This document shows positions 1 through 64,000 of a DNA stretch of 64,000 nt, piece after piece. Both the position numbers and the translations under genes were made by a program. Position 1 is the stretch's first letter. Each line of letters starts with the position of its first letter. The notes under the pieces are model-generated. The model did no database searches, had not been told where the DNA came from, and worked only from the letters and a program-made list of their open reading frames with translations. The DNA is from Clostridia bacterium (GTDB lineage Bacteria > Bacillota > Clostridia > Oscillospirales > SIG627): contig JAFXEX010000028.1 in NCBI GenBank assembly GCA_017520825.1, positions 1 to 64,000 on the forward strand, read 5' to 3'.

Positions 1-109
1 TAAAAATATTTCGGTTAGTTAATTACGCAAAATCCGTTTTTAACTACCAACTACAACGCAAATTGAGTGCTAAATGCCGAATTAAAAACAGATTTTCCGT
101 TTTTAATTC

Positions 110-150
110 CAAAAGAAAAAGCAACCAACTTTTTTGAAGCTGATTGCTTT
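110..150 (-). terminator. Intrinsic terminator of the DinJ-YafQ operon
   Basis: On the minus strand GCAATCAGCTT pairs, with G-U wobbles, with the GTTGGTTGC side of a hairpin. A T-rich run follows, just after the toxin stop codon. Confidence 0.7.
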
Positions 151-169
151 ATGAGTAGATATTAAATTG

Positions 170-445
170 TTAGAACAAATCGCTATGCGTTCCTGTTCGG
201 GTTAAACCTAAAATGAGCAAATCCTTTTCAATGCGATAGATAAGAAGCCAATCCGGCTGAATGTGGCATTCTCTGCATCCCTTGTAATCGCCGACAAGAG
301 GATGGTCAACATATTTTTCCGGCAAAGGTTCGCCATTTGCGAGAATATCAATAACCTCTTTAAGCAAAGATATATCATATCCACGCTTTTGAGCAAGTTT
401 ATAGTCCTTTTTGAAACGAGTGGACATCTCAATTTGATACTTCAT
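170..445 (-). CDS. yafQ: YafQ-family mRNA interferase toxin
   Basis: This 91-residue RelE-superfamily protein is expected to cleave ribosome-bound mRNA. The YafQ-type catalytic set is visible: His48, His61, Asp65 and His87 in the C-terminal THSDLF tail match the spacing of E. coli YafQ (H50, H63, D67, H87). The ATG overlaps the antitoxin stop by 4 nt (ATGA), so the two are translationally coupled in the usual antitoxin-first order. It lies at the far end of the conjugative-element module and may stabilise it; that role is inferred. Nothing suggests it is broken. Confidence 0.93.
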   Translation of the reverse strand: MKYQIEMSTRFKKDYKLAQKRGYDISLLKEVIDILANGEPLPEKYVDHPLVGDYKGCRECHIQPDWLLIYRIEKDLLILGLTRTGTHSDLF

Positions 446-717
446 GCGTCTAAATCCTTAAAGAGTTCGTCTGTACTTGAGTATTTCTTGGCGGGAATCT
501 TTCCGCTTATCATATCATCCATTTCCTGAATGGCTGCAACCGTTTCAGCGTTGGGAATATCTGTCGCTATCTCAAAAGGAATTCTGCCCTGACGAACAAC
601 CTGCCTTAAAAACATATTCATAGCAGTTGTCATATTAAGTCCCATATCGGCAAGCATAGCATCTGCCTGCTTCTTGAGTTCCGTATCCATACGAATACTC
701 ATATTCACTGTTGCCAT
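442..717 (-). CDS. dinJ: DinJ/RelB-family antitoxin
   Basis: This 91-residue ribbon-helix-helix antitoxin has an N-terminal beta strand (ATVNMSIRMD) followed by the helical DinJ core (LKKQADAMLADMGLNMTTA). The C-terminal tail is acidic and would wrap the toxin. I chose the ATG at 717 rather than an upstream in-frame ATG because GGGAGG lies 6 nt before it and the strong promoter at 746-774 overlaps the longer version. Such proteins normally repress their own operon with the toxin as co-repressor. Confidence 0.93.
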   Translation of the reverse strand: MATVNMSIRMDTELKKQADAMLADMGLNMTTAMNMFLRQVVRQGRIPFEIATDIPNAETVAAIQEMDDMISGKIPAKKYSSTDELFKDLDA

Positions 718-745
718 AACATTACCTCCCTTATTTAGTATATTC

Positions 746-774
746 ATTGTACCACAAAATATGTGCATTGTCAA
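746..774 (-). promoter_or_regulatory. Sigma-A promoter of the toxin-antitoxin operon
   Basis: On the minus strand, TTGACA (769-774) and TACAAT (746-751) are separated by exactly 17 bp, about 30 bp upstream of the antitoxin ATG. Confidence 0.85.
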
Positions 775-816
775 TACATTAAAGGTAAAAATACGGCATT
801 TTACAAAAAATTCAAA

Positions 817-856
817 CTCCTTATTTCAATTTTTCATCGAAAATTGAAATAAGGGA
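817..856. repeat. Long AT-rich inverted repeat
   Basis: CCTTATTTCAATTTT and its reverse complement flank a few loop bases, giving a stem of about 16 bp. A further partial copy (CTTATTTCAG) follows at about 871-880. It separates the small membrane protein gene from the toxin-antitoxin operon and could end minus-strand transcription, although the following T-run is imperfect. Confidence 0.6.
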
Positions 857-911
857 ACAAAATTCCTACTCTTATTTCAGTTAATCGCCAAAACAATAGC
901 AGCAAATGATT

Positions 912-1268
912 TTACGGCTTGATAGTTGCAAGTCCGTCGAGAAGCGGTCTTACATAAGCAAGGAATGCACCAATGCCGTTGATAATAGCCCAAGCAATCC
1001 AAATACGCTTGAGCCAGTCAACACTCTGGTCTACCTTTTGCTGATTGTTTGAAAGCTTCATACCTACAACACATACGGTAGTCATAAGAGCCGCAAGGAC
1101 GGTACTTATTCCTGCAATATGATTGTAGACGTCAACGATAATTCTGTCGGCAACTACCCACATATCATCTACGGCAAATACATTTATCGCAAACAGCGGT
1201 ACAAGTGCCACAATGAACGGTAGTGTCTGACAGCAAAACTTCATTATTTTGTTTTTCATATAAAGCAT
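912..1268 (-). CDS. Small two-helix membrane protein of a conjugative element (DUF3852/VirB2-like)
   Basis: This 118-residue protein has an N-terminal signal or membrane segment (residues about 10-30), a short loop, then two hydrophobic helices (about 45-65 and 85-105). Size and topology resemble the small Maff2/DUF3852/TrbC-like proteins found next to CnaB surface-protein genes in Tn1549/CTn-type elements. That family call rests on my recollection of architecture, not on a motif. The ATG at 1268 was chosen because AAGGA lies just upstream; a second ATG sits at 1259. It could be a pilin-like or mating-channel subunit. Confidence 0.6.
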   Translation of the reverse strand: MLYMKNKIMKFCCQTLPFIVALVPLFAINVFAVDDMWVVADRIIVDVYNHIAGISTVLAALMTTVCVVGMKLSNNQQKVDQSVDWLKRIWIAWAIINGIGAFLAYVRPLLDGLATIKP

Positions 1269-1290
1269 CGCATCCTTTCTAAAAATGGTT

Positions 1291-1316
1291 GTGGGCTGCC
1301 TTTTATGACAGCCCAC
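1291..1316 (-). terminator. Intercistronic hairpin between adhesin and small membrane protein
   Basis: GTGGGCTGTC and GGCAGCCCAC form a 10-bp stem with a 6-nt loop, followed after 5 nt by ATTTTTAG. It lies right after the adhesin stop and before the next ribosome site, so it may act as a partial terminator or 3'-end stabiliser. Confidence 0.6.
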
Positions 1317-1328
1317 GGGAAATGGAGT

Positions 1329-4300
1329 TTAATAGCCGGTTTTCGGCATTTCGATGTAAGTGTAACTATATACCTTTGTAACGAAACGGGAGATTGTGGT
1401 TATCCACTGACCGTTGTATACACCGCCGACATCCGCAGTATTTACAAAGCTGGAGCCGTTTGCAAGTCCTTTAACGGAACGTGCGTAAAGGTAAGGAGTT
1501 TCAACCTGTGCAAAGCCTGCTCTGACACTTCCGAATACATACATAATTTCTGTGATGTACTCGTTATCCGCAATACCGAGAGCGATGCTTGATACATCAA
1601 TTACATAGTTCTTGCTTGTGGAAAGATTGTCATTGATTGTGCGGTATTCGCCGTTAGAAAGGTTTGTAAGATACACTATCTTGTAGGATAGGTTCTGATT
1701 GAATGTGCCTGTCACTATCTTTTCGGCACGAATAGCCGATGGAAGTGTATCACGGAAATAGAAGCTGTCAAGAGATACGCTTGAAGTGTTTGCAATATTC
1801 TTGAAGCTGTAAACAATGGGGTTATTGGGCATTACTTCGTTGTAGCCATATTTGGTTACCGATACTCCTACAGATACCGACTTATTAAGTACCTCAAATG
1901 TCATAATCTGACCGTTAAACTCAAGGTGTGCTGTCATAAGAGTTCCATTGGGTGTGTAGTAAGTAGGAGCTACCGTCTCACGCATTGTATAAAGACCGAG
2001 AGGAAGAGGCTTTGATGCGGCTCTGCCGTTCTTGTCTGTTTTAATGGTGTCAACAATGTTTCCTGCCTTGTCGTAAATTTCAAATACAGCACCTTCAAGA
2101 AGTGAGCCTGCGGGAAGTCCGTTGATGGGGTTATCGTCTGCTGATTTCTTTACCACCTGAATCTGTGCCTGAATAGGTGTGTTGTACCAAGTGATTGATG
2201 AAGTATGACCGTACTCAACATAGAATGTCTTAACCTCGTTATCAAGTACATAGCCGTTAGGCACTGCAATCTCACGGATGTAATACTTACCGTCTTCAAA
2301 CTCGTTGTTATCGGTATATACATATCCGTTCTGATCGGAAACGTACTGTGCAAGAGGTCTGCCGTAGCGGTCTGAGATAAGGAATGTTACACCGCTTATA
2401 CCTTTACCTGTTGTTGAATCAACCTTATGAATAAGGAAGGAGGAATTCTTGCGATTGGTAATTGTAACACGGGTTATTTCTCCGTCAGTTACTTCAATGT
2501 CGTGAGGTTCTGCATCAAGAATGTAGTCGTCTGCCGCTTTGGTTTCAACGATCGTGTACCATCCGTTAGGTAAATCATCAATATTGATAACACCGCTTGC
2601 ATTTGTGGTGTATGTACCGATGCGTTTACCATTCATATACTCAACTTCAAACTTAACGCCCTTTATAGGCTGTCTTGTTTCTTCGTCAAGCTTTGTAATT
2701 CTGATACCGCCAAGAGCTTCATTAAGGAAGGTAAGCTCGTGAGTCTGTCCTGACTTTACCTTAACTGTCTGAGGTGCACCGTCAAGAGTATATCCCTCGG
2801 GAGCAGTAACCTCTGTTACAACGTAAGTATCGGGAGCAAGACCTGTAAGGTGGATGATACCGTTTCTGTTTGTGGTATATCTGCCGTTTGCGTTACCAAC
2901 TACTGTTCCTTCGCTGTTTGTAACCTTGAATACAGCACCGTAAAGTGGTTCACCTGTAGCCTTGTCAAGCTTTGTGATAATAAGCCCGCCTTCGGGAGAG
3001 TTGTAGAATGTGAGGTTATGAATCTTACCCGATACTACATTTATTGTCTGAGGCTCATCGCTGATAGCATAACCTGCAGGGGCTTCAACTTCAGTAATAA
3101 CATAAGTTCCGGGAGTAAGTCCGTTTACTTTGATATTACCGTAAATATCTGTTGTATATCTGCCGTTTGAATTTCCTACAACAGCACCCGTACTGTCGGT
3201 GATTTCAAATACCGCTCCGTAAAGAGGCTCTTCGGTTTCCTTATCAAGCTTAGTAATGATAAGTCCGCTGCTTGGCTTGTTGTAGAAGGTAAGAGTTTGT
3301 GTGTTGTCTGCATCAATCTTTACAGTCTTTGAAACAGTGTCAATTACATATCCATCGGGAGCTTTTGTTTCGGTAACAACTACCGTTGTGCCTGCTTCGA
3401 TATTTGTAATGTGTATCTGTCCCAATTCGTCTGTTGTATAGATGCCGTTAGAGGATACTGCACCATTTTCTGTGGGAATAAATTTGCCGTCAGATGTAGT
3501 TACGGTAAACTCTGCACCTGCAAGGGGCTGTTTTGTAATACTGTCAAGCTTACGGATGATAAGTCCGCCGTCCTTTTCATTTTCAAAAGTAACAGTGATT
3601 ACATCCTGTTCCTTTCCTGTGATATACACAGTTTCGGGAGCATCGCTGATAATATAACCATCGGGAGCCTTTGTTTCCTCGATCACATATGTGCCTGCTT
3701 CAAGTCTTGTTATAACGATTGTGCCGTTTGCAGAAGTTGTATACTCTCCGATAACAGTACCGCCGCTACCGCTTGTTCCGGAGAGGTATCTAACTTGGAA
3801 CTTTGCACCCTGAAGTACCTTTCCTGTGTCGGCGTCAACCTTCTTGATAACAAGTCCCGAAAGTGGTACGTTCTCAAAGGTGATTTCCTTATCTTCGCCG
3901 CCCTTGATGTAGATTTCCTGTGCTTCATTTGAAAGCACATATCCGTCGGGAGCTGAAGTTTCGGTTATCTTATACCAGCCGTCGTTGAGATTGTACATCT
4001 TAAACTGTCCGTTCTCATCGGTGGTAAATGTGCCGAGATGATTTACTTCACCTGTAAAGGTGTTGTTTGAAGCATAAACAACGCTGAACTTCGCATTTTT
4101 AAGGGGATCCTTTGTAATGCTGTCAATCTTGTTTACTGTAAGGGACGGTTTCTGATAGTTCTCAAAACGCACAACAGAGGTACGGTTTGGAACAAGGGTT
4201 ACAAGCTTGGGTTCGGAGTCGAGCAGATAATCGTTAGGAACGCTCTTTTCTATTACCTCGTAAATACCGGGGTTAAGGTGAGAAAGAAGTGCTTCACCGT

Positions 4301-7300
4301 TCTCGTCTGTAACTACCGTGTTCTCAGTACTGCCGTCTGCAAGACGAACAAGGAAGCCAACACCTGCGATTGGTTTACCTGTTTCAGCATCGGTCTTTAC
4401 GATCTTAAGACTTGGCTTTTCTTCGTTGAGAACAACTACCTGAGATTCCTTGCCCGCGAAAAGCTCTACGTGGTATTCCGTTTCATTAAGGACATAGTTT
4501 GTAGGAGCTTTTATCTCTTTTACGGAGTATACGCCGGGTTCAAGATTGTCGATTACGATATTACCGTCAATATCTGTAATTCTGTCAAGGTAGTTACTTC
4601 CGTCTTCGATTTTAGCGATTCTGAAAGTAGCGCCGGACAGATATTTATCGTTGTACTTATCGTATTTGATGACTCTGATGGACGGTTTCTTGGTATTGGT
4701 GAATACAAAGGTTGCATATTCGTTGCCTTCAACCTTGACTGTACGTTCTGCATTGTCAATGAGGTATCCTTCAGGTGCTTTTGTTTCGGTAACTGTATAT
4801 GTACCTTCGTCAAGTCTGTCAAGCTTGATTTCGCCGTTCTGGTCTGTGGTGTATTCCTTTTCAAAGGTGCCACCGACCTCGGTAAACTTGAATGTAGCGT
4901 TTACAAGAGGCTTCATTGTCTGTAAGTCAATCTTCACAAGACGCATATACGGCTTCTGGTCGTTAAGGAATACAAGAACCGCTGTGTCAAGGCTATCCTC
5001 CTTAACCTCAATAGACTGAGGTGTGGAGTTTACTATATGGTCATCGTCAGTTGCAATTTCCTTGACTGTGTACGTGCCTGTTTTAAGATCAAACAGTTCA
5101 ATGATACCGTTCTCATTTGTTGTGTATGTGCCTACAAGTGTGGTATCAAGATACACTTCAAAGGAAGTACCTGCCATAAATTCACCTGTGAGGCTGTCGT
5201 ACTTCTTGATAGTAAGGCTTGGCTTTCTTGAGTTCTCGATTGTAAGCTCGTTTGTTTTGCCTGCCGATGCTGTAAGGTGATAAAGTTCACCGTTTAACTG
5301 ATAGCCCTCGGGAGCTGTTATTTCCTGAACGGTATATACACCTTCGTCAATTTCAGAAAGTGTGATTTCACCGTTTTTATCAGTAGTTTTCTCCCATACA
5401 TCGTTACCCGAAAGATTTACAATACGAACTACAGCACCCTCAAGTTTTTCGCCTGTGTGCTTATCAATCTTTGTAATCTTGATGCTGGGCTTTACTGTAT
5501 TTGTAAATACAAAGGTTGCGGATTCGTTGCCTTTTACTTCAACAATTCTTGAAGAATTATCTGCAATATATCCGTCAGGAGCCTTTGTTTCCTTTACAAC
5601 ATAAGTACCAACTTCAAGTTCATTAAGAGAAATTTCGCCGTTTCTGTCAGTTGTAAATTCCTTTGTGAAGCTGCCGTCTGTTTTCTTAACTTCAAAGACT
5701 GCATCGGAAAGGGGTTCAAGAGTTGTACTGTCAAGCTTTACAAGTCTTATATACGGCTTCTGATCGTTTAAGAAAACAAGCATTGCGGTATCACCGCTGT
5801 TTTCATCAATCTCTATCTGCTGGGGAGTGGAGTTTACGATGTGCTCGTTATCAACCGATATTTCCTTTACAAGATATGTGCCTGTTTTAAGGTCACGGAG
5901 ATTGATTTCACCATTTATGTTTGTAGTGTAAGTACCAACAAGTCTTGCATCACGGTATACTTCAAATACGGCACCCGAAAGAGGCTCATTTGTCTTACTG
6001 TCAAGCTTTATGATTGTAAGGCTGGGTTTAATAGTGTTTTCAACGGTAAGTGTACTGTCTTTGCCCTCGAAAAGCTCTACGTGATAAAGGGTATCATTAA
6101 GCTGATAGCCTTCGGGAGCAGAGAGTTCCTGTACGGTGTAGATGCCTTCGTCAAGTCCGTCAATTTCAATAACACCGTTTCTGTCAGTAACTCTGTCATA
6201 GTAGCGTGTGCTGTCGCCAACCTTTGCTATACGGAAGGCAGCACCGTAAAGGGTATTGCCGTTATCCGAGTCAACTTTAGTAATTTTAAGTGTCGGTTTT
6301 CTGTAGTTCTTAAATACAAGTTGAACGTTTCCGTCCTCTGTCGCTTCAAAAACCTTTACTTCGGTATTTCTTACATAACCTTCGGGAGCTGATATTTCGG
6401 AAACCGAATATACACCGGGATTAAGATCGGAAAGTGTGATTTCACCGTCTCTGTCTGTTGTAAGCTCGTTAAGGTAAGTGACATTCACGCCTTCAATCTT
6501 AAAGGTTGCTCCATAGAGTTCATCACCTGTGTCAGCATCTATCTTCTTTATGCTGATGCCGGGCTTTGTGGGGTTAAAGAATGTAAGTGTTGCAGTCTTA
6601 CCGGGCTCAAGCTCAATAGACTGTGGTGCATCCTGAAGCACGTATCCGCTTGCTGTTCTTGTTTCTTTTACGGTGTATGTGCCGGGCTCAAGGTCTGTAA
6701 GCTCCACAAGTCCGTTTGCATCGGTTGTGTAGTTGCCGATAAGCTTTGTGTCCTTATATACTGCAAATCTTGTATTCTTTATGGGCTTTAAGGTCTGTGT
6801 GTCAAGCTTCTCAATTATGAGGGTAGGCTTCTTTGAGTTTGTAAGTACAAGAATAGGATCGTTTTCCACTGCGGGATCGTAAGGGTTGATATATATTCCG
6901 TGTCTTTCTGTATCAAGAATATATCCTGCAGGAGCTGCGACCTCTTCAACCTCATAGTAGCCTTCGGAAAGCTCGGAAACACAGGCATAACCTGCGGAAT
7001 TGGTTGTTACCGTTGTTACAAGTCTGCCGTCTCTGTAAACCTTAAAAGATACATCTTCAAGAGGAATGTTTGTGTCTTTGTCTTTCTTAATGAGTACAAA
7101 CGAGGGAGTTCTTACATTTTCAAAGGTAAGGGTAATATCGCTCTTGCCGTCCCATTTGAAAGTCTGTACATCATTACTCTTTTCATATCCTACGGGTGCT
7201 TTAAGCTCGTATGCTTTGTATGTACCGTAAGGAAGTGCATCGCCCTGAAGCTCAATACAGCCGTTATGACCTGTGTAAAGGTCGGTCTTGTAACTGCCGT

Positions 7301-8804
7301 CTGTCTGCTCGATTCTGAAAGAAGCACCGAGAAGCGGATTTCCGTTCTGTGCATCAACCTTGCGTATGCGAAGTATTCTTTCACTGAGATTCTTAACGCT
7401 GACAGTAGTTGTAGTGCCTTCAAGAACATTGACTGTTACATCTTCTGCCTTGATATATCCTGCGGGAGCCTGTGTTTCGGAAAGTGTATAGGAAATTGTA
7501 GGATCAAGATATTCCCATACAATCTGACCTGTGCTGTCGCTTGTTCCTTCATATGTTTTGCCGTTGGAGCCTGTCAGCTTGAATATTGCACCCTGTAAGG
7601 GATTTCCCATACCGTCAACCTTGTTTACAACAAGTCTGCCGTAAGGAGATGTAACGGTGTCCCATTTCATTGTACCTGTGCAGGACATAGGAGCATACAT
7701 CGGGTCTGCAATTATAAAGCTCTGTTCTGTGTCTGTCTGATTATTGGCAAAGTATATGTTGAACTGTGTTATTGTTGCATTTGCGTTGAAGGTGATGTTT
7801 CCGCTTTTGGGAGTGTTTCTTACTGGAATACATACCTTAAAATCGCCTGCATACTCCGAGCCGTTCTCATTCATATTGGTGAGAGTGTGGTCGGGAGTAG
7901 GAACTGTCCAATAAGTCTTACCCGAAGCAGTCCATGACACAAGCTGTTCGTTATCAAGATTTGTAACTATTGTGCCTGTGGGAGCGTTTGCGAGGTGAAG
8001 ATTTATTGAGTAGTTGTTCTTGTAGGTCGATGTTGCAGAAGAAGCAACAAAAGTGCGTGTGTAGTATTCAACACCGCCGATTGTTTCCTTTTCAATGCCG
8101 TACATACCGTTTTGTTCAGCACCGATAAGACCGTTAGCGTCTTCAATATTAAGAACGTTGCCTGCTTCGGTTCTTCCAAGTCTTATATGCATACCTGCAT
8201 TTAAGGGCTTAGTCCAGAAGGAAGCATTGTAAAGGATAATTTTAAGTGCTTCATATGCTCTTATTGCAGAAGGATCATCGGTAGGAACAAGAAGTGTATC
8301 ACGTCCGCTGTCCCATTGAGTTCCTTCGATTCTTAATTGTCCGAGAGTAGTCCATACTGCCGCCTGAGTTGCCGCTACGTACTCTTCACGGGTAAGATTT
8401 GCGATAAGGGGATTATCTGCTTTGTTAATGGAGATAAAGTCCTCAAGGCTTCTCTGGGGATAACCGTTGGCAAATGCACCTATCGTCTGAGGGGTTGTGG
8501 TGTATTTACCCGTAATGGTTATCTTCTTTGTTTCAGAGGGCTTTGCAAGTCCCCAGTTGATACAGTATGCAGGTCCTTGTATACCTGTATCACTTGTATA
8601 TGTCCACGACTGTCCCTGAAGCTTTGTGCCGCCAACAGTTTCGAGGATATAGTGGGTTTCGTTAAGTTTAATTGTTACTGTCTGTGCTTTTCCGTCACTT
8701 AATGTTTCTGCACTTACGGGCATTATGGGTATGACGGAGAGGAGAGTAATAAGGGCAAGCAACAGAGCGATTATCTGCTTGCCTGAACTTTTTGCTGTAG
8801 ACAT
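1329..8804 (-). CDS. Giant thioester-domain, SpaA/CnaB-repeat surface adhesin
   Basis: This 2491-residue protein has a signal peptide (residues 1-32, ending PVSA). The N-terminal domain (about 35-385) carries the two hallmarks of a thioester domain: Cys81 in AYCINWG and Gln147 in ATQAAVW. Such domains form an internal Cys-Gln thioester that can bond covalently to host amines. I count 21 SpaA/CnaB-type repeats of about 88-100 residues (about 388-2305). Each starts with a V.K.D-type strand containing the isopeptide Lys and has a later E-T/E-I/E-L-x-APxGY motif containing the likely catalytic Glu. A distinct domain (about 2306-2485) follows, and the protein ends in MPKTGY with no hydrophobic tail. 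The ATG follows AGGAGG. A sortase is encoded two genes upstream. Expected at the cell surface; ligand unknown. Confidence 0.92.
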   Translation of the reverse strand: MSTAKSSGKQIIALLLALITLLSVIPIMPVSAETLSDGKAQTVTIKLNETHYILETVGGTKLQGQSWTYTSDTGIQGPAYCINWGLAKPSETKKITITGKYTTTPQTIGAFANGYPQRSLEDFISINKADNPLIANLTREEYVAATQAAVWTTLGQLRIEGTQWDSGRDTLLVPTDDPSAIRAYEALKIILYNASFWTKPLNAGMHIRLGRTEAGNVLNIEDANGLIGAEQNGMYGIEKETIGGVEYYTRTFVASSATSTYKNNYSINLHLANAPTGTIVTNLDNEQLVSWTASGKTYWTVPTPDHTLTNMNENGSEYAGDFKVCIPVRNTPKSGNITFNANATITQFNIYFANNQTDTEQSFIIADPMYAPMSCTGTMKWDTVTSPYGRLVVNKVDGMGNPLQGAIFKLTGSNGKTYEGTSDSTGQIVWEYLDPTISYTLSETQAPAGYIKAEDVTVNVLEGTTTTVSVKNLSERILRIRKVDAQNGNPLLGASFRIEQTDGSYKTDLYTGHNGCIELQGDALPYGTYKAYELKAPVGYEKSNDVQTFKWDGKSDITLTFENVRTPSFVLIKKDKDTNIPLEDVSFKVYRDGRLVTTVTTNSAGYACVSELSEGYYEVEEVAAPAGYILDTERHGIYINPYDPAVENDPILVLTNSKKPTLIIEKLDTQTLKPIKNTRFAVYKDTKLIGNYTTDANGLVELTDLEPGTYTVKETRTASGYVLQDAPQSIELEPGKTATLTFFNPTKPGISIKKIDADTGDELYGATFKIEGVNVTYLNELTTDRDGEITLSDLNPGVYSVSEISAPEGYVRNTEVKVFEATEDGNVQLVFKNYRKPTLKITKVDSDNGNTLYGAAFRIAKVGDSTRYYDRVTDRNGVIEIDGLDEGIYTVQELSAPEGYQLNDTLYHVELFEGKDSTLTVENTIKPSLTIIKLDSKTNEPLSGAVFEVYRDARLVGTYTTNINGEINLRDLKTGTYLVKEISVDNEHIVNSTPQQIEIDENSGDTAMLVFLNDQKPYIRLVKLDSTTLEPLSDAVFEVKKTDGSFTKEFTTDRNGEISLNELEVGTYVVKETKAPDGYIADNSSRIVEVKGNESATFVFTNTVKPSIKITKIDKHTGEKLEGAVVRIVNLSGNDVWEKTTDKNGEITLSEIDEGVYTVQEITAPEGYQLNGELYHLTASAGKTNELTIENSRKPSLTIKKYDSLTGEFMAGTSFEVYLDTTLVGTYTTNENGIIELFDLKTGTYTVKEIATDDDHIVNSTPQSIEVKEDSLDTAVLVFLNDQKPYMRLVKIDLQTMKPLVNATFKFTEVGGTFEKEYTTDQNGEIKLDRLDEGTYTVTETKAPEGYLIDNAERTVKVEGNEYATFVFTNTKKPSIRVIKYDKYNDKYLSGATFRIAKIEDGSNYLDRITDIDGNIVIDNLEPGVYSVKEIKAPTNYVLNETEYHVELFAGKESQVVVLNEEKPSLKIVKTDAETGKPIAGVGFLVRLADGSTENTVVTDENGEALLSHLNPGIYEVIEKSVPNDYLLDSEPKLVTLVPNRTSVVRFENYQKPSLTVNKIDSITKDPLKNAKFSVVYASNNTFTGEVNHLGTFTTDENGQFKMYNLNDGWYKITETSAPDGYVLSNEAQEIYIKGGEDKEITFENVPLSGLVIKKVDADTGKVLQGAKFQVRYLSGTSGSGGTVIGEYTTSANGTIVITRLEAGTYVIEETKAPDGYIISDAPETVYITGKEQDVITVTFENEKDGGLIIRKLDSITKQPLAGAEFTVTTSDGKFIPTENGAVSSNGIYTTDELGQIHITNIEAGTTVVVTETKAPDGYVIDTVSKTVKIDADNTQTLTFYNKPSSGLIITKLDKETEEPLYGAVFEITDSTGAVVGNSNGRYTTDIYGNIKVNGLTPGTYVITEVEAPAGYAISDEPQTINVVSGKIHNLTFYNSPEGGLIITKLDKATGEPLYGAVFKVTNSEGTVVGNANGRYTTNRNGIIHLTGLAPDTYVVTEVTAPEGYTLDGAPQTVKVKSGQTHELTFLNEALGGIRITKLDEETRQPIKGVKFEVEYMNGKRIGTYTTNASGVINIDDLPNGWYTIVETKAADDYILDAEPHDIEVTDGEITRVTITNRKNSSFLIHKVDSTTGKGISGVTFLISDRYGRPLAQYVSDQNGYVYTDNNEFEDGKYYIREIAVPNGYVLDNEVKTFYVEYGHTSSITWYNTPIQAQIQVVKKSADDNPINGLPAGSLLEGAVFEIYDKAGNIVDTIKTDKNGRAASKPLPLGLYTMRETVAPTYYTPNGTLMTAHLEFNGQIMTFEVLNKSVSVGVSVTKYGYNEVMPNNPIVYSFKNIANTSSVSLDSFYFRDTLPSAIRAEKIVTGTFNQNLSYKIVYLTNLSNGEYRTINDNLSTSKNYVIDVSSIALGIADNEYITEIMYVFGSVRAGFAQVETPYLYARSVKGLANGSSFVNTADVGGVYNGQWITTISRFVTKVYSYTYIEMPKTGY

Positions 8805-8830
8805 TTTTATGTCCTCCTGTTCTTAAAATA

Positions 8831-8861
8831 CAAAAAGCAGACCGTTTTCTTCGGCCTGCTT
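8831..8861 (-). terminator. Intrinsic terminator between the transglutaminase-like gene and the adhesin gene
   Basis: The stem AAGCAGGCCG / CGGTCTGCTT (one wobble) with a 7-nt loop is followed by TTTGTATTTT on the minus strand. It would limit read-through from the upstream genes into the adhesin gene. Confidence 0.75.
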
Positions 8862-8876
8862 AGAGTTGATATTAGA

Positions 8877-9971
8877 TTATTCTGCCGTACTTCCGGGTAC
8901 AAGCAGTTCTTTGGCAAATTCCGTTTTGTCTTTCGTTGTGTCGATTCTTGGGTAACTGTTTGTAAAGAGCGATTCATCGGTTCGTGCTACATCATAATAG
9001 CTTACGTCGATTATCTGCCATCTGCCGTCAATATACGCCTCATTCCAAGCGTGAGTTGCATCTTTAATGGTTACACAGGGAATATCGGCTCGATGACAGA
9101 GATAGATAAAAGCATTTGCATAAGTTCCGCAGATGCCGTTGACGGTAGTGGATGATGTGAAAACATCATTTATTCCTGCCACATTTTCATCCTTGTAAAC
9201 GATGCGGTCGGCGATATATGTTGCTATCGCCTTAACCTTTTCTTTTTCTGAAAGGGCTGCAAGACTATTTACGAATTCATCCGTTGCCGTGTTCGCACTT
9301 TCATACTTGGGGTTGACCTGTACCTTTAAGATACGGTAACCGGGGTACTCATACAGATTCTTGACAGTGGGTTCTGCACCGAAGCTGTAGGTGTAATATC
9401 CCGAAAGAACATTTGCTACCGATTTCATTGCAGTATCGGTCTTGCCGGGAGTAGTGAAAGTGAACTCGGTATCTACATAGTGAGCATAGCTGTATGTGGG
9501 GTTATATCCGTCAGCATTGTTGCCGTCTATTATAACCTTTGTATCCGCTATCGTCTGCCGCATAGTGTTGTATGCTTCCTTTGTGTAGATGTCGCTGAAT
9601 ATACTTTGTTTTGCATTTGCCGAAAAATCCTTTTTTGAAGACGATGTGCCGTCTATAAATATATCGGTGATTACAATAGGTGTATCATCGGGGATTTCTT
9701 TGATTTCTTCTTTATTTGGAACCTCCATATGCACACTGTTTGTTTCCTCAATATATTCGATATCAGCGCCAAACAAGGCGGCTGCATCACGAAGCTTTAC
9801 GTAGTTATTGCCATTTATGTTATATGCGAAAAGCTCCGTTTGTTCTCCGTTCAAGAAGAATATTTGTGATGTTATCTGTGCAAGAACGCCGGAATTTGCC
9901 ATTACTGCCGTTCCGCTGAAAAATACCGCACCGCAGAGTAAACCTAATAAGAAATATATGTACTTCCTCAT
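8877..9971 (-). CDS. Exported transglutaminase-like protein with a copper-amine-oxidase-type N-domain
   Basis: This 364-residue protein has a signal peptide (about 1-25). Next is a short domain (about 38-85, NGEQTELFAYNINGNNYVKL) of the copper-amine-oxidase N-domain type often used as a wall-binding stalk. The C-terminal transglutaminase/protease-like fold (about 240-345) has the full catalytic triad: Cys281 (NGICGTYA), His307 (DATHAWNEAY) and Asp322 (QIIDVSYYD). It could cross-link or cleave surface proteins. The gene lies between the sortase and the giant adhesin, which suggests a role in processing or attaching the adhesin; that is inference. The ATG at 9971 follows AAAGGAG. Confidence 0.85.
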   Translation of the reverse strand: MRKYIYFLLGLLCGAVFFSGTAVMANSGVLAQITSQIFFLNGEQTELFAYNINGNNYVKLRDAAALFGADIEYIEETNSVHMEVPNKEEIKEIPDDTPIVITDIFIDGTSSSKKDFSANAKQSIFSDIYTKEAYNTMRQTIADTKVIIDGNNADGYNPTYSYAHYVDTEFTFTTPGKTDTAMKSVANVLSGYYTYSFGAEPTVKNLYEYPGYRILKVQVNPKYESANTATDEFVNSLAALSEKEKVKAIATYIADRIVYKDENVAGINDVFTSSTTVNGICGTYANAFIYLCHRADIPCVTIKDATHAWNEAYIDGRWQIIDVSYYDVARTDESLFTNSYPRIDTTKDKTEFAKELLVPGSTAE

Positions 9972-10022
9972 TTTGATTTCTCCTTTAGATTGGTTTAGTG
10001 TTTGTCTGACGCTGATTGTTTC

Positions 10023-10877
10023 TTAATCTACCTGCTCGGCTTTAACGCACCATCTGTAATAGTCCGACTGGTTCTTGACGCAGGTGATAAGGGTGATGAT
10101 ATTGTCACTTGTGTTCTGAAGGTCAGAGGTATCGTCAACCGAGATCTTCTCGATGCTGTACACCTCATACTTTCGTGTACCGAGCTTTGTTGTGAGCTTT
10201 ATTTTTGCTCCAAGGTCAAGCTCTTGAATATCCGAGAAGTATGCACCTGTGCCTCTGTTGTGAGAAGCAAGACATACATTACCGTCCCAGATGGAAGTTT
10301 CTTTGAAATGTCCTACGCCTTTGGAAAGTACCGAATTTGTCGTACCCTCATAAACCTTTACAGAAAGGTCAATGTCAGGAATAGACAGCTTTGCGATATA
10401 TCCGCCTGTGTAGTACATATCATCGTCAACTTCCGTGAATGCATCGTATGTGTAGTAGTCCTCGTAAATATCCGTATCAATGTTACCCGGGATAATAGTC
10501 ACACCACTATTATTTGTTACGGATGAGTTCGGGACTGTACTAGTAACCGTCACCATAGGCTGTTCTGTTATACCGCTAACCGATACGGGAGCCTGCGGTG
10601 TTTCGGTGTAGTAGGATGCAAGATTTGGAGTGAGTGGTTCGCCACTTCCGAGAAGGTTACTTGTATGACTTCCGAAAGCGGGAGGGATAAGGGCACTGTT
10701 CTTACTTATATCAACCGCTGTTCGGTTGATATTGTTACCAACTGTTACAACATCAACCGATGTCGGTGTTCCAAACAGTGCTTGTGTTGGCGGTGCTACC
10801 GTGTAATCCGCAGCAAATGCGGGGATTGCAAGCACGCACACAAGTCCGAGAGAGAGAAATAAAACTATCTTTTTCAT
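10023..10877 (-). CDS. Sortase
   Basis: This 284-residue protein has an N-terminal signal or anchor (1-22), a long Ser/Thr/Pro-rich spacer (about 25-145) and a sortase beta-barrel. The barrel shows the family signature: IPDIDLSVKVYEG, VGHF, His206 in LASHNRGTG, Cys266 in LITC, and Arg275 in YYRW. The LITC form and short barrel look closest to class D/A rather than class B; class is uncertain. It would cleave a sorting motif and form an amide bond, and the obvious substrate is the MPKTGY-ending adhesin nearby. I chose the ATG at 10877, which follows AAAGGGA and gives a proper signal peptide. Confidence 0.9.
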   Translation of the reverse strand: MKKIVLFLSLGLVCVLAIPAFAADYTVAPPTQALFGTPTSVDVVTVGNNINRTAVDISKNSALIPPAFGSHTSNLLGSGEPLTPNLASYYTETPQAPVSVSGITEQPMVTVTSTVPNSSVTNNSGVTIIPGNIDTDIYEDYYTYDAFTEVDDDMYYTGGYIAKLSIPDIDLSVKVYEGTTNSVLSKGVGHFKETSIWDGNVCLASHNRGTGAYFSDIQELDLGAKIKLTTKLGTRKYEVYSIEKISVDDTSDLQNTSDNIITLITCVKNQSDYYRWCVKAEQVD

Positions 10878-10878
10878 C

Positions 10879-11784
10879 TTAGTATCCCTTTCTCTTTTTA
10901 CGGATAAGTCTGTAAATAGCATATCCGCCTGCACCAAGTGCTGCCGCACCTGCGACTGAACCTGCTACAATACCTGCGGTCTTTGCTTTCTTTTCTGCAG
11001 AAGAATCCTTTTTGTCGTTGGTTTTGTCTATGTCAATCATAGGCTCGTTTGTCTCCTTGTTTTCCTTAAATACCGCCGTATACGTAACGGTATCGTTTAT
11101 GACTTTCGTAACAGTTCCTTTGTAATCGGCACTTGCGGTATATCCGTTTACATAGGTCTTTGTTTCTGTTCCTGTGTAGATCGCATTCGCAGTGTATCTT
11201 ATTGCAACGTCTGTACCGCTTATGGTTTCATCTGCTGCCGTTACCCATTCGATATTGGCAAGGGTAAGAGTTGTGCCGTCCTTGTCAATAGTCTTGGGTA
11301 CAAGAGAGGTATCTGCCGATGCAAGATTGGGGTAGCTTCTTTCTTCCGTTACCGTGAACTTACGGCTGGAATATCCTGCAGGGGTAAGCTCAAGGGTAGA
11401 ATGATCGAATGCGAGAACTCCGATGTAGCCGTCCTCAGTGGTGATCTCCAATGTTGGCGCAAAGAGTGCCACAACGACTTCTGCATCATTTGTTGCTGTG
11501 TGATAGCTTACATTTTCAATGTGTTCTTTTGTATCTTCCTCGGAGTTGTCGTGTACCTTTGTTTCCACATACTCATATTCAACCTCGTTTTCGGTATATG
11601 ATTCTGAGGGAATAAGGCTTGCATCGCTGTCTTTGGGAAGAACATAGATTTTTTCGACGACCGTATAATCATCGACTGTGCTTTGAACGATTTCCTGCGG
11701 AGTGAGGGTATCGTCTGCTAAAGCAGAAATTGCGAACGTGCTTAATGCCAGCAGTAATACTGCAAGGCGCTTGAATGATTTCAT
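10879..11784 (-). CDS. Exported, C-terminally membrane-anchored protein of unknown function
   Basis: The 301-residue protein begins with a signal peptide (1-23, SALA). An acidic Thr-rich extracellular region follows (about 24-255), with predicted beta strands and a repeated Thr-Tyr-Thr pattern. A Lys-rich linker leads to a single membrane helix (about 271-292, AGIVAGSVAGAAALGAGG) and a basic tail RLIRKKRKGY. I do not recognise a named domain. Only 1 nt separates its stop from the sortase ATG, so the two are cotranscribed. A surface accessory role in the element's sortase/adhesin system is plausible but inferred. Confidence 0.75.
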   Translation of the reverse strand: MKSFKRLAVLLLALSTFAISALADDTLTPQEIVQSTVDDYTVVEKIYVLPKDSDASLIPSESYTENEVEYEYVETKVHDNSEEDTKEHIENVSYHTATNDAEVVVALFAPTLEITTEDGYIGVLAFDHSTLELTPAGYSSRKFTVTEERSYPNLASADTSLVPKTIDKDGTTLTLANIEWVTAADETISGTDVAIRYTANAIYTGTETKTYVNGYTASADYKGTVTKVINDTVTYTAVFKENKETNEPMIDIDKTNDKKDSSAEKKAKTAGIVAGSVAGAAALGAGGYAIYRLIRKKRKGY

Positions 11785-11857
11785 TTTGAAAATCTCCTTT
11801 CTTATTTTGCTTTTTATGCTGTGAGAATTAAATACGAAACATTGTTTTCACCGCCTT

Positions 11858-12865
11858 TCATTCTTCTTTAACGGCGAAAAGCTCCGCGATGCGGTTGTTT
11901 ACAACCTTATCATTTCTGCCGTAAATATCTATCCTTGCTCGGCGTAGCTCGGACTCTCTCGGGACCTTATCGAGAAGCACTATATAGCTGTCGTCAATCT
12001 CACGGCTCCAAGCCTTGTCGAGAAGGAAATATTTCATTTTGCCGATGTGCCACGTGTCCGAAAAGCACATAAGAATCTTGATGTCACACTCACGGAACAG
12101 CTTCATTTTCTCTTCGTCATAGCAGTCATTATACGAAAGAAGCTTACCCTTGGATGATACGGTGTAGGGGGTGCCGAAGTCATAAACGACTGCAGCACTT
12201 GTCTTTTTTATCCTCGCAATGTCAATATCCGAATGAACAATGTATGTAACCTTTTTAGATTTGGCAAAGCGTAAGCTTCCTGTGCCGGAGAAGTCTATCG
12301 CTTTTACATTGCAATTTTGCGATGTTGCTATAAACTCCGATATGTTTATGACTGTGTTTGTCACCCCGCTGCCGTGAGTAAGTCCGAGAACACCAATTGT
12401 TACGCAGGGCGGTTTGTACACCTCGTGTTCTATGACCTCGTGGGGTTCTTCAAAAACATTTACTTCGTAATCGTATATGTAGCCTTTCTTGATAACGTCG
12501 GCGAAGTATTCCTCATCAAGTCTCGAACCTTCATAAATAATGTCGGTTATACCGTAAACATTTTTATATTCGGATATCTGGTCTTCGATATACTGATTAC
12601 GGTACCCGGGAAAGACAATGACGATTCGTATGTTAGGTTCTATCTGCCGTATTCGTGCAAACAGTTTTTTACGATTGGTATTTAGCAGGAGAGTATCTGC
12701 AATTACAAGCACGTCTACGTTGGTATCAAGCGCATCAAAGCGGTCCATAAAATCGTCGTTGTTATCAAAGTGCTCATCAACTATGCGTATATTGTTCCTT
12801 GCAAAGATGATTGCGAGATCATCCGAATGCTTGGTCTTGCCAAGCCACAGTACCACGTTTATCAT
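11858..12865 (-). CDS. CpaE/TadZ-like protein with a degenerate Walker A motif
   Basis: This 335-residue protein has an N-terminal receiver-like half (about 1-115; predicted alternating strands and helices, FPGYRNQYIEDQ). It is joined to a MinD/ParA-like half starting near residue 153 with GVLGLTHGSGVTNTVINISE. The expected deviant Walker A (KGGxGKT) reads LTHGSGVT here: both lysines are missing, so ATP hydrolysis is doubtful. Pseudo-receiver plus atypical P-loop is the CpaE/TadZ layout, used there to localise pilus machinery. The ATG follows AGGAGGTGA and lies inside the end of the upstream gene. Confidence 0.65.
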   Translation of the reverse strand: MINVVLWLGKTKHSDDLAIIFARNNIRIVDEHFDNNDDFMDRFDALDTNVDVLVIADTLLLNTNRKKLFARIRQIEPNIRIVIVFPGYRNQYIEDQISEYKNVYGITDIIYEGSRLDEEYFADVIKKGYIYDYEVNVFEEPHEVIEHEVYKPPCVTIGVLGLTHGSGVTNTVINISEFIATSQNCNVKAIDFSGTGSLRFAKSKKVTYIVHSDIDIARIKKTSAAVVYDFGTPYTVSSKGKLLSYNDCYDEEKMKLFRECDIKILMCFSDTWHIGKMKYFLLDKAWSREIDDSYIVLLDKVPRESELRRARIDIYGRNDKVVNNRIAELFAVKEE

Positions 12866-13250
12866 ACAGTTTCACCTCCTTTTTATGTTCCTCCGTAATC
12901 CGTCCGTTTCGCTCGATGATGCTTTCAAGTATTCTGTATGCTGTTTCAAGTGCTTTGCCTGTATCACGCTTATCCTTTTTGTAAAAAGCATAGAGCAGAA
13001 TTACCTCGCCGTGATGCTCGTAGAACATTACTCGAACCATTGTCTTTCCTGACTTTAATCTCAGTTCATACATCTGTCGGTATTTTTCTGTAGAGAAATG
13101 CTTTACATAGGGCTCGGTGAACGGATTACGTTCATCGCTTATGTATGCAAGCTGAAATTCAAGCTTACGTTTGAGCTTGTCGTCAATATCCCTTAAAAAT
13201 TCCTCCACGGGATATTTGTCACCGTCTTTATATGTGTATATTCTTCTCAT
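12819..13250 (-). CDS. HigB/Gp49-like (RelE-superfamily) protein
   Basis: The 143-residue protein has the phage-derived Gp49-like/HigB pattern: YPVEEFLRDI near the N-terminus, then YELRLKSGKTMVRVMFYEH and the core ILLYAFYKKDKRD (TP replaced). That is the usual RelE-type toxin fold. No helix-turn-helix antitoxin follows; the downstream gene instead overlaps it by 47 nt and encodes the CpaE-like protein. The C-terminal extension (about 105-143) is longer than in typical toxins. It may be a domesticated family member working with the element's partition genes. The ATG follows AGGAGG. Confidence 0.75.
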   Translation of the reverse strand: MRRIYTYKDGDKYPVEEFLRDIDDKLKRKLEFQLAYISDERNPFTEPYVKHFSTEKYRQMYELRLKSGKTMVRVMFYEHHGEVILLYAFYKKDKRDTGKALETAYRILESIIERNGRITEEHKKEVKLYDKRGTVAWQDQAFG

Positions 13251-13265
13251 TAAATCCTCCTGTTT

Positions 13266-14180
13266 TTATTTGTAATCTTCTAAAAATTTAAGTATTGCAT
13301 CACGCATATCAGAAAGGCTTGTGAATTTACTGCGGTACTTTTTTATTTCCGACTTTGAAAAGGATATTGTGTCCTTTGGTCTGTCTTGGTTTTCCAAAAG
13401 ATCTATGATGTCATCCCGTGATAACTCACCGCTGTGCTGTTTTATGAGCTTGGCTTTCTTCAAATCAAGCTTGTATGCTTCCTTTTCATATACAAGCTCA
13501 TATACATCTGTCTGTTCAATTTCTGTTAGATAAGAGAGCTCTGCGGCAACTTTGATGTTCAGCTTTTTATTATCAAGTGCATCTATAAGTTGTGTGATGA
13601 GATGGTTGAGTCTGAGATAAAGATATACATTTGACTTTGAAGTGTTAAACTCTTTTTCCATGATCTTGTCTATCTTTTCATCAGAATTCCACCCGGTGGA
13701 ATTTTCATCGGAAGTACGTTTTCGTCCTTTCAAATCCGTGTATCTTATGAGGTAGGAGCGAGCAATTTCGGATGGGAGTTGTGTGTCTCTCTGTTGAAAG
13801 TTGGTCGCTATCATTATGCGATTGGCAAGCTCATCGTCAGCCTGAATCACAAGAACCTTTATCTCTTTATCACCGTTGTACTCACAAGCACGTGTACGGC
13901 GATGACCTGCGAGAATCTCGTATATACCATATTCGATTTGACGAACTATGACGGGCTGCATAAGTCCATTTTCTCTGATACTGTCTGCAAGTGCACGAAA
14001 TTTATCGTCCTCGATCACCTTGAAAGGATGATTTTCTTTCTCACGAAGCTGCGAAATAGGGAGTACCGTCATTCTCGCATTTACTGACAAACCGAACATT
14101 TCCGTAAGACCGCTTACCGCAGATATTCCGCTATTTTCCGTCTTTCTTGAAAAAGCCGAAAAAACATCATTGTTTGCCAT
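13266..14180 (-). CDS. parB: ParB-family partition protein
   Basis: This 304-residue protein has a ParB/Spo0J nuclease-like N-domain with LREKENHPFKVIEDD, SIRENGLMQPVIVR and EILAGHRRTRACE (about 45-115). A helix-turn-helix region follows (about 125-200) and then a Lys-rich C-terminus. It would bind parS-like sites and act with the ParA encoded just upstream; the reading frames overlap by 14 nt. The ATG at 14180 was chosen because GGAG precedes it. ParB-ParA pairs of this type sit in Tn1549/CTn-type elements and support stable maintenance of the excised circle. Confidence 0.92.
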   Translation of the reverse strand: MANNDVFSAFSRKTENSGISAVSGLTEMFGLSVNARMTVLPISQLREKENHPFKVIEDDKFRALADSIRENGLMQPVIVRQIEYGIYEILAGHRRTRACEYNGDKEIKVLVIQADDELANRIMIATNFQQRDTQLPSEIARSYLIRYTDLKGRKRTSDENSTGWNSDEKIDKIMEKEFNTSKSNVYLYLRLNHLITQLIDALDNKKLNIKVAAELSYLTEIEQTDVYELVYEKEAYKLDLKKAKLIKQHSGELSRDDIIDLLENQDRPKDTISFSKSEIKKYRSKFTSLSDMRDAILKFLEDYK

Positions 14181-14955
14181 TTGCCACCAGCTCCTTTGCA
14201 ATATTCATATATGCCACAGACACGGGATGCTTTGGTGCAAGCTCGATAAGACTTTTTCCATACAGCGGTTGTTCTGCCGCTTTGATGGAATATGGAATTG
14301 TATCATTAAATACGTTGATCTCCGCTCCGTATATCTCAAACAGTTTTGCTTCAATACCTTGACTGAGCTTGGTTCTTTGCTGATACATCGTAAGGAACAC
14401 GCCTGCAATCTTCAAGTCGGGGTTTAGCTTTTTCTTCACCATTTCAACAGTACCGAGCATTACCTTGAGACTTTCAAAGCTGAGATAGTGAGCTTCAACG
14501 GGGATAAGCACGCTGTTTGATGCGGTAAGTGCATTTGTTACCATAAGCCCGAGATTAGGTGGGCAGTCAATAACGATGTAGTCATAGTCCTCACGAACCG
14601 TGTCAACAATTGCCTTGAGAACACATTCACGGTTGAAAGCGTTCATAAGGCGGTAGTCGATACCTGTAAGCAAAAAGTTGGACGGTAGAATACCTACGAT
14701 ACCAACGTTATATATACATTCACGCACCCGCTGTTTTGTTACCTCACCCTCGATTGCTTCTGTCATAAGAGTAACAATGGTGTTTGGATTCTCATCATAG
14801 TTCTTACCGAGTGCCTTGGCAATGTTGCCTTGGCAGTCGGTGTCAATTATAAGTACCTTCTTACCAAGCTTTGCGAAAGAATACGCGATGTTGATGCTGG
14901 AAACGGTCTTTCCGACTCCGCCTTTCAGGTTGATTAAGCATATAACTTCACTCAT
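14167..14955 (-). CDS. parA: ParA/Soj-family partition ATPase
   Basis: The 262-residue P-loop ATPase has a deviant Walker A (LKGGVGKTVSSIN, residues about 9-21), a switch I/Walker B region (IDTDCQGN near 38; YIVIDCPPNLG near 126) and the ParA alpha/beta fold throughout. It partners with the overlapping parB downstream. The ATG follows a perfect AGGAGG. About 500 bp of iteron-like, terminator-rich leader lies upstream, and two terminators just before the gene imply that it is attenuated or has its own weak promoter. Confidence 0.95.
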   Translation of the reverse strand: MSEVICLINLKGGVGKTVSSINIAYSFAKLGKKVLIIDTDCQGNIAKALGKNYDENPNTIVTLMTEAIEGEVTKQRVRECIYNVGIVGILPSNFLLTGIDYRLMNAFNRECVLKAIVDTVREDYDYIVIDCPPNLGLMVTNALTASNSVLIPVEAHYLSFESLKVMLGTVEMVKKKLNPDLKIAGVFLTMYQQRTKLSQGIEAKLFEIYGAEINVFNDTIPYSIKAAEQPLYGKSLIELAPKHPVSVAYMNIAKELVANGKQ

Positions 14956-15039
14956 AATTTTTACCTCCTGAATATTTTGGTGTATTTATTTTAAAAGCTT
15001 CCAATGTATGATTACAAATGAATCTTGGCTAAAACAAAA

Positions 15040-15062
15040 CTTCCGGACGTTTTGTCCGGAAG
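15040..15062 (-). terminator. Strong intrinsic terminator in the parA leader (second of two)
   Basis: CTTCCGGAC and GTCCGGAAG form a perfect 9-bp GC-rich stem followed by TTTTGTTTT on the minus strand, about 85 bp upstream of the parA ATG. Confidence 0.85.
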
Positions 15063-15086
15063 TAAGGGGGAGTGTATATAAAACAA

Positions 15087-15110
15087 GGAGACTGCTTTTT
15101 TACAGTCTCC
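15087..15110 (-). terminator. Intrinsic terminator in the parA leader (first of two)
   Basis: GGAGACTG and CAGTCTCC form a perfect 8-bp stem with an 8-nt loop, followed by TTGTTTTATA on the minus strand. It stands in tandem with the terminator at 15040-15062. Confidence 0.8.
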
Positions 15111-15197
15111 CTGAGAATTTTCTATATTAAATTCTGTATTTGGTTTTTATAAAATGTTGTATTGGCTTTTTTGTAAAATTGTTTTGTATGCAATCTC

Positions 15198-15241
15198 TAT
15201 ACTATTCACTACACCATTTACTACACCATTTTTTACACCAT
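15198..15241 (-). repeat. Iteron-like array, four 12-bp units
   Basis: TACACCAT occurs at 15210, 15222 and 15234, with a degenerate copy (TATACTAT) at 15198. The spacing is exactly 12 bp each time. On the minus strand each unit reads ATGGTGTA. Short, evenly phased repeats upstream of parA look like initiator-binding iterons of a plasmid-like origin. Confidence 0.7.
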
Positions 15242-15263
15242 TTTGTCGTGGAGTTATATGGAG

Positions 15264-15279
15264 ATGTATAGAGATACAT
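15264..15279. promoter_or_regulatory. Palindromic operator-like site
   Basis: ATGTAT-AGAG-ATACAT is a perfect 6+6 palindrome between the iterons and the upstream mini-ORF. The bound protein is unknown. Confidence 0.4.
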
Positions 15280-15338
15280 TTTAATTGACCTTCAAAAAAG
15301 CCTTGTATAATAAGGGTTTTATCGACTTTTATAGAGAT

Positions 15339-15386
15339 TTATAGAGAAATGAAAACATGGGTATAGATTACTATACCTAATTTCAT
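15339..15386 (-). CDS. Putative 15-residue leader peptide
   Basis: The mini-ORF MKLGIVIYTHVFISL starts at an ATG preceded by a perfect AAGGAG 6 nt upstream and lies directly behind the strong promoter at 15432-15460. The palindrome GGTATAG-ATTA-CTATACC (15359-15376) lies inside it. With two terminators between it and parA, it could be a leader peptide for attenuation, or only the relic of a longer gene. Its translation is not proven. Confidence 0.45.
   Translation of the reverse strand: MKLGIVIYTHVFISL
15359..15376. promoter_or_regulatory. Palindrome inside the leader ORF
   Basis: GGTATAG and CTATACC form a perfect 7-bp inverted repeat around ATTA. It is either a repressor operator just downstream of the promoter at 15432-15460 or an RNA hairpin. 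Confidence 0.5.
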
Positions 15387-15431
15387 TTTTTATCTCCTTG
15401 ATGTTATTGCAAAAATATAAAACTACATTGT

Positions 15432-15460
15432 AGTATAGCACATCAAATTGAATTTTTCAA
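15432..15460 (-). promoter_or_regulatory. Sigma-A promoter of the parA leader
   Basis: On the minus strand, TTGAAA (15455-15460), a 17-bp spacer and TATACT (15432-15437). The start site would be just upstream of the AAGGAG site of the mini-ORF. Confidence 0.75.
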
Positions 15461-15548
15461 GAGAAATGGCATTTTTTGTGGGATAGAAGATTGAAAAAGC
15501 CTGAATTTTATGATATTATGAATTTAACCGTGAAACGATTAAATTCAA

Positions 15549-15593
15549 GCGATATAAATTCCTTATGGAATTTGCGATATGTCCCTTCGGGAC
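15549..15593 (+). repeat. Short hairpin array (two units, GCGATAT linker)
   Basis: Two consecutive units each start with GCGATAT. They carry the stems AAATTCC-TTAT-GGAATTT and GTCCC-TTC-GGGAC. The design matches the hairpin arrays at 21743, 21891 and 51086. Confidence 0.6.
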
Positions 15594-15768
15594 GAGAAGT
15601 GGTATAGAAAGGATTTTACCAAACGGCAAGGGAGTACAAACCACTTTTGCCGATAATTCCAGTGTTGTATATAGGGTAATTACAAAGACACCTAATAGTC
15701 CGGCAGTTGAGATTACTTTTAAAACTCCGGGAAAAATAAAACCACAAAAAATACATTTCATAAAATGA
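15565..15768 (+). pseudogene. C-terminal stub of a polymorphic toxin
   Basis: This 67-residue open frame ends in a pattern typical of the last strands of secreted polymorphic toxin nucleases: RILPNGKGVQTTFADN, then TPNSPAVEI and a terminal KPQKIHFIK. No secretion or repeat domain precedes it, and its first codons lie in the hairpin array, so it looks like a detached toxin tip. The following gene starts 14 nt later and would be its immunity gene. I cannot see catalytic residues, so activity is unlikely; the family link is from general pattern memory. Confidence 0.55.
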
Positions 15769-15782
15769 AGGGGTGATGTTGA

Positions 15783-16325
15783 GTGATATATGTAACTTTG
15801 AATAATAATATGGAAGAAATGTTAAGAAATACAAAAGAATCCAAATTTATTTCATATGAGTGTGGTAAAAATTTTGATACAGCATACGGTAATTTGAGAA
15901 TAAACACAGACACCGTGTCAATTGAACTTAGTAATATAGCAAAAGAAATGCCTTTTTTTGACGGGGTTGAAGATATAGCGTGTTTGGAATTCAAGGTTTC
16001 TAATCCTGCTATTGAGTTTAAACCGTATTGCATAGAACCTTTTGAAGTGTTTGAAATTGATGCGAAAATCGAAAGCATAGAAATTATAAACGATACGATT
16101 AACGTAAACGACGGAGAATATGAAATTGCTTTTGATAGAGCCATCATTTTCAGAACGGATAAAAAAGATATAATGTTTTCGAGAGACGTTTGGTTTTCTG
16201 AGGTAATTACAATCAGCGAACACGATGATTATGATGCTATTTATCCCATTGATGAGGTTATTGAATTATGGTCTGACCAAGGCGAAAACAAAGTAAACGT
16301 ACGCAGAACTATCAGAAAACTATAA
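15783..16325 (+). CDS. Putative immunity protein (hypothetical)
   Basis: The 180-residue cytoplasmic protein is acidic and rich in Ile, Asp and Glu, with no signal peptide or membrane segment. I do not recognise a named family. It starts at GTG with GGGGTGA 6 nt upstream and directly follows a toxin C-terminal stub, the classic toxin-immunity order. Two further immunity-like genes follow. Base composition is clearly more AT-rich than the chromosomal genes after 17.6 kb, suggesting horizontal acquisition. Confidence 0.6.
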   Translation: MIYVTLNNNMEEMLRNTKESKFISYECGKNFDTAYGNLRINTDTVSIELSNIAKEMPFFDGVEDIACLEFKVSNPAIEFKPYCIEPFEVFEIDAKIESIEIINDTINVNDGEYEIAFDRAIIFRTDKKDIMFSRDVWFSEVITISEHDDYDAIYPIDEVIELWSDQGENKVNVRRTIRKL

Positions 16326-16373
16326 TTTTAACTACTTGATTTACAGAACACAATTAACGATTGAGGCAACAAA

Positions 16374-16606
16374 ATGAAAAAAGATGATTGGCGTTTAACA
16401 AATCAAATGAATTATTTATCGAATAAAAAACTAATAAAAGTAAGTTTACTCCATACAACGAGAATTGGAAACACGAGCACTGTTCTTTTTGTTCGGAAAG
16501 GATAGACGAAAACACCTACGTTGCTTATTGTATAGAGGATAAATATCATTGGATTTGTAAAGATTGTTTTAACGATTTCAAAGATGTGTTTAAATGGAAG
16601 GTATAA
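16374..16606 (+). pseudogene. Frameshifted zinc-ribbon-type immunity-associated protein
   Basis: The ATG at 16374 opens with MKKDDWRLTNQMNYLSNKK, and the frame then runs to a stop after a few more codons. Restoring one base near 16440-16446 (GTAAG to GTAAAG) continues into FTPYNENWKHEHCSFCSE, IDENTYVAYC and YHWICKDCFNDF. The result is a 77-residue protein with two CxxC pairs, ending at TAA 16604-16606. This matches a small CxxC family I recall from toxin-immunity loci. The total length is one base short of a whole number of codons, so a 1-nt deletion is the simplest explanation. Confidence 0.75.
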
Positions 16607-16640
16607 CGCTTATATGATTTATATAACAGGAGATATATGA

Positions 16641-17153
16641 ATGTATAAAATAAATATTGACACGCCGTTCATTGATTGGAATATTCTTTATTACGGAATA
16701 GAAAACGATATTATTGCCCCTGAAAATGCAATAGATTACGCATATGTTTATTTGGAAAATAAACATAATGAAGATACCCCCAATATAATAGATCTGTTGA
16801 TTTTGGAAAACCCGTCAAAAAATAACGTTTTGGATTTATTGAAATTAATAAAGCAAAATAACACTCCTGATTCTTTTTGTAAAAGAATTTTACGCTATTT
16901 AGTTTTGGACTATGCAAGGAATAATTCATCTAATACAAATGCCTTGCTTGAATTTGCAGAACAAGTATATGCTGATTTTGATTATCCCGAGGATATGAAC
17001 AGCTTTATTGCATATATGCCCGTTACAGACGACTATAACCCTTCGAAACACACCGAAGAAGAAAACTTAAATCGCCTTATTCATAATTTTGATATGTTTA
17101 TGACCGATGAATTTTTATGGATAAAAGAGAATCAAAAAAATGAAAACAATTAA
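16641..17153 (+). CDS. DUF2247-like putative immunity protein
   Basis: This 170-residue acidic protein opens with a segment resembling DUF2247 proteins (WNILYYGIENDIIAPENAIDYA) and is mostly helical, with no export signal. DUF2247 members are often found in immunity arrays. The start has AGGAG 9 nt upstream. Its last codons overlap the next gene by 14 nt, so both belong to one transcript with the upstream toxin stub and immunity gene. The family assignment is tentative. Confidence 0.6.
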   Translation: MYKINIDTPFIDWNILYYGIENDIIAPENAIDYAYVYLENKHNEDTPNIIDLLILENPSKNNVLDLLKLIKQNNTPDSFCKRILRYLVLDYARNNSSNTNALLEFAEQVYADFDYPEDMNSFIAYMPVTDDYNPSKHTEEENLNRLIHNFDMFMTDEFLWIKENQKNENN

Positions 17154-17481
17154 CGAATTAACAAGATTTGACTTTCATGATAGCTTGATAGAAAGTATGG
17201 AATACCACGAAGAATCAAACAAGTTAACTATTGAAATCGATTTTTGTAATTGGAAACAGGAAGACTATCGTGACGAGGATGAAGAAACCACAATGATGTA
17301 TTTAAGCTTTGAAGATGTTACAGATTTTATAATGCCAAAAGTCTCGCTTAACAGTGATGAAATTCTCGAATTCAACATATTAGAAGACGGAATCGAAATA
17401 ACTGCATTTAACGACGTTGAAAACGTTTCGTACACTTTCAAAATAAACTCAAAATATGCAGAGCTAAATAAAGAGGCATAG
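17140..17481 (+). CDS. Imm50-like putative immunity protein (FHDS motif)
   Basis: The 113-residue protein carries an N-terminal FDFHDSLIESMEYHEESNKL segment: the FHDS motif followed by alternating strands, as in small immunity-type proteins related to Imm50. It is acidic, cytoplasmic and overlaps the preceding gene by 14 nt. It is the last gene of the plus-strand immunity strip and ends about 80 bp before a bidirectional terminator. The function is inferred from context; no partner toxin is visible. Confidence 0.55.
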   Translation: MKTINELTRFDFHDSLIESMEYHEESNKLTIEIDFCNWKQEDYRDEDEETTMMYLSFEDVTDFIMPKVSLNSDEILEFNILEDGIEITAFNDVENVSYTFKINSKYAELNKEA

Positions 17482-17559
17482 CATAATTTATATAACAAGA
17501 GATACACATATACCGATAGAATAGCTATATATAATAATATTGTGAAAGTATAACAAAAT

Positions 17560-17595
17560 AACACCCACCCACATAGTGATATGTGGGTGGGTGTT
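17560..17595. terminator. Bidirectional terminator between immunity strip and P-type ATPase
   Basis: AACACCCACCCACAT and its exact complement form a 15-bp stem with a 6-nt loop, with T-rich or A-rich sequence on the outer sides. Genes converge here. Confidence 0.9.
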
Positions 17596-17619
17596 TATTG
17601 CATCAAGCTTTATAATAAT

Positions 17620-20307
17620 TTATTTTGTGCTTTTTCTGTCAACTGCTCTATGAATAATTTTTATTAACTCAACTATGGGAATAATAAGAATTGCAAGACC
17701 GAAGGCGATTGCGTATTCCATAAGGTCGAGATGTGCAAGCTCAAAGGCTTTGGCAAGGAAATCAACCTCGATAACCACGGTTGTGAGCAGAAGGGACAGA
17801 ATGCCTGCGCCCCAAAGCCACAGGTTCTGGGATTTCATTTTGAAAATAGAGCCGTGAAGTGATCTCATATTGAAGGCGTGCCATATCTCGCAAAGAGAAA
17901 GGGTAAGGAACGCCATGGAAGTACCGAGCATTTCTGCTGAATAGGTTCCTTGCGCAATAGCTTCTGCGTGATGAAGGCCTGCAAGCCAATATCTTCCCAA
18001 AAGGTAGGAAACCATAGTAATAACGGTTACGAGTACGCCCTGATATGCAACTGCAAAGCCGAGACCGCCTGCGAAAATGCCTTCCTTGCTATCACGGGGC
18101 TTTCTTTGCATAATGTTTGCTTCGGGCTTTTCCATACCGAGAGCAAGGGCAGGGAAGCAGTCCGTTATAAGATTTATCCAAAGCAAATGAACGGGAGCGA
18201 AGATTGAAAATCCGAAAAGGGTGGCAAAGAAGATTGTCAGCACCTCTGAAAGATTGGACGCAAGAAGGAACTGGATTGCCTTTCTTATATTGTCGTAAAT
18301 TCTTCGTCCTTCGCCCACGGCAGAAACTATGGTAGCAAAGTTGTCGTCGGCAAGAATCATATCGGCTACGTTTTTGGTAACGTCGGTGCCCGTGATACCC
18401 ATACCCACACCGATATCGGCATTTTTGATTGAAGGTGCGTCGTTAACGCCGTCACCGGTCATTGCCGTAACCATACCCTTCTTTCTCCAGGCGTTTACGA
18501 TTCTGGTTTTATGCTCTGGCTGAACTCGTGCGTAAACCGAATATTTTTCCACGGCAACGTCAAATTCTTCGTCGGACAAATGGTCAAGCTCAGCGCCTGT
18601 AATTGCCTGAGATGCGTCTGTTATAATACCCAGCTGCATTGCAATAGCAACGGCTGTATCCTTATGGTCACCCGTAATCATTATAGGACGGATGCCTGCG
18701 CTTCGGCACTGGTCGATTGCAGGCTTAACCTCGGGTCGAACAGGGTCAATCATACCAACGAGACCTATAAAGCAAAGGTCGCATTCAACGCTTTCGGGGG
18801 TATATTCCGAAGGCTCGGCAGAAAGCTCCTTCTTGGCTGCTGCAAGAACACGAAGAGCACGGTCAGCCATTTCTTTATTCGCCACGAGTATATTTTTTCG
18901 AATTTCTTCCGTCATTTCCACAACGCTGCCACCGATAACAGCCTTCGTGCATCTCTTCAGAAGCTCGTCGGGAGCGCCCTTTGTAAACTGAACGAGAGAG
19001 CCGTCGTCCGTCTTATGAACGGTTGACATCATCTTTCTGCCCGAATCAAAGGGAACCTCTCCGATTCTGACGAAAACGTTTTTCTGTGTGTTTTTCGAAA
19101 GACCGAGAGTTTCGGCATAATTTACGAGAGCACATTCGGTAGGCTCGCCAACGGCAGTGCCTGCATCAGTATCAAACTCTGCATCAGAGCAAAGAGACAT
19201 AGCGTTTGCAAGGAGCGCTTCGTCGTCACCGTAATGGTCAACGACCGTCATTTTGTTTTGTGTCAGTGTGCCGGTCTTATCCGAACAGATAATCTGTGTA
19301 CATCCAAGAGTTTCAACGGCAGTAAGCTTACGGATAATGGCGTTACGCTTGGACATATTGGTAACACCGATAGAAAGAACGATAGTAACAACCGTGGCAA
19401 GACCCTCGGGAATTGCGGCAACTGCCAGGGAAATGGCTATCATAAAGGAATTCAAGATGGGCTCGAAGCCGATACCGTCACGAATGAGCTGAACGGCGAA
19501 AATGACGATACAGATACCTATAACCAGGTAAGTAAGAATCTTTGAAAGACCTGCAAGCTTAATCTGGAGAGGCGTTTTGCCTTCCTCTGCCTGAGCAAGA
19601 GCGTCTGCAATCTTACCCATTTCGGTATCCATACCCGTAGCAGTTACAACTGCCTTACCGCGTCCGTAAACCACGGTTGAGCCCATAAATACCATATTTT
19701 TTCTGTCGCCGAGGGCAACGTCACCGTTTGCACCTGCAACAAGCGCGTCAACCTTCTTATCTACGGGAACCGATTCACCGGTAAGAGCCGCTTCCTCAAT
19801 TTTCATTGAAGCGCATTCAATAATTCGAGCGTCTGCAGGGACCGAATCACCGGCTTCAAGAACTATAATATCACCTACGACCAGGTCCTCGCTGGGAATG
19901 GATATCAGTCTTCCGTCACGGATGACCTTGCTTTGTGCCTTGGACATTTCTTGCAGGGCTTCAATTGCCTTTTCTGCCTTACTTTCCTGAAAGACACCTA
20001 AAATGGCGTTGATAAGGACAACGGCAAGGATAATAACTACGTCGGAAGGGAATCCCATATGTCCCGAATGAATACCCTCGTAGATTTCAACACCTGCAGA
20101 AATTACTGCGGCAACCAAGAGAATAATTGTCATAGGCTCGCAAAGCTGTTTGAAAAAGCGATGGAGCAAAGACTCCTTCTTTGCCTCAACCAATTTGTTT
20201 TTGCCGTTTTGTTCAAGTCTTTTTGCTGACTCTGAAGAGCTTAAACCGTCCTCACTACTGTCAACGGACTTGATTACGTCTTCGGAATTGCTTAAATAGT
20301 GCTTCAT
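17620..20307 (-). CDS. P2-type cation-transporting ATPase (SERCA-like; probable Mn2+/Ca2+ exporter)
   Basis: This 895-residue protein has the standard P2A layout: cation_ATPase_N (1-60), actuator motif LTGES, phosphorylation site CSDKTGTLTQ, hinge TGDGVNDAPS and ten membrane helices. The M4 motif PEGLATVV and M6 motif NLITD are those of SERCA-type pumps with site II Asn/Thr/Asp ligands. A family member in Lactococcus (YoaB) is Mn2+-riboswitch controlled, and a yybP-ykoY riboswitch lies in this leader, so Mn2+ efflux is the likely physiological role, with Ca2+ transport possible. It is monocistronic. Confidence 0.95.
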   Translation of the reverse strand: MKHYLSNSEDVIKSVDSSEDGLSSSESAKRLEQNGKNKLVEAKKESLLHRFFKQLCEPMTIILLVAAVISAGVEIYEGIHSGHMGFPSDVVIILAVVLINAILGVFQESKAEKAIEALQEMSKAQSKVIRDGRLISIPSEDLVVGDIIVLEAGDSVPADARIIECASMKIEEAALTGESVPVDKKVDALVAGANGDVALGDRKNMVFMGSTVVYGRGKAVVTATGMDTEMGKIADALAQAEEGKTPLQIKLAGLSKILTYLVIGICIVIFAVQLIRDGIGFEPILNSFMIAISLAVAAIPEGLATVVTIVLSIGVTNMSKRNAIIRKLTAVETLGCTQIICSDKTGTLTQNKMTVVDHYGDDEALLANAMSLCSDAEFDTDAGTAVGEPTECALVNYAETLGLSKNTQKNVFVRIGEVPFDSGRKMMSTVHKTDDGSLVQFTKGAPDELLKRCTKAVIGGSVVEMTEEIRKNILVANKEMADRALRVLAAAKKELSAEPSEYTPESVECDLCFIGLVGMIDPVRPEVKPAIDQCRSAGIRPIMITGDHKDTAVAIAMQLGIITDASQAITGAELDHLSDEEFDVAVEKYSVYARVQPEHKTRIVNAWRKKGMVTAMTGDGVNDAPSIKNADIGVGMGITGTDVTKNVADMILADDNFATIVSAVGEGRRIYDNIRKAIQFLLASNLSEVLTIFFATLFGFSIFAPVHLLWINLITDCFPALALGMEKPEANIMQRKPRDSKEGIFAGGLGFAVAYQGVLVTVITMVSYLLGRYWLAGLHHAEAIAQGTYSAEMLGTSMAFLTLSLCEIWHAFNMRSLHGSIFKMKSQNLWLWGAGILSLLLTTVVIEVDFLAKAFELAHLDLMEYAIAFGLAILIIPIVELIKIIHRAVDRKSTK

Positions 20308-20350
20308 AGTTTTCCTCCTGCTAAAAATTTATACAGTAATATTATTATGC

Positions 20351-20485
20351 GCAAAAACAAAAAAGACTTTTACGGCAACGTGCCGCAAAAGTCTTGCTAT
20401 CTAAACAGACCCAAATAACCGGACTGAAAGTCGAGATGACGGTTATCGGAAATGCAGCGCATTCAGCTACTCCCTTTCGCATATA
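20351..20485 (-). promoter_or_regulatory. yybP-ykoY manganese riboswitch with terminator expression platform
   Basis: On the minus strand the aptamer starts GCGAAAGGGAGTAGC and carries the conserved loop region ending CCGGTTATTTGGGTC. Helix P1 pairs GCGAAAG (20474-20480) with CTTTTGC (20385-20391). The same CTTTTGC is the 5' arm of a 13-bp terminator (20365-20393, GACTTTTGCGGCA), followed by a T-run. Ligand-stabilised P1 and the terminator are therefore mutually exclusive, giving an ON switch when metal is high. It lies about 40 bp upstream of the ATPase gene. Confidence 0.92.
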
Positions 20486-20488
20486 AGC

Positions 20489-20517
20489 ATTTTATCACAA
20501 AAAGAAAATATTGTCAA
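20489..20517 (-). promoter_or_regulatory. Sigma-A promoter of the riboswitch-ATPase transcript
   Basis: TTGACA (20512-20517), a 17-bp spacer and TAAAAT (20489-20494) on the minus strand, just upstream of the aptamer. I see nothing else in 20521-20728, which is AT-rich DNA upstream of spoIVB. Confidence 0.85.
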
Positions 20518-20728
20518 TCACTTTGGAAAAATTTACTTTGTAATATGCCCGAAAGAAGTAGCTTGAATAGATAAATAATATACTCAACCTAAAATTAAAT
20601 AAACGGATTTTCATAAAGATAAAATTGCAATTAAGGTAAAAAATACACCACATATATCTTGCCCTTTTGAACAGATTATATTTGAGACATCTTTTGATGG
20701 CTCAATGTCAATTGGGGAGAAAAACAAA

Positions 20729-21727
20729 ATGCAGAAATATAAAAATAAATTGAAAGGAATAACGCTCTTTTTAGCTCTCGTTCTCTGTCTTTCGCTGGTT
20801 GCACTTGCCGACGGCGAGGTTTATATCGGTGGATTTCCCTTCGGTGTAAAAATGACCACCAACGGAGTTTTCGTATCGGCAACGGGCGATATAGACAGTG
20901 CCGTGGGAAGAGTTTGTCCTGCCAGGGACGCAGGTGTGCTTGAAGGAGATATAATCATCTCAATCAACGGCAAAAGGGTTGACAGCGCCCAGCAGGTTGC
21001 CGACCTCATATCAGACTCAAAGGGCAAAAGGCTTGAGCTTGAAATAAAAAGAGAGGGCAAAGCCTTGACGGTAAATCTCATACCCGTTCAGACCTCAGAC
21101 GGAAAAAGCTATAAAACGGGCTTATTTATAAAGGATTCGGCATCGGGAATCGGTACGGTTACCTACGTCGAGGAGGACGGACAAACATTTGGAGGTCTCG
21201 GACACGGAATTACAGACCGAGCAACCCTGAAGCTGTTACCTCTGGGAGAGGGCACCGTGCATAACGTTGAAATAAACGACGTTGTAAAGGGTAGTGCCGA
21301 GCATCCCGGTGAATTGAAGGGAACGCTCAACTCAAACGAGGTGGGCACCCTTTTAAAGAATACCGATATGGGTGTTTTCGGAAGGCTGGATAAGAAAATA
21401 AAGGCGCTTGAAAAGGTTGAGGTTGCATCACCGGGAGAAATAAAGGAAGGTAAATGCACCATCTACACCTGCCTCGCAGGACAGTCGTCAACGCCTCTTG
21501 AAGCGCAGATAGTAAAAATAGTAGACAGAAATTCAGACACGAAAAATTTCATAGTTACTCTTACCGATAAAAAAGGGCTTGAAAGAGCAGGAGGAATAGT
21601 TCAGGGAATGTCAGGCTCACCCATCGTCCAGAACGGCAAGCTGGTTGGGGCAGTCACCCACGTTTTAATGCGTGACCAGACCTCAGGCTATGGAATATTC
21701 ATTGAAAATATGCTTGAAGCTGAGTAA
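20729..21727 (+). CDS. spoIVB: SpoIVB-type sporulation signalling serine protease
   Basis: The 332-residue protein has an N-terminal membrane anchor (about 8-28) and a PDZ domain (about 60-120, AGVLEGDIIISINGKRV). The SpoIVB S55-type peptidase domain carries the catalytic His in GGLGHG and Ser in GIVQGMSGSP. In sporulation it is made in the forespore and cleaves SpoIVFA to activate pro-sigma-K processing. The ATG at 20729 was chosen because GGGGAG precedes it. In Bacillus spoIVB sits next to spo0A; here spo0A is 12 kb away. A hairpin array and a terminator follow. Confidence 0.93.
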   Translation: MQKYKNKLKGITLFLALVLCLSLVALADGEVYIGGFPFGVKMTTNGVFVSATGDIDSAVGRVCPARDAGVLEGDIIISINGKRVDSAQQVADLISDSKGKRLELEIKREGKALTVNLIPVQTSDGKSYKTGLFIKDSASGIGTVTYVEEDGQTFGGLGHGITDRATLKLLPLGEGTVHNVEINDVVKGSAEHPGELKGTLNSNEVGTLLKNTDMGVFGRLDKKIKALEKVEVASPGEIKEGKCTIYTCLAGQSSTPLEAQIVKIVDRNSDTKNFIVTLTDKKGLERAGGIVQGMSGSPIVQNGKLVGAVTHVLMRDQTSGYGIFIENMLEAE

Positions 21728-21742
21728 AGCCAAATAAAGCAA

Positions 21743-21826
21743 TGAAATCGGCAAAGCCGATGAAATCACTTCGTGATGAAATATTTGTTTCACAAATATG
21801 AAACGTCCGACAAGTCGGATATTAAG
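21743..21826 (+). repeat. Hairpin array in the spoIVB 3' region
   Basis: Four consecutive hairpins follow the spoIVB stop: ATCGGC-AAA-GCCGAT, ATCAC-TTC-GTGAT, ATATTTG-TTTCA-CAAATAT and GTCCGAC-AA-GTCGGAT. They are joined by GAAA-type linkers, and the array ends in ATTAAGG (21820-21826) right before the terminator. Confidence 0.75.
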
Positions 21827-21829
21827 GAA

Positions 21830-21862
21830 AGCCTCTGCTTTTTTTGGCAGAGGCTATTTTTT
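21830..21862 (+). terminator. Intrinsic terminator after spoIVB
   Basis: AGCCTCTGC and GCAGAGGCT form a 9-bp stem followed by ATTTTTTG. It may also stop the convergent deoR transcript. Confidence 0.88.
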
Positions 21863-21890
21863 GATTGCAAATTTGCCAAAGGTAAATTGA

Positions 21891-21995
21891 CCTTAACTCT
21901 TCGTCAGAAACATTTCACGTGCGAAGCGCAGTTCACACCCGAAGGGTATTTCACTCACCGTCAGGTGAATTTAACTGTGCGTTATCACGCACTAA
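21891..21995 (-). repeat. Hairpin array in the deoR 3' region
   Basis: Downstream of the deoR stop (minus strand) lie hairpins with stems GTGCG/CGCAC, TCACC/GGTGA, ACCC/GGGT and TGCG/CGCA, joined by GTGAAAT-type linkers. The array runs down to GTTAAGG (complement of 21891-21897). Its organisation matches the arrays after spoIVB and gdhA. Confidence 0.65.
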
Positions 21996-22008
21996 TTTGG
22001 TGTTGCTT

Positions 22009-22758
22009 TTACGTTGTGATTATTTTATTGGGCGAAAGGTAGGGTAATTTATCGGCTTCGGTAAAGTCGGTAACAACCCAGTCAACGTCGTTTAACGGAA
22101 TTAAATTATAGGGGGCGTTTGCGTTGAATTTGGACTTGTCACACAAAAAAACGGATTTTTCGCTTTTTGAGATTGCCGTATTCCGAAGCTGTGTTTCTCC
22201 GAGTGAGGTATCTACAATAAAGCCGTCTCCGTTTACTCCGTGACTTGAAAAAAAGCATACGTCAATATTGAATTTCCGTATAAATTCCTCTGCAAAGCTG
22301 CCAGCATATGCCAGTGAGTTTTTTTGAAGCTCTCCACCCGTGGAATACGTTTTGATTCCGTTTTTAATGAGGGTGAGAGAGGTGGGGAGTCCGTTGGTTA
22401 TTACGGTGATATTTTGCTTTGGTAAAATATATTCGGCAAGCTGCATAACGGTTGTTGAGCCGTCAAGGAATACCACGCTGTCGTCTTTGAGAAATTGCTT
22501 TGCAAGATTACATATCTGCTTTTTTTCAAGGTGATTTACGCTTTGCCTGAAATCCAACGGGGTCACTGTATGCTCCGACTTTATTTTTCTTGCGCCACCG
22601 TGACTTCTCACAAGCCGTTTGCTTTTCTCAAGATACGCAAGGTCACGGCGTATCGTGGGCATACTCACGAAAAGTCTTTTGGCAAGCTCCAACGACGATA
22701 CGTAGGTTTCGGTTTCCAGAAATTCAAGTATTTTGTCATATCTTTCGTCTTTTAACAT
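22009..22758 (-). CDS. DeoR/GlpR-family transcriptional regulator
   Basis: The 249-residue regulator has an N-terminal DeoR helix-turn-helix (RYDKILEFLETETYVSSLELA ... MPTIRRDLAYLE) and the C-terminal DeoRC sugar-phosphate sensor domain (DGSTTVMQLA near 92, TNGL near 115, GGELQKNS near 133). I chose the ATG at 22758 because GGAGAG precedes it and this is the standard DeoR start. It is divergent from the PMM-like HAD gene, and two 18-bp direct repeats in the shared control region are probable operators. It should respond to a phosphosugar that the HAD enzyme handles. Confidence 0.92.
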   Translation of the reverse strand: MLKDERYDKILEFLETETYVSSLELAKRLFVSMPTIRRDLAYLEKSKRLVRSHGGARKIKSEHTVTPLDFRQSVNHLEKKQICNLAKQFLKDDSVVFLDGSTTVMQLAEYILPKQNITVITNGLPTSLTLIKNGIKTYSTGGELQKNSLAYAGSFAEEFIRKFNIDVCFFSSHGVNGDGFIVDTSLGETQLRNTAISKSEKSVFLCDKSKFNANAPYNLIPLNDVDWVVTDFTEADKLPYLSPNKIITT

Positions 22759-22775
22759 ATTTCTCTCCAAATTTG

Positions 22776-22836
22776 AGCGTTTTTGATTGTTTTTCAAGAT
22801 TTCAGCCATATATTGACAAGCGTTTTTGATTGTTTT
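22776..22836. promoter_or_regulatory. Two 18-bp direct repeats, probable DeoR operators
   Basis: AGCGTTTTTGATTGTTTT occurs identically at 22776-22793 and 22819-22836, 43 bp apart (about four helical turns). The second copy begins right after the -35 box of the HAD promoter and reaches its -10. The first lies in the deoR 5' leader. Confidence 0.8.
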
Positions 22837-22865
22837 ATTATAATATCGTATTAAATTTTTGTCAA
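22813..22865. promoter_or_regulatory. Overlapping face-to-face sigma-A promoters
   Basis: Plus-strand promoter for the HAD gene: TTGACA (22813-22818), 17 bp, TATTAT (22836-22841). Minus-strand promoter for deoR: TTGACA (22860-22865), 17 bp, TATAAT (22837-22842). The two -10 boxes occupy the same DNA, so polymerase can bind only one at a time. Confidence 0.8.
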
Positions 22866-22897
22866 TAGTAATCAATACTTACCGATAGGAGATACGT

Positions 22898-23614
22898 ATG
22901 GGAAACGTAAAAATGCTTGCCTTTGATTTGGACGGAACGCTTACGCAACACAAAACGAAATTAAGTGCAGAATACAGAGAAATACTGTATAAGCTTAAAG
23001 AAAAATATATGCTCGTTATGGTGGGCGCAGGTCAGACGCGCAGGGTTTTTGAGCAAATGGAAAGGTTTCCGATTGACGTGATTGGCAACTACGGAATGCA
23101 ATACGCCAAGTATTCCTATGAAGCCCGTGACCTTGAAACGGTGTACGATATATCATTGCCATGCAACCGAGAGCTATGTGAAGAAAGAATAACTTTGTTA
23201 AGAGAAAGACACGGCTTTACGGAATTTTCGGGAGATAACGTGGAGTATCATCCCTCAGGTTGCGTTACCTTCCCGGTACTCGGAACCAAGGCAAAGCCTG
23301 AGGACAAGCTGAAATTCGACCCCGACAGAAGAAAAAGGAGAGCGTTTTACGACGAAGTAAAACAGCTTTTCCCCGAATATAACGTTTTCGTTGGTGGGTC
23401 ATCCTCTTTTGATATGGCACCCTTGCCCTATGATAAGTATTACGCATTGGATAAATATTGCAAGGAAAAGGGTGTTTTGCATAACGAGGTGATATTCGTA
23501 GGTGACGATTACGGACTCGGTGGTAACGACGAATCGGTTTACAAATCTGATTTTGGCTTTATAAAAATAGACGATTATCTGACCTTTGGAGAAAAGGTTA
23601 AGCACTTGCTTTAA
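22898..23614 (+). CDS. HAD-IIB hydrolase, phosphomannomutase-like
   Basis: This 238-residue protein has HAD motif I (FDLDGTLT, residues 9-16). The C-terminal VGDDYGLGGNDESVY corresponds to the FGDxxxxGGND signature of eukaryotic-type phosphomannomutases. GNYGMQY, PSGCVTFPVLG, FDPDRRKRRAF and SSFDMAP also match that family's order, so it is closer to PMM than to Cof-type phosphatases. It could be a phosphosugar mutase or phosphatase. It is divergent from and probably controlled by the DeoR regulator. The ATG follows AGGAG. A terminator follows. Confidence 0.8.
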   Translation: MGNVKMLAFDLDGTLTQHKTKLSAEYREILYKLKEKYMLVMVGAGQTRRVFEQMERFPIDVIGNYGMQYAKYSYEARDLETVYDISLPCNRELCEERITLLRERHGFTEFSGDNVEYHPSGCVTFPVLGTKAKPEDKLKFDPDRRKRRAFYDEVKQLFPEYNVFVGGSSSFDMAPLPYDKYYALDKYCKEKGVLHNEVIFVGDDYGLGGNDESVYKSDFGFIKIDDYLTFGEKVKHLL

Positions 23615-23621
23615 ATAAAGG

Positions 23622-23656
23622 GTTCGCCTGAAATTGACAGGCGGACTTCTTTGTTT
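23622..23656 (+). terminator. Intrinsic terminator after the HAD gene
   Basis: GTTCGCCTG and CAGGCGGAC form a 9-bp stem with one wobble, followed by TTCTTTGTTT. Confidence 0.85.
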
Positions 23657-23690
23657 AATTGCGTATAAAGGATTATTTTTTAAAAAACAG

Positions 23691-23719
23691 TTGACAAATT
23701 AAGACATCTGCAATAAAAT
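23691..23719 (+). promoter_or_regulatory. Sigma-A promoter of aspartokinase
   Basis: TTGACA (23691-23696), 17 bp, TAAAAT (23714-23719), about 30 bp upstream of the ATG. The leader is too short for a lysine riboswitch. Confidence 0.8.
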
Positions 23720-23751
23720 ATAATGTAACAAAATTTTTCAGAGGTTTGATA

Positions 23752-25068
23752 ATGGAATTAAAGGTAGTAAAGTTCGGCGGTTCATCTCTTGCCGACGCAA
23801 CACAGTTTAAGAAGGTCAAAGAAATTATCACGGCAGACGAGTCGAGAAGATACGTCGTTCCGTCAGCCCCCGGAAAAAGATTTTCCGCAGACACAAAGGT
23901 CACCGATATGCTCTACGAATGCTACGAGCATGCCAGCAAGGGTGAGAACATAGACGTACTCTTTGACAACATCCGTGAAAGATATAACAGTATAATCAAG
24001 GACCTTGGTATAGACTTGTCCCTTGAGGACGATTTCTGCGCAATAAAATACGCCTTCCGTCACAAGTCGGGAAGAGATTATGCAGCCAGCCGAGGAGAAT
24101 ATCTCAACGGTAAAATTCTGGCAAAATATCTGGAGTACGATTTCATTGACGCTGCAAACGTAATTTTCTTTAAGATAGACGGAACCTTTGATAGCGAGAG
24201 AACCAACGAGGTGCTTTCCGAGACTCTTAAAAATCACACTCACGCAGTTATTCCGGGCTTCTACGGCTCAATGCCCAACGACACCATAAAGACCTTTTCG
24301 AGAGGTGGCTCGGATATTACCGGCTCTATCGTTGCCCGTGCTGCAAACGTTACCCTTTACGAAAACTGGACCGACGTTTCGGGCTTTATGATGGCTGACC
24401 CCAGAATCATCAAAAATCCCAAAACCATCGAGTATATTACCTACAGAGAGCTTCGTGAGCTTTCCTATATGGGCGCAACCGTTCTTCACGAGGACGCAGT
24501 ATTCCCCGTAAGAATGATGGGCATCCCTATTAACATCAAGAATACCAACGCCCCCGACGACAAGGGTACCATGATAGTATCCGAGGCGCCCGAGGAGGCA
24601 ACGGGAAGCGTTATCACCGGTATTGCAGGTAAAAAGAACTTCTCGGTTATCCGAATAGAAAAGGATATGATGAACCAGGAGCTTGGCTTTGGCAGACGTG
24701 TTCTCGAGGTATTTGAGAAGTGTGGAGTTTCCTTTGAGCATCTCCCCTCGGGTATCGACACAATGAGCGTCGTAGTTTCAGAAAACGCTCTTGAGGAAAA
24801 GCGTGATCACATAATGACCGAGATTTGTAAGGCTGTAAATCCCGACCACGTTACCATTGAGGACGGCTATGCGCTGGTTGCAGTAGTTGGACGTGGAATG
24901 GTAAGCACAAAGGGTACGGCGTCCAAGGTATTCTCGTCTCTTTCAGACGGTGGTGTGAACATCAAGATGATTGACCAGGGCTCAAGTGAGCTTAACATCA
25001 TTATCGGTGTAAGAAACGAGGATTTCGAAAAAGCAATGAATTGCATATATTCTGCTTTTGATAACTGA
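23752..25068 (+). CDS. lysC: Aspartate kinase
   Basis: The 438-residue protein phosphorylates L-aspartate, the first step to lysine, threonine, methionine and diaminopimelate. The kinase domain carries KVVKFGGSSLAD at the N-terminus, SRGEYLNGKILA, FSRGGSDITGS and ADPRIIKNPKT. Two C-terminal ACT domains (about 295-438; VVGRGMVSTKGTASKVFSSL) provide feedback control. The ATG at 23752 was chosen over a TTG two codons earlier because AGAGG is spaced correctly for the ATG. Diaminopimelate from this route is a likely wall precursor, given the MurE DNSR motif. Confidence 0.95.
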   Translation: MELKVVKFGGSSLADATQFKKVKEIITADESRRYVVPSAPGKRFSADTKVTDMLYECYEHASKGENIDVLFDNIRERYNSIIKDLGIDLSLEDDFCAIKYAFRHKSGRDYAASRGEYLNGKILAKYLEYDFIDAANVIFFKIDGTFDSERTNEVLSETLKNHTHAVIPGFYGSMPNDTIKTFSRGGSDITGSIVARAANVTLYENWTDVSGFMMADPRIIKNPKTIEYITYRELRELSYMGATVLHEDAVFPVRMMGIPINIKNTNAPDDKGTMIVSEAPEEATGSVITGIAGKKNFSVIRIEKDMMNQELGFGRRVLEVFEKCGVSFEHLPSGIDTMSVVVSENALEEKRDHIMTEICKAVNPDHVTIEDGYALVAVVGRGMVSTKGTASKVFSSLSDGGVNIKMIDQGSSELNIIIGVRNEDFEKAMNCIYSAFDN

Positions 25069-25077
25069 TATTAACTT

Positions 25078-25107
25078 AACTGCTTAACGGTCCTCCGTTA
25101 AGCAGTT
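25078..25107 (+). terminator. Hairpin after aspartokinase
   Basis: AACTGCTTAACGG and its complement form a perfect 13-bp stem with a TCCT loop. Only a weak T-run follows, and the next ribosome site is close, so read-through into the sugar kinase is possible. Confidence 0.7.
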
Positions 25108-25126
25108 ATATTATAAAGGAGCTTCA

Positions 25127-25972
25127 ATGAAAATACTGTCTTTCGGTGAAATACTCTGGGACGTTTATCCCGATAACGCTTATATAGGAGGCGCACCCCT
25201 GAACTTCGGCGCTCACCTTGCAAAGCAGGGGGCAGAGGTTTATATGCTTTCTGCCGTTGGAAAGGACGAGCTTGGCAGTAAGGCGCTTTCAGTCCTTGAG
25301 GGCTGGGGAATACGTACCGATTACGTCAAGACACTTGACTGTGAGACGGGAAAATGTCTGGTCACCCTCGACGAAAATTCCGTGCCGTCCTACAATCTGA
25401 TCAGCGACGTTGCGTGGGATTTTATAGACGGTGACGTGAACGAGGCGTTTGACGTGCTGTACTTCGGCACTCTTGCCCTGAGAAGCCAAACCAATTTAAA
25501 TACAGTTAAAAGGCTACTTGCAAAGGGTGGCTTCAAGGAGGTTTTCGTTGACGTCAACATCCGTCCTCCCTTCTATTCTGCAAAGACGGTGTCAATGGCG
25601 CTTGAAAACGCAACTATTCTCAAAATAAGCGACGAGGAGCTTGAAACCGTGGTTGCCTCCGTGGGACTCGAGGTAAACGGGACGGAGGAAACGGCAAGAG
25701 CTATAGCCCGTACCTATGATAATATAAAAATCATTATTATAACTCTCGGCGCAAAGGGCTCGTTAGCCTACGACGTAAAGAATGATAAATTCTTTTACGC
25801 CCACGGTATTAAGGTAGAGGTTGCCTCCACTGTGGGAGCAGGGGACAGCTTTTCGGCATCCTTCCTGCGTAAATATCTTGAGGGCGAGAGTATTGACGAA
25901 TGTCTTGCCTATGCTACCAAAATTTCGGCGTTCGTGGTATCCAAATACGATGCCGTACCCGATTATGAATAA
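25127..25972 (+). CDS. PfkB-family carbohydrate kinase (fructokinase-like)
   Basis: The 281-residue ribokinase-fold kinase has the N-terminal signature IGGAPLNFGAHLAKQGAEV and the C-terminal PfkB motif VGAGDSFSASFLRKY containing the catalytic Asp. Length and motifs fit fructokinase-type members that phosphorylate a free sugar with ATP. The ATG follows AAAGGAG. It is the last gene before a bidirectional terminator and faces the glycosidase gene, so it may phosphorylate a sugar released by the neighbouring glycosidases; the substrate is not evident. Confidence 0.88.
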   Translation: MKILSFGEILWDVYPDNAYIGGAPLNFGAHLAKQGAEVYMLSAVGKDELGSKALSVLEGWGIRTDYVKTLDCETGKCLVTLDENSVPSYNLISDVAWDFIDGDVNEAFDVLYFGTLALRSQTNLNTVKRLLAKGGFKEVFVDVNIRPPFYSAKTVSMALENATILKISDEELETVVASVGLEVNGTEETARAIARTYDNIKIIIITLGAKGSLAYDVKNDKFFYAHGIKVEVASTVGAGDSFSASFLRKYLEGESIDECLAYATKISAFVVSKYDAVPDYE

Positions 25973-26018
25973 AAAACAATCCCCTTAGCAGATTTTTGTC
26001 TGCCAAGGGGAGTTTTTA
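25971..26018. terminator. Bidirectional terminator between the convergent sugar kinase and glycosidase genes
   Basis: CCCCTTAGCAGA and TCTGCCAAGGGG form a 12-bp stem with one mismatch, with T-runs on both strands. Confidence 0.9.
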
Positions 26019-27485
26019 TATCTTTTCTATTATTACGCCTTTTCCTTTGTTAAATGCCGTTCCGTCCTCATCGTAATAAACGTTGTAGGAGCTCTTACGG
26101 AAGGTAAGGTTTTCTATTTTAAACCATTTCCAGATACCTTGGATTTTGGGATTTACTGTAAGCTCGGTATTGTTAACGTCGATGCCACAAAGACCTCTCA
26201 GAACAAGGTCGATAAAGGTTGAGTGATTATAGTCACGCCCTCTGTTGGGACCACCCGTCAGGTTATAGCCGTTCTTTACTGCCTCTCGCACGTTCCAGAT
26301 ATACTCAAAGGGGCGCATTACCTCGTCAATGAAGTTGATTTTTTCGCCGTCCTCTATGGAATAATGCATTTCGGCATACTTTTTGATAAAAGCGTAAAGG
26401 TCCTTTTCGGTAATCGTGTCCTGAACGTAGTTGTTCAGAAGCTCAATTACTGCGTTTATTGCGTAGCTCGTTGCATAGGGCCAGACGTTGCCGTTCCAGG
26501 TACAAGCCTTTTCCTGATAGAATAAGAAGCGAGGATGAGACGTATCGGCAGTTGTAAAGCCGGTAGTGGCGTTGAAAACCGTGGGGTCCTTCAAAAGCGA
26601 AAAGCAGTCGCTCTTGCCGTCAGAGGGGAGATTGAACGCCCAGGGGATATACCCCATCAATTCTCTTACGTTGCATTCCTCGGGAATATGGGTAAAATCA
26701 ATTTGTCTGTCAAGGTCCTGATTATAGGGATGAATTGCCTTATAGAATTCTCCGTCCCACATTTTTTCATCCACTTGGGATTTAATATACGATGCCTTTT
26801 TGGAATAAAGCTTTTCTTTTTCCTTATCTTCAATAAGAGCAAAGATTTTTGAAAGAGACAGGGCGTCTGCGTACATGCATGAGTTCAAAAGAAGACGAAA
26901 GCCCTTTGGACGAGACATATCAGGCATTGTGCCGCTTATTGTAAACTCCGTGCCCTCTCGGTCATCAATGGACCAATACAAGCCGTTGTCTGTTAAATGC
27001 TTTTTCTCCCATTCTGAAAAATATTTTTCAAAAGCCGACGCGTTGTCAATTAAAAAGCCTTCGTTTGCAGTAAGGATACAAAAATTGTACATTGCCGTAA
27101 GGGCAGGAGTATGATATGCGTAAGCAGAGCCTTCTCCCGTGAGAAAAAAGCTGATATAATCAAGAAAGGCATCTGAATTTTTAAGCCAACGGAATTCGTT
27201 GAGGTGGTGAGTGAGGGCAGCGTTTATGGTGTTGTGCTTGCCTGCCCAGGAGAGATGGGTTTTTGTCAGGAATTCACTGAGCAAAAATCCGTCTTCGGTG
27301 TCCATTATGTGCTTGCGCATTGTCCAGGTACGAAAAGCAAAGGTCTCTTCCACCACTTCGTCGGGACAGTAGAGCCTGGGCGCATTCTCGGTCAAAAACC
27401 TTTCGGCATTCTGATTGCTTATAAATTGGACGACCTCTTCATTGTCATTTTTATTGAACTTTTCAAAGTATTCACTGTAATTCAT
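26016..27485 (-). CDS. Six-hairpin (alpha/alpha)6-barrel glycoside hydrolase, MGH1/GH63-like
   Basis: This 489-residue cytoplasmic protein, with no signal peptide, shows the pattern of MGH1/GH63-type glycosidases: AFRTWTMRKHIMDTEDGF, an acidic SIDDREGTEFTISG segment (likely catalytic acid), GYIPWAF, and WNGNVWPYATSYAINA, followed by YNHSTFIDLVLRGLCG. The specificity cannot be read from sequence. It is the second gene of a minus-strand pair behind the GH109-like gene, with a hairpin in between that may lower its expression. The context suggests intracellular breakdown of an imported glycan or glycoside. Confidence 0.75.
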   Translation of the reverse strand: MNYSEYFEKFNKNDNEEVVQFISNQNAERFLTENAPRLYCPDEVVEETFAFRTWTMRKHIMDTEDGFLLSEFLTKTHLSWAGKHNTINAALTHHLNEFRWLKNSDAFLDYISFFLTGEGSAYAYHTPALTAMYNFCILTANEGFLIDNASAFEKYFSEWEKKHLTDNGLYWSIDDREGTEFTISGTMPDMSRPKGFRLLLNSCMYADALSLSKIFALIEDKEKEKLYSKKASYIKSQVDEKMWDGEFYKAIHPYNQDLDRQIDFTHIPEECNVRELMGYIPWAFNLPSDGKSDCFSLLKDPTVFNATTGFTTADTSHPRFLFYQEKACTWNGNVWPYATSYAINAVIELLNNYVQDTITEKDLYAFIKKYAEMHYSIEDGEKINFIDEVMRPFEYIWNVREAVKNGYNLTGGPNRGRDYNHSTFIDLVLRGLCGIDVNNTELTVNPKIQGIWKWFKIENLTFRKSSYNVYYDEDGTAFNKGKGVIIEKI

Positions 27486-27505
27486 ATATGCCTCTAAAAA
27501 AGTGT

Positions 27506-27529
27506 AACGGCATTTATTGAAATGCCGTT
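27506..27529 (-). terminator. Hairpin between the GH109-like and glycosidase genes
   Basis: AACGGCATTT and AAATGCCGTT form a 10-bp stem with a 4-nt loop, followed by ACACTTTTTTAG. Probable partial terminator inside the two-gene operon. Confidence 0.75.
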
Positions 27530-27542
27530 CACTACGTAAGAT

Positions 27543-28718
27543 TTACTTGTTACCCTTGAAATCGGGGATTTTAACGGGCATACCACCCATTTTTATAGAA
27601 AGCTCAGAAAGGGGAGAGATTGCCATAATAGTTGCGCCGTCGTATACGTCGATAGGCATGGGCTTGCCTTCAAGCACGCAGTTGAAGAAGTCGGAGTAGC
27701 ACAGATAGTCCATACCACCGTGGCCTGCTGCCTTCTCCTCCTCTGTGATGTTAGCCCAGATGGGATGAGCGTGCTCCTTGTTATACTCTACTGCGTTGCC
27801 CCAATGGTCTTTCCAAACGGCAGGAAGGTGAAGTGACAGGTCGTCCGTGTTGAAGAATACGGAATCGTTATCCTCCATATACATTCCCTTTGTTCCTCTT
27901 ACTGTAAATCTACGGCTGTAGGAACGGGGGAGAGTTGTGTCAAGAACGAGAGTAATCGTTTCGCCGTTAGCGCAGGTGATAACCGTTGTAACGATGTCGC
28001 CCTGTGCAAATTTAGTGTCAGCCATTTCGGGCTTATTTGTCTTTGCCCACTCGTTGACGCCTCTTGCCTTTGAAGCAAAGGATGAAAGAGAAACCAAACG
28101 GTTGGTCTTGTTTATGTCAAGCACGTTCATAATGGGACCAAGCTCGTGAGAGGGATAGTTCTCACAGTTGTGGTTGAGATATTCGTCAAGTCTGTAATGA
28201 CGCTTTTCTCTTCCGAGAGCTATCTGGTCACGAAGGTCGTGGCAGTAACCACCCTCACAGTGAACTATTTCACCGAACAGACCCTTCTTAACCATATTGA
28301 GCACCATAAGCTCACGCTCGCCGTAGTTACAGTTTTCGCAGAACATATAGGGCGTCTTGGTTTCTTCCCATACTCTGACAAGCTCAAAGCAATCCTCGAC
28401 GCAGGCAGCGCCACCAACCTCGCTTCCCACTGCAACGCCCTGCTTCATCGCATAAGTAGCAATTTCAACGTGGTTTCTCCAAGAAGTAGCAATGACGAGA
28501 CAGTCAATAACGTCGCGTGTAACCATTTCCTTATAGTCAAGAGTTTCAAGAGGCTTGGGCTGTCCCATTTCAACTACCTTGTCCGATGCCTTTTGTACTC
28601 TGTCCTCATAAGTGTCGCAAACGGCAACAACCTTAACCTGCTCCATCTTCAAAAAAAGCTGTAAAAGTGAAAATCCTCTTGAGCCGAGTCCTACGACTCC
28701 AAGACGCAAAGTGTCCAT
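27543..28718 (-). CDS. Gfo/Idh/MocA-family protein, GH109 (NAD-dependent glycosidase)-like
   Basis: The 391-residue protein has an N-terminal Rossmann motif (GVVGLGSRGFS, residues 8-18) and a MocA C-terminal domain. Several segments match GH109 alpha-N-acetylgalactosaminidases rather than plain dehydrogenases: ENCNYGERELMVLNMVKKG, FGEIVHCEGGYCHDLR, PSHELGPIMNVLDINK and GHGGMDYLCYSDF, plus the terminal MPVKIPDF. GH109 enzymes hydrolyse glycosides through a transient NAD+ oxidation. The call as GH109-like is from motif memory; the substrate could be another sugar. It is divergent from the isomerase/transporter run. Confidence 0.8.
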   Translation of the reverse strand: MDTLRLGVVGLGSRGFSLLQLFLKMEQVKVVAVCDTYEDRVQKASDKVVEMGQPKPLETLDYKEMVTRDVIDCLVIATSWRNHVEIATYAMKQGVAVGSEVGGAACVEDCFELVRVWEETKTPYMFCENCNYGERELMVLNMVKKGLFGEIVHCEGGYCHDLRDQIALGREKRHYRLDEYLNHNCENYPSHELGPIMNVLDINKTNRLVSLSSFASKARGVNEWAKTNKPEMADTKFAQGDIVTTVITCANGETITLVLDTTLPRSYSRRFTVRGTKGMYMEDNDSVFFNTDDLSLHLPAVWKDHWGNAVEYNKEHAHPIWANITEEEKAAGHGGMDYLCYSDFFNCVLEGKPMPIDVYDGATIMAISPLSELSIKMGGMPVKIPDFKGNK

Positions 28719-28753
28719 AATATTCTCCTTTTTCCTATTAATCAGATAAATTT

Positions 28754-28900
28754 ACTCTATCACACCTATGGATAAAAGTCAACACTTTAACGGAAAGTAT
28801 AGCAAAATAATTCAAAATAATAGCAATATAATTCAAGGTCGAAATAGGTCGGATAAAAGTGTCAACTTTCCTTGATAAATGGAAAGTTGTGTGTTATAAT
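28754..28900. promoter_or_regulatory. Divergent promoters with shared ACTTTCC-type operators
   Basis: Minus promoter: TTGACT (28777-28782), 17 bp, TAGAGT (28754-28759). Plus promoter: TTGATA (28872-28877), 17 bp, TATAAT (28895-28900). The -35 of the plus promoter lies inside the inverted repeat AACTTTCC-N9-GGAAAGTT (28864-28888). A related ACTTT-N5-AAAGT site (28784-28798) lies just upstream of the minus -35. One regulator could control both operons. Confidence 0.75.
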
Positions 28901-28963
28901 AACCTCAAAGCGACGGCTTCGGTTAATCAAATTTAAATTTACGTATGTGAAGGAGTATCACAA

Positions 28964-29806
28964 ATGAAAATTTCAAGTAACTTTATACGGTTTCACAATG
29001 AGCTTGGTTTGAAAAAAACCATTGACGTTTTTTCAAAAGCAGGCTTTGAGGCTATAGACTTCAATGCCGATTTTCAAGAATACTATACCGACGTGCATAA
29101 TAAGGATTTTTATCAAAGCATCAAAGAGTATGCAGGGGACAGAGGAATTGTTTTTTCACAAACTCACGCTCCCTTCAGCTCCAGCTACGTCGACGAGAAA
29201 AAAACCGAGAGACGCTTTGGCGAAATTGTCAAGAGCATGGAGCATTCTGCCTGGCTGGGCGCCGATATGGTTGTGGTACACCCTTGTAAGCATATTGATT
29301 ATAAGGATAATAACTATAATCTGATGATGGATTATAACCTTGATTTCTATAAAAGGCTTATTCCCTATGCCGAGGAATTCGGAATAAAAATTGCAATTGA
29401 AAACATCGGTGGATGTATTACGGAAACTCCCAAGGGGTTGCTTGAATTATTAAATACTCTTAACAACGATGCGTTTACCCTGTGCTACGACGTGGGACAC
29501 GCCAATATATGCGGTCAAAATCCGTCCGAGATGATAAGAGAAATAGGCAAATACATAGGATGCACTCATATTCACGACAATGACGGAATTCACGATACCC
29601 ACACTCTTCCGTATTACGGTACTATAGATTGGGAAAGCGTTATGAAGGCCTTTGCCGAAAGTGGATACGAAGGAAATCTCAACTATGAGGCAGGTATCTT
29701 TGTGGATAAAGTGCCGATAGAATTGAGAGAAGACAGTGCAAGGTATATGGCGAGGGTAGCAAAGCATCTGGTTGAAAGATATTGTTATTATAAAAATAAC
29801 GGTTGA
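28964..29806 (+). CDS. Sugar phosphate isomerase/epimerase (xylose isomerase-like TIM barrel)
   Basis: The 280-residue AP-endonuclease-2-fold TIM barrel shows metal-ligand regions typical of this family: SQTHAPFS, VVHPCKH, IAIENIGG, CYDVGHANICG and THIHDND. These supply the Glu, Asp and His ligands for a divalent metal. It would interconvert a sugar or sugar acid; the exact substrate is unknown. The gene is first in a plus-strand run with an EamA transporter and is divergent from the GH109-like gene, sharing operator-like sites with it. The ATG follows AAGGAG. Confidence 0.88.
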   Translation: MKISSNFIRFHNELGLKKTIDVFSKAGFEAIDFNADFQEYYTDVHNKDFYQSIKEYAGDRGIVFSQTHAPFSSSYVDEKKTERRFGEIVKSMEHSAWLGADMVVVHPCKHIDYKDNNYNLMMDYNLDFYKRLIPYAEEFGIKIAIENIGGCITETPKGLLELLNTLNNDAFTLCYDVGHANICGQNPSEMIREIGKYIGCTHIHDNDGIHDTHTLPYYGTIDWESVMKAFAESGYEGNLNYEAGIFVDKVPIELREDSARYMARVAKHLVERYCYYKNNG

Positions 29807-29826
29807 TATTTGTAGAGGGGATTAAT

Positions 29827-30699
29827 ATGAAAAAAACGTATTTATATGCAGGGATAGCCATTTTTTGCTGGTCAACCGTTGCCACCACCTGCAAATTATT
29901 GTTGAATGAGCTTAACAGCTTTCAGCTTTTATGGATGAACTCTTTAATTGCAGGTGTATTTTTGCTTATTCTTAATTTGTGTACGGGTAGCTTCAAAATA
30001 CATAAGGACTACAATCTCAAGGACTATTTGTGTATGGCGTGCATAGGACTTCCGGGAACGCTTTTTTACTACGTGTTCTACTATCTGGGTACCGATATAA
30101 TGCCTGCTTCTCAGGCGTTTATTATAAATTATCTGTGGCCTATTATGAGCGTATTGTTCGCTTGCGTTATTTTAAAGGAAAAACTGACCTTTAAAAAGAT
30201 TTTGGCAATTATAATTTCCTTCGTTGGAGTTGCAATTGTAATAGGTGGAGCGCTCAAGGGCTTTGACAAAAAGACGTTACTCGGTGCAGTGTATTGCATT
30301 TTGGGCGCCGTTTCTTACGGAATTTTCACTGCCCTCAATCAGAAAAAGAGCTATAATAAAACCATGACCCTTATGGTGAGCTTTTTGGCAACCTTCGTTA
30401 TTACTACCGTAATAAACGCCTTTGAAGGCGCGTTATTTGTGCCTCGTATTGAGCAGGTGGCAGGATTTTTATGGAACGGCATATTCACGGTTGCAATAGC
30501 AAACGCCTTCTGGATTATGGCGCTTGAAAAGGGTAAAACGGCAAAGGTGTCCAACCTTGCATATATAACCCCGTTTCTGTCAAGCCTGTGGACGAGCATT
30601 TTCCTTGACGAAAAAATAACGGTAAATTCTATGGTGGGCTTGGCAGTTATAGTTTTAGGCATATTCATCCAGTTAAATAATAAGGAAAAGAACGCATAA
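29827..30699 (+). CDS. EamA/DMT-family transporter
   Basis: The 290-residue membrane protein has ten predicted helices in two EamA halves (about 5-140 and 150-285). Typical features are the WSTVATTCKLLL opening, a conserved Pro-containing YLWPIMSVLFACVILKEK end of half one, and YITPFLSSLWTSIFLDEKI in half two. DMT proteins export or import small metabolites. The ATG at 29827, 20 bp after the isomerase stop, was chosen because AGAGGGG precedes it. It is cotranscribed with the isomerase, so a sugar-derived substrate is plausible. Confidence 0.9.
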   Translation: MKKTYLYAGIAIFCWSTVATTCKLLLNELNSFQLLWMNSLIAGVFLLILNLCTGSFKIHKDYNLKDYLCMACIGLPGTLFYYVFYYLGTDIMPASQAFIINYLWPIMSVLFACVILKEKLTFKKILAIIISFVGVAIVIGGALKGFDKKTLLGAVYCILGAVSYGIFTALNQKKSYNKTMTLMVSFLATFVITTVINAFEGALFVPRIEQVAGFLWNGIFTVAIANAFWIMALEKGKTAKVSNLAYITPFLSSLWTSIFLDEKITVNSMVGLAVIVLGIFIQLNNKEKNA

Positions 30700-30713
30700 C
30701 GGAGTAAGCCTAT

Positions 30714-31379
30714 ATGAAATTGACCGTGTTCAGATATGGTACAACCGAAATTACGGAAAGAATGGCAATTGAGGGTGGGGACGAAAGCATAAAGCTACCC
30801 ATTTCACTGTTGTTCTTTTTGATAGAGACTAAAGAAAAGAAGATACTCGTGGACGCTGGGTGCGATGCTATGCCGGGCTTTGAGCTTTTCGAGTTTCAAA
30901 AGCCCGTAGAGGTGCTGGAGACCTATGGCATTGACAGAGGCGAAATAACCGACGTTATAATTACCCACGCCCATAACGACCATATGGACGCTATCCGATA
31001 TTATCCACAAGCGAATATTCATCTGCATAAAAACGATTTGAAAAGTGGGGAAAGATATTTATCGGACGGCACCAAGCTAATTCTCCTTGACGACTGTGGG
31101 ACTATAACCCACGGCGTTGAATTCAGGCACGTAGGTGGTCATACGGCAGGCTCGGGAATCGTTTTAATCAAGTTATGTGACAAAGCCCTTGCTCTTTGTG
31201 GAGACGAATGCTATACAAGGAAAAATCTTATACTTAAAATACCCACGGGAAGTAGCTGTTGCCCCGAAAAAAGCAGGGCGTTCGTTGAGGAATACTCAAA
31301 GGATTGCTACCTTCCCATTCTGTTCCACGACCCCGATTTAATAGAGCATTTAGGATATAAAACCTTAATGGAGCTTTAA
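30714..31379 (+). CDS. Metallo-beta-lactamase-fold hydrolase
   Basis: The 221-residue MBL-fold protein has the metal motif HAHNDHMD (residues about 83-90), GGHTAGS (His about 144), GDECY (Asp about 165) and a final His in LFHDPD: a full dinuclear zinc set. The general layout is like N-acyl-homoserine lactonase/AttM-type hydrolases, but the substrate cannot be inferred. It starts 14 bp after the EamA gene and is therefore probably in the same operon. Confidence 0.9.
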   Translation: MKLTVFRYGTTEITERMAIEGGDESIKLPISLLFFLIETKEKKILVDAGCDAMPGFELFEFQKPVEVLETYGIDRGEITDVIITHAHNDHMDAIRYYPQANIHLHKNDLKSGERYLSDGTKLILLDDCGTITHGVEFRHVGGHTAGSGIVLIKLCDKALALCGDECYTRKNLILKIPTGSSCCPEKSRAFVEEYSKDCYLPILFHDPDLIEHLGYKTLMEL

Positions 31380-31415
31380 AAAACGCTTAAGACGTTTAAA
31401 CGGAAAGGAAGTAAA

Positions 31416-32582
31416 ATGAGAAAATTACCGATATTGATATTGTTGATTTTTTTGCTCGTGTCTTGCTCTTCTCCCGAGGAAATCCCCAACGACAGTCAGA
31501 GCGTCACGGATGAAACTACAGTTCTTGATGAGATGGTTGAGGAGGACCAAGCCCAGCCCGTTCAGGAGGAGGTTGACCCATTGCAGTCAAGAGCAGTTGA
31601 AATGCTCGAGGAGATGACTCTTGAGGAAAAGATAGGTCAGATGTTTCTGGTCGCATGCCCCGAAAATGACGTAGAGGAGATACAAAAATACAATTTCGGT
31701 GGAATAGTTCTTTTTGCCGACGATTTCAGAAATTCTACTCCCGACGAAATAATTGAAAGAGTTACGGAATGTCAGACGGCTTCCAAGATACCTCTTTTCG
31801 TTGCCGTTGACGAGGAGGGTGGAACGGTGAGCCGTGTCGGACGCTTCAGTCAATTCCGTGCAACTCCCTTTTTGTCGCCTCGTGATACCTTTGCCAAATA
31901 CGGCTGGCAGGGGATTGAGGAGGACGCCAAGGACAAGGCAGAGCTTCTTACCTCTCTCGGCATAAATCTGAACCTTGCTCCCGTCTGTGACCTGTCGAGC
32001 AATCAGTCGGACTTTATCTACAAGCGCTCCTTCTCGGGCAAAGCCGAGGAAGCTGCCCAATTCGTTTCACTTGCCGTAACCACTATGAAAAACGGTGGTC
32101 TTATGACGGCGTTAAAGCATTTTCCGGGCTATTCGTCAAACGCCGATACACACACCACTATTTCCTACGATGACCGAACCCTTTCGGACTTCATCAACGC
32201 CGATTATCAGCCGTTTATTGCAGGAATTCAGGCAGGCTCACCCTTTGTAATGGTGTCCCACAATATAATTACCTTCTTTGAGGATAAGCCTGCGTCTCTT
32301 TCGGGGGCCGTTCACGAAGAGCTGGGACGGCTTGGCTTTGACGGTCTTATTATGACCGACGATCTGGCAATGTCGGGAATTACCCAATTCACCGACGGAG
32401 AAAGCACTGCCGTTCTTGCCGTGCTTGCAGGTAACCACGTTTTATGCACCTCGTCCTACGAGGAGGAATACGCCGACGTTCTTTCGGCAGTTAAAAGTGG
32501 TGAAATATCAGAGGAGCTTATTGACGGTGCAGTGATTAAAATACTTAAAACCAAAATGGAATACGGATTGATAAATGATTGA
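31416..32582 (+). CDS. GH3 beta-N-acetylhexosaminidase lipoprotein (NagZ-like)
   Basis: The 388-residue protein starts with a lipoprotein signal (LLIFLLVSCSS, lipobox Cys about 17) and an acidic linker (to about 65). The GH3 barrel carries MTLEEKIGQMFLV, VDEEGGTVSRVGRF, KHFPGYSSNADTHTT (the NagZ-type catalytic loop) and MTDDLAMSGI with the nucleophile Asp. It would release N-acetylglucosamine from wall muropeptides or host glycans on the outside of the membrane. Its end overlaps the radical SAM gene by 8 nt, so the two are coupled. Confidence 0.92.
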   Translation: MRKLPILILLIFLLVSCSSPEEIPNDSQSVTDETTVLDEMVEEDQAQPVQEEVDPLQSRAVEMLEEMTLEEKIGQMFLVACPENDVEEIQKYNFGGIVLFADDFRNSTPDEIIERVTECQTASKIPLFVAVDEEGGTVSRVGRFSQFRATPFLSPRDTFAKYGWQGIEEDAKDKAELLTSLGINLNLAPVCDLSSNQSDFIYKRSFSGKAEEAAQFVSLAVTTMKNGGLMTALKHFPGYSSNADTHTTISYDDRTLSDFINADYQPFIAGIQAGSPFVMVSHNIITFFEDKPASLSGAVHEELGRLGFDGLIMTDDLAMSGITQFTDGESTAVLAVLAGNHVLCTSSYEEEYADVLSAVKSGEISEELIDGAVIKILKTKMEYGLIND

Positions 32583-33408
32583 CAGAAGGCTTAAAAAAGC
32601 ATACGTTGAAATAACCAACCGATGTAACAAAAGCTGTTCCTTTTGCCACGGCACCAAAAGAGTGCCGAGGGATATGACTGCCGAGGAATTTGCAAGGGTA
32701 CTGAACGAGCTGCAGGGCGTCACCGAGTATATATACCTGCACGTCTTAGGTGAGCCCTTGTGTCACCCACGGATAATAGAATTTATCAAAACGGCAACCG
32801 AGAGGGGCTTCAAGGTGAGCGTTACCACCAACGGAACGCTATTAACCGACAGCCTTCTTGACAGCGGCGTGTATAAGGTGCAGATTTCTCTGCATAGCTT
32901 TGAGGAAGATGACGAGAGGGCTCACAGAGAGTATCTTGAAGGCGTATTCGACTTTTCCCAAAGAGCGTCGAAAAAAGGAATTCTGGTATCCTTGCGACTG
33001 TGGAATTTAAATTCCGAGGCCTCCAATTCGCTTGTTGAAGGGATGCTTGAGGAAAGATTTCCAAAGCCCTGGAGGGTGGGGAGAGATAATTCCTTTACCC
33101 TTGAAAGTAACCTCTTTCTCAACTATGCCAATCGCTTTGAATGGCCCGATATAAATGCCCACGACAACGGAGAACGGCTTTTCTGCTACGGACTTCGTGA
33201 CCAGATAGGAATACTCGCAGACGGTACGGTGGTGCCCTGTTGCCTTGACGCTGAGGGAGATATCCCCTTGGGGAACGTATATACCACGTCAATGGCTGAT
33301 ATTATGTCCTCGCCGAGAGCCAAGGCTGTTTATGACGGCTTTTCTAAACGACAGGCTACGGAGGAGCTATGTCGAAAATGCTCATACGCAAAAAAATTCC
33401 ACAAGTAA
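32575..33408 (+). CDS. Radical SAM/SPASM-type enzyme
   Basis: The 277-residue protein has the radical SAM cluster motif with Cys17, Cys21 and Cys24 (TNRCNKSCSFCHG), a GEPLCHP segment, and a C-terminal SPASM-like cysteine set (PCCLDAEGD, then LCRKCSYAK) that could hold an auxiliary Fe-S cluster. SPASM enzymes often modify peptides, but no precursor peptide is visible nearby. It overlaps the GH3 gene by 8 nt. The specific reaction is unknown. Confidence 0.88.
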   Translation: MIDRRLKKAYVEITNRCNKSCSFCHGTKRVPRDMTAEEFARVLNELQGVTEYIYLHVLGEPLCHPRIIEFIKTATERGFKVSVTTNGTLLTDSLLDSGVYKVQISLHSFEEDDERAHREYLEGVFDFSQRASKKGILVSLRLWNLNSEASNSLVEGMLEERFPKPWRVGRDNSFTLESNLFLNYANRFEWPDINAHDNGERLFCYGLRDQIGILADGTVVPCCLDAEGDIPLGNVYTTSMADIMSSPRAKAVYDGFSKRQATEELCRKCSYAKKFHK

Positions 33409-33424
33409 TAAAGCTTGATTTAAA

Positions 33425-33463
33425 GAAGAAGTTTTTGAAAAACGAAAACTTCTTCTTTTTTTA
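33425..33463 (+). terminator. Intrinsic terminator after the radical SAM gene
   Basis: GAAGAAGTTTT and AAAACTTCTTC form an 11-bp stem followed by seven T residues. Confidence 0.9.
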
Positions 33464-33471
33464 GTTTGTAG

Positions 33472-33568
33472 AAAATTGCATTAAATAAACCTCGCCGTTT
33501 TATAACTCGCCTGAATATATACTTTAATTACGATAGGCGAGCTTTGCCAACGGTGGCACACTGTTTTT
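33472..33568 (+). repeat. Structured repeat element, copy 1 (upstream of spo0A)
   Basis: About 97 bp, closely similar to 34570-34666. Helix CTCGCCT / AGGCGAG and a small hairpin TGCCA-ACGG-TGGCA are followed by CACTGTTTTT. An upstream CTCGCC could pair with the same GGCGAG as an alternative. It lies between the radical SAM terminator and spo0A in a gene-free 339-bp stretch. Confidence 0.75.
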
Positions 33569-33573
33569 CGACA
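33567..33573 (-). promoter_or_regulatory. Perfect 0A box upstream of spo0A
   Basis: The minus strand reads TGTCGAA, the consensus Spo0A box, at the end of repeat element copy 1 and about 175 bp upstream of spo0A. A 7-mer can occur by chance; autoregulation is inferred. Confidence 0.45.
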
Positions 33574-33673
33574 AAATACTTCCGTACTTTTATAGTTTTT
33601 GCAATATTTTTTCGGATTTATCTGTTGAAATAGACGAAATTTAATTTTTATTGGAAAGAATTACCAAAACATC

Positions 33674-33702
33674 TTGATTTAATTGGAAATATATGGTAAA
33701 AT
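33674..33702 (+). promoter_or_regulatory. Probable sigma-A promoter of spo0A
   Basis: TTGATT (33674-33679), 17 bp, TAAAAT (33697-33702), about 45 bp upstream of the ATG. AGGAGAG precedes the start codon. Confidence 0.65.
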
Positions 33703-33747
33703 CTTGGCGTAACATAAAACATAACAACGGTTAGGAGAGAACGAAAG

Positions 33748-34527
33748 ATGAATAACAGTAAAAGGATAAAGGTATACATTTTGGACTCAAACAGTGATTA
33801 CCGTTACGTTTGCGCCGACAATCTGAGGAAGCACGGCATAGACGTGGTAGGGGAATCGGGTGACGGCTCCGAGGCGTTGACGGCTATTACCCGATACCGT
33901 CCCGACGTGGTGCTGATGGACCTTTGGGTGCCGGGGCTTGACGTCGACTGCCTTATGAACGAGGTGAAGAAGCTTGACCCGACCTACAAGCCCGAATTTA
34001 TATTGGTAACGGGCATCAACAACCGAAAGCTCATTGAGGAAACTCTCAACGCAGGCGCCTCGGGATGTATAATCAAGCCCTTCGACTATTCGGGATTGGT
34101 CTATAAAATTACTCAGGTAATGGACAAATCGAAATGCGATATGCTTTATAAAAATCAGGATGACGACTTTGAGCTTGAGGCACAGGTTACACAGATAATA
34201 CATCAGGTAGGAATACCTGCGCACATAAAGGGATATCAGTATTTGCGCGCTGCAATAATGATGGTGGTAAACAATAACAGAGTAATCAACGAGGTTACGA
34301 AAACTCTCTATCCCACTGTTGCTATGAAGTTTTCCACCACCTCGTCGAGAGTGGAGCGTGCTATCCGTCACGCAATAGAGGTTGCGTGGGACAGGGGAGA
34401 CGTGGATATGCTCAACTCCTATTTCGGCTATACTGTACAGAATTCAAAGGGCAAGCCCACCAATTCCGAGTTTATTGCAATGATTGCCGACAATCTCAGA
34501 CTTAAGATGAAAAACAGAATAGGGTAA
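33748..34527 (+). CDS. spo0A: Spo0A, master regulator of sporulation
   Basis: The 259-residue response regulator has a receiver domain (about 6-125) with phosphorylation site Asp58 ([10 protein letters not shown]), the Thr/Lys switch (LVTG; IIKPFD) and one acidic-pocket residue (Asp13, followed by Ser instead of the usual second Asp). The Spo0A-specific DNA-binding domain (about 155-259) is unmistakable: [34 protein letters not shown] and [17 protein letters not shown]. Phosphorylated Spo0A starts sporulation by binding 0A boxes. It is monocistronic and bracketed by two copies of a structured repeat. Confidence 0.97.
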
Positions 34528-34533
34528 CGTATT

Positions 34534-34565
34534 AAAAGGAAGCATTTGAGGGTGCTTCCTTTTCT
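34534..34565 (+). terminator. Intrinsic terminator after spo0A
   Basis: AAAAGGAAGCA and TGCTTCCTTTT form an 11-bp stem with an 8-nt loop. Confidence 0.85.
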
Positions 34566-34569
34566 CTTA

Positions 34570-34666
34570 GGAAATTGCATTAAATCAATCTCGCCGTTTT
34601 AGCTCGCTTGGGTGTATATACTGATTACGACAGGCGAGCCTTGCCGGTGGTGGCACACTGCTTTTT
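34570..34666 (+). repeat. Structured repeat element, copy 2 (downstream of spo0A)
   Basis: Closely similar to 33472-33568, in the same orientation, directly after the spo0A terminator and before the hrcA promoter. The helix CTCGCTT / AGGCGAG and hairpin TGCCG-GTGG-TGGCA keep pairing by G-U where copy 1 has Watson-Crick pairs. Confidence 0.75.
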
Positions 34667-34713
34667 ATTCATAATATGTTTACAAGTGTTTGCTAAAAAC
34701 TTTTGAAAAAGAC

Positions 34714-34742
34714 TTGACATTTTCACTAAAGAGTGATAAATT
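34714..34742 (+). promoter_or_regulatory. Sigma-A promoter of the hrcA-grpE-dnaK operon
   Basis: TTGACA (34714-34719), 17 bp, TAAATT (34737-34742), just upstream of the CIRCE element. Confidence 0.85.
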
Positions 34743-34753
34743 TATATCGTAAG

Positions 34754-34780
34754 TTAGCACTTGAGTGTTGAGAGTGCTAA
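34754..34780. promoter_or_regulatory. CIRCE operator (HrcA-binding site)
   Basis: TTAGCACTT-N9-GAGTGCTAA differs from the consensus inverted repeat TTAGCACTC-N9-GAGTGCTAA at one position. It sits at the expected start of the transcript and marks HrcA repression. Confidence 0.95.
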
Positions 34781-34806
34781 AATTTAAAAAGAAAGACGGT
34801 GAAGCG

Positions 34807-35835
34807 ATGGATTTGAATGAAAGAAAAAAGAGGATACTTAAATCCATTGTAGACACGTATATTCTGTCGGGCGAGCCCGTTGGCTCAAAGTATTTGTCAG
34901 GCTCTATGGGCTTGGACATTTCCTCGGCTACCATACGAAACGAAATGAGTGAGCTTGAACAGCTCGGATTTCTTGAGCAGCCTCACGCATCTGCCGGAAG
35001 AGTTCCCTCGAGTATGGGATACAGAATGTACGTTGAAAACCTTATGAATCAGTATTCTCTTTCACTTGAAGAGATAAACGTTCTCAACGACGTTATGAAC
35101 TCACGTATCCGTCATCTTTCCGACGTTGTCAGCGAGCTGACGAGAGTGCTTTCGGATATGACCGACTATACGGCGTTTGCCTATACTGCAAAGCCCAAGG
35201 CAAGCACTATAGTAAGGTTTGAGGGAGTGCTTCTTTCCCCCAAGAGCTTTCTGCTCGTTATGATAACCTCCCAGGAGAACGTAAAGACACATCAGATAAG
35301 AACAGATATCACTCTCACTGCCGAAGTGCTATCCGTTATTATAAAGCTTCTCAATGAAAATCTGACCGGCGTCAATATCGAGCAGATCAGTCTTGAGAGC
35401 ATATACGACCTTGAGGACAAGTTCGGGGTATATCGGGGAGTCCTTTCGGATATTCTCAGAAATATCGTGGATACTGTCAAGGGAGAGTATGATAAGCAGG
35501 TATATCTTGACGGAATGTCAAATATTCTGAAATATCCCGATTTTGCAGATATATCAAAAACGCAAAGCCTTATTTCCTTGCTTGAGGACAAGGAAAATCT
35601 TATAAGAATGATAACCGACCCCTCGGTTGGACACGATGGACTTAACGTTCTTATCGGTGACGGAATGTCCGATCAAGGACTTGACAAGACCAGCTGTATA
35701 TACCACAAATTCAGTATAGGCAACGGTATGACGGGTGTTCTGGGACTTATAGGACCTAAGCGAATGGACTATTCCGGCGTTATTGCAAGACTCGAATACG
35801 TAGTAAATAACCTTATCGGTGATGAAAGGAACTGA
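34807..35835 (+). CDS. hrcA: Heat-inducible transcription repressor HrcA
   Basis: The 342-residue repressor has an N-terminal winged helix (NERKKRILKSIVDTYILSGEPVGSKYLS ..., with ATIRNEMSELEQLGFL and the PHASAGRVPS motif), then the GAF-like and dimerisation regions. It binds the CIRCE element just upstream and needs GroEL for activity. I chose the ATG at 34807 because an upstream in-frame start would lie within CIRCE. The stop is 1 nt before the grpE start. Gene order hrcA-grpE-dnaK-dnaJ is standard for Bacillota. Confidence 0.96.
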   Translation: MDLNERKKRILKSIVDTYILSGEPVGSKYLSGSMGLDISSATIRNEMSELEQLGFLEQPHASAGRVPSSMGYRMYVENLMNQYSLSLEEINVLNDVMNSRIRHLSDVVSELTRVLSDMTDYTAFAYTAKPKASTIVRFEGVLLSPKSFLLVMITSQENVKTHQIRTDITLTAEVLSVIIKLLNENLTGVNIEQISLESIYDLEDKFGVYRGVLSDILRNIVDTVKGEYDKQVYLDGMSNILKYPDFADISKTQSLISLLEDKENLIRMITDPSVGHDGLNVLIGDGMSDQGLDKTSCIYHKFSIGNGMTGVLGLIGPKRMDYSGVIARLEYVVNNLIGDERN

Positions 35836-35836
35836 C

Positions 35837-36394
35837 ATGGCAAAAGAAAAGAAGGACAACGAAATTAAGGAAGAGGTTGCCGAGGAAACGGTTGAAGCCG
35901 TTGAAGAGGCAGTTGAGGAGACGGTTGAGGAGACGGTTGAAGAGATGGTTGAAGAAACCGTTGAGGAAACTGTAAGCAAGACAGAATACGCTTCCCTTTA
36001 CGACAAGTATTTAAGACTTGTTGCAGAATTTGACAACTTCAAAAAGCGTACCCAGAAGGAAAAAGAGGAAATATATTCAATTGCAAAAACCGACGTGGTT
36101 ATGAATCTTCTTCCCATTATTGACAACTTTGAAAGAGCAGAAAAATTCTCCGACGATAAAAACGTTGAGGAGGGAATTGCTCTTATCAAAAAGCAGTTTA
36201 TTGACGTTCTGAAAAAGATAGGCATTGAGGAGATAGAGGCTGAAAATCAGCCCTTCGACCCCAACCTGCACAACGCCGTTCTCCACGAGGAGAGAGAGGA
36301 CGTGGCTGAAAACACCGTCGTTGAGGTGCTTCAAAAGGGCTATAAGCTTGGCGACAAGGTGATAAGATATGCGATGGTAAAGGTCGCAAACTAA
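35837..36394 (+). CDS. grpE: Nucleotide exchange factor GrpE
   Basis: The 185-residue co-chaperone stimulates ADP release from DnaK. A low-complexity acidic N-terminus of repeated EETVEE units (about 12-45) precedes the coiled coil (YLRLVAEFDNFKKRTQKEKEE) and the C-terminal beta domain (NPFDPNLHNAV-type PFDPNLHNAVLHEE). The ATG at 35837 follows AAAGGAA and starts directly after hrcA. The repeated EETVEE run is longer than in most relatives and could vary by slippage between strains. Confidence 0.95.
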   Translation: MAKEKKDNEIKEEVAEETVEAVEEAVEETVEETVEEMVEETVEETVSKTEYASLYDKYLRLVAEFDNFKKRTQKEKEEIYSIAKTDVVMNLLPIIDNFERAEKFSDDKNVEEGIALIKKQFIDVLKKIGIEEIEAENQPFDPNLHNAVLHEEREDVAENTVVEVLQKGYKLGDKVIRYAMVKVAN

Positions 36395-36432
36395 AAAAGT
36401 AAACAATAACTTTTATATAAAGAAAGAGGTAA

Positions 36433-38256
<1,824 letters not shown>

Positions 38257-38259
<3 letters not shown>

Positions 38260-38485
38260 ATGGGATGTTAAAATCGTCCGGAGCGCAAAAAGAAAAATGC
38301 ATAAAACAATCTGTAACGTTAGTTAAAAGCAAAGCGACAGATATAGGTTGAAAAATCTCATAAATGATATTTTCTCCAAATAATTATATTTCTTTTTGCT
38401 ATGAACAAGCTTCACCTCTCGACGTACATTTGTACGCCTTCGGATTCAGCTTGTCCATTCCGACCAATTTTCCCTATCCCATTTA
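38257..38485 (+). ncRNA. Multi-helix structured element between dnaK and dnaJ
   Basis: Closing helix TAAATGGGAT (38257-38266) / ATCCCATTTA (38476-38485), extended by AAAAT/ATTTT and CGGA/TCCG. Arm A: GCAAAAAGAAA (38285) / TTTCTTTTTGC (38389), containing ATCTGT/ACAGAT and AAAATCTCAT/ATGATATTTT. Arm B: ACAAGCT (38405) / AGCTTGT (38448), containing CGTACA/TGTACG. It could be an RNA of unknown type or a non-autonomous mobile element; I recognise no known class. Confidence 0.6.
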
Positions 38486-38512
38486 AAGAGTTAAACTCGT
38501 GCGATACACAAC

Positions 38513-38532
38513 GGGGATGTAAACACATCCCC
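38513..38532 (+). terminator. Hairpin in the dnaJ leader
   Basis: GGGGATGT-AAAC-ACATCCCC is a perfect 8-bp stem, followed after 9 nt by TATTTTT. It may partly end dnaK transcripts before dnaJ. Confidence 0.6.
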
Positions 38533-38570
38533 GAGCTTCGTATTTTTCAGAAAGGTAAGACCTAAATACA

Positions 38571-39716
38571 ATGGCACAGAAAAAAGACTATTATGAGGTT
38601 CTCGGTTTAGACAAGAGTGCCGACGCCGATACAATAAAAAAAGCGTACAGAAAGCTTGCCAAGAAATATCACCCCGACATAAACCCCGACGATAAGTCTG
38701 CCGAGGAGAAGTTCAAGGAGGTCAACGAGGCCTACGAGGTGCTTTCAGACCCCGAGAAGAAAAAGCTTTACGACCAATACGGTCACGACGGACTTGACCC
38801 CAACTTCGGTGCAGGTGGATTTGGTGGAGGCTTCGGTGGCTTCGGTGGTATGGATTTCGATATGGGAGATATTTTCTCCTCCTTCTTTGGTGGTGGTGGC
38901 TCATCGTCAGCCCGTCGCAGAGGACCTGCCCGTGGAAGCGATATAGGCGTCAGGGTAAGGGTGTCCTTTGAGGAAGCGGCATTCGGTTGTAAGAAGGACG
39001 TGTCCTTCACCCGAGTTGACAAGTGTCCCGATTGCGAGGGAAGTGGCGCTAAAAACGGTGCGCACCCCGAAACCTGCTCCCAGTGTGGTGGTAGTGGTCA
39101 GGTGAGAGTTCAGCAGAGAACGCCTCTTGGCTATATGCAGACAACACGCACCTGTGATAAGTGTGGTGGAAAGGGTACGGTTATAAAGGACCCCTGCACG
39201 AAGTGTGGTGGTACGGGTACTCAGCGTAAGAATAAAAAGCTTGAGGTAAGCATCCCGGCCGGAATTGACAATTTGCAGAGAGTAGAGCTTCGTGGACAGG
39301 GTAACGTAGGTCAGAACGGTGGTACGGCAGGCGACCTTATAGTAGAGGTAGGCATCAGACCTCACCCCATTTTTGAGCGTGACGGCTATAACATTTATTG
39401 CGAGGTCCCCGTTTCCTTTGCCGAAGCAACCCTTGGCGCAGAAATAAAGGTACCCACCCTTGAAGGAGATTACGGCTATAAGCTCCCCGAGGGAACGCAG
39501 ACGGGTACGACTATTACGCTTCGCGGTAAGGGAATACAGTATCTCAATTCCAAGGCTAAGGGCGACCTTATCTTCACCGTTGTGGTTGAAGTTCCCAAAA
39601 ACCTCAGCGAAACGCAGAAAAAGCTTCTCCGTGAATTTGACCAGAGCTGTGACGACAGAAATCTGTCGGCAAAGGCTACCTTTAAGGAGAAGATTAAAAA
39701 CATATTCAAAAAATAA
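38571..39716 (+). CDS. dnaJ: Chaperone DnaJ (Hsp40)
   Basis: The 381-residue type I Hsp40 has a J domain (about 4-70) with the HPD motif in YHPDINPDD, a Gly/Phe-rich linker (about 78-110) and the zinc domain with four CxxCxGxG motifs ([32 protein letters not shown]). The C-terminal substrate domains follow. It stimulates DnaK ATPase. The gene is separated from dnaK by about 310 bp of structured DNA, unusual for this operon. Start ATG with AAAGG upstream. Confidence 0.97.
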
Positions 39717-39721
39717 TATAA

Positions 39722-39760
39722 GCACGCTTCGAAGAGTATTCGGAGCGTGCCTTTCTATTT
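39722..39760 (+). terminator. Intrinsic terminator after dnaJ
   Basis: GCACGCTTCGAA and TTCGGAGCGTGC form a 12-bp stem with one wobble, followed by CTTTCTATTTT. Confidence 0.88.
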
Positions 39761-39861
39761 TGTTGACTTTTTCGGCTTTTCGTTTTATAATGATTATTAC
39801 TATATAATTACATTTAAGCAGTTGAGCTCTTATAATGGATAGGTGTGGAATGTTGTGGTAA

Positions 39862-40461
39862 GGAGATGTCGGTACGGATAAGTATATTTATGAAAATATT
39901 ACTGAATTAAAAACTCCTGTTGGATATTTCTTCGTTACAGACGGAAGTGTTAATGTTTCCTTTTCTGTTAAAAAAAATACTTTTGATGTTCCTTATCATA
40001 TATATAATAACCAGCAAATCATCGGAGAGCTAAACACAGAAACCAATTTTGATTTAGTAATAGATGTAAATAAATTGAAAATAGGGTGTTATTATCGTGT
40101 AGGATTTTCAAAGGGAACGTTCTCTTTTGGTGGCTCAGATGAACATACTGAATCAATTGTTTTAACAGCAGAAAATTGGAGTATTGGAATTGGCTCTTAC
40201 AATCCAAATGATGATGAAGAATTGGAACAAGCAATTCTTTATATGGGTAAGGACAAAGGGGATATTGAATATCCACCAATATTTGATGAAACCAACTTTG
40301 TTAGATATACTGTTTCTTCTGCAAGCGAGTCAAAAGAGGGCTTTGAATTCAAATTATTGGATTATTCATACCCCGAAATAGTTTTCAAGGTAGCGTGGAT
40401 AAAAAATGAGATTTACGATAAAAGCACATACGAAGACGCACTTGATTTTTGGCTTACGTAA
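39862..40461 (+). pseudogene. Start-less ORF, unknown function
   Basis: An open frame of 600 nt follows a stop at 39859-39861. It encodes DKYIYENITELKTPVGYFF onward and ends EDALDFWLT, but contains no ATG, GTG or TTG until a TTG at 40075. An ATG at 39866 is one base out of frame (ATGTC then GGT), so a 1-nt deletion near 39870 would explain it. The product would be acidic and soluble, about 200 residues, and I do not recognise it. Composition is AT-rich like the following beta-galactosidase gene and unlike dnaJ. Confidence 0.55.
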
Positions 40462-40561
40462 TTTTTTATTCCTGACTTGACACGAACCTTTGCTGTAAAT
40501 AGCGCCGCAGTTAAATTATCTTATGACAACGAAATTTATAAAAACAGGAGTGACCAAAATT

Positions 40562-42583
40562 ATGGAATATAATATGAAATTATACGAAGGATTTCTGCAT
40601 GGCGCAGATTATAATCCTGAACAGTGGCTTTCATATCCCGAAATATTACAACAAGATATTGAATATATGAAAAAGGCACATTGTAACGTAGTATCAATCG
40701 GAATATTTTCATGGAGTTTTCTGGAACCTGAAGAAGGAAAATATAATTTTGAATATTTCGATAAAATTGTAAATGATTTATGGGAAAACAACATTAAGAT
40801 AATTCTTGCAACTCCAAGCGGTGCAAAACCAAGATGGCTTGCAGAAAAGTATCCTGAGGTTTTAAGAGTTGATAAAAATAAGGTCAGACAAATTTATGGA
40901 TTCAGACATAATCATTGCTATTCTTCACCCGTTTATCGAAGTAAGATAACCAAGCTCAACAAAATGCTGGCAGAAAGATATAGCGATAAGATTATAATGT
41001 GGCATATTTCCAATGAGTACTCCGGAGAATGTCATTGTGACCTCTGTCAGAGGGCATTCAGGGAATATCTTAAAACTAAGTACAATAATAATCTTGAAAG
41101 CCTTAATCATGCTTGGTGGACGGGATTTTGGAGTCACAATATAACTGATTGGGAACAAATTCATTCTCCGGTGAACATTGGAGAACCCGATGGCATTATG
41201 ACAGGGCTTTATATGGACTGGAAGGATTTTGTTACATATCAGACAACTGATTTTATGAAAGCAGAAATTGAAGCAGTTAAATCAGTTAATGAAAATATTC
41301 CGGTAACAGCAAACTTTATGGGGCCATATCAGCCACTGGATTATCATTATATGAAGGATTTTGTAGATGTAATATCATGGGATTCTTACCCCACATGGCA
41401 TAGCGACCGTGGTGATGTTTATGAAGGCCATACAATAGCCTTTGCCCATGATTTGCACAGAGGACTAAAGAGAAAACCGTTCCTTTTGATGGAGAGTACA
41501 CCAAGTCTTACCAACTGGTTGCCATATAACAAATTAAAAAAACCGGGAATGCACAGGCTTTCTTCTCTGCAGGCTGTTGCTCATGGTAGTGACAGTGTGC
41601 AATATTTTCAGTGGAGAAAGGGTAGAGGCGGCAACGAAAAATTTCATGGTGCCGTTATTGACCATAATAATAAACCCGAAGGAAGAGTTTTTGACGATGT
41701 AAAAAACTTGGGGATAACCTTGGAAAAAATCAAAGAAATTGCCGGTACAGAAACCAAATCTCAAGTCGCATTGGTATATGAATTCCGAAACCGCTGGGCA
41801 ATAGATAACTCTTCGGGATTTAATAACGCCGATAAAAAATACAAGAGAACCTGTATCAATCATTATCTGCAATTCTGGAAGCGTGGCATAAATGTTGATG
41901 TAATAGGAGCAGACTATGATTTATCGGATTATAAAGTTGTAGTTTTGCCGATGCTTTATTCTTTATCGGAAAAGCAAATAGATAATATTGAAAAATTTGT
42001 TGCAAATGGTGGAACTGTTGTTGCTACATATATGACCGGTTATGCCAACGAAACAGATTTATGCTACATGGGTGGCTTTCCCGGTGGAAAACTAAAAGAC
42101 GTTTTTGGGCTTTGTGCAGACGAAATTGATACATTATACGAAACGGATTTTAATTTTGTTAAATTAAATAATAAAAGCTTTAAGGTTGTAGATTATTGCG
42201 AACTTATTACACCGCTTACTGCCGAGGTAACAGGCAAATATGAAATGGATTTTTACAAGGGTAAACCGGCAGTATTGAAAAATTCCTATAACAAAGGAAA
42301 GGCGTATTATATCGCTTGCAGAGATACGGGAGAATTGTTAAACGAATTGTACGAAGAAATTATAAAAGAGTGCAATATTAAATATCACATCCTGCCTTAT
42401 GGAATCAGTATTCATACACGAGAGGATGATTTTAATAATTACTTGTTTGTTGAGAATTATACGGAGAAAGAACAAAAAGTTTCTCTCAAAGGAAAGTATA
42501 TTGATGTTGAAAATGACAATATATATACCGATGAAATCAATCTTGATGCATATGAAATAAAAATTTTAAAAAGTACAATTTAG
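40562..42583 (+). CDS. GH42 beta-galactosidase
   Basis: The 673-residue cytoplasmic enzyme has the GH42 TIM barrel: HGADYNPEQWL, FSWSFLEPEEGKYNF, the acid/base Glu in MWHISNEYSGECHC, the nucleophile Glu in FLLMESTPSLTNW, and the CHCDLCQRAFREYL zinc cysteines. A trimerisation domain and a C-terminal beta domain follow. It would hydrolyse beta-galactosides such as plant or host oligosaccharides. The ATG at 40562 was chosen because GGAG lies upstream; an ATG at 40523 has no ribosome site. Strongly AT-rich codon use differs from both neighbours, which suggests transfer. Confidence 0.95.
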   Translation: MEYNMKLYEGFLHGADYNPEQWLSYPEILQQDIEYMKKAHCNVVSIGIFSWSFLEPEEGKYNFEYFDKIVNDLWENNIKIILATPSGAKPRWLAEKYPEVLRVDKNKVRQIYGFRHNHCYSSPVYRSKITKLNKMLAERYSDKIIMWHISNEYSGECHCDLCQRAFREYLKTKYNNNLESLNHAWWTGFWSHNITDWEQIHSPVNIGEPDGIMTGLYMDWKDFVTYQTTDFMKAEIEAVKSVNENIPVTANFMGPYQPLDYHYMKDFVDVISWDSYPTWHSDRGDVYEGHTIAFAHDLHRGLKRKPFLLMESTPSLTNWLPYNKLKKPGMHRLSSLQAVAHGSDSVQYFQWRKGRGGNEKFHGAVIDHNNKPEGRVFDDVKNLGITLEKIKEIAGTETKSQVALVYEFRNRWAIDNSSGFNNADKKYKRTCINHYLQFWKRGINVDVIGADYDLSDYKVVVLPMLYSLSEKQIDNIEKFVANGGTVVATYMTGYANETDLCYMGGFPGGKLKDVFGLCADEIDTLYETDFNFVKLNNKSFKVVDYCELITPLTAEVTGKYEMDFYKGKPAVLKNSYNKGKAYYIACRDTGELLNELYEEIIKECNIKYHILPYGISIHTREDDFNNYLFVENYTEKEQKVSLKGKYIDVENDNIYTDEINLDAYEIKILKSTI

Positions 42584-42619
42584 CGATAAAATGTGTGGTC
42601 ATTGATATTTATATCATAT

Positions 42620-42710
42620 TGAGATTTGCGGGGAAGGGACTTGCTCCTTCCTGACACAGGGGGACGGTTCTATCGTGTTCTAACTCTATTAGATTTTAAA
42701 ATTTAAACAT
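42620..42710. mobile_element. REP/RAYT-like palindromic remnant
   Basis: GAAGG-GACTTGCT-CCTTC is followed by GACACAGGGGGACGGTTCT and GTGTT. The GACACAGGGGGACGGTTCT core resembles the terminal repeats of IS200/RAYT-type elements common in Bacillota. No transposase is present. The rest of 42584-42849 is AT-rich with nothing recognisable. Confidence 0.5.
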
Positions 42711-42849
42711 TAGTTTGCCGATTCTGATATTTACATATACTATCGGGAGCGAGAAAATCCAGTATTCTCGTGGGGTCTAAGGAAATGTGTTTAATGAAAA
42801 TTAGTGAAAATTAAGGGTTGAAAATATCTGATTTTTAAAGGAGAACTAA

Positions 42850-43356
42850 ATGGAATTTTGGGGACAGATTTTCAGTCTCATTGGTATGGTGGCAATCATT
42901 CTTTCCTACCAATGTAAAAGCAACAGAAAGCTTGTTGCAGTTGTGGGCGTTGGTGCGTTACTGTTTGCTATCAGCTATTTTTTGCTGGGACAGCCTATTG
43001 CGGCGTTATCAAATATAATAGCCGTTATATGCTCAATAGCCTGTCTTAACGATAAATTGAAGAATAAATACGTTTTTGTAATTATTTCTCTTATGTACGT
43101 TGTGGCAACCTGCTTTACCTTTGAGGGCTGGTGGTCTTTAGTATTTATGATAGCGCAGATTGCAGGTACCTATGCCATTATGTTCAGAAGTGGGACCTTT
43201 ATCAGAAATATGAGGCTTTTCTTCGTGTCTCCCGTCTGGCTTATTAATAACACCGTTATGTGCTTTACGGTTGGTGGAATTATTTGCGAGATAATAACTA
43301 TGGTGTCCATCGTTATTTCATTTATAAGATACAGAAAAACTGGCTTTGAAAAATAA
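42850..43356 (+). CDS. YgjV-family inner membrane protein
   Basis: The 168-residue protein has five to six predicted helices and the YgjV/Imp pattern: an N-terminal MEFWGQIFSLIGMVAIILSY, then FAISYFLLGQPIAALSNIIA, and a C-terminal WLINNTVMCFTVGG segment. The function is unknown in the family. The start follows AAGGAG. It begins a plus-strand run leading into the lipid kinase and potassium transport genes, with a 40-bp gap before the next gene. Confidence 0.75.
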   Translation: MEFWGQIFSLIGMVAIILSYQCKSNRKLVAVVGVGALLFAISYFLLGQPIAALSNIIAVICSIACLNDKLKNKYVFVIISLMYVVATCFTFEGWWSLVFMIAQIAGTYAIMFRSGTFIRNMRLFFVSPVWLINNTVMCFTVGGIICEIITMVSIVISFIRYRKTGFEK

Positions 43357-43395
43357 AACGCTTACATAATCTTTATCAAAACAAAGGATAAGCAA

Positions 43396-44337
43396 ATGAA
43401 AACAGTTTTTATCGTAAATCCCTGCGCAGGAAAAGGGGACAAGGTACAAATTCTCATTGATAAGATAAACGGAATAAAGGGTTTTGACAAGGAGATATAT
43501 CTCACTAAAGCAGTTGGTGATGCAACCAGGTATATCCGACAGTACATAAACGACTACGGACCTGCCAGATTTATTGCCTGTGGTGGTGACGGCACCTTTA
43601 ACGAGGTTTTAAACGGAGCCGAGGGCTTTGACGGCGTTGAGGTGGGTGTAATTCCCATTGGAACGGGAAACGACTTCTGCCGTAATTTCGACAGTCTGTT
43701 TGACGACGTTTCGGGTCAGATAAACGGTAACAGTATCAAGTGCGACGCTATCAGATATACTACCGAAACCGAGAACGGAAGTGTAACGGGCTACTGCGCC
43801 AATATGTTCAATATCGGCTTTGACTGTAACGTAGCCGATATGACTGCAAGAATGAGTAAGAAGTCTCTGATTTCTGGCTCAATGGCGTACTTTGTATCCA
43901 TACTCGCCAACCTCATTACCAAAAAGGGCGCAAATCTCAAAATTGAAATTGACGGTGAGGTGAAGCATTGCGGTAAGCTACTTCTCACGTCCATTGCCAA
44001 CGGATGCTATTGCGGGGGTGGTATTATGAGCAATCCACTTGCATCAATATGTGACGGAACCATCAATATAAATATAATCAAAAACGTTTCAAGATTGAGA
44101 TTTTTAAGTCTGCTCCCCTCGTATATGAAGGGCACGTATCTCAATATCAAGAATATTGACAGGATAGCCGTAAGCACTAATTGCCGTAAAATAGTAGTTA
44201 CGCCTCTCGAAGGGAAAATGCGTCTTTGCGTTGACGGCGAGATTATTGACGCAGGTAAGACTTGCTTTGAAATCTGTCCCGCCTCCTTCAATTTCATTAT
44301 CCCCGAAAGCAAAGAGAAAACGGTGGTGAGAGCTTGA
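43396..44337 (+). CDS. Diacylglycerol/sphingosine kinase-like lipid kinase (DagK/YegS)
   Basis: The 313-residue protein has the catalytic DAGK signature: IVNPCAGKGDK at the N-terminus, ACGGDGTFNEVLNG (residues about 57-70) and PIGTGNDFCRNF. It would phosphorylate diacylglycerol released by lipoteichoic acid or lipid turnover, feeding phosphatidic acid back to phospholipid synthesis. The ATG follows AAAGGA. Its stop overlaps the TTG start of the AlkD gene by 4 nt. Confidence 0.93.
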   Translation: MKTVFIVNPCAGKGDKVQILIDKINGIKGFDKEIYLTKAVGDATRYIRQYINDYGPARFIACGGDGTFNEVLNGAEGFDGVEVGVIPIGTGNDFCRNFDSLFDDVSGQINGNSIKCDAIRYTTETENGSVTGYCANMFNIGFDCNVADMTARMSKKSLISGSMAYFVSILANLITKKGANLKIEIDGEVKHCGKLLLTSIANGCYCGGGIMSNPLASICDGTININIIKNVSRLRFLSLLPSYMKGTYLNIKNIDRIAVSTNCRKIVVTPLEGKMRLCVDGEIIDAGKTCFEICPASFNFIIPESKEKTVVRA

Positions 44338-45008
44338 TAAAGGAAAGGCTTATATCTCTGCAGGATTTGGAGTATAAAAAATTTCAGGCGTCTCTTATGC
44401 CAACTGTTGCACCCGAGTCCGTCATCGGAGTGAGAACGCCTCTTCTCAAAGCTTTTGCGAGGGAATTGAGGAACACCGACGTTACTGATTTTTTATCAGA
44501 CCTGCCCCACACCTATTACGAGGAAAACAACCTTCACGCCTTTTTGCTTTGCGATATAAAGGACTTTGACCTTTGTCTTTCTCTCGTGGAAAAATTTCTG
44601 CCCTACGTTGACAACTGGGCAACCTGCGACAGTATGCGCCCCAAATGCTTTAAGAAAAACCCTCAAGGGCTTTTGCCCTTTATCAACAGATGCCTTGCCT
44701 CAAAGCACACCTACACGGTCAGATACGGCATAGGGCTTCTGACGTCCTATTTTCTTGACGGAGAATTTGACCCCTCCTATCTAAAATGGGTGGGTGAGCT
44801 TGTCAGCCACGAGTATTATATAAATATGATGCAGGCGTGGTATTTTGCCACTGCCCTTGCAAAGCAATGGGAGTGTACGGTGGGTTATATTACCGAATAT
44901 AAGCTTCCTCTTTGGGTGCACAATAAAACTATACAAAAAGCCGTTGAAAGCTATCGTATAACCGATGAACAAAAGGCGTATCTGAAAGCCTTCAGAAGAA
45001 AGAATTGA
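44334..45008 (+). CDS. AlkD-like DNA alkylation repair protein
   Basis: The 224-residue HEAT-like repeat protein shows AlkD features: an N-terminal VRTPLLKAFARELR, EENNLHAFLLCDI, VDNWATCDSMRPK (the catalytic Trp/Asp region) and the YTVRYGIGLLTSYFLD helix. AlkD excises alkylated purines without base flipping. It starts at TTG overlapping the DagK stop (TTGA), so it is translationally coupled. Functionally it seems unrelated to its neighbours. Confidence 0.88.
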   Translation: MIKERLISLQDLEYKKFQASLMPTVAPESVIGVRTPLLKAFARELRNTDVTDFLSDLPHTYYEENNLHAFLLCDIKDFDLCLSLVEKFLPYVDNWATCDSMRPKCFKKNPQGLLPFINRCLASKHTYTVRYGIGLLTSYFLDGEFDPSYLKWVGELVSHEYYINMMQAWYFATALAKQWECTVGYITEYKLPLWVHNKTIQKAVESYRITDEQKAYLKAFRRKN

Positions 45009-45010
45009 AT

Positions 45011-46363
45011 ATGAAAAGACTAAAACTGTCTACTACACACGTAATAATGCTAAGCTTTATATTGGTGATATTGGTGGGAACGCTTCTCCTAATGCTACCC
45101 ATAAGCTCTGCCGACGGCAAAGCAACGCCATTTATAGACGCTCTTTTTACAGCCACCACTTCAACCTGCGTAACCGGTCTTGTGGTTGTTCCCACCGTCT
45201 CTGCCTGGAGCACCTTCGGACATATAGTAATTCTCTTGCTTATACAGATTGGTGGCTTGGGACTGATAACCGTTATATCGGGAATTGCCCTCTTTGCTCA
45301 CAAGAAAATCGGTCTGTCCGACAGAATACTGCTGCAGGACGCCTTTAATCTGTCCGACCTGTCGGGACTGTTCACCTTCGTTAAAAAGGTGATTATCGGC
45401 ACCTTTGCCGTTGAGCTTGCAGGAGCTCTTCTGTATATGCCCGTCTTCGTTTCGGACTTCGGCGCAAAGGGAATATGGATATCGGTGTTCACTTCGGTTT
45501 CAGCCTTTTGCAACGCAGGAATTGACATTCTTGCCGAGGACAGTCTGTGTGGCTATAACACCAATCTTTTGGTTAACGCCGTAACCTCGACGCTCATAAT
45601 TCTGGGTGGTCTCGGCTACATCGTCTGGTGGGACGTTATACGTATTGCAAAAAATATTAAAGCACGTGGACTCAAGGCTATTCACTCCTTGACGCTTCAT
45701 TCAAAGATAGTGCTTTCCACCACCTTTTTCCTGATTTTCGGTGGAGGGCTTCTCATATTTATTTTTGAGTACAACAATCCCGATACCATAGGAAGCTATA
45801 CACTTGGCGAAAAGCTTATGGTTTCGCTATTCCAATCGGTGACCACCAGAACGGCAGGCTTTGCCTCCGTTCCCCAGGAAAGCCTCACCAATCCTTCTGC
45901 CATAATATCCGTTCTCCTTATGTTCATCGGAGGCTCGCCCGTGGGTACTGCAGGTGGTATCAAAACCGTAACCGTTGCAGTTCTACTTTCCACCGTGGTT
46001 TCGGCAGTTACCAACAAGGATAAGCCCTCTATGTTCGGACGGGATATTTCAAGAGAGATTTGCTTCAAGGCGACGGCAGTTTCCTTTATGTCTTTCAGCA
46101 TTCTGTTCATCTCCACCCTTTTGCTTTCCGTTACGTCGGGGGCAGACCTTCTCGACGTCGTATACGAAACGGCGAGCGCAACGGCAACCGTAGGTCTCTC
46201 AAGAAATCTGACGCCATCGCTCAATAGCATCAGTAAGCTTATAGTGGCGCTGACTATGTATTTCGGCAGAATTGGGCCTATATCTCTTGCAGTAGCATTC
46301 AGCTTTAAGAATAAAAACACAAATCTTATCAAAAATCCCACAGAGGATATAAGAGTCGGATAG
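45011..46363 (+). CDS. ktrB: KtrB/TrkH-type potassium channel subunit
   Basis: The 450-residue protein has the four pore-loop (P) regions of the Trk/Ktr family: TSTCVTGL, VSAFCNAG, TTRTAGF and SATATVGLS, each with the conserved filter Gly. About eight to ten membrane helices surround them. It is the K+-translocating partner of KtrA encoded 12 bp downstream. I preferred the ATG at 45011 over the in-frame TTG at 45005; both follow a purine-rich stretch. Uptake of K+ supports turgor and pH control. Confidence 0.93.
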   Translation: MKRLKLSTTHVIMLSFILVILVGTLLLMLPISSADGKATPFIDALFTATTSTCVTGLVVVPTVSAWSTFGHIVILLLIQIGGLGLITVISGIALFAHKKIGLSDRILLQDAFNLSDLSGLFTFVKKVIIGTFAVELAGALLYMPVFVSDFGAKGIWISVFTSVSAFCNAGIDILAEDSLCGYNTNLLVNAVTSTLIILGGLGYIVWWDVIRIAKNIKARGLKAIHSLTLHSKIVLSTTFFLIFGGGLLIFIFEYNNPDTIGSYTLGEKLMVSLFQSVTTRTAGFASVPQESLTNPSAIISVLLMFIGGSPVGTAGGIKTVTVAVLLSTVVSAVTNKDKPSMFGRDISREICFKATAVSFMSFSILFISTLLLSVTSGADLLDVVYETASATATVGLSRNLTPSLNSISKLIVALTMYFGRIGPISLAVAFSFKNKNTNLIKNPTEDIRVG

Positions 46364-46375
46364 AAAGGATATAAA

Positions 46376-47029
46376 ATGAGTACGAATAAATCTTATGCAG
46401 TGTTCGGTCTTGGAAGATACGGAACTGCAGTAGCAAAAGAGCTTGTAAAGAACGGAGCAGACGTTCTGGCTGTGGATCGCAATGAAAATGCAGTCAATGC
46501 ATTGGCGTTGGAAATCCCGGTGTGCAAATGCGCCGACGTAACCGACCCCGAGGTGATAAAAAGGCTTGACGTTGCCAATATCGACGTGGTAATCGTAGCT
46601 ATGGCAGAAAACTTTGAGGCGAGCGTTATGACCACCATGCTTTGCAAAGAAGCAGGCGTTGGTACTGTTATAGTTAAGTGTGGAAACGAGATGCATTCAA
46701 GAATATTGAAGCGTGTTGGTGCCGACAAAATAATCTTCCCCGAAAACGAATCGGGAATCAGACTTGCGAAAAACCTTCTCACTTCAGGCTTCGTTGATGT
46801 CATAGAGCTTTCAAGTGACGTTTCAATGGTAGAGCTGGACGTCAAGGCAGAATGGGTAGGTAAGTCCCTCATAGAGCTTAACCTCAGAAAGAAATATTCT
46901 CTCAACGTAGTGGCGCTTTGCCAAAACGGAAGGGTGGCAGTAACCCTTGACCCTGCTCAGCCTCTCGAAGCAGATATGAAGCTTATCGTCATTGCCGATA
47001 CTGCAAAGCTTTCTAAATTAAAGGATTAA
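46376..47029 (+). CDS. ktrA: KtrA/TrkA-type regulatory subunit (RCK)
   Basis: The 217-residue protein has an RCK_N Rossmann domain (FGLGRYGTAVAKEL, residues about 9-22) ending in an acidic residue after the second strand (VDRNENA), and an RCK_C domain (about 140-217, LDVKAEWVGKSLIELNL). It binds ATP/ADP or NAD(H) and gates the KtrB pore. The start follows AAAGGA. It is the second gene of the ktrBA pair. Confidence 0.94.
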   Translation: MSTNKSYAVFGLGRYGTAVAKELVKNGADVLAVDRNENAVNALALEIPVCKCADVTDPEVIKRLDVANIDVVIVAMAENFEASVMTTMLCKEAGVGTVIVKCGNEMHSRILKRVGADKIIFPENESGIRLAKNLLTSGFVDVIELSSDVSMVELDVKAEWVGKSLIELNLRKKYSLNVVALCQNGRVAVTLDPAQPLEADMKLIVIADTAKLSKLKD

Positions 47030-47032
47030 ATT

Positions 47033-47443
47033 ATGGAAAAATCAACCTTACTTCAGATAGTAAAATTCACTCTGTTTTCAATTTCAGCCGGAATTATACA
47101 GATTGCTTCATTTACGGTCTTAAACGAAATAGTGAAGCTTTCATACTGGCCTGCATACCTTATTTCCCTTATCCTTTCGGTGCTGTGGAACTTTACAGTA
47201 AACCGTCGGTTTACCTTTAAATCGGCTGCCAACGTCCCCGTGGCTATGGCTAAGGTGTTTGGCTTTTATATAGTGTTTACTCCCTTGTCCACCTATCTCG
47301 GCTACCTTGCCGAAGGAGCAGGCATCAACGAATACGCAGTGCTTATTGTGACCATGCTTTCAAACTTCGTTCTGGAATTCCTGTTCTGTAAATTCTTCGT
47401 TTACAGAAATCAGGAAAATACCCTGAAGCCCAAAGGAGAATAA
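47033..47443 (+). CDS. GtrA-family membrane protein
   Basis: The 136-residue protein has four membrane helices with the GtrA signature: LQIVKFTLFSISAGIIQI, LSVLWNFTVNRRFTF (the conserved N-x3-RRFTF), and VLEFLFCKFFVYR. GtrA-like proteins are thought to flip bactoprenol-linked sugars for wall polysaccharide or glycosylation. The start lies 3 nt after the ktrA stop, so the genes are coupled. Confidence 0.9.
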   Translation: MEKSTLLQIVKFTLFSISAGIIQIASFTVLNEIVKLSYWPAYLISLILSVLWNFTVNRRFTFKSAANVPVAMAKVFGFYIVFTPLSTYLGYLAEGAGINEYAVLIVTMLSNFVLEFLFCKFFVYRNQENTLKPKGE

Positions 47444-47481
47444 TGGATACTCCATCAGCTTATGACGAGGAAAGGAGAAAT

Positions 47482-47796
47482 ATGGCAAAGCACGAATTTG
47501 GCATAATGAACACACCACCCAAGCCTCACACAAGGTATGACGAGTATGAGCCTCAAAAATACAACTGTATTGAGGTGGACGACAGGTATATCGAGGTGAT
47601 TGACGGAAAGCTTGATGCCGATACGTATTGGCACACCCTTGACGTCAAGGGAAAGGGACTTGCCTATTGTGGAATAACCCTTATACCACCCGAGGCGATT
47701 GACAGTCTTTTGGCGTTGGTGGATTATCAACCACTTGCAGAGCTTTTGAAAAAAGCCAAGAACGAAAATAAATTTGTGATACATTATGGATTATGA
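47482..47796 (+). CDS. Small conserved protein of unknown function
   Basis: This 104-residue soluble protein begins MAKHEFGIMNTPP and contains KYNCIEVDDRYIE, YWHTLDVKGKGLAYCG and a terminal ENKFVIHYGL. I recall this as a conserved family in gut Clostridia without an assigned role. The ATG at 47482 follows AAAGGAG; an alternative ATG at 47443, also with GGAG, would add 13 residues and overlap the GtrA stop. It overlaps sfsA by 4 nt. Confidence 0.75.
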   Translation: MAKHEFGIMNTPPKPHTRYDEYEPQKYNCIEVDDRYIEVIDGKLDADTYWHTLDVKGKGLAYCGITLIPPEAIDSLLALVDYQPLAELLKKAKNENKFVIHYGL

Positions 47797-48473
47797 AATA
47801 TAAAAACACAGTCAGGGGAAGGTTTATTTCCCGTCCAAACCGATTTATAGCCTACGTTGAAATTGACGGCAGGGAAGAGGTTTGCCACGTTAAAAATACG
47901 GGCAGATGTAAGGAGCTGTTGGTAAAGGACGCTACCGTAATTCTTGAAAAGAGCGACAATCCCTTGCGCAAAACCCGATATGATCTGATAGCCGTGTATA
48001 AGGGCGAGGAGCTGATAAATATGGACAGTCAGGCGCCCAATAAGGTTATCGGTGAGTGGATAGAGAATAGTGGCTACTTTGGAAAGCCTCGTCTGATAAA
48101 GCCCGAGTGTACTTATAAAAATTCCCGCTTCGACTTTTACGTTGAAGCAGGGGAGAGAAAAATATTTGCCGAGGTAAAGGGAGTCACTCTTGAAAAGGAT
48201 GGTGTGGTGAAGTTTCCCGACGCCCCTACTCAGCGTGGAGTGAAGCACCTGACCGAGCTTGCCGACGCCGTGGAAAACGGCTTTGAAGCATACGCAATTT
48301 TCGTAATACAGATGAAAAGCTGTAAATACTTCACACCTAATACGGATACTCACCCCGAATTTACCAAGGCTCTTCATGAGGTGAGTAAAAAGGGAGTAAG
48401 GGTAATAGCCCTGAATTGTAGCGTTACAGAAGACTCTCTGACGGTGGACGGCTTCGTTGAAGCAAAAATATAA
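47793..48473 (+). CDS. sfsA: Sugar fermentation stimulation protein SfsA homologue
   Basis: The 226-residue protein has the SfsA core: FISRPNRFIAYVEI, ARCKELLV-like CKELLVKDATV, RKTRYDLIAV, SRFDFYVE-type nuclease-fold residues, EVKGVTLE (Glu/Lys of the PD-(D/E)xK-like fold) and FPDAPTQRGVKHLTEL. Originally linked to mal gene expression in E. coli, it is now considered a nuclease-fold DNA-binding protein of unclear role. Translation is coupled to the preceding gene by ATGA. Confidence 0.92.
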   Translation: MKYKNTVRGRFISRPNRFIAYVEIDGREEVCHVKNTGRCKELLVKDATVILEKSDNPLRKTRYDLIAVYKGEELINMDSQAPNKVIGEWIENSGYFGKPRLIKPECTYKNSRFDFYVEAGERKIFAEVKGVTLEKDGVVKFPDAPTQRGVKHLTELADAVENGFEAYAIFVIQMKSCKYFTPNTDTHPEFTKALHEVSKKGVRVIALNCSVTEDSLTVDGFVEAKI

Positions 48474-48504
48474 AAACCTCGATGAAATTCATCGAGGTTT
48501 TTTG
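48472..48504. terminator. Bidirectional terminator between sfsA and fba
   Basis: AAAACCTCGATGAA and TTCATCGAGGTTTT flank a minimal loop, with T-runs on both strands. Genes converge here. Confidence 0.9.
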
Positions 48505-48510
48505 TGTAAA

Positions 48511-49443
48511 TTACTTATTGTTAGCAAGATGAGCAAGAACCTCTTTTGTGATTCTTTCAACAAGGTCGTCTGTGGAATGAATTGAGGTCTGATAAGCCTT
48601 TCCACAGCTTCCGAAAAGCTCCATCTTCTTGATACAAGCCTTCTTGATAGCTTCAACTGCTGCCGGGATAAGGTCGATAAGTCCCTTGTTCATATCTGTG
48701 AAGGCACGGAATTCAGCCTCAACAGCTGCAATGTTGATATCAGTAAAGATGTTAACCTTGCTGATACCCTTTTCAATGGCAGTCTTGAAGTCGTAGTCTG
48801 TAAGACCTGAACCACCGTGAAGTACAAGGGGTACGTCAATGGTGTTGGCAATCTTTTCTATTCTTGCAAAGTCAAGCTTGGGGGGAAGCTTATATGCTCC
48901 GTGAGCAGTACCAACTGCAATTGCCAGAGCGTCAACCTTTGTTCTTTCAACGAAATCCTTTGCCTGCTCGGGATCTGTATAGAACTTGGAAGCGTCGGTT
49001 TCGTCAGCGCCTGCGCCACCCTCCGTACCACCGATGTGTCCAAGCTCGCCCTCGATAGTAGCGCCGTAGGAGTGAGCGATGTCAGCCATCTCACGAACCT
49101 TCTTTACGTTCTCTTCGTAAGGATCTGCAGAGCAGTCGTACATAATAGAAGTAAAGCCAAGCTCAAGAGCCTTAAGACAGGTTTCCTTTTTAAGACCGTG
49201 GTCAAGGTGAATAACGACGGGAACTCTTGCCTTTTTAGCCATGGGGAGAAGATAGTATGAAACCTCCTCAAGAGGACCGTAGGGGAAGAGCACCTCGGCC
49301 GTACCCATAATAACGGGAGAGCCTGTCTGCTCGGCAGCGTTGATGATACCGCGTGCAAGCTCAAGGTTTACAGCATTAAAAAGACCAACTCCATACTTGC
49401 CTTTTTTGGCAGGAAGGAGTACTTCGTTCATATTAACAAGCAT
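48511..49443 (-). CDS. fba: Class II fructose-1,6-bisphosphate aldolase family
   Basis: The 310-residue zinc TIM barrel has the class II motifs: VIHLDHG (catalytic Asp and zinc His, residues about 79-85), GELGHIGGTEGG, AVGTAHGAY (zinc His) and LHGGSG (zinc His and phosphate site). It cleaves fructose-1,6-bisphosphate in glycolysis, or possibly tagatose bisphosphate, as the GatY group is similar. It is monocistronic behind its own promoter, with AGGAGG before the ATG. Confidence 0.93.
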   Translation of the reverse strand: MLVNMNEVLLPAKKGKYGVGLFNAVNLELARGIINAAEQTGSPVIMGTAEVLFPYGPLEEVSYYLLPMAKKARVPVVIHLDHGLKKETCLKALELGFTSIMYDCSADPYEENVKKVREMADIAHSYGATIEGELGHIGGTEGGAGADETDASKFYTDPEQAKDFVERTKVDALAIAVGTAHGAYKLPPKLDFARIEKIANTIDVPLVLHGGSGLTDYDFKTAIEKGISKVNIFTDINIAAVEAEFRAFTDMNKGLIDLIPAAVEAIKKACIKKMELFGSCGKAYQTSIHSTDDLVERITKEVLAHLANNK

Positions 49444-49496
49444 TTATTTTTCCTCCTGATGTATATTTATATACGTTTAAATTCTTTAACACCTAC

Positions 49497-49525
49497 ATTG
49501 TATACCCAAACAAAGAAAAAGTCAA
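49497..49525 (-). promoter_or_regulatory. Sigma-A promoter of fba
   Basis: TTGACT (49520-49525), 17 bp, TACAAT (49497-49502) on the minus strand. Confidence 0.85.
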
Positions 49526-49588
49526 TACAAAACAACAAAAAAACAAGCAAAAATATAAAAAATATTTGGACTTTTTTGGGAAAGCGAC

Positions 49589-49625
49589 AAAAAAACAGCG
49601 CAGAACTACAAAAAAGTCCTGCGCT
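49589..49625 (-). terminator. Intrinsic terminator after the aminotransferase gene
   Basis: AGCGCAGGAC and GTTCTGCGCT form a 10-bp stem with one mismatch, followed by GTTTTTTT on the minus strand. Confidence 0.85.
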
Positions 49626-49636
49626 AAACGGAAAAA

Positions 49637-50854
49637 TCACTTCTGCTGATAGCCTTCAAGGAAGTCGCCGATTTCAATGAGGGCGTTGTAAAGGGTATCG
49701 GGCTCGGGGAGCATTACTATTCTGAAATGGTCGGGGGTGGGATAGTCGAAGCCACTTCCTGCAACCACCAGAATTTTCTTGGCTTTAAGAAGGTCAAAGG
49801 CAAATTGCTTGTCGTTGGTTATATTGTGCTTCTTGATATCTATTTTTGGGAACATATAGAATGCAGCGCGATTCTTGACGTAGCTGATGTCGGGGCATTT
49901 ATCCATAGCCCGACAAGCTGCCTCTCTCTGCTCAAAGAGTCTGCCACCGGGGACCATCATAGCCTTTGTGCTTTCAAAGTCGGAAAGGGCTGCAGGAACT
50001 ACGAATTGAGCAAAGGCGTTGGAGCAAAGTCTCATAGAGGCAAGCGCCACGATTCCGTCTATCATGTCCGATGCCTGCTCCGTAGGACCCGTAATTATCA
50101 TCCAACCGCAACGCATACCACAGATAACGTGGGACTTGGAAAGACCGTTCATTGTAAATACCAGCACGTCGGGGGCAACCTTTGCCATAGGGGTATGTGT
50201 CATGCCGTCCATAAGAAGTCTGTCATATATCTCGTCTGAGAAAATCACGAGATTATGCTCTCTTGCAATATCTGCTATCTGCTCAAGAATTTCAACGGGG
50301 TAAATAGCGCCCGTAGGGTTGTTGGGATTGATGATAAGAATAGCCTTCGTCTTTGAGGTTATCTTGCTCTTTATATCCTCTATATCGGGATACCAATCCG
50401 ACTGCTCGTCGCAGATATAGTGAACGGGCTTGGCGCCTGCAATGTACGCGCAGTTAGCCCAAAGAGAATAGCAGGGGCAGGGGACGAGTATCTCGTCACC
50501 GAAATTCAGAAAGGCAGTGGTAGCCATACTGACCACCTCGCTGACACCGTTACCTACGAAAATATTGTTCACGTCAACGTAGGGGATACCGGTCGACTCG
50601 TGATAAGCCTTTATGGCTTCTCTTGCCTCTCTCGTTCCCTTGACGTCGCTGTAGGGCACGGCTCTCTCAACGTTTTCAAGCACAGCCTGTCTTATACTGT
50701 CAGGCATCTCAAAGCCGAACTTTCCGGGGTTACCGGTGTTGAGCTTCAACACCTTTTCTCCGTTTCTTTCCATTTCCAGCGCCTCACGGAAGGTAGCGCC
50801 TCTTATATCTGAATGTACTAACGTAAGCTTGTCAGAGCGTTTAATCGTATTCAT
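49637..50854 (-). CDS. Class I/II PLP-dependent aminotransferase (AlaA-like)
   Basis: The 405-residue fold-type I aminotransferase has the substrate/PLP motifs LIINPNNPTGAIYP, FSDEIYD (PLP Asp/Tyr) and MNGLSKSHVICGMRCGWM with the Schiff-base Lys, plus the C-terminal substrate Arg in FRIVMLPEP. Length and sequence resemble glutamate-pyruvate (alanine) aminotransferase AlaA and related aspartate aminotransferases. It lies next to glutamate dehydrogenase but has its own promoter and terminator. A link between glutamate and alanine or aspartate pools is likely. Confidence 0.9.
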   Translation of the reverse strand: MNTIKRSDKLTLVHSDIRGATFREALEMERNGEKVLKLNTGNPGKFGFEMPDSIRQAVLENVERAVPYSDVKGTREAREAIKAYHESTGIPYVDVNNIFVGNGVSEVVSMATTAFLNFGDEILVPCPCYSLWANCAYIAGAKPVHYICDEQSDWYPDIEDIKSKITSKTKAILIINPNNPTGAIYPVEILEQIADIAREHNLVIFSDEIYDRLLMDGMTHTPMAKVAPDVLVFTMNGLSKSHVICGMRCGWMIITGPTEQASDMIDGIVALASMRLCSNAFAQFVVPAALSDFESTKAMMVPGGRLFEQREAACRAMDKCPDISYVKNRAAFYMFPKIDIKKHNITNDKQFAFDLLKAKKILVVAGSGFDYPTPDHFRIVMLPEPDTLYNALIEIGDFLEGYQQK

Positions 50855-50887
50855 AGTTACATCTCCATTAAAAAAATCAGCTCACTT

Positions 50888-50916
50888 AGTATAACACAAA
50901 TCTTTATAAAAAGCAA
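50888..50916 (-). promoter_or_regulatory. Sigma-A promoter of the aminotransferase gene
   Basis: TTGCTT (50911-50916), 17 bp, TATACT (50888-50893) on the minus strand. The stretch 50917-51012 holds only AT-rich sequence. Confidence 0.75.
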
Positions 50917-51012
50917 TATTTTCTGTTTAAAAGTAATTAAAAGAGCGAATTCGATAAAATGTTCGGTAGAAACTTTAAAACACAGAAAATATTATGTTTT
51001 CTTTAAACGTAC

Positions 51013-51047
51013 AAGAGAAAAAACAACGCCGTCTTTTGACGGCGTTG
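51013..51047 (-). terminator. Intrinsic terminator of gdhA
   Basis: CAACGCCGTC-AAAA-GACGGCGTTG, a perfect 10-bp stem, is followed by TTTTTTCTC on the minus strand. It lies 160 bp beyond the gdhA stop, after the hairpin array. Confidence 0.92.
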
Positions 51048-51085
51048 AATATACTTTAAAAATAATTTTCATTTATGAAAATTTA

Positions 51086-51210
51086 CCTTAACGTTGCGAG
51101 CTTGTCGCAACGTATCACTTGTGCAAAGCACAAATATCGCACTGTGAAGCAGTATATCACTCCGACACACCGTGTCGGAATATCACTGAACAAAAATGTA
51201 GTTTTTGTTC
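51086..51210 (-). repeat. Hairpin array in the gdhA 3' region
   Basis: Read on the minus strand after the gdhA stop: GAACAAAAA/TTTTTGTTC, TCCGACAC/GTGTCGGA, ACTGC-type/GCAGT, TTGTGC/GCACAA and GTTGCG/CGCAAC. The hairpins are joined by GTGATAT or GATAT linkers. The array ends in TTAAGG (complement of 51086-51091). Confidence 0.8.
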
Positions 51211-52557
51211 TTATACGCAACCCTGAGCCTTCATAGCCTCTGCAACCTTGAGGAAGCCTGCGATGTTAGCGCCTGCTACAAGGTCGTCGCCGAAGCCGTA
51301 AGCCTGAGCAGCGTCAACCGAGCTCTTGAAGATGTTCTTCATAATCTGATGAAGCTTAGCGTCAACCTCTTCTGCAGTCCAGCTGTAGCGCATAGAGTTC
51401 TGTGACATTTCAAGACCTGAAGTTGCAACACCACCTGCGTTAACAGCCTTTGAGGGAGCAACCTTTACGCCGTTTGCCTTGAGGTAAGCAATAGCCTCGT
51501 TTGTGGTGGGCATATTTGAAACCTCAACGTAGTACTTAACGCCGTTGGCAACGATCTTTTCAGCGTCCTCAATTCTTACCTCGTTCTGAGTAGCGCAAGG
51601 CATAAGAATGTCAGCCTTAACGCCCCAGGGCTTCTGACCTGCGAAGAAGGGAACGTTGAATTTCTCTGCGTAGTCCTGAACTCTGTTACGGCAGGAAGCA
51701 CGCATTTCAAGCATATAGTTGATTTTTTCTTCTGTGTTTACGCCGTTCTCGTCGTAGATGTATCCGTCGGGACCTGAAATAACCACAACCTTACCACCAA
51801 GCTCGGTGATCTTCTTAACGGTACCCCAAGCAACGTTACCGAAGCCTGATACGACGAAGGTCTTGCCCTTGATGTCGTCACCGAAGTGGTTGAGCATTTC
51901 AACTGTGTAGTAAACTGCGCCAAAGCCTGTTGCTTCGGGACGGATGAGAGAACCACCGTATTGGAGTCCCTTACCTGTAAGCACGCCGGTAAACTCGTTT
52001 CTAAGTCTCTTGTACTGACCGAACATATAGCCGATCTCACGTGCGCCTACACCAAGGTCGCCTGCGGGAACGTCTACGTCAGCGCCGATGTGACGGCTGA
52101 GTTCTGTCATAAAGCTCTGGCAGAAGCGCATAACTTCAGCGTCTGACTTGCCCTGAGGGTCGAAGTCGGCGCCACCCTTACCACCACCCATGGGGAGAGA
52201 GGTAAGACTGTTCTTGAAGGTCTGCTCAAAGCCGAGGAACTTGATAATTCCGGAATATACGTTGGGAGCGAATCTGATACCACCCTTGTAAGGACCGATT
52301 GCAGAGTTGAACTGAACTCTGAAGCCTCTGTTTACCTGCACCTTGCCGTTGTCGTCAACCCACGGTACCTTAAAGGTAATCTGTCTTTCGGGCTCAACCA
52401 TTCTTTCAAGGATGCCTGCTTCTACGAAGTCGGGGCGCGCATCAATGACGGGCTCGATGCTTTCGAATACTTCCTCAACTGTCTGAATGAATTCGGGCTC
52501 ATTGGCATTTCTCTTCTTGACAGTTTCAAGGACGTCTAACATATACTGGTTTTTCAT
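51211..52557 (-). CDS. gdhA: NADP-type glutamate dehydrogenase
   Basis: The 448-residue hexameric-type enzyme has the glutamate dehydrogenase signature LPMGGGKGGADFDP (catalytic Lys), the DVPAGDLGVGAREIGYMFGQYKR segment, GSLIRPEATGFG and the Rossmann loop GFGNVAWG. Length and PEATGFG fit the small NADP-dependent anabolic class. It assimilates ammonium into glutamate, or runs in reverse. The ATG follows AGGAGG. An unusually long 3' region with a hairpin array separates its stop from its terminator. Confidence 0.96.
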   Translation of the reverse strand: MKNQYMLDVLETVKKRNANEPEFIQTVEEVFESIEPVIDARPDFVEAGILERMVEPERQITFKVPWVDDNGKVQVNRGFRVQFNSAIGPYKGGIRFAPNVYSGIIKFLGFEQTFKNSLTSLPMGGGKGGADFDPQGKSDAEVMRFCQSFMTELSRHIGADVDVPAGDLGVGAREIGYMFGQYKRLRNEFTGVLTGKGLQYGGSLIRPEATGFGAVYYTVEMLNHFGDDIKGKTFVVSGFGNVAWGTVKKITELGGKVVVISGPDGYIYDENGVNTEEKINYMLEMRASCRNRVQDYAEKFNVPFFAGQKPWGVKADILMPCATQNEVRIEDAEKIVANGVKYYVEVSNMPTTNEAIAYLKANGVKVAPSKAVNAGGVATSGLEMSQNSMRYSWTAEEVDAKLHQIMKNIFKSSVDAAQAYGFGDDLVAGANIAGFLKVAEAMKAQGCV

Positions 52558-52625
52558 AACGAATAACCTCCTATAAAAATAAATGCAATTTTATTCACAA
52601 AAATAAATAAAACTATAATAAAGTT

Positions 52626-52654
52626 ATTATAATTACCTTTTGCCTGCTTGTCAA
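52626..52654 (-). promoter_or_regulatory. Sigma-A promoter of gdhA
   Basis: TTGACA (52649-52654), 17 bp, TATAAT (52626-52631) on the minus strand; fully consensus. Confidence 0.9.
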
Positions 52655-52716
52655 TAGAAAATTTGCAAAAAAATGACAATCAGCGCTGTTTTTGTGAAAA
52701 AATAACGGACTTTTCC

Positions 52717-52745
52717 TTGACATTTATTTGTGTTTATGTTACAAA
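52717..52745 (+). promoter_or_regulatory. Sigma-A promoter of rsmD-coaD
   Basis: TTGACA (52717-52722), 17 bp, TACAAA (52740-52745), about 60 bp upstream of the rsmD ATG. Confidence 0.7.
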
Positions 52746-52806
52746 ATATATAGTGTACGTTTTATGACACCACAAGAAACGGAAGATATTATAACGGAGA
52801 GAATAA

Positions 52807-53364
52807 ATGAGAATAATTACAGGAATTGCAAGAGGAATAAAGCTGGAGTCCCCCTACGGCGACCAGGTGCGCCCTACAACCGAAATGGCGAAGGAGGGCA
52901 TTTTCAGTGCTATACAGTTTGACCTTGACTCCCGACGTGTGCTTGACCTTTTTGCAGGAAGCGGTCAGCTTGGACTTGAAGCATTGAGCAGAGGCGCAGA
53001 GAGCGCCGTATTCGTTGACGAAGCGCAGGCTTCCATAGAAATAGTAAAGAAAAACGCGCAGAAAACCAAGCTGTTTTCACAGTGCAGAATAGTGAGAATG
53101 GACTTTACCGACTTTTTGAAGAGGTCCAGCGACACCTTCCACTTCATTTTCGTTGACCCACCCTACGGCAAGAAATTGCTTCCCGAGGTGGTAAAAAAGG
53201 TAATGAAGTACGGCGCTCTGGCAGAGGACGGCGTTATCATACTCGAGGGCGAGGACAAGGAAATAGAAGGACTTGACGCAGTATGTGAAGAGTACGGCGT
53301 TGAGGTGAAAAAAGTATATAAATACGGAAAAACCTACGTGCATACCGTTGGGAGAAAACAATGA
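52807..53364 (+). CDS. rsmD: 16S rRNA (guanine966-N2)-methyltransferase RsmD
   Basis: The 185-residue SAM-dependent methyltransferase starts with MRIITGIARGIKLESP, a typical RsmD opening, and has VRPTTEMAKEGIFS, the SAM motif LDLFAGSGQLGLEALSRGA and the catalytic DPPYGK. It modifies G966 of 16S rRNA. It overlaps coaD by 4 nt, the common Bacillota rsmD-coaD pair. The ATG follows GGAGAG. Confidence 0.94.
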   Translation: MRIITGIARGIKLESPYGDQVRPTTEMAKEGIFSAIQFDLDSRRVLDLFAGSGQLGLEALSRGAESAVFVDEAQASIEIVKKNAQKTKLFSQCRIVRMDFTDFLKRSSDTFHFIFVDPPYGKKLLPEVVKKVMKYGALAEDGVIILEGEDKEIEGLDAVCEEYGVEVKKVYKYGKTYVHTVGRKQ

Positions 53365-53837
53365 AGGCAATAATACCCGGAAGCTTTGACCCCGTTACCG
53401 TAGGACATCTGGCGCTTGTTGAAAAGGCATCAGGTCTTTTTGACAGCGTTACAGTCCTGCTTTGCCATAATTTTGATAAAAAGACGCTGTTCACCTTTGA
53501 CCAGCGTCTTGAACTGCTTTCGGTAGCTACCTCGGGAATGTCGGGCGTCACCGTGGACTCTCACCAAGGCTGGCTATACGAATATCTCAAAGAGCAAAAG
53601 GACGCCGTGCTTTTCAAGGGCGTGAGAAACACTGTGGATTTTGAATATGAGAAAGCCATGGCAGACTTTAATTTTGAACACTCGGGCACCGAGACCGTTT
53701 TCGTTCTTTCAGACCCCGATTTTTCTGACGTTTCCTCCACCAAGGTCAGAGAGCTTCTGGCGCAGGGTGGGGAATGGAAAAAGCTTATACCACAAAATGC
53801 ACAAAAATTAGTGGAAAATTTCTACAGAAATATTTAA
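53361..53837 (+). CDS. coaD: Phosphopantetheine adenylyltransferase
   Basis: The 158-residue nucleotidyltransferase has IIPGSFDPVTVGHLALVEKA with the catalytic HxGH-type motif (GHL here), the GVRNTVDFEYE segment and the C-terminal DVSSTKVRELLAQGG. It catalyses the penultimate step of coenzyme A synthesis from 4'-phosphopantetheine and ATP. Translation is coupled to rsmD. Length is normal for the family (about 160). Confidence 0.95.
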   Translation: MKAIIPGSFDPVTVGHLALVEKASGLFDSVTVLLCHNFDKKTLFTFDQRLELLSVATSGMSGVTVDSHQGWLYEYLKEQKDAVLFKGVRNTVDFEYEKAMADFNFEHSGTETVFVLSDPDFSDVSSTKVRELLAQGGEWKKLIPQNAQKLVENFYRNI

Positions 53838-53844
53838 AAAGTAC

Positions 53845-53873
53845 TTGAAATTTCTTTTTTCATGATATATAAT
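53845..53873 (+). promoter_or_regulatory. Sigma-A promoter of the dcw (division and cell wall) cluster
   Basis: TTGAAA (53845-53850), 17 bp, TATAAT (53868-53873). Confidence 0.85.
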
Positions 53874-53883
53874 ATATGCAGTG

Positions 53884-53917
53884 GTGGTGAAAAGTGGGAC
53901 AAAAGGGTGGAAAGTGC
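53884..53917 (+). promoter_or_regulatory. Putative MraZ operator
   Basis: Directly at the expected transcript start lie GTGG-containing repeats: GTGGTGA at 53884, AGTGGGA at 53893 and GGTGGAA at 53906, the first two 10 bp apart. MraZ proteins bind TGGGN-type direct repeats in their own promoter, so autoregulation is likely. Confidence 0.55.
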
Positions 53918-53965
53918 ACCCAAAATCACCAAAAATTACCTGAAATTATGAAAGGGGGAACAAAA

Positions 53966-54385
53966 ATGCTTCTGGGACAGTTTGAATATAATCTTGACGC
54001 CAAGGGACGCGTTTTTGTTCCTGCAAAGCTGAAGGAATCCCTTGGTGAAACCTTCGTGCTTGCAAAGAGTATGGACCCGTGTATCGCCATTTATTCAAAG
54101 GAGATGTGGGAGAACTACGTTTCCAAGCTTTCTGCTTTGCCTGAAATGAAGGCGAGGGGAATCAGACGCTTCGTTTTCTCTACCGCTATTGAGGCAAGTG
54201 TGGATTCCCAGGGAAGAGTCCTGGTGACACAACCGTTGAGAGAGTACGCAGGTCTTGAAAAGGAGGTTACCATAATCGGTAACGGCGACCACGCAGAAAT
54301 CTGGAATTCAGACAAGTACAGAGAGTATATGGACGCCCAGAGCGTTGAAAGTATGGTTGACACTCTTATGGAATTCGGATTCTGA
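53966..54385 (+). CDS. mraZ: Transcriptional regulator MraZ
   Basis: The 139-residue protein has two SpoVT/AbrB-like halves with the DxxxR signature: NLDAKGRVFVPAKLKE (about 9-24) and SVDSQGRVLVTQPLRE (about 82-97). It is the conserved first gene of the division and wall cluster and represses that cluster in other bacteria. I chose the ATG at 53966, preceded by AAAGGGGG; a longer version would run through the operator-like repeats. It overlaps the rsmH start by 1 nt. Confidence 0.95.
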   Translation: MLLGQFEYNLDAKGRVFVPAKLKESLGETFVLAKSMDPCIAIYSKEMWENYVSKLSALPEMKARGIRRFVFSTAIEASVDSQGRVLVTQPLREYAGLEKEVTIIGNGDHAEIWNSDKYREYMDAQSVESMVDTLMEFGF

Positions 54386-55320
54386 TGGGTGAGTTCAAGC
54401 ACTATTCGGTAATGCTTCACGAAACCGTGGATATGCTATCGGTTCGTGAGGACGGAATATACGTTGACTGTACCTTGGGTGGTGGCGGACATTCAAGCGA
54501 GATTGCAAAGAAATTAAAATCGGGACGACTCATATGCATTGACAGAGACGCCGACGCCATTGAAGCCGGAAAAAAGCGCCTTGCAGAATATGCAGACAGA
54601 GTCACCTTTGTAAACGATAACTTCAAAAACATAAAATACATACTTGAGGATTTGAATATTGACGGGGTAGACGGCATTACGGCAGACCTTGGAGTTTCCT
54701 CCTATCAGCTTGATACTGCCGAGCGTGGATTTTCCTATCACTACGACGCCCCTCTCGATATGAGAATGAACAGATCGGACGCCTTAACTGCCAGGAAGGT
54801 AGTAAACGAATACACGGAAAAGGAATTGTTCCGTGTTATTTCGGAATACGGCGAAGAAAAATTTGCCTCACGCATAGCCAGGGCAATCGTGCAAAGGCGA
54901 GAGGAAAAGGAAATAGAGACCACCTTCGAGCTTGTGGACGTTATAAAATCTGCCGTGCCCAAGGCATCACAGATTGACAAGCATCCTGCGCGCAGAACCT
55001 TTCAGGCAATCCGAATTGAAGTAAACGACGAAATCGGAATGCTCAAGGGCGCCATTGAAGCAATGATAGATTCCCTTGCGCCAAAGGGAAGAATAGCAAT
55101 AATTACCTTTCACTCCCTTGAGGACAGAGCAGTCAAGGAAGTGTTTCAATCCAAGATAAAGGGTTGTGTATGTCCACCTAATTTCCCAGTGTGCGTGTGT
55201 GGCTTCAAGCCCGAATTAGAGTTACTTAACAAAAAGCCTGTAACTGCAGATACGGGAGAGCTTGACGAGAACAACCGTTCAAGAAGCGCAAAGCTCAGAG
55301 GAGCCCAACGGCTCGGATAA
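54385..55320 (+). CDS. rsmH: 16S rRNA (cytosine1402-N4)-methyltransferase RsmH
   Basis: The 311-residue methyltransferase has FKHYSVMLHETVDML at the N-terminus, the SAM motif VDCTLGGGGHSSEI, and the family-specific DLGVSSYQLDTAERGFSY, HPARRTFQAIRIEVN and FHSLEDRAVK. It methylates C1402 in the ribosomal decoding site. Second gene of the dcw cluster; the ATG overlaps the mraZ stop (TGATG). Confidence 0.96.
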   Translation: MGEFKHYSVMLHETVDMLSVREDGIYVDCTLGGGGHSSEIAKKLKSGRLICIDRDADAIEAGKKRLAEYADRVTFVNDNFKNIKYILEDLNIDGVDGITADLGVSSYQLDTAERGFSYHYDAPLDMRMNRSDALTARKVVNEYTEKELFRVISEYGEEKFASRIARAIVQRREEKEIETTFELVDVIKSAVPKASQIDKHPARRTFQAIRIEVNDEIGMLKGAIEAMIDSLAPKGRIAIITFHSLEDRAVKEVFQSKIKGCVCPPNFPVCVCGFKPELELLNKKPVTADTGELDENNRSRSAKLRGAQRLG

Positions 55321-55343
55321 AAAATTAAGAGAGGAAACGGAAA

Positions 55344-56042
55344 ATGTCAGAGTATTACACATCGGGTGATATCCTTGCAAAGAACAAAAGCAAGACCAAT
55401 ACGAAAAAAGACCTTGCAGGTGATTATCTTGCCGAAAAGGGATACGAACGCCAGGTTAATCCCCGTCGTATGAACGGTGGAAGAGACCGTTTGCCTCAGG
55501 ATTACGCTGCAAAAAACAAGGTCAGACTGAACAGCTCTCTTGCTACCACACCTGCTCAGGCAAAGCCCGGCGCTCCCAAGAGCGCTAACGTTCAGGTGGC
55601 TGCAAGGAAGAAGCGCGTAAGACCTCTCGTAAAGGTTACGGAGGTAAGAAAGGAAAAGCCCAAGACACCCTTTCCCATTTCGGCAATACTTTGTCTTATA
55701 GCCATAACGCTTATTTCTCTTTACGTTATACATCTGTATATCGAGCTTGACGAGCTTAACGCTACACTCACCAATTACAACAACCAGATAGCCGAAATGA
55801 AAAACGAGGAAAGAGTGTTGCAGAGTCAGAAGGCAAGTAAGTATAACCTTGAAGAGATAGAGAGAATCGCCAAAGAAAAGTACGGAATGGTAGATGCTGA
55901 CCAGCTTCCCAAGGAATACATTACTTCGGACAACGAAGACAGTATAGAGATAATGGAGACAGACACGGAGGAGAAAACTCCCGGCGCACTTCTTTCAGGC
56001 TTTGCGGGAGTAGTTTCCAATCTTTTATCATATATAAATTAG
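55344..56042 (+). CDS. ftsL: FtsL/DivIC-type cell division protein
   Basis: The 232-residue bitopic protein has a long basic cytoplasmic N-terminus (about 1-108), one membrane helix (about 112-132, FPISAILCLIAITLISLYV) and an extracellular coiled coil (about 135-185, ELDELNATLTNYNNQIAEMKNEE) ending in IERIAKEKYGMVDADQ. That is the septum-initiator pattern. It would form the FtsL-DivIC-DivIB complex that activates FtsW and the PBP. Position between rsmH and pbpB is canonical for ftsL. The cytoplasmic tail is longer than usual. Confidence 0.88.
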   Translation: MSEYYTSGDILAKNKSKTNTKKDLAGDYLAEKGYERQVNPRRMNGGRDRLPQDYAAKNKVRLNSSLATTPAQAKPGAPKSANVQVAARKKRVRPLVKVTEVRKEKPKTPFPISAILCLIAITLISLYVIHLYIELDELNATLTNYNNQIAEMKNEERVLQSQKASKYNLEEIERIAKEKYGMVDADQLPKEYITSDNEDSIEIMETDTEEKTPGALLSGFAGVVSNLLSYIN

Positions 56043-56063
56043 TAAAAACATAGTAATGTAATA

Positions 56064-56098
56064 AGAGTAAAGGGAAGAATGGTCTCTTTACTCTTTTT
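56064..56098 (+). terminator. Hairpin terminator between ftsL and pbpB
   Basis: AGAGTAAAG and CTTTACTCT form a 9-bp stem followed by TTTTGC. A second inverted repeat, GCTCAAA/TTTGAGC, follows at 56099-56125. Confidence 0.7.
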
Positions 56099-56120
56099 GC
56101 TCAAAGCCACGTGTCCGAAT

Positions 56121-56148
56121 TTGAGCAATTTTACGTTAACAGTAAAAT
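56121..56148 (+). promoter_or_regulatory. Possible promoter of pbpB
   Basis: TTGAGC (56121-56126), 16 bp, TAAAAT (56143-56148), after the terminator and about 30 bp upstream of the TTG start. Confidence 0.5.
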
Positions 56149-56178
56149 AATTGATAGAATTTGTCGAGGAGGACGGAT

Positions 56179-58518
56179 TTGAAATATCGTGTGCAGGCGT
56201 CACGCCGAAAAATAAACAAAAAAACCAATTTGCTCATATTTTTGAGCATCGTTGCAGCCATTATTCTTATTGGCAGACTTGCATATTATTCAATCTACCT
56301 TTACGATGAATATCAGAATAAAACCATTGCGCAATCGGTTACCGAGTCAACCATAAAGGCAAGCCGAGGCACCGTTTACGACAGAAATATGAATATTCTT
56401 GCTATCAGCGTAACGGTGGAAAGAATTTTCATTTCTCCTGCAGATATTCCCCAGATGACCGTAAAGGAATATATCAACGATTACGTTGAAAATATGAAGG
56501 GCAACGACGGAGTCAAGGAGGAGGAAAAAGCTCGTCTTACTGCGCAGTACGAGGACCTGTCAATAACGGTGGGTGAGGATATTGCCAACGAGCTTTCCCG
56601 GATACTTGAGGTTGACAAGGACACCATAATGACCAAGGTTGCAAAAACCAACCGAAAGGACGAGACCATAAAAAAGAAGGTTGACGAAAACGTTGCCGAC
56701 AAGGTGCGTGACCTGATTTCCAATAAGCACTACAATACCTGCATTTATCTTGAGGAGGATACCAGACGTACCTACCCATACGGAACGCTTGCCTCTCACA
56801 TACTGGGCTTTACGGGCACCGATAACACCGGACTTGCAGGAGTTGAGCTTTACTACGACGAAAAGCTTTCGGGCATAAACGGAAAAATAATCAAGGCAGT
56901 CAACGGAGTTGGCGACCAGATGCCCTATAAATACGAAAGCTACATTCCGGCAACGGCAGGCACCAACGTAATGCTCACGCTTGACGCCAATATACAAAGA
57001 ATATTGGAAAAGAATCTTGACCTTTCCTATGCAGATACCCAGGCAGAATCGGGCGTTATGGGAATAGTTATGGACGTCAATACCTTTGATATACTTGGAA
57101 TGGCGACGCTTCCCAACTTCGACTGCAACGACCCCTACACTCTGGACCTGTCGTCTCAGGCAAAGCTTGACGCCTTTGTGGGAACCGACGAGGAAAAGAA
57201 CGAAAAATATACCGAGCTTATTTACGGACTTTGGAAAAACAGATTTATAACCGATACCTACGAGCCGGGCTCTACCTTTAAAATGATAGTGGCAGCAAGC
57301 GCAGTCGAGGAGGGGCTGGTTAAGAAAAACGACGGCTTCTACTGCTCGGGCAGTATAAGAGTTGACGGCTATCCCAAGCCCATCAATTGCCATCTTCTCT
57401 CGGGACACGGACAGCAGACCTTCGAGGAGGCGCTGTGGCATTCCTGCAACCCCGTTTTCGTTACCATGGGCTTGAGAATGGGAACAGAACGCTTCTACAA
57501 ATATTTCAAGGCCTTCGGATATACCGAAAAAACGGGCATCGACCTGCCGGGAGAAAAGTTGGGCTTGTGGTTTGAGCGCTTCAATCAGGTTGAGCTTGCA
57601 GTATCTGCCTTCGGTCAGACCTTTACCGTAACGCCTATTCAGCACGTTGCAGCAGTTGCAACCGTTGCAAACGGTGGATATCTCGGTACACCTCACGTTC
57701 TCAAGGCAACGCTTGACGAGGACGGAAACGTGGTTTCCACCTACGAGGATTCCACGAGACGTCAGGTAATTTCCGAGCAGACGAGCAAAGAAATCGTATC
57801 CTATATGGAGGGCGGCGTTGAAAGTGGAGGCTCTGCGAGAAACGCTTACGTCAAGGGATATAAGGTAGCTGCTAAAACGGGAACCACCGTTAAAACGGCT
57901 CTCCGTTCACAGACGGGCGAAACCAAATACATAAGCTCCTGCGTAGCCTTTGCTCCTGCAGACGACCCACAGGTAGTAGTAATGGTGCTGGTGGACGAGC
58001 CCGTTGGCTCATACTACGGTGGTACGATTGCTGCGCCTGTAGTATCAAGAGTTATGGCAGAGGTGCTTCCTTACCTCGGCGTTGAGCCCGAATATGACGA
58101 CGACGAGCTTGAAACCGTTGCCTACGCCGTTGAAAGCTACGTAAACGATACCGTCAGCGACGCTCAGGCGAAGATATTAAAGGCAGACTATAAATACAAG
58201 GTAATCGGAAGTGGTCTTTCGGTTATCAGACAGGTGCCCAAGGCAGGTGACGCTCTGGCTCACGGAGGAACTATCGTGCTTTACACCGACGACGTTACCT
58301 CGGGCAAGACGTTGGTTCCCGACGTAGTTGGCTTGACTGCGTCTGCAGCAAACAAGGCAATAGTTGACGCAGGACTTAACATCACCATAGAGGGAACCAG
58401 CCCCGATCACCTTGAGGGCGCAATAGCAGTTACACAGTCAATTGAAGCGAATACAACCGTTGATAAGGGAACAATAGTAACGGTAGATTTCAGAAACTAT
58501 TCAAACATTACGGATTAG
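56179..58518 (+). CDS. pbpB: Division transpeptidase PBP2B/SpoVD type with PASTA domains
   Basis: The 779-residue class B penicillin-binding protein has an N-terminal membrane helix (about 18-40), a dimerisation region and the transpeptidase domain. The three active-site motifs are GSTFK (SxxK), HSCNP (SxN) and AAKTGTT (KTG). Two C-terminal PASTA domains follow (about 655-710 and 715-775), as in PBP2B rather than the single one of SpoVD. I chose the TTG at 56179 because AGGAGG lies 6 nt upstream. It cross-links septal peptidoglycan with FtsW. A terminator and candidate promoter upstream give it separate expression from ftsL. Confidence 0.93.
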   Translation: MKYRVQASRRKINKKTNLLIFLSIVAAIILIGRLAYYSIYLYDEYQNKTIAQSVTESTIKASRGTVYDRNMNILAISVTVERIFISPADIPQMTVKEYINDYVENMKGNDGVKEEEKARLTAQYEDLSITVGEDIANELSRILEVDKDTIMTKVAKTNRKDETIKKKVDENVADKVRDLISNKHYNTCIYLEEDTRRTYPYGTLASHILGFTGTDNTGLAGVELYYDEKLSGINGKIIKAVNGVGDQMPYKYESYIPATAGTNVMLTLDANIQRILEKNLDLSYADTQAESGVMGIVMDVNTFDILGMATLPNFDCNDPYTLDLSSQAKLDAFVGTDEEKNEKYTELIYGLWKNRFITDTYEPGSTFKMIVAASAVEEGLVKKNDGFYCSGSIRVDGYPKPINCHLLSGHGQQTFEEALWHSCNPVFVTMGLRMGTERFYKYFKAFGYTEKTGIDLPGEKLGLWFERFNQVELAVSAFGQTFTVTPIQHVAAVATVANGGYLGTPHVLKATLDEDGNVVSTYEDSTRRQVISEQTSKEIVSYMEGGVESGGSARNAYVKGYKVAAKTGTTVKTALRSQTGETKYISSCVAFAPADDPQVVVMVLVDEPVGSYYGGTIAAPVVSRVMAEVLPYLGVEPEYDDDELETVAYAVESYVNDTVSDAQAKILKADYKYKVIGSGLSVIRQVPKAGDALAHGGTIVLYTDDVTSGKTLVPDVVGLTASAANKAIVDAGLNITIEGTSPDHLEGAIAVTQSIEANTTVDKGTIVTVDFRNYSNITD

Positions 58519-58527
58519 GAGTTAATT

Positions 58528-59991
58528 ATGGAGCTGAAAAAGGTACTTCATGGGATTGACGTAAAGGAGATTAAGGCAGATTTATCTCTCGACGTCAAGG
58601 GAGTGACACAAAATAGCAAAAACATAAAAGAGGACTATATTTTCGTTGCTCTCAAGGGCGCAAGATTTGACGGCAACGCATATATTCCGTCGGCTCTTGA
58701 AATGGGCGCAGTTTGTATCGTCACCGATACCAAGCCCGAGGGAGACGTTCCCTACGTTCTTGTTGACTGTCCCAGAAAGGCACTTTCTCTCCTTTTATCA
58801 AACTTCTATTCAAGACCTCAGGACAGCTTCAAGCTTTCTGTGGGAGTCACGGGCACTAACGGAAAAACCTCAACCACTATGATGCTTAAAAACATATTCG
58901 AGTCGGCAGGCTATAAGGTGGGGCTTATAGGCACTATGAAATATCTCATAGGCGACGAGGTCTACAACAGTGAGTCCGAGGGCAACCTGCTTACTACTCC
59001 AGATTCCGAAAATTTCTGGTCCCTTCTTGCCACTATGCGTGACAAGGGCGTTGACGCGCTTATTATGGAGGTGTCCTCACACGCTCTTGCCCTTGACAAA
59101 ATATACGGCATGCACTTCAATTGTGGAATTTTCACCAATCTTACTCGGGACCACCTTGACTTCCACCACGATTTTGATAACTATCTTGAAGCCAAGGCAA
59201 AGCTGTTTACAATGTGTGACGTGGGCGTTCTCAACCACGACGACGGCGCCAGCGAAAGGATAAAGCAGATTGCCACCTGTCCCATTAAGACCTACTCCAT
59301 TGATTCGGTGGAAAGTGACTTTACTGCCAAGAATATGAAGCTCAAGGGCGCTATCGGCGTAGAGTACGAGCTTCTTACAGAGGGACTTATATTCAGAATA
59401 AGAGTTGATATACCCGGTAGATTTACAGTATATAATTCTCTTGCTGCTGCATCAGCATCACTGCTTCTGGGACTTGGAAGCGATAACGTAATAAAGGGAT
59501 TTGGCAAGACGGACAGAATAGAGGGACGCATAGACCGTGTGGATATAGATGCACCCTATAGCGTTATCATTGACTTTGCCCATACCCCCGATGCTATGGA
59601 AAACGTTATAAACACTGTCAGAGGCTTTACGGAGGGTAGAATAATTTCACTCTTCGGCTGTGGAGGTGACCGTGACAGAACCAAGCGTCCCATAATGGGT
59701 AAGCTTGCAACCGAAATGTCGGACTTCGTTATTATAACCTCGGACAACTCCAGAAGCGAGGACACCGAGGACATTATAAAGGATATAGTTCAAGGCGTTG
59801 AAAAGGATAACTACGTGACCGAGCCCGACCGTAAAAAAGCCATACACAGAGCTATGGATATGGCTGAGAAGGGCGACGTGGTGCTTTGTCTTGGCAAGGG
59901 ACACGAGGAATATGAAATAGACAAATTCGGAAAGCACCGTTTTTCCGAATACGAAATAGTACTTGAATATTACGGCGAGGCTAAGAAATGA
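58528..59991 (+). CDS. murE: UDP-MurNAc-tripeptide synthetase MurE
   Basis: The 487-residue Mur ligase adds the third amino acid to UDP-MurNAc-Ala-Glu. Motifs: VTQNSKNIKEDYIFVAL (N-domain), ATP loop GVTGTNGKTSTT, LTRDHLDFHH, and the C-domain ITSDNSRSEDTEDII. The motif DNSR stands where meso-diaminopimelate-specific enzymes have DNPR and lysine-specific ones DNPA, so diaminopimelate is the likely substrate. It overlaps murF by 4 nt. Confidence 0.95.
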   Translation: MELKKVLHGIDVKEIKADLSLDVKGVTQNSKNIKEDYIFVALKGARFDGNAYIPSALEMGAVCIVTDTKPEGDVPYVLVDCPRKALSLLLSNFYSRPQDSFKLSVGVTGTNGKTSTTMMLKNIFESAGYKVGLIGTMKYLIGDEVYNSESEGNLLTTPDSENFWSLLATMRDKGVDALIMEVSSHALALDKIYGMHFNCGIFTNLTRDHLDFHHDFDNYLEAKAKLFTMCDVGVLNHDDGASERIKQIATCPIKTYSIDSVESDFTAKNMKLKGAIGVEYELLTEGLIFRIRVDIPGRFTVYNSLAAASASLLLGLGSDNVIKGFGKTDRIEGRIDRVDIDAPYSVIIDFAHTPDAMENVINTVRGFTEGRIISLFGCGGDRDRTKRPIMGKLATEMSDFVIITSDNSRSEDTEDIIKDIVQGVEKDNYVTEPDRKKAIHRAMDMAEKGDVVLCLGKGHEEYEIDKFGKHRFSEYEIVLEYYGEAKK

Positions 59992-61343
59992 CAGAATTCA
60001 GCGCAAAGCAGATTGCAGAAATAGTAGGTGGTGAGCTTTTCGGGAACGGCTCCGTAACCGTTACGGGTGTTTCTACCGATAGCCGAAGGGTGACCGAGAA
60101 CGACGTTTTCGTGGCTCTTCGGGGAGAGCGATTTGACGGCAACGATTTTCTTGCCGATATTGACGGCAGGGTGGGAATGGCAATAGCCCAGCGTCACGAA
60201 AAGGTTTCCTATCCTCTTATCGTTGTCAAGGACTCCCTTGAAGCCCTGACAGCCTTGGCTGAATACTACGCAAAAAAGGTTATGAAAACCCACGTAAACC
60301 TTTCCGTGACGGGAAGCGTAGGTAAGACTACCACCAAGGAAATGATTTCCTCGGTGCTTGCCACGACCTATAAAACGGCTTACACCAAGGGTAATTTAAA
60401 CAATCACATCGGTGTCCCTCTCACACTTCTTTCGGTGGAAGAGGACGACGGAGCGCTTGTGTGTGAAATGGGTATGAGCCACAAGGGTGAAATTGCTCAT
60501 CTGGCAGGTCTGCTGGATTCCGACGTAGCCGTTATTACCAATATAGGACATTCCCATATTGAAAATCTCGGTAGCCGTGAGGGAATAAGAGATGCAAAGC
60601 TTGAAATTCTCCAGGGACTGAAAAAGGGTGGAACGCTCATTATAAACGGCGACGAGCCACTTCTTGACAACGTTGCTCTTGACGGCAGAATAATAAGAGT
60701 CGGTCTGGGAGAGCATTGCGATCTGTGGGCAGACAATATCGAAATGGGCGAGAGCCACGTTGAATACACTCTCCACGCCAACGGCAAGACGTACCCCATA
60801 ACCCTTTCCTGCACCGGACGGCATAACGTAATAAATTCACTTTTTGCCATTGCCACGGGTCTTACGGTTGGAATAGAGCTTTCTGAAATACAAAAGGGAC
60901 TTTTGAATTACAAGTCTGTTGGGATGAGACAGAACATATATTTTAAAAACGGAGTACGGGTGATTGCCGATTGCTATAACGCAGGCATTGAGTCCATGAC
61001 GGCGTCAATCCGTATGCTGTCCGAGCTGAGCTGTCAGGGCAGACGCATTGCAGTTTTGTCGGATATGCTTGAGCTTGGCGAGGTATCGGAGGGCGCCCAT
61101 CTGGGAGTTGGCTCAACGGTTGCCGAGACGGGTATAGACCTGCTTTTCACCGTGGGAGAGGCTTCACGGCTTATATCGGAAAAAGCAGGGGAGATGGGCG
61201 TTGAGTCGCGACACTTCGCCACTAAGGAAGAGCTTGCCAAGGAGCTGAAGGGCACCCTCAAGGAAGGGGACACGGTACTGTTTAAGGCAAGCCGTTCAAT
61301 GAAGCTTGAAGAAGTAATAAAGCTTGCAGATTTAGAAAACTAA
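59988..61343 (+). CDS. murF: UDP-MurNAc-tripeptide--D-Ala-D-Ala ligase MurF
   Basis: The 451-residue Mur ligase has STDSRRVTENDVFVALRGERFDGNDF at the N-terminus (quoted within the domain at about 30-55), the ATP loop VTGSVGKTTTKEM, GNLNNHIGVPLTLL and EMGMSHKGEI, typical of MurF. It adds D-Ala-D-Ala to complete the stem pentapeptide. Translation is coupled to murE. mraY follows 18 bp later. Confidence 0.95.
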   Translation: MTEFSAKQIAEIVGGELFGNGSVTVTGVSTDSRRVTENDVFVALRGERFDGNDFLADIDGRVGMAIAQRHEKVSYPLIVVKDSLEALTALAEYYAKKVMKTHVNLSVTGSVGKTTTKEMISSVLATTYKTAYTKGNLNNHIGVPLTLLSVEEDDGALVCEMGMSHKGEIAHLAGLLDSDVAVITNIGHSHIENLGSREGIRDAKLEILQGLKKGGTLIINGDEPLLDNVALDGRIIRVGLGEHCDLWADNIEMGESHVEYTLHANGKTYPITLSCTGRHNVINSLFAIATGLTVGIELSEIQKGLLNYKSVGMRQNIYFKNGVRVIADCYNAGIESMTASIRMLSELSCQGRRIAVLSDMLELGEVSEGAHLGVGSTVAETGIDLLFTVGEASRLISEKAGEMGVESRHFATKEELAKELKGTLKEGDTVLFKASRSMKLEEVIKLADLEN

Positions 61344-61361
61344 AAGATTCGGAGAAGAATA

Positions 61362-62342
61362 ATGACGATTGGTATGATTTTTGCAATATCTCTTGTGGCA
61401 AGTCTTATAATAACCCTTGCCCTTGAAAAGAAGTTTATCCCTTTTCTGATGCGCATAAAAATGGGACAGGTAATACTTGATATCGGTCCCCGTTGGCACA
61501 AATCCAAGGAAGGCACTCCCACCATGGGTGGAATATTCTTTATATTCGCTATCGTGGTGGTAACCCTTGTATTCGGCGCATACCACGCCGTTATAAACGG
61601 TGATTGGTCTGTGCTTATAACCCTTGCTATGATGGTGCTTTTCGGCGTTATCGGTTTTATTGACGATTATACCAAGTTCGTTAAAAAGCAAAATCAGGGA
61701 CTTACTGCTATTCAGAAGCTGGTGCTTCAATTTGCAGTTTCTGCCCTTTATATCGGTGCAATGGCAGCTCTCGGTTATATCGATACGGAATTGAAGCTTC
61801 CTTTTACCGATAAAACACTTGAGCTTGGAATATTTTATTACATACTCAGTATTATATTTATTACGTTTACCGTTAACAGCGTAAATCTTACCGACGGCAT
61901 TGACGGACTTGCAGGAAGCGTTACCCTGGTTATATCGGTGCTCTTTTCTGCCCTTGCCATAATGTCGGGAGGTATGGCGCTCACCTCTCTTATGGGAGCC
62001 GTTGTGGGTGGACTTATCGGATTTTTGTGGTACAATATCAACCCTGCCCGTATATTTATGGGAGACACAGGCTCTCTTTTCCTGGGTGGCTTCGTGGTAG
62101 GAATAGCGTATATTTTCGATTGCCCCGTTTTAGTGTTCATTTCGGGACTTTGGTATATGATAGAATCCGTTTCAGTTATGCTTCAGGTGTTCTCCTTTAA
62201 GGTGTTCCATAGGAGAATATTTAAAATGACTCCCATTCATCACCATTTCGAGATGATAGGCTGGTCAGAGCATAAAATAGTCAGAAGATTTTCAATTTTT
62301 ACTGCAATAATGTGTATAATAGCGTATTTTGCATTCAAATAA
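61362..62342 (+). CDS. mraY: Phospho-N-acetylmuramoyl-pentapeptide transferase MraY
   Basis: The 326-residue protein has about ten membrane helices and the MraY motifs KEGTPTMGG, GFIDDYTKF (catalytic Asp pair), NLTDGIDGLAG and GDTGSLFLGG, with PIHHHFEM near the C-terminus. It transfers phospho-MurNAc-pentapeptide to undecaprenyl phosphate, forming lipid I. The next gene is ftsW, only 15 bp away; murD, normally between them, is absent. Confidence 0.97.
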   Translation: MTIGMIFAISLVASLIITLALEKKFIPFLMRIKMGQVILDIGPRWHKSKEGTPTMGGIFFIFAIVVVTLVFGAYHAVINGDWSVLITLAMMVLFGVIGFIDDYTKFVKKQNQGLTAIQKLVLQFAVSALYIGAMAALGYIDTELKLPFTDKTLELGIFYYILSIIFITFTVNSVNLTDGIDGLAGSVTLVISVLFSALAIMSGGMALTSLMGAVVGGLIGFLWYNINPARIFMGDTGSLFLGGFVVGIAYIFDCPVLVFISGLWYMIESVSVMLQVFSFKVFHRRIFKMTPIHHHFEMIGWSEHKIVRRFSIFTAIMCIIAYFAFK

Positions 62343-62357
62343 TCTGGAGGTGTCACA

Positions 62358-63521
62358 GTGGCAGCACAGCACAAAACAGCCGTGAGAAAAGCCGTAGATA
62401 CAGAGTCGCAGGACCTTGTAAGAGTTAAATCGGGCATTGATCGCCCCTTTATGATAATAGTGCTTTTACTCGTTGCAATCGGAACGGTAATGGTATTTAC
62501 GTCGAGCTATGCCTATGCCAGCTCCAAATACGCAGACAGCTATTTCTTTGCTGCAAAGCAGATAATATGGGTAGCAATCGGAACGGGCTTTATGTTCTTC
62601 GTTGCGTACTTTTTCAATTACCTTATAATACGCTGGCTTCAAAAGCCCTTTTTCGTGGTATGTATGCTGGCTATGGCTCTGGTGCTCGTTTTCGGTAAGG
62701 AGGTAAACGAGGCAACCCGTTGGTTTGAAATAGGCCCTATCAGTATTCAGCCCTCGGAATTTGCAAAGCTTGCAATTATTCTGTACTTTTCGGAGCTTAT
62801 AAGCTCGGGCAAGAACGTGGGAAAATCCACAATCCAGCAGTTAATTCCTTACCTTGCAATCGGTGGATATATGGCTATAACCCTCTATCTTGAGCCCCAC
62901 CTTTCCTGCCTTGTAATCGTTGGACTTCTGATGCTTCTGCTTATGTTCTTCGGTGACGTTCCCATGAAGCAGGTGCTTATAATCGGTGGTGTGCTTATAG
63001 TTGCCCTTGCCGTATTTATCGTAATATCCAATCACGGTATGACTCGTATACGCGTCTGGCTGAACCCTGAGGACTATCCACAGAACGGTGGCTGGCAGCC
63101 CTTACAGTCTTTGCTTGCCATAGGATCAGGTGGCTTTTGGGGAGTGGGTCTTGGACAAAGCACTCAAAAGCACCTCTATCTTCCCGAGCCTCAGAACGAT
63201 TACATATTTGCAATTCTCTGTGAGGAAATGGGCTTCGTATTCGCCGTAATAGTTATCGGACTTTTCGTTGCTCTGGTGTGGCGTGGAATGTACATCGCAA
63301 AGCACGCGCCCAGCACCTACGCGTCACTTGTGGTTATAGGAATAGTTTCGCAGGTGGCAATACAGGCTTTTCTGAATATAGCCGTTGTAACCAATACGAT
63401 TCCCAGTACGGGTATATCACTTCCGTTTTTCAGTTACGGAGGTACCTCGCTGATAACCCTTATGGCTGAAATGGGAATAGTGCTTAACATATCAAAATAT
63501 TCATACACTCCGAAAGGCTGA
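62358..63521 (+). CDS. ftsW: FtsW/SpoVE-type peptidoglycan glycosyltransferase
   Basis: The 387-residue SEDS protein has ten membrane helices with the conserved ATRWFEIGPISIQPSEFAKL, LNPEDYPQNGGWQPLQSLLAIGSGG (quoted in part as NPEDYPQNGGWQ), PEPQNDYIFAILCEEMGF and ISLPFFSYGGTSL segments, including the catalytic-type Asp in the large loop. It polymerises lipid II at the septum with the pbpB product. GTG start at 62358 with GGAGGTG upstream. Sequence alone does not separate FtsW from the sporulation form SpoVE. Confidence 0.94.
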   Translation: MAAQHKTAVRKAVDTESQDLVRVKSGIDRPFMIIVLLLVAIGTVMVFTSSYAYASSKYADSYFFAAKQIIWVAIGTGFMFFVAYFFNYLIIRWLQKPFFVVCMLAMALVLVFGKEVNEATRWFEIGPISIQPSEFAKLAIILYFSELISSGKNVGKSTIQQLIPYLAIGGYMAITLYLEPHLSCLVIVGLLMLLLMFFGDVPMKQVLIIGGVLIVALAVFIVISNHGMTRIRVWLNPEDYPQNGGWQPLQSLLAIGSGGFWGVGLGQSTQKHLYLPEPQNDYIFAILCEEMGFVFAVIVIGLFVALVWRGMYIAKHAPSTYASLVVIGIVSQVAIQAFLNIAVVTNTIPSTGISLPFFSYGGTSLITLMAEMGIVLNISKYSYTPKG

Positions 63522-63525
63522 TTTT

Positions 63526-64000
63526 ATGAGAATATTACTTTCAGGTGGAGGCACGGCAGGGCATATAAACCCTGCTCTTGCTATTGCCGCAAAAATAAAA
63601 AAAGAAGCTCCCGATTCCGTTATCGCCTTCGTTGGCACACCCAACGGTATGGAAAACAGACTTGTGGAAAGGGCAGGCTATCCCATTTACCACGTTGCAG
63701 TCAGAGGCTTTGCCCGTAGCTTCAAGCCGAAAAGCATAGTAAAGAATATCGGTACTGCCGTAATGGCAGTAACCTCTCCCTTGAAGGCTAAAAAAATAAT
63801 AAGGGAGTTCAAGCCCGACGCCGTTATCGGTACGGGAGGTTACGTCAGCTGGCCCGTGCTTAAGGCTGCGGCAACCCTCGGTATCCCCACTCTCATTCAC
63901 GAGCAGAATGCAGTCGTGGGTATGACTACCAATATGCTTTCCAAAATAGTTGACCGTGTGCTGATAAGCTTTGAGGAGTCGAGAGGCGAGCTTGAATGTG
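63526..64000 (+). CDS. murG: MurG N-acetylglucosaminyltransferase, 5' part only
   Basis: The ATG at 63526 lies 4 nt after the ftsW stop, and the frame is still open at the window edge (158 codons). It has the MurG opening LLSGGGTAGHINPALAIA, NGMENRLVERAGYPI, and HEQNAVVGMTTN, the acceptor-side motif. MurG adds GlcNAc to lipid I to make lipid II. It is truncated only by the end of the window. Confidence 0.96.
   Translation, partial: MRILLSGGGTAGHINPALAIAAKIKKEAPDSVIAFVGTPNGMENRLVERAGYPIYHVAVRGFARSFKPKSIVKNIGTAVMAVTSPLKAKKIIREFKPDAVIGTGGYVSWPVLKAAATLGIPTLIHEQNAVVGMTTNMLSKIVDRVLISFEESRGELEC

Follow-up and report, generated by a model that had tools for sequence, protein, structure and literature searches.

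A giant thioester adhesin that ends at its sorting motif, and the clade of sortases encoded beside such proteins

Introduction

In the textbook scheme of sorting, the tail that follows the LPxTG motif is required for keeping the protein near sortase. The true recognition motif of the enzyme has been described as LPX1TGX2, in which X2 is another residue or an amide; a motif that ends in a free glycine carboxylate is no substrate (PMC9126251). Tail-free LPETG peptides added from outside enter cell walls in a SrtA-dependent manner, so catalysis as such needs no membrane tail (PMC3929722). In C. difficile, a normal substrate stripped of its whole sorting signal goes to the supernatant, and a tail-less protein would thus be lost unless quickly captured (PMC5569036). 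Tail-less sortase substrates were not found described in the literature searched, which was open-access only and hence is weak evidence of absence.

Thioester adhesins aiding conjugation are already known. The TIE adhesin of pLS20 (gene 34) is needed for efficient conjugation in liquid and its cysteine is essential; sortase is dispensable, and the mode of attachment is an open question (PMC8092201). The window analyzed here, a stretch of 64,000 nucleotides from a Clostridia bacterium (contig JAFXEX010000028.1), encodes a giant thioester adhesin that stops at a sorting motif. A first-pass annotation had proposed that it may serve mating or host attachment; the mating idea is less new than was supposed there, as pLS20 shows. 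To that annotation the present analysis adds a secreted-looking sortase, an adjoining membrane-anchored partner, and a wide distribution of the tail-less ending.

The giant adhesin of the window

The adhesin and its main parts are the following.

1329..8804 (-), giant secreted adhesin, 2491 aa (ORF and Pfam domain matches)
1905..7637 (-), limits approximate, stalk of 21 SpaA/prealbumin-like domains (Pfam)
1353..1901 (-), adhesin C-terminal domain, about 185 aa, preceding the motif (conserved in relatives)
1329..1349 (-), MPKTGY and stop, extreme C-terminus, residues 2486-2491 (kept in 83/84 relatives)

The protein is made by a signal peptide, a class II-like thioester domain, 21 SpaA/CnaB stalk domains, the C-terminal domain and a tail-less sorting motif. 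The Sec signal peptide is a hydrophobic N-terminus ending in PVSA (rule-based call). Pfam places the thioester domain at residues 78-166 (E 1.2e-7), and its 21 SpaA stretches bear out the SpaA/CnaB stalk claimed in the first-pass annotation. The adhesin ends at IEMPKTGY, followed by a TAA stop. Of the canonical cell wall sorting signal, it features the LPxTG-type motif and the Sec signal peptide, and lacks both the hydrophobic segment past the motif and the basic C-terminal tail. Apart from the signal peptide, no hydrophobic segment of the membrane-tail type was found in a scan of the whole protein, nor was a tail found downstream of the stop in three frames up to the next gene; the tail-less MPKTGY ending noticed earlier is therefore confirmed. 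In the whole genome that includes the window, [LMIFV]PxTG[YF]-stop occurs once, at the end of the adhesin, and a control pattern 0 times.

Endings of the relatives

Relatives were first searched with the last 220 aa of the adhesin. Neighbouring genomes gave 11 homologous ends, each of them stopping at [LM]P[RK]TG[YF], and the C-terminal domain is 44-58% identical to that of the earliest-found relatives. A scan of 84,980 species genomes was then based on patterns inside the C-terminal domain, with the motif itself excluded. It yielded 80 loci, plus 4 from viral contigs, for a total of 84 relatives, including cultured Flavonifractor plautii ATCC 29863, Oscillibacter sp. 1-3 and Pseudoflavonifractor capillosus. 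No match to the C-terminal domain was found in plasmid or phage records.

[LMI]P-x-TG-[YF]-stop is the exact end of 83 of the 84 relatives; the sole exception, L116, may be frameshifted. The endings are LPRTGY (53), LPKTGY (17), LPTTGY (5), MPRTGY (4) and four singletons. More distant relatives end in LPRTGC, LPKTGC, LPKTGF, LPKTGM, LPQTGF or LPRSGW. In every tail-less end, exactly one residue follows the glycine, its identity being variable. As 83 of 84 homologues stop at the same place, and the end is the only one of its kind in the genome, the MPKTGY ending is not due to chance. Judged by its endings, the family retains exactly the published chemical minimum, LPX1TGX2.

The tail might be missing because of truncation, frameshift or readthrough, being lost or encoded elsewhere. 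The sorting signals described in the literature examined all have a tail, and at 9 loci the following gene lies in frame, with a hydrophobic start, as such an artefact would have it. Against it, the ends are identical in all relatives but one, and are followed by TAA (47) or TGA (36); being mixed, the stop codons also make recoding unlikely. The 9 readthrough stretches resemble the start of the next gene, which is VirD4-like, and no frameshift-encoded tail was found across the 83 homologous ends. This explanation is refuted for the family and almost certainly wrong here. Homologues with a standard membrane tail, which the first-pass annotation had named as the sign of a truncated copy, were not encountered. 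The tail-less ending is a conserved design, not a truncation.

Some relatives have unusual structures. One (L162, G227:C24) carries the C-terminal domain twice in tandem, with the LPKTGM end on the last copy only. Reverse-transcriptase ORFs adjoin or sit within giant adhesin genes at three loci (L020:10458-12374, L024:2577-4385, L026:6857-8752), and one of them features type II intron maturase and HNH domains. The adhesins at these loci look interrupted, and group II introns may be invaders targeting giant adhesin genes.

The thioester domain

Three codons of the N-terminal domain are relevant to the thioester bond.

8562..8564 (-), Cys81, YC-phi-zeta motif, invariant thioester cysteine (alignment)
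8364..8366 (-), Gln147, TQAAVW structural motif, not bond-forming (alignment, PMC4450167)
7722..7724 (-), Gln361, EQSFII, Q-zeta-phi-phi, invariant (alignment, PMC6194298)

Cys81 had been paired with Gln147 in the first-pass annotation. This pairing is not upheld. In thioester domains the bond is formed neither by the Gln nor by the Trp of TQxxPhiW; the Gln that pairs with the Cys is located in a late beta strand (PMC4450167, PMC6194298). Gln147, which resides in that structural motif, has become Lys in 5 of the 9 divergent relatives; Cys81 and Gln361 are invariant across ten divergent members. Given its invariance, the variability of Gln147 and the late-strand position of the partner, Gln361 is most likely the thioester glutamine. 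Gln347 was also considered and dropped, being not conserved in divergent relatives. Gln361 and the first stalk lysine, Lys395, are 34 residues apart, compared to 31 in BaTIE.

An AlphaFold2 model of residues 30-410 (pLDDT 83.6) has class II thioester domains as best matches (6fwy, Z 17.9, and 6fwv, Z 17.3, by VIA), class I domains scoring at most 12.1. According to the model, the N-terminal domain of the adhesin adopts the class II TED fold, with a beta-sandwich insert.

The sortase and its clade

Three genes lie upstream of the adhesin, and loci that extend far enough upstream nearly always show the order TMtail, sortase, variable secreted protein, adhesin.

8877..9971 (-), secreted transglutaminase-like protein, encoded between the sortase and adhesin genes (domain match; the slot varies among loci)
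10023..10877 (-), tail-less-clade sortase (likely start codon, the ATG at 10877)
10879..11784 (-), "TMtail", partner of the sortase (signal peptide, ectodomain, membrane helix at the C-terminus followed by a basic end)

The gene that separates sortase and adhesin differs among loci, encoding a transglutaminase-like, CAP-domain or copper-amine-oxidase-N-like secreted protein.

The sortase, the only one in the genome, matches Pfam PF04203 (E 1.2e-24) and has His206, Cys266 and Arg275 as catalytic residues. It falls below the cut-offs of NCBIfam classes C (68/160 bits), D (61/165) and E (68/160). Among plasmid-borne sortases the nearest, from Listeria and Enterococcus, reach only some 37% identity across half of the query. 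The window enzyme has a cleavable-looking signal peptide (...IPAFA|ADY) and no other membrane segment. An AxA-type site after a hydrophobic segment was found in 50 of 50 element-borne sortases tested (rule-based, not SignalP), and no second membrane segment in those examined for it. By these two features, the sortase of the conjugative-element branch itself looks secreted.

Clade sortases were also searched with the sortase alignment alone in 391 genomes of the same class, and the surroundings of the matches were then read. Several families of small-genome Clostridia feature a chromosomal two-gene operon, made by a sortase and a thioester-SpaA protein of 405-574 aa, which ends in LPxTG plus M, F or Y. 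A tail-less protein adjoins 12 of the 15 clade sortases retrieved in this way. The controls, 40 loci of that class whose sortases are unrelated, were chosen from the stronger Pfam matches, and in 33 of them a sortase was detected by the sortase model used; with near-copies inflating the counts, tail-less substrates were found in 0/33 and ordinary tailed substrates in 15/33 (12/15 vs 0/33, Fisher p 6.5e-9). In a tree of 88 catalytic domains, every sortase with a tail-less partner falls in one clade (support 100/99). Both kinds of substrates coexist at locus L172, each adjoining its own sortase type; the second sortase, beside the normal tailed protein, falls outside the tail-less clade. No tail-less protein is encoded in the DNA examined around the clade sortases of L164, L169 and L177, L169 being a short contig. 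Genome G247 has its sortase and its adhesin on separate contigs.

These comparisons lend good support to the tail-less ending, to its constant length and to its link with a single sortase clade. As the first-pass annotation had suggested, a free C-terminus is probably what the element's own sortase recognises.

A sortase-like protein could also act as a non-covalent clamp, which recognises and holds the C-terminus with no processing. The His/Cys/Arg triad is invariant in 33/33 aligned sortases adjoining tail-less proteins, and the single residue past the glycine suits the requirement of cleavage, not simple binding. Both points make the clamp very improbable.

The TMtail partner

The ectodomain of TMtail measures about 220 aa, is beta-rich and conserved, features a near-invariant Lys164, and was modelled with pLDDT mostly above 90. 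TMtail matches no PHROG or NCBIfam family, and no PDB entry by sequence or Foldseek; its best VIA score (Z 5.5) reflects a common arrangement and is the basis for no fold claim. In 14 loci the TMtail gene and the sortase gene share 4 nt, and the two are translationally coupled. In one genome a natural fusion is found, a single 474-aa ORF joining TMtail and the sortase domain (L168:11726-13150(-)). The overlap and the fusion suggest a role for TMtail in retaining the secreted sortase at the membrane. The association of the partner with secreted sortases is imperfect, as at L163 TMtail is present yet the sortase is anchored. The hypothesis that TMtail is a split sorting-signal tail provided in trans was dropped, since it has no LPxTG motif, and a role as sortase partner fits better.

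The tight coupling of TMtail and sortase, along with the one fusion, may also be taken to mean that the sortase links the free C-terminus to a protein rather than to peptidoglycan, for example to a lysine of TMtail or of a component of the type IV secretion apparatus, tethering the adhesin to the membrane or the channel. Homologues of type IV secretion genes lie after the adhesin in 56 of the 72 loci having 3 kb downstream, which would fit. No pilin-like lysine motif was identified, Lys164 of TMtail being only a candidate, and in the chromosomal two-gene operons tail-less substrates occur without TMtail. A protein acceptor is accordingly considered unlikely.

Genomic context

In L016/L017 the module lies between a relaxase gene, accompanied by a NikA/MobC-like protein, and VirD4, VirB4 and NlpC/P60 genes. 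In the window, the adhesin gene is followed by this one.

912..1316 (-), small membrane protein with several helices, placed as VirB2 would be (weak; in 4 loci, homologues lie after the adhesin gene)

The element of the window is itself broken off by the contig start, and relaxase and VirD4 are absent from the MAG, which is 84% complete. In the first-pass annotation the adhesin was taken to be carried by a conjugative element. Relatives do reside in conjugative elements with relaxase, VirD4, VirB4 and NlpC/P60 genes, which show the type IV link; in the window, where the element is cut, the adhesin may be carried in the same way. A RelB/YafQ-type toxin-antitoxin pair (170-774) resides beside the broken edge at the contig end. 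ParA, ParB and a Gp49/HigB-like protein are encoded upstream of the module (12819-14955), and ParA and ParB precede the module also in G056:C15.

A possible route to the surface

The adhesin would be exported via its signal peptide and, having no stop-transfer tail, would leave the translocon fully. Its free C-terminal LPxTG plus one residue would then be bound by the neighbouring sortase, which would cut the Thr-Gly bond and set free a dipeptide, for instance Gly-Tyr. For the conjugative-element branch, the enzyme would be a secreted sortase docked at the membrane by TMtail; in other branches, a sortase with its own N-terminal anchor. From the acyl-enzyme the adhesin would go to an acceptor on the surface of the donor, a peptidoglycan amine being the likeliest. 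At the far end of the long isopeptide stalk, the thioester tip could then bond to the recipient or host surface. A sortase pathway acting on fully secreted, membrane-untethered substrates, with docking by TMtail, is considered fairly probable.

In the conjugative-element branch both sortase and substrate look secreted, and exogenous LPETG peptides are taken up by cells having SrtA (PMC3929722). The two proteins might hence act in the medium or in the mating junction, anchoring the adhesin in trans onto the wall of a neighbour cell. The conserved membrane helix of TMtail and the one sortase fusion point to local action instead, and anchoring in trans seems improbable.

The local pathway, with docking by TMtail, has a broader formulation: a distinct clade of sortases would process a free C-terminal LPxTG-X on secreted proteins, with the secreted sortase docked by a membrane partner, and would serve both conjugative elements and chromosomal thioester adhesins across Clostridia. 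The balance tips slightly in favour of this wider statement.

Comparison with known systems

The tail-less family suggests an unrecognised route for fixing secreted proteins to cell surfaces. If the reading is correct, the tail would not be needed where capture is achieved in another way, and a monophyletic group of sortases would work on substrates of the chemical minimum. Surface display would be explained for many proteins that annotation pipelines label as secreted, and natural sortases suited to C-terminal ligation would be at hand.

The sortase of the window shares with those of classes D, E and C a sortase domain with His-Cys-Arg, and matches the corresponding NCBIfam models. It differs in scoring 61-68 bits against cut-offs of 160-165, in belonging to a separate clade, and in the tail-less partners of that clade. 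BaTIE and EfmTIE86 (PDB 6fwv, 6fwy) resemble the adhesin in the thioester fold followed by isopeptide domains. In contrast to the adhesin, they end in sorting signals of the conventional type, membrane segment included (PMC8092201, PMC6194298). PrgB of pCF10 is likewise an adhesin of a conjugative element displayed for mating, but is made by other domains and is sortase-anchored to the wall via a C-proximal LPxTG (PMC8092201). The TIE adhesin of pLS20 is, as the adhesin of the window, a secreted protein with a class II thioester domain and a Cna stalk, carried by a conjugative element and devoid of a membrane tail. It differs in having no LPxTG motif and no sortase gene, and measures only 778 aa. 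The ending described here may bear on how tail-less conjugation adhesins, such as pLS20 TIE, stay on the donor.
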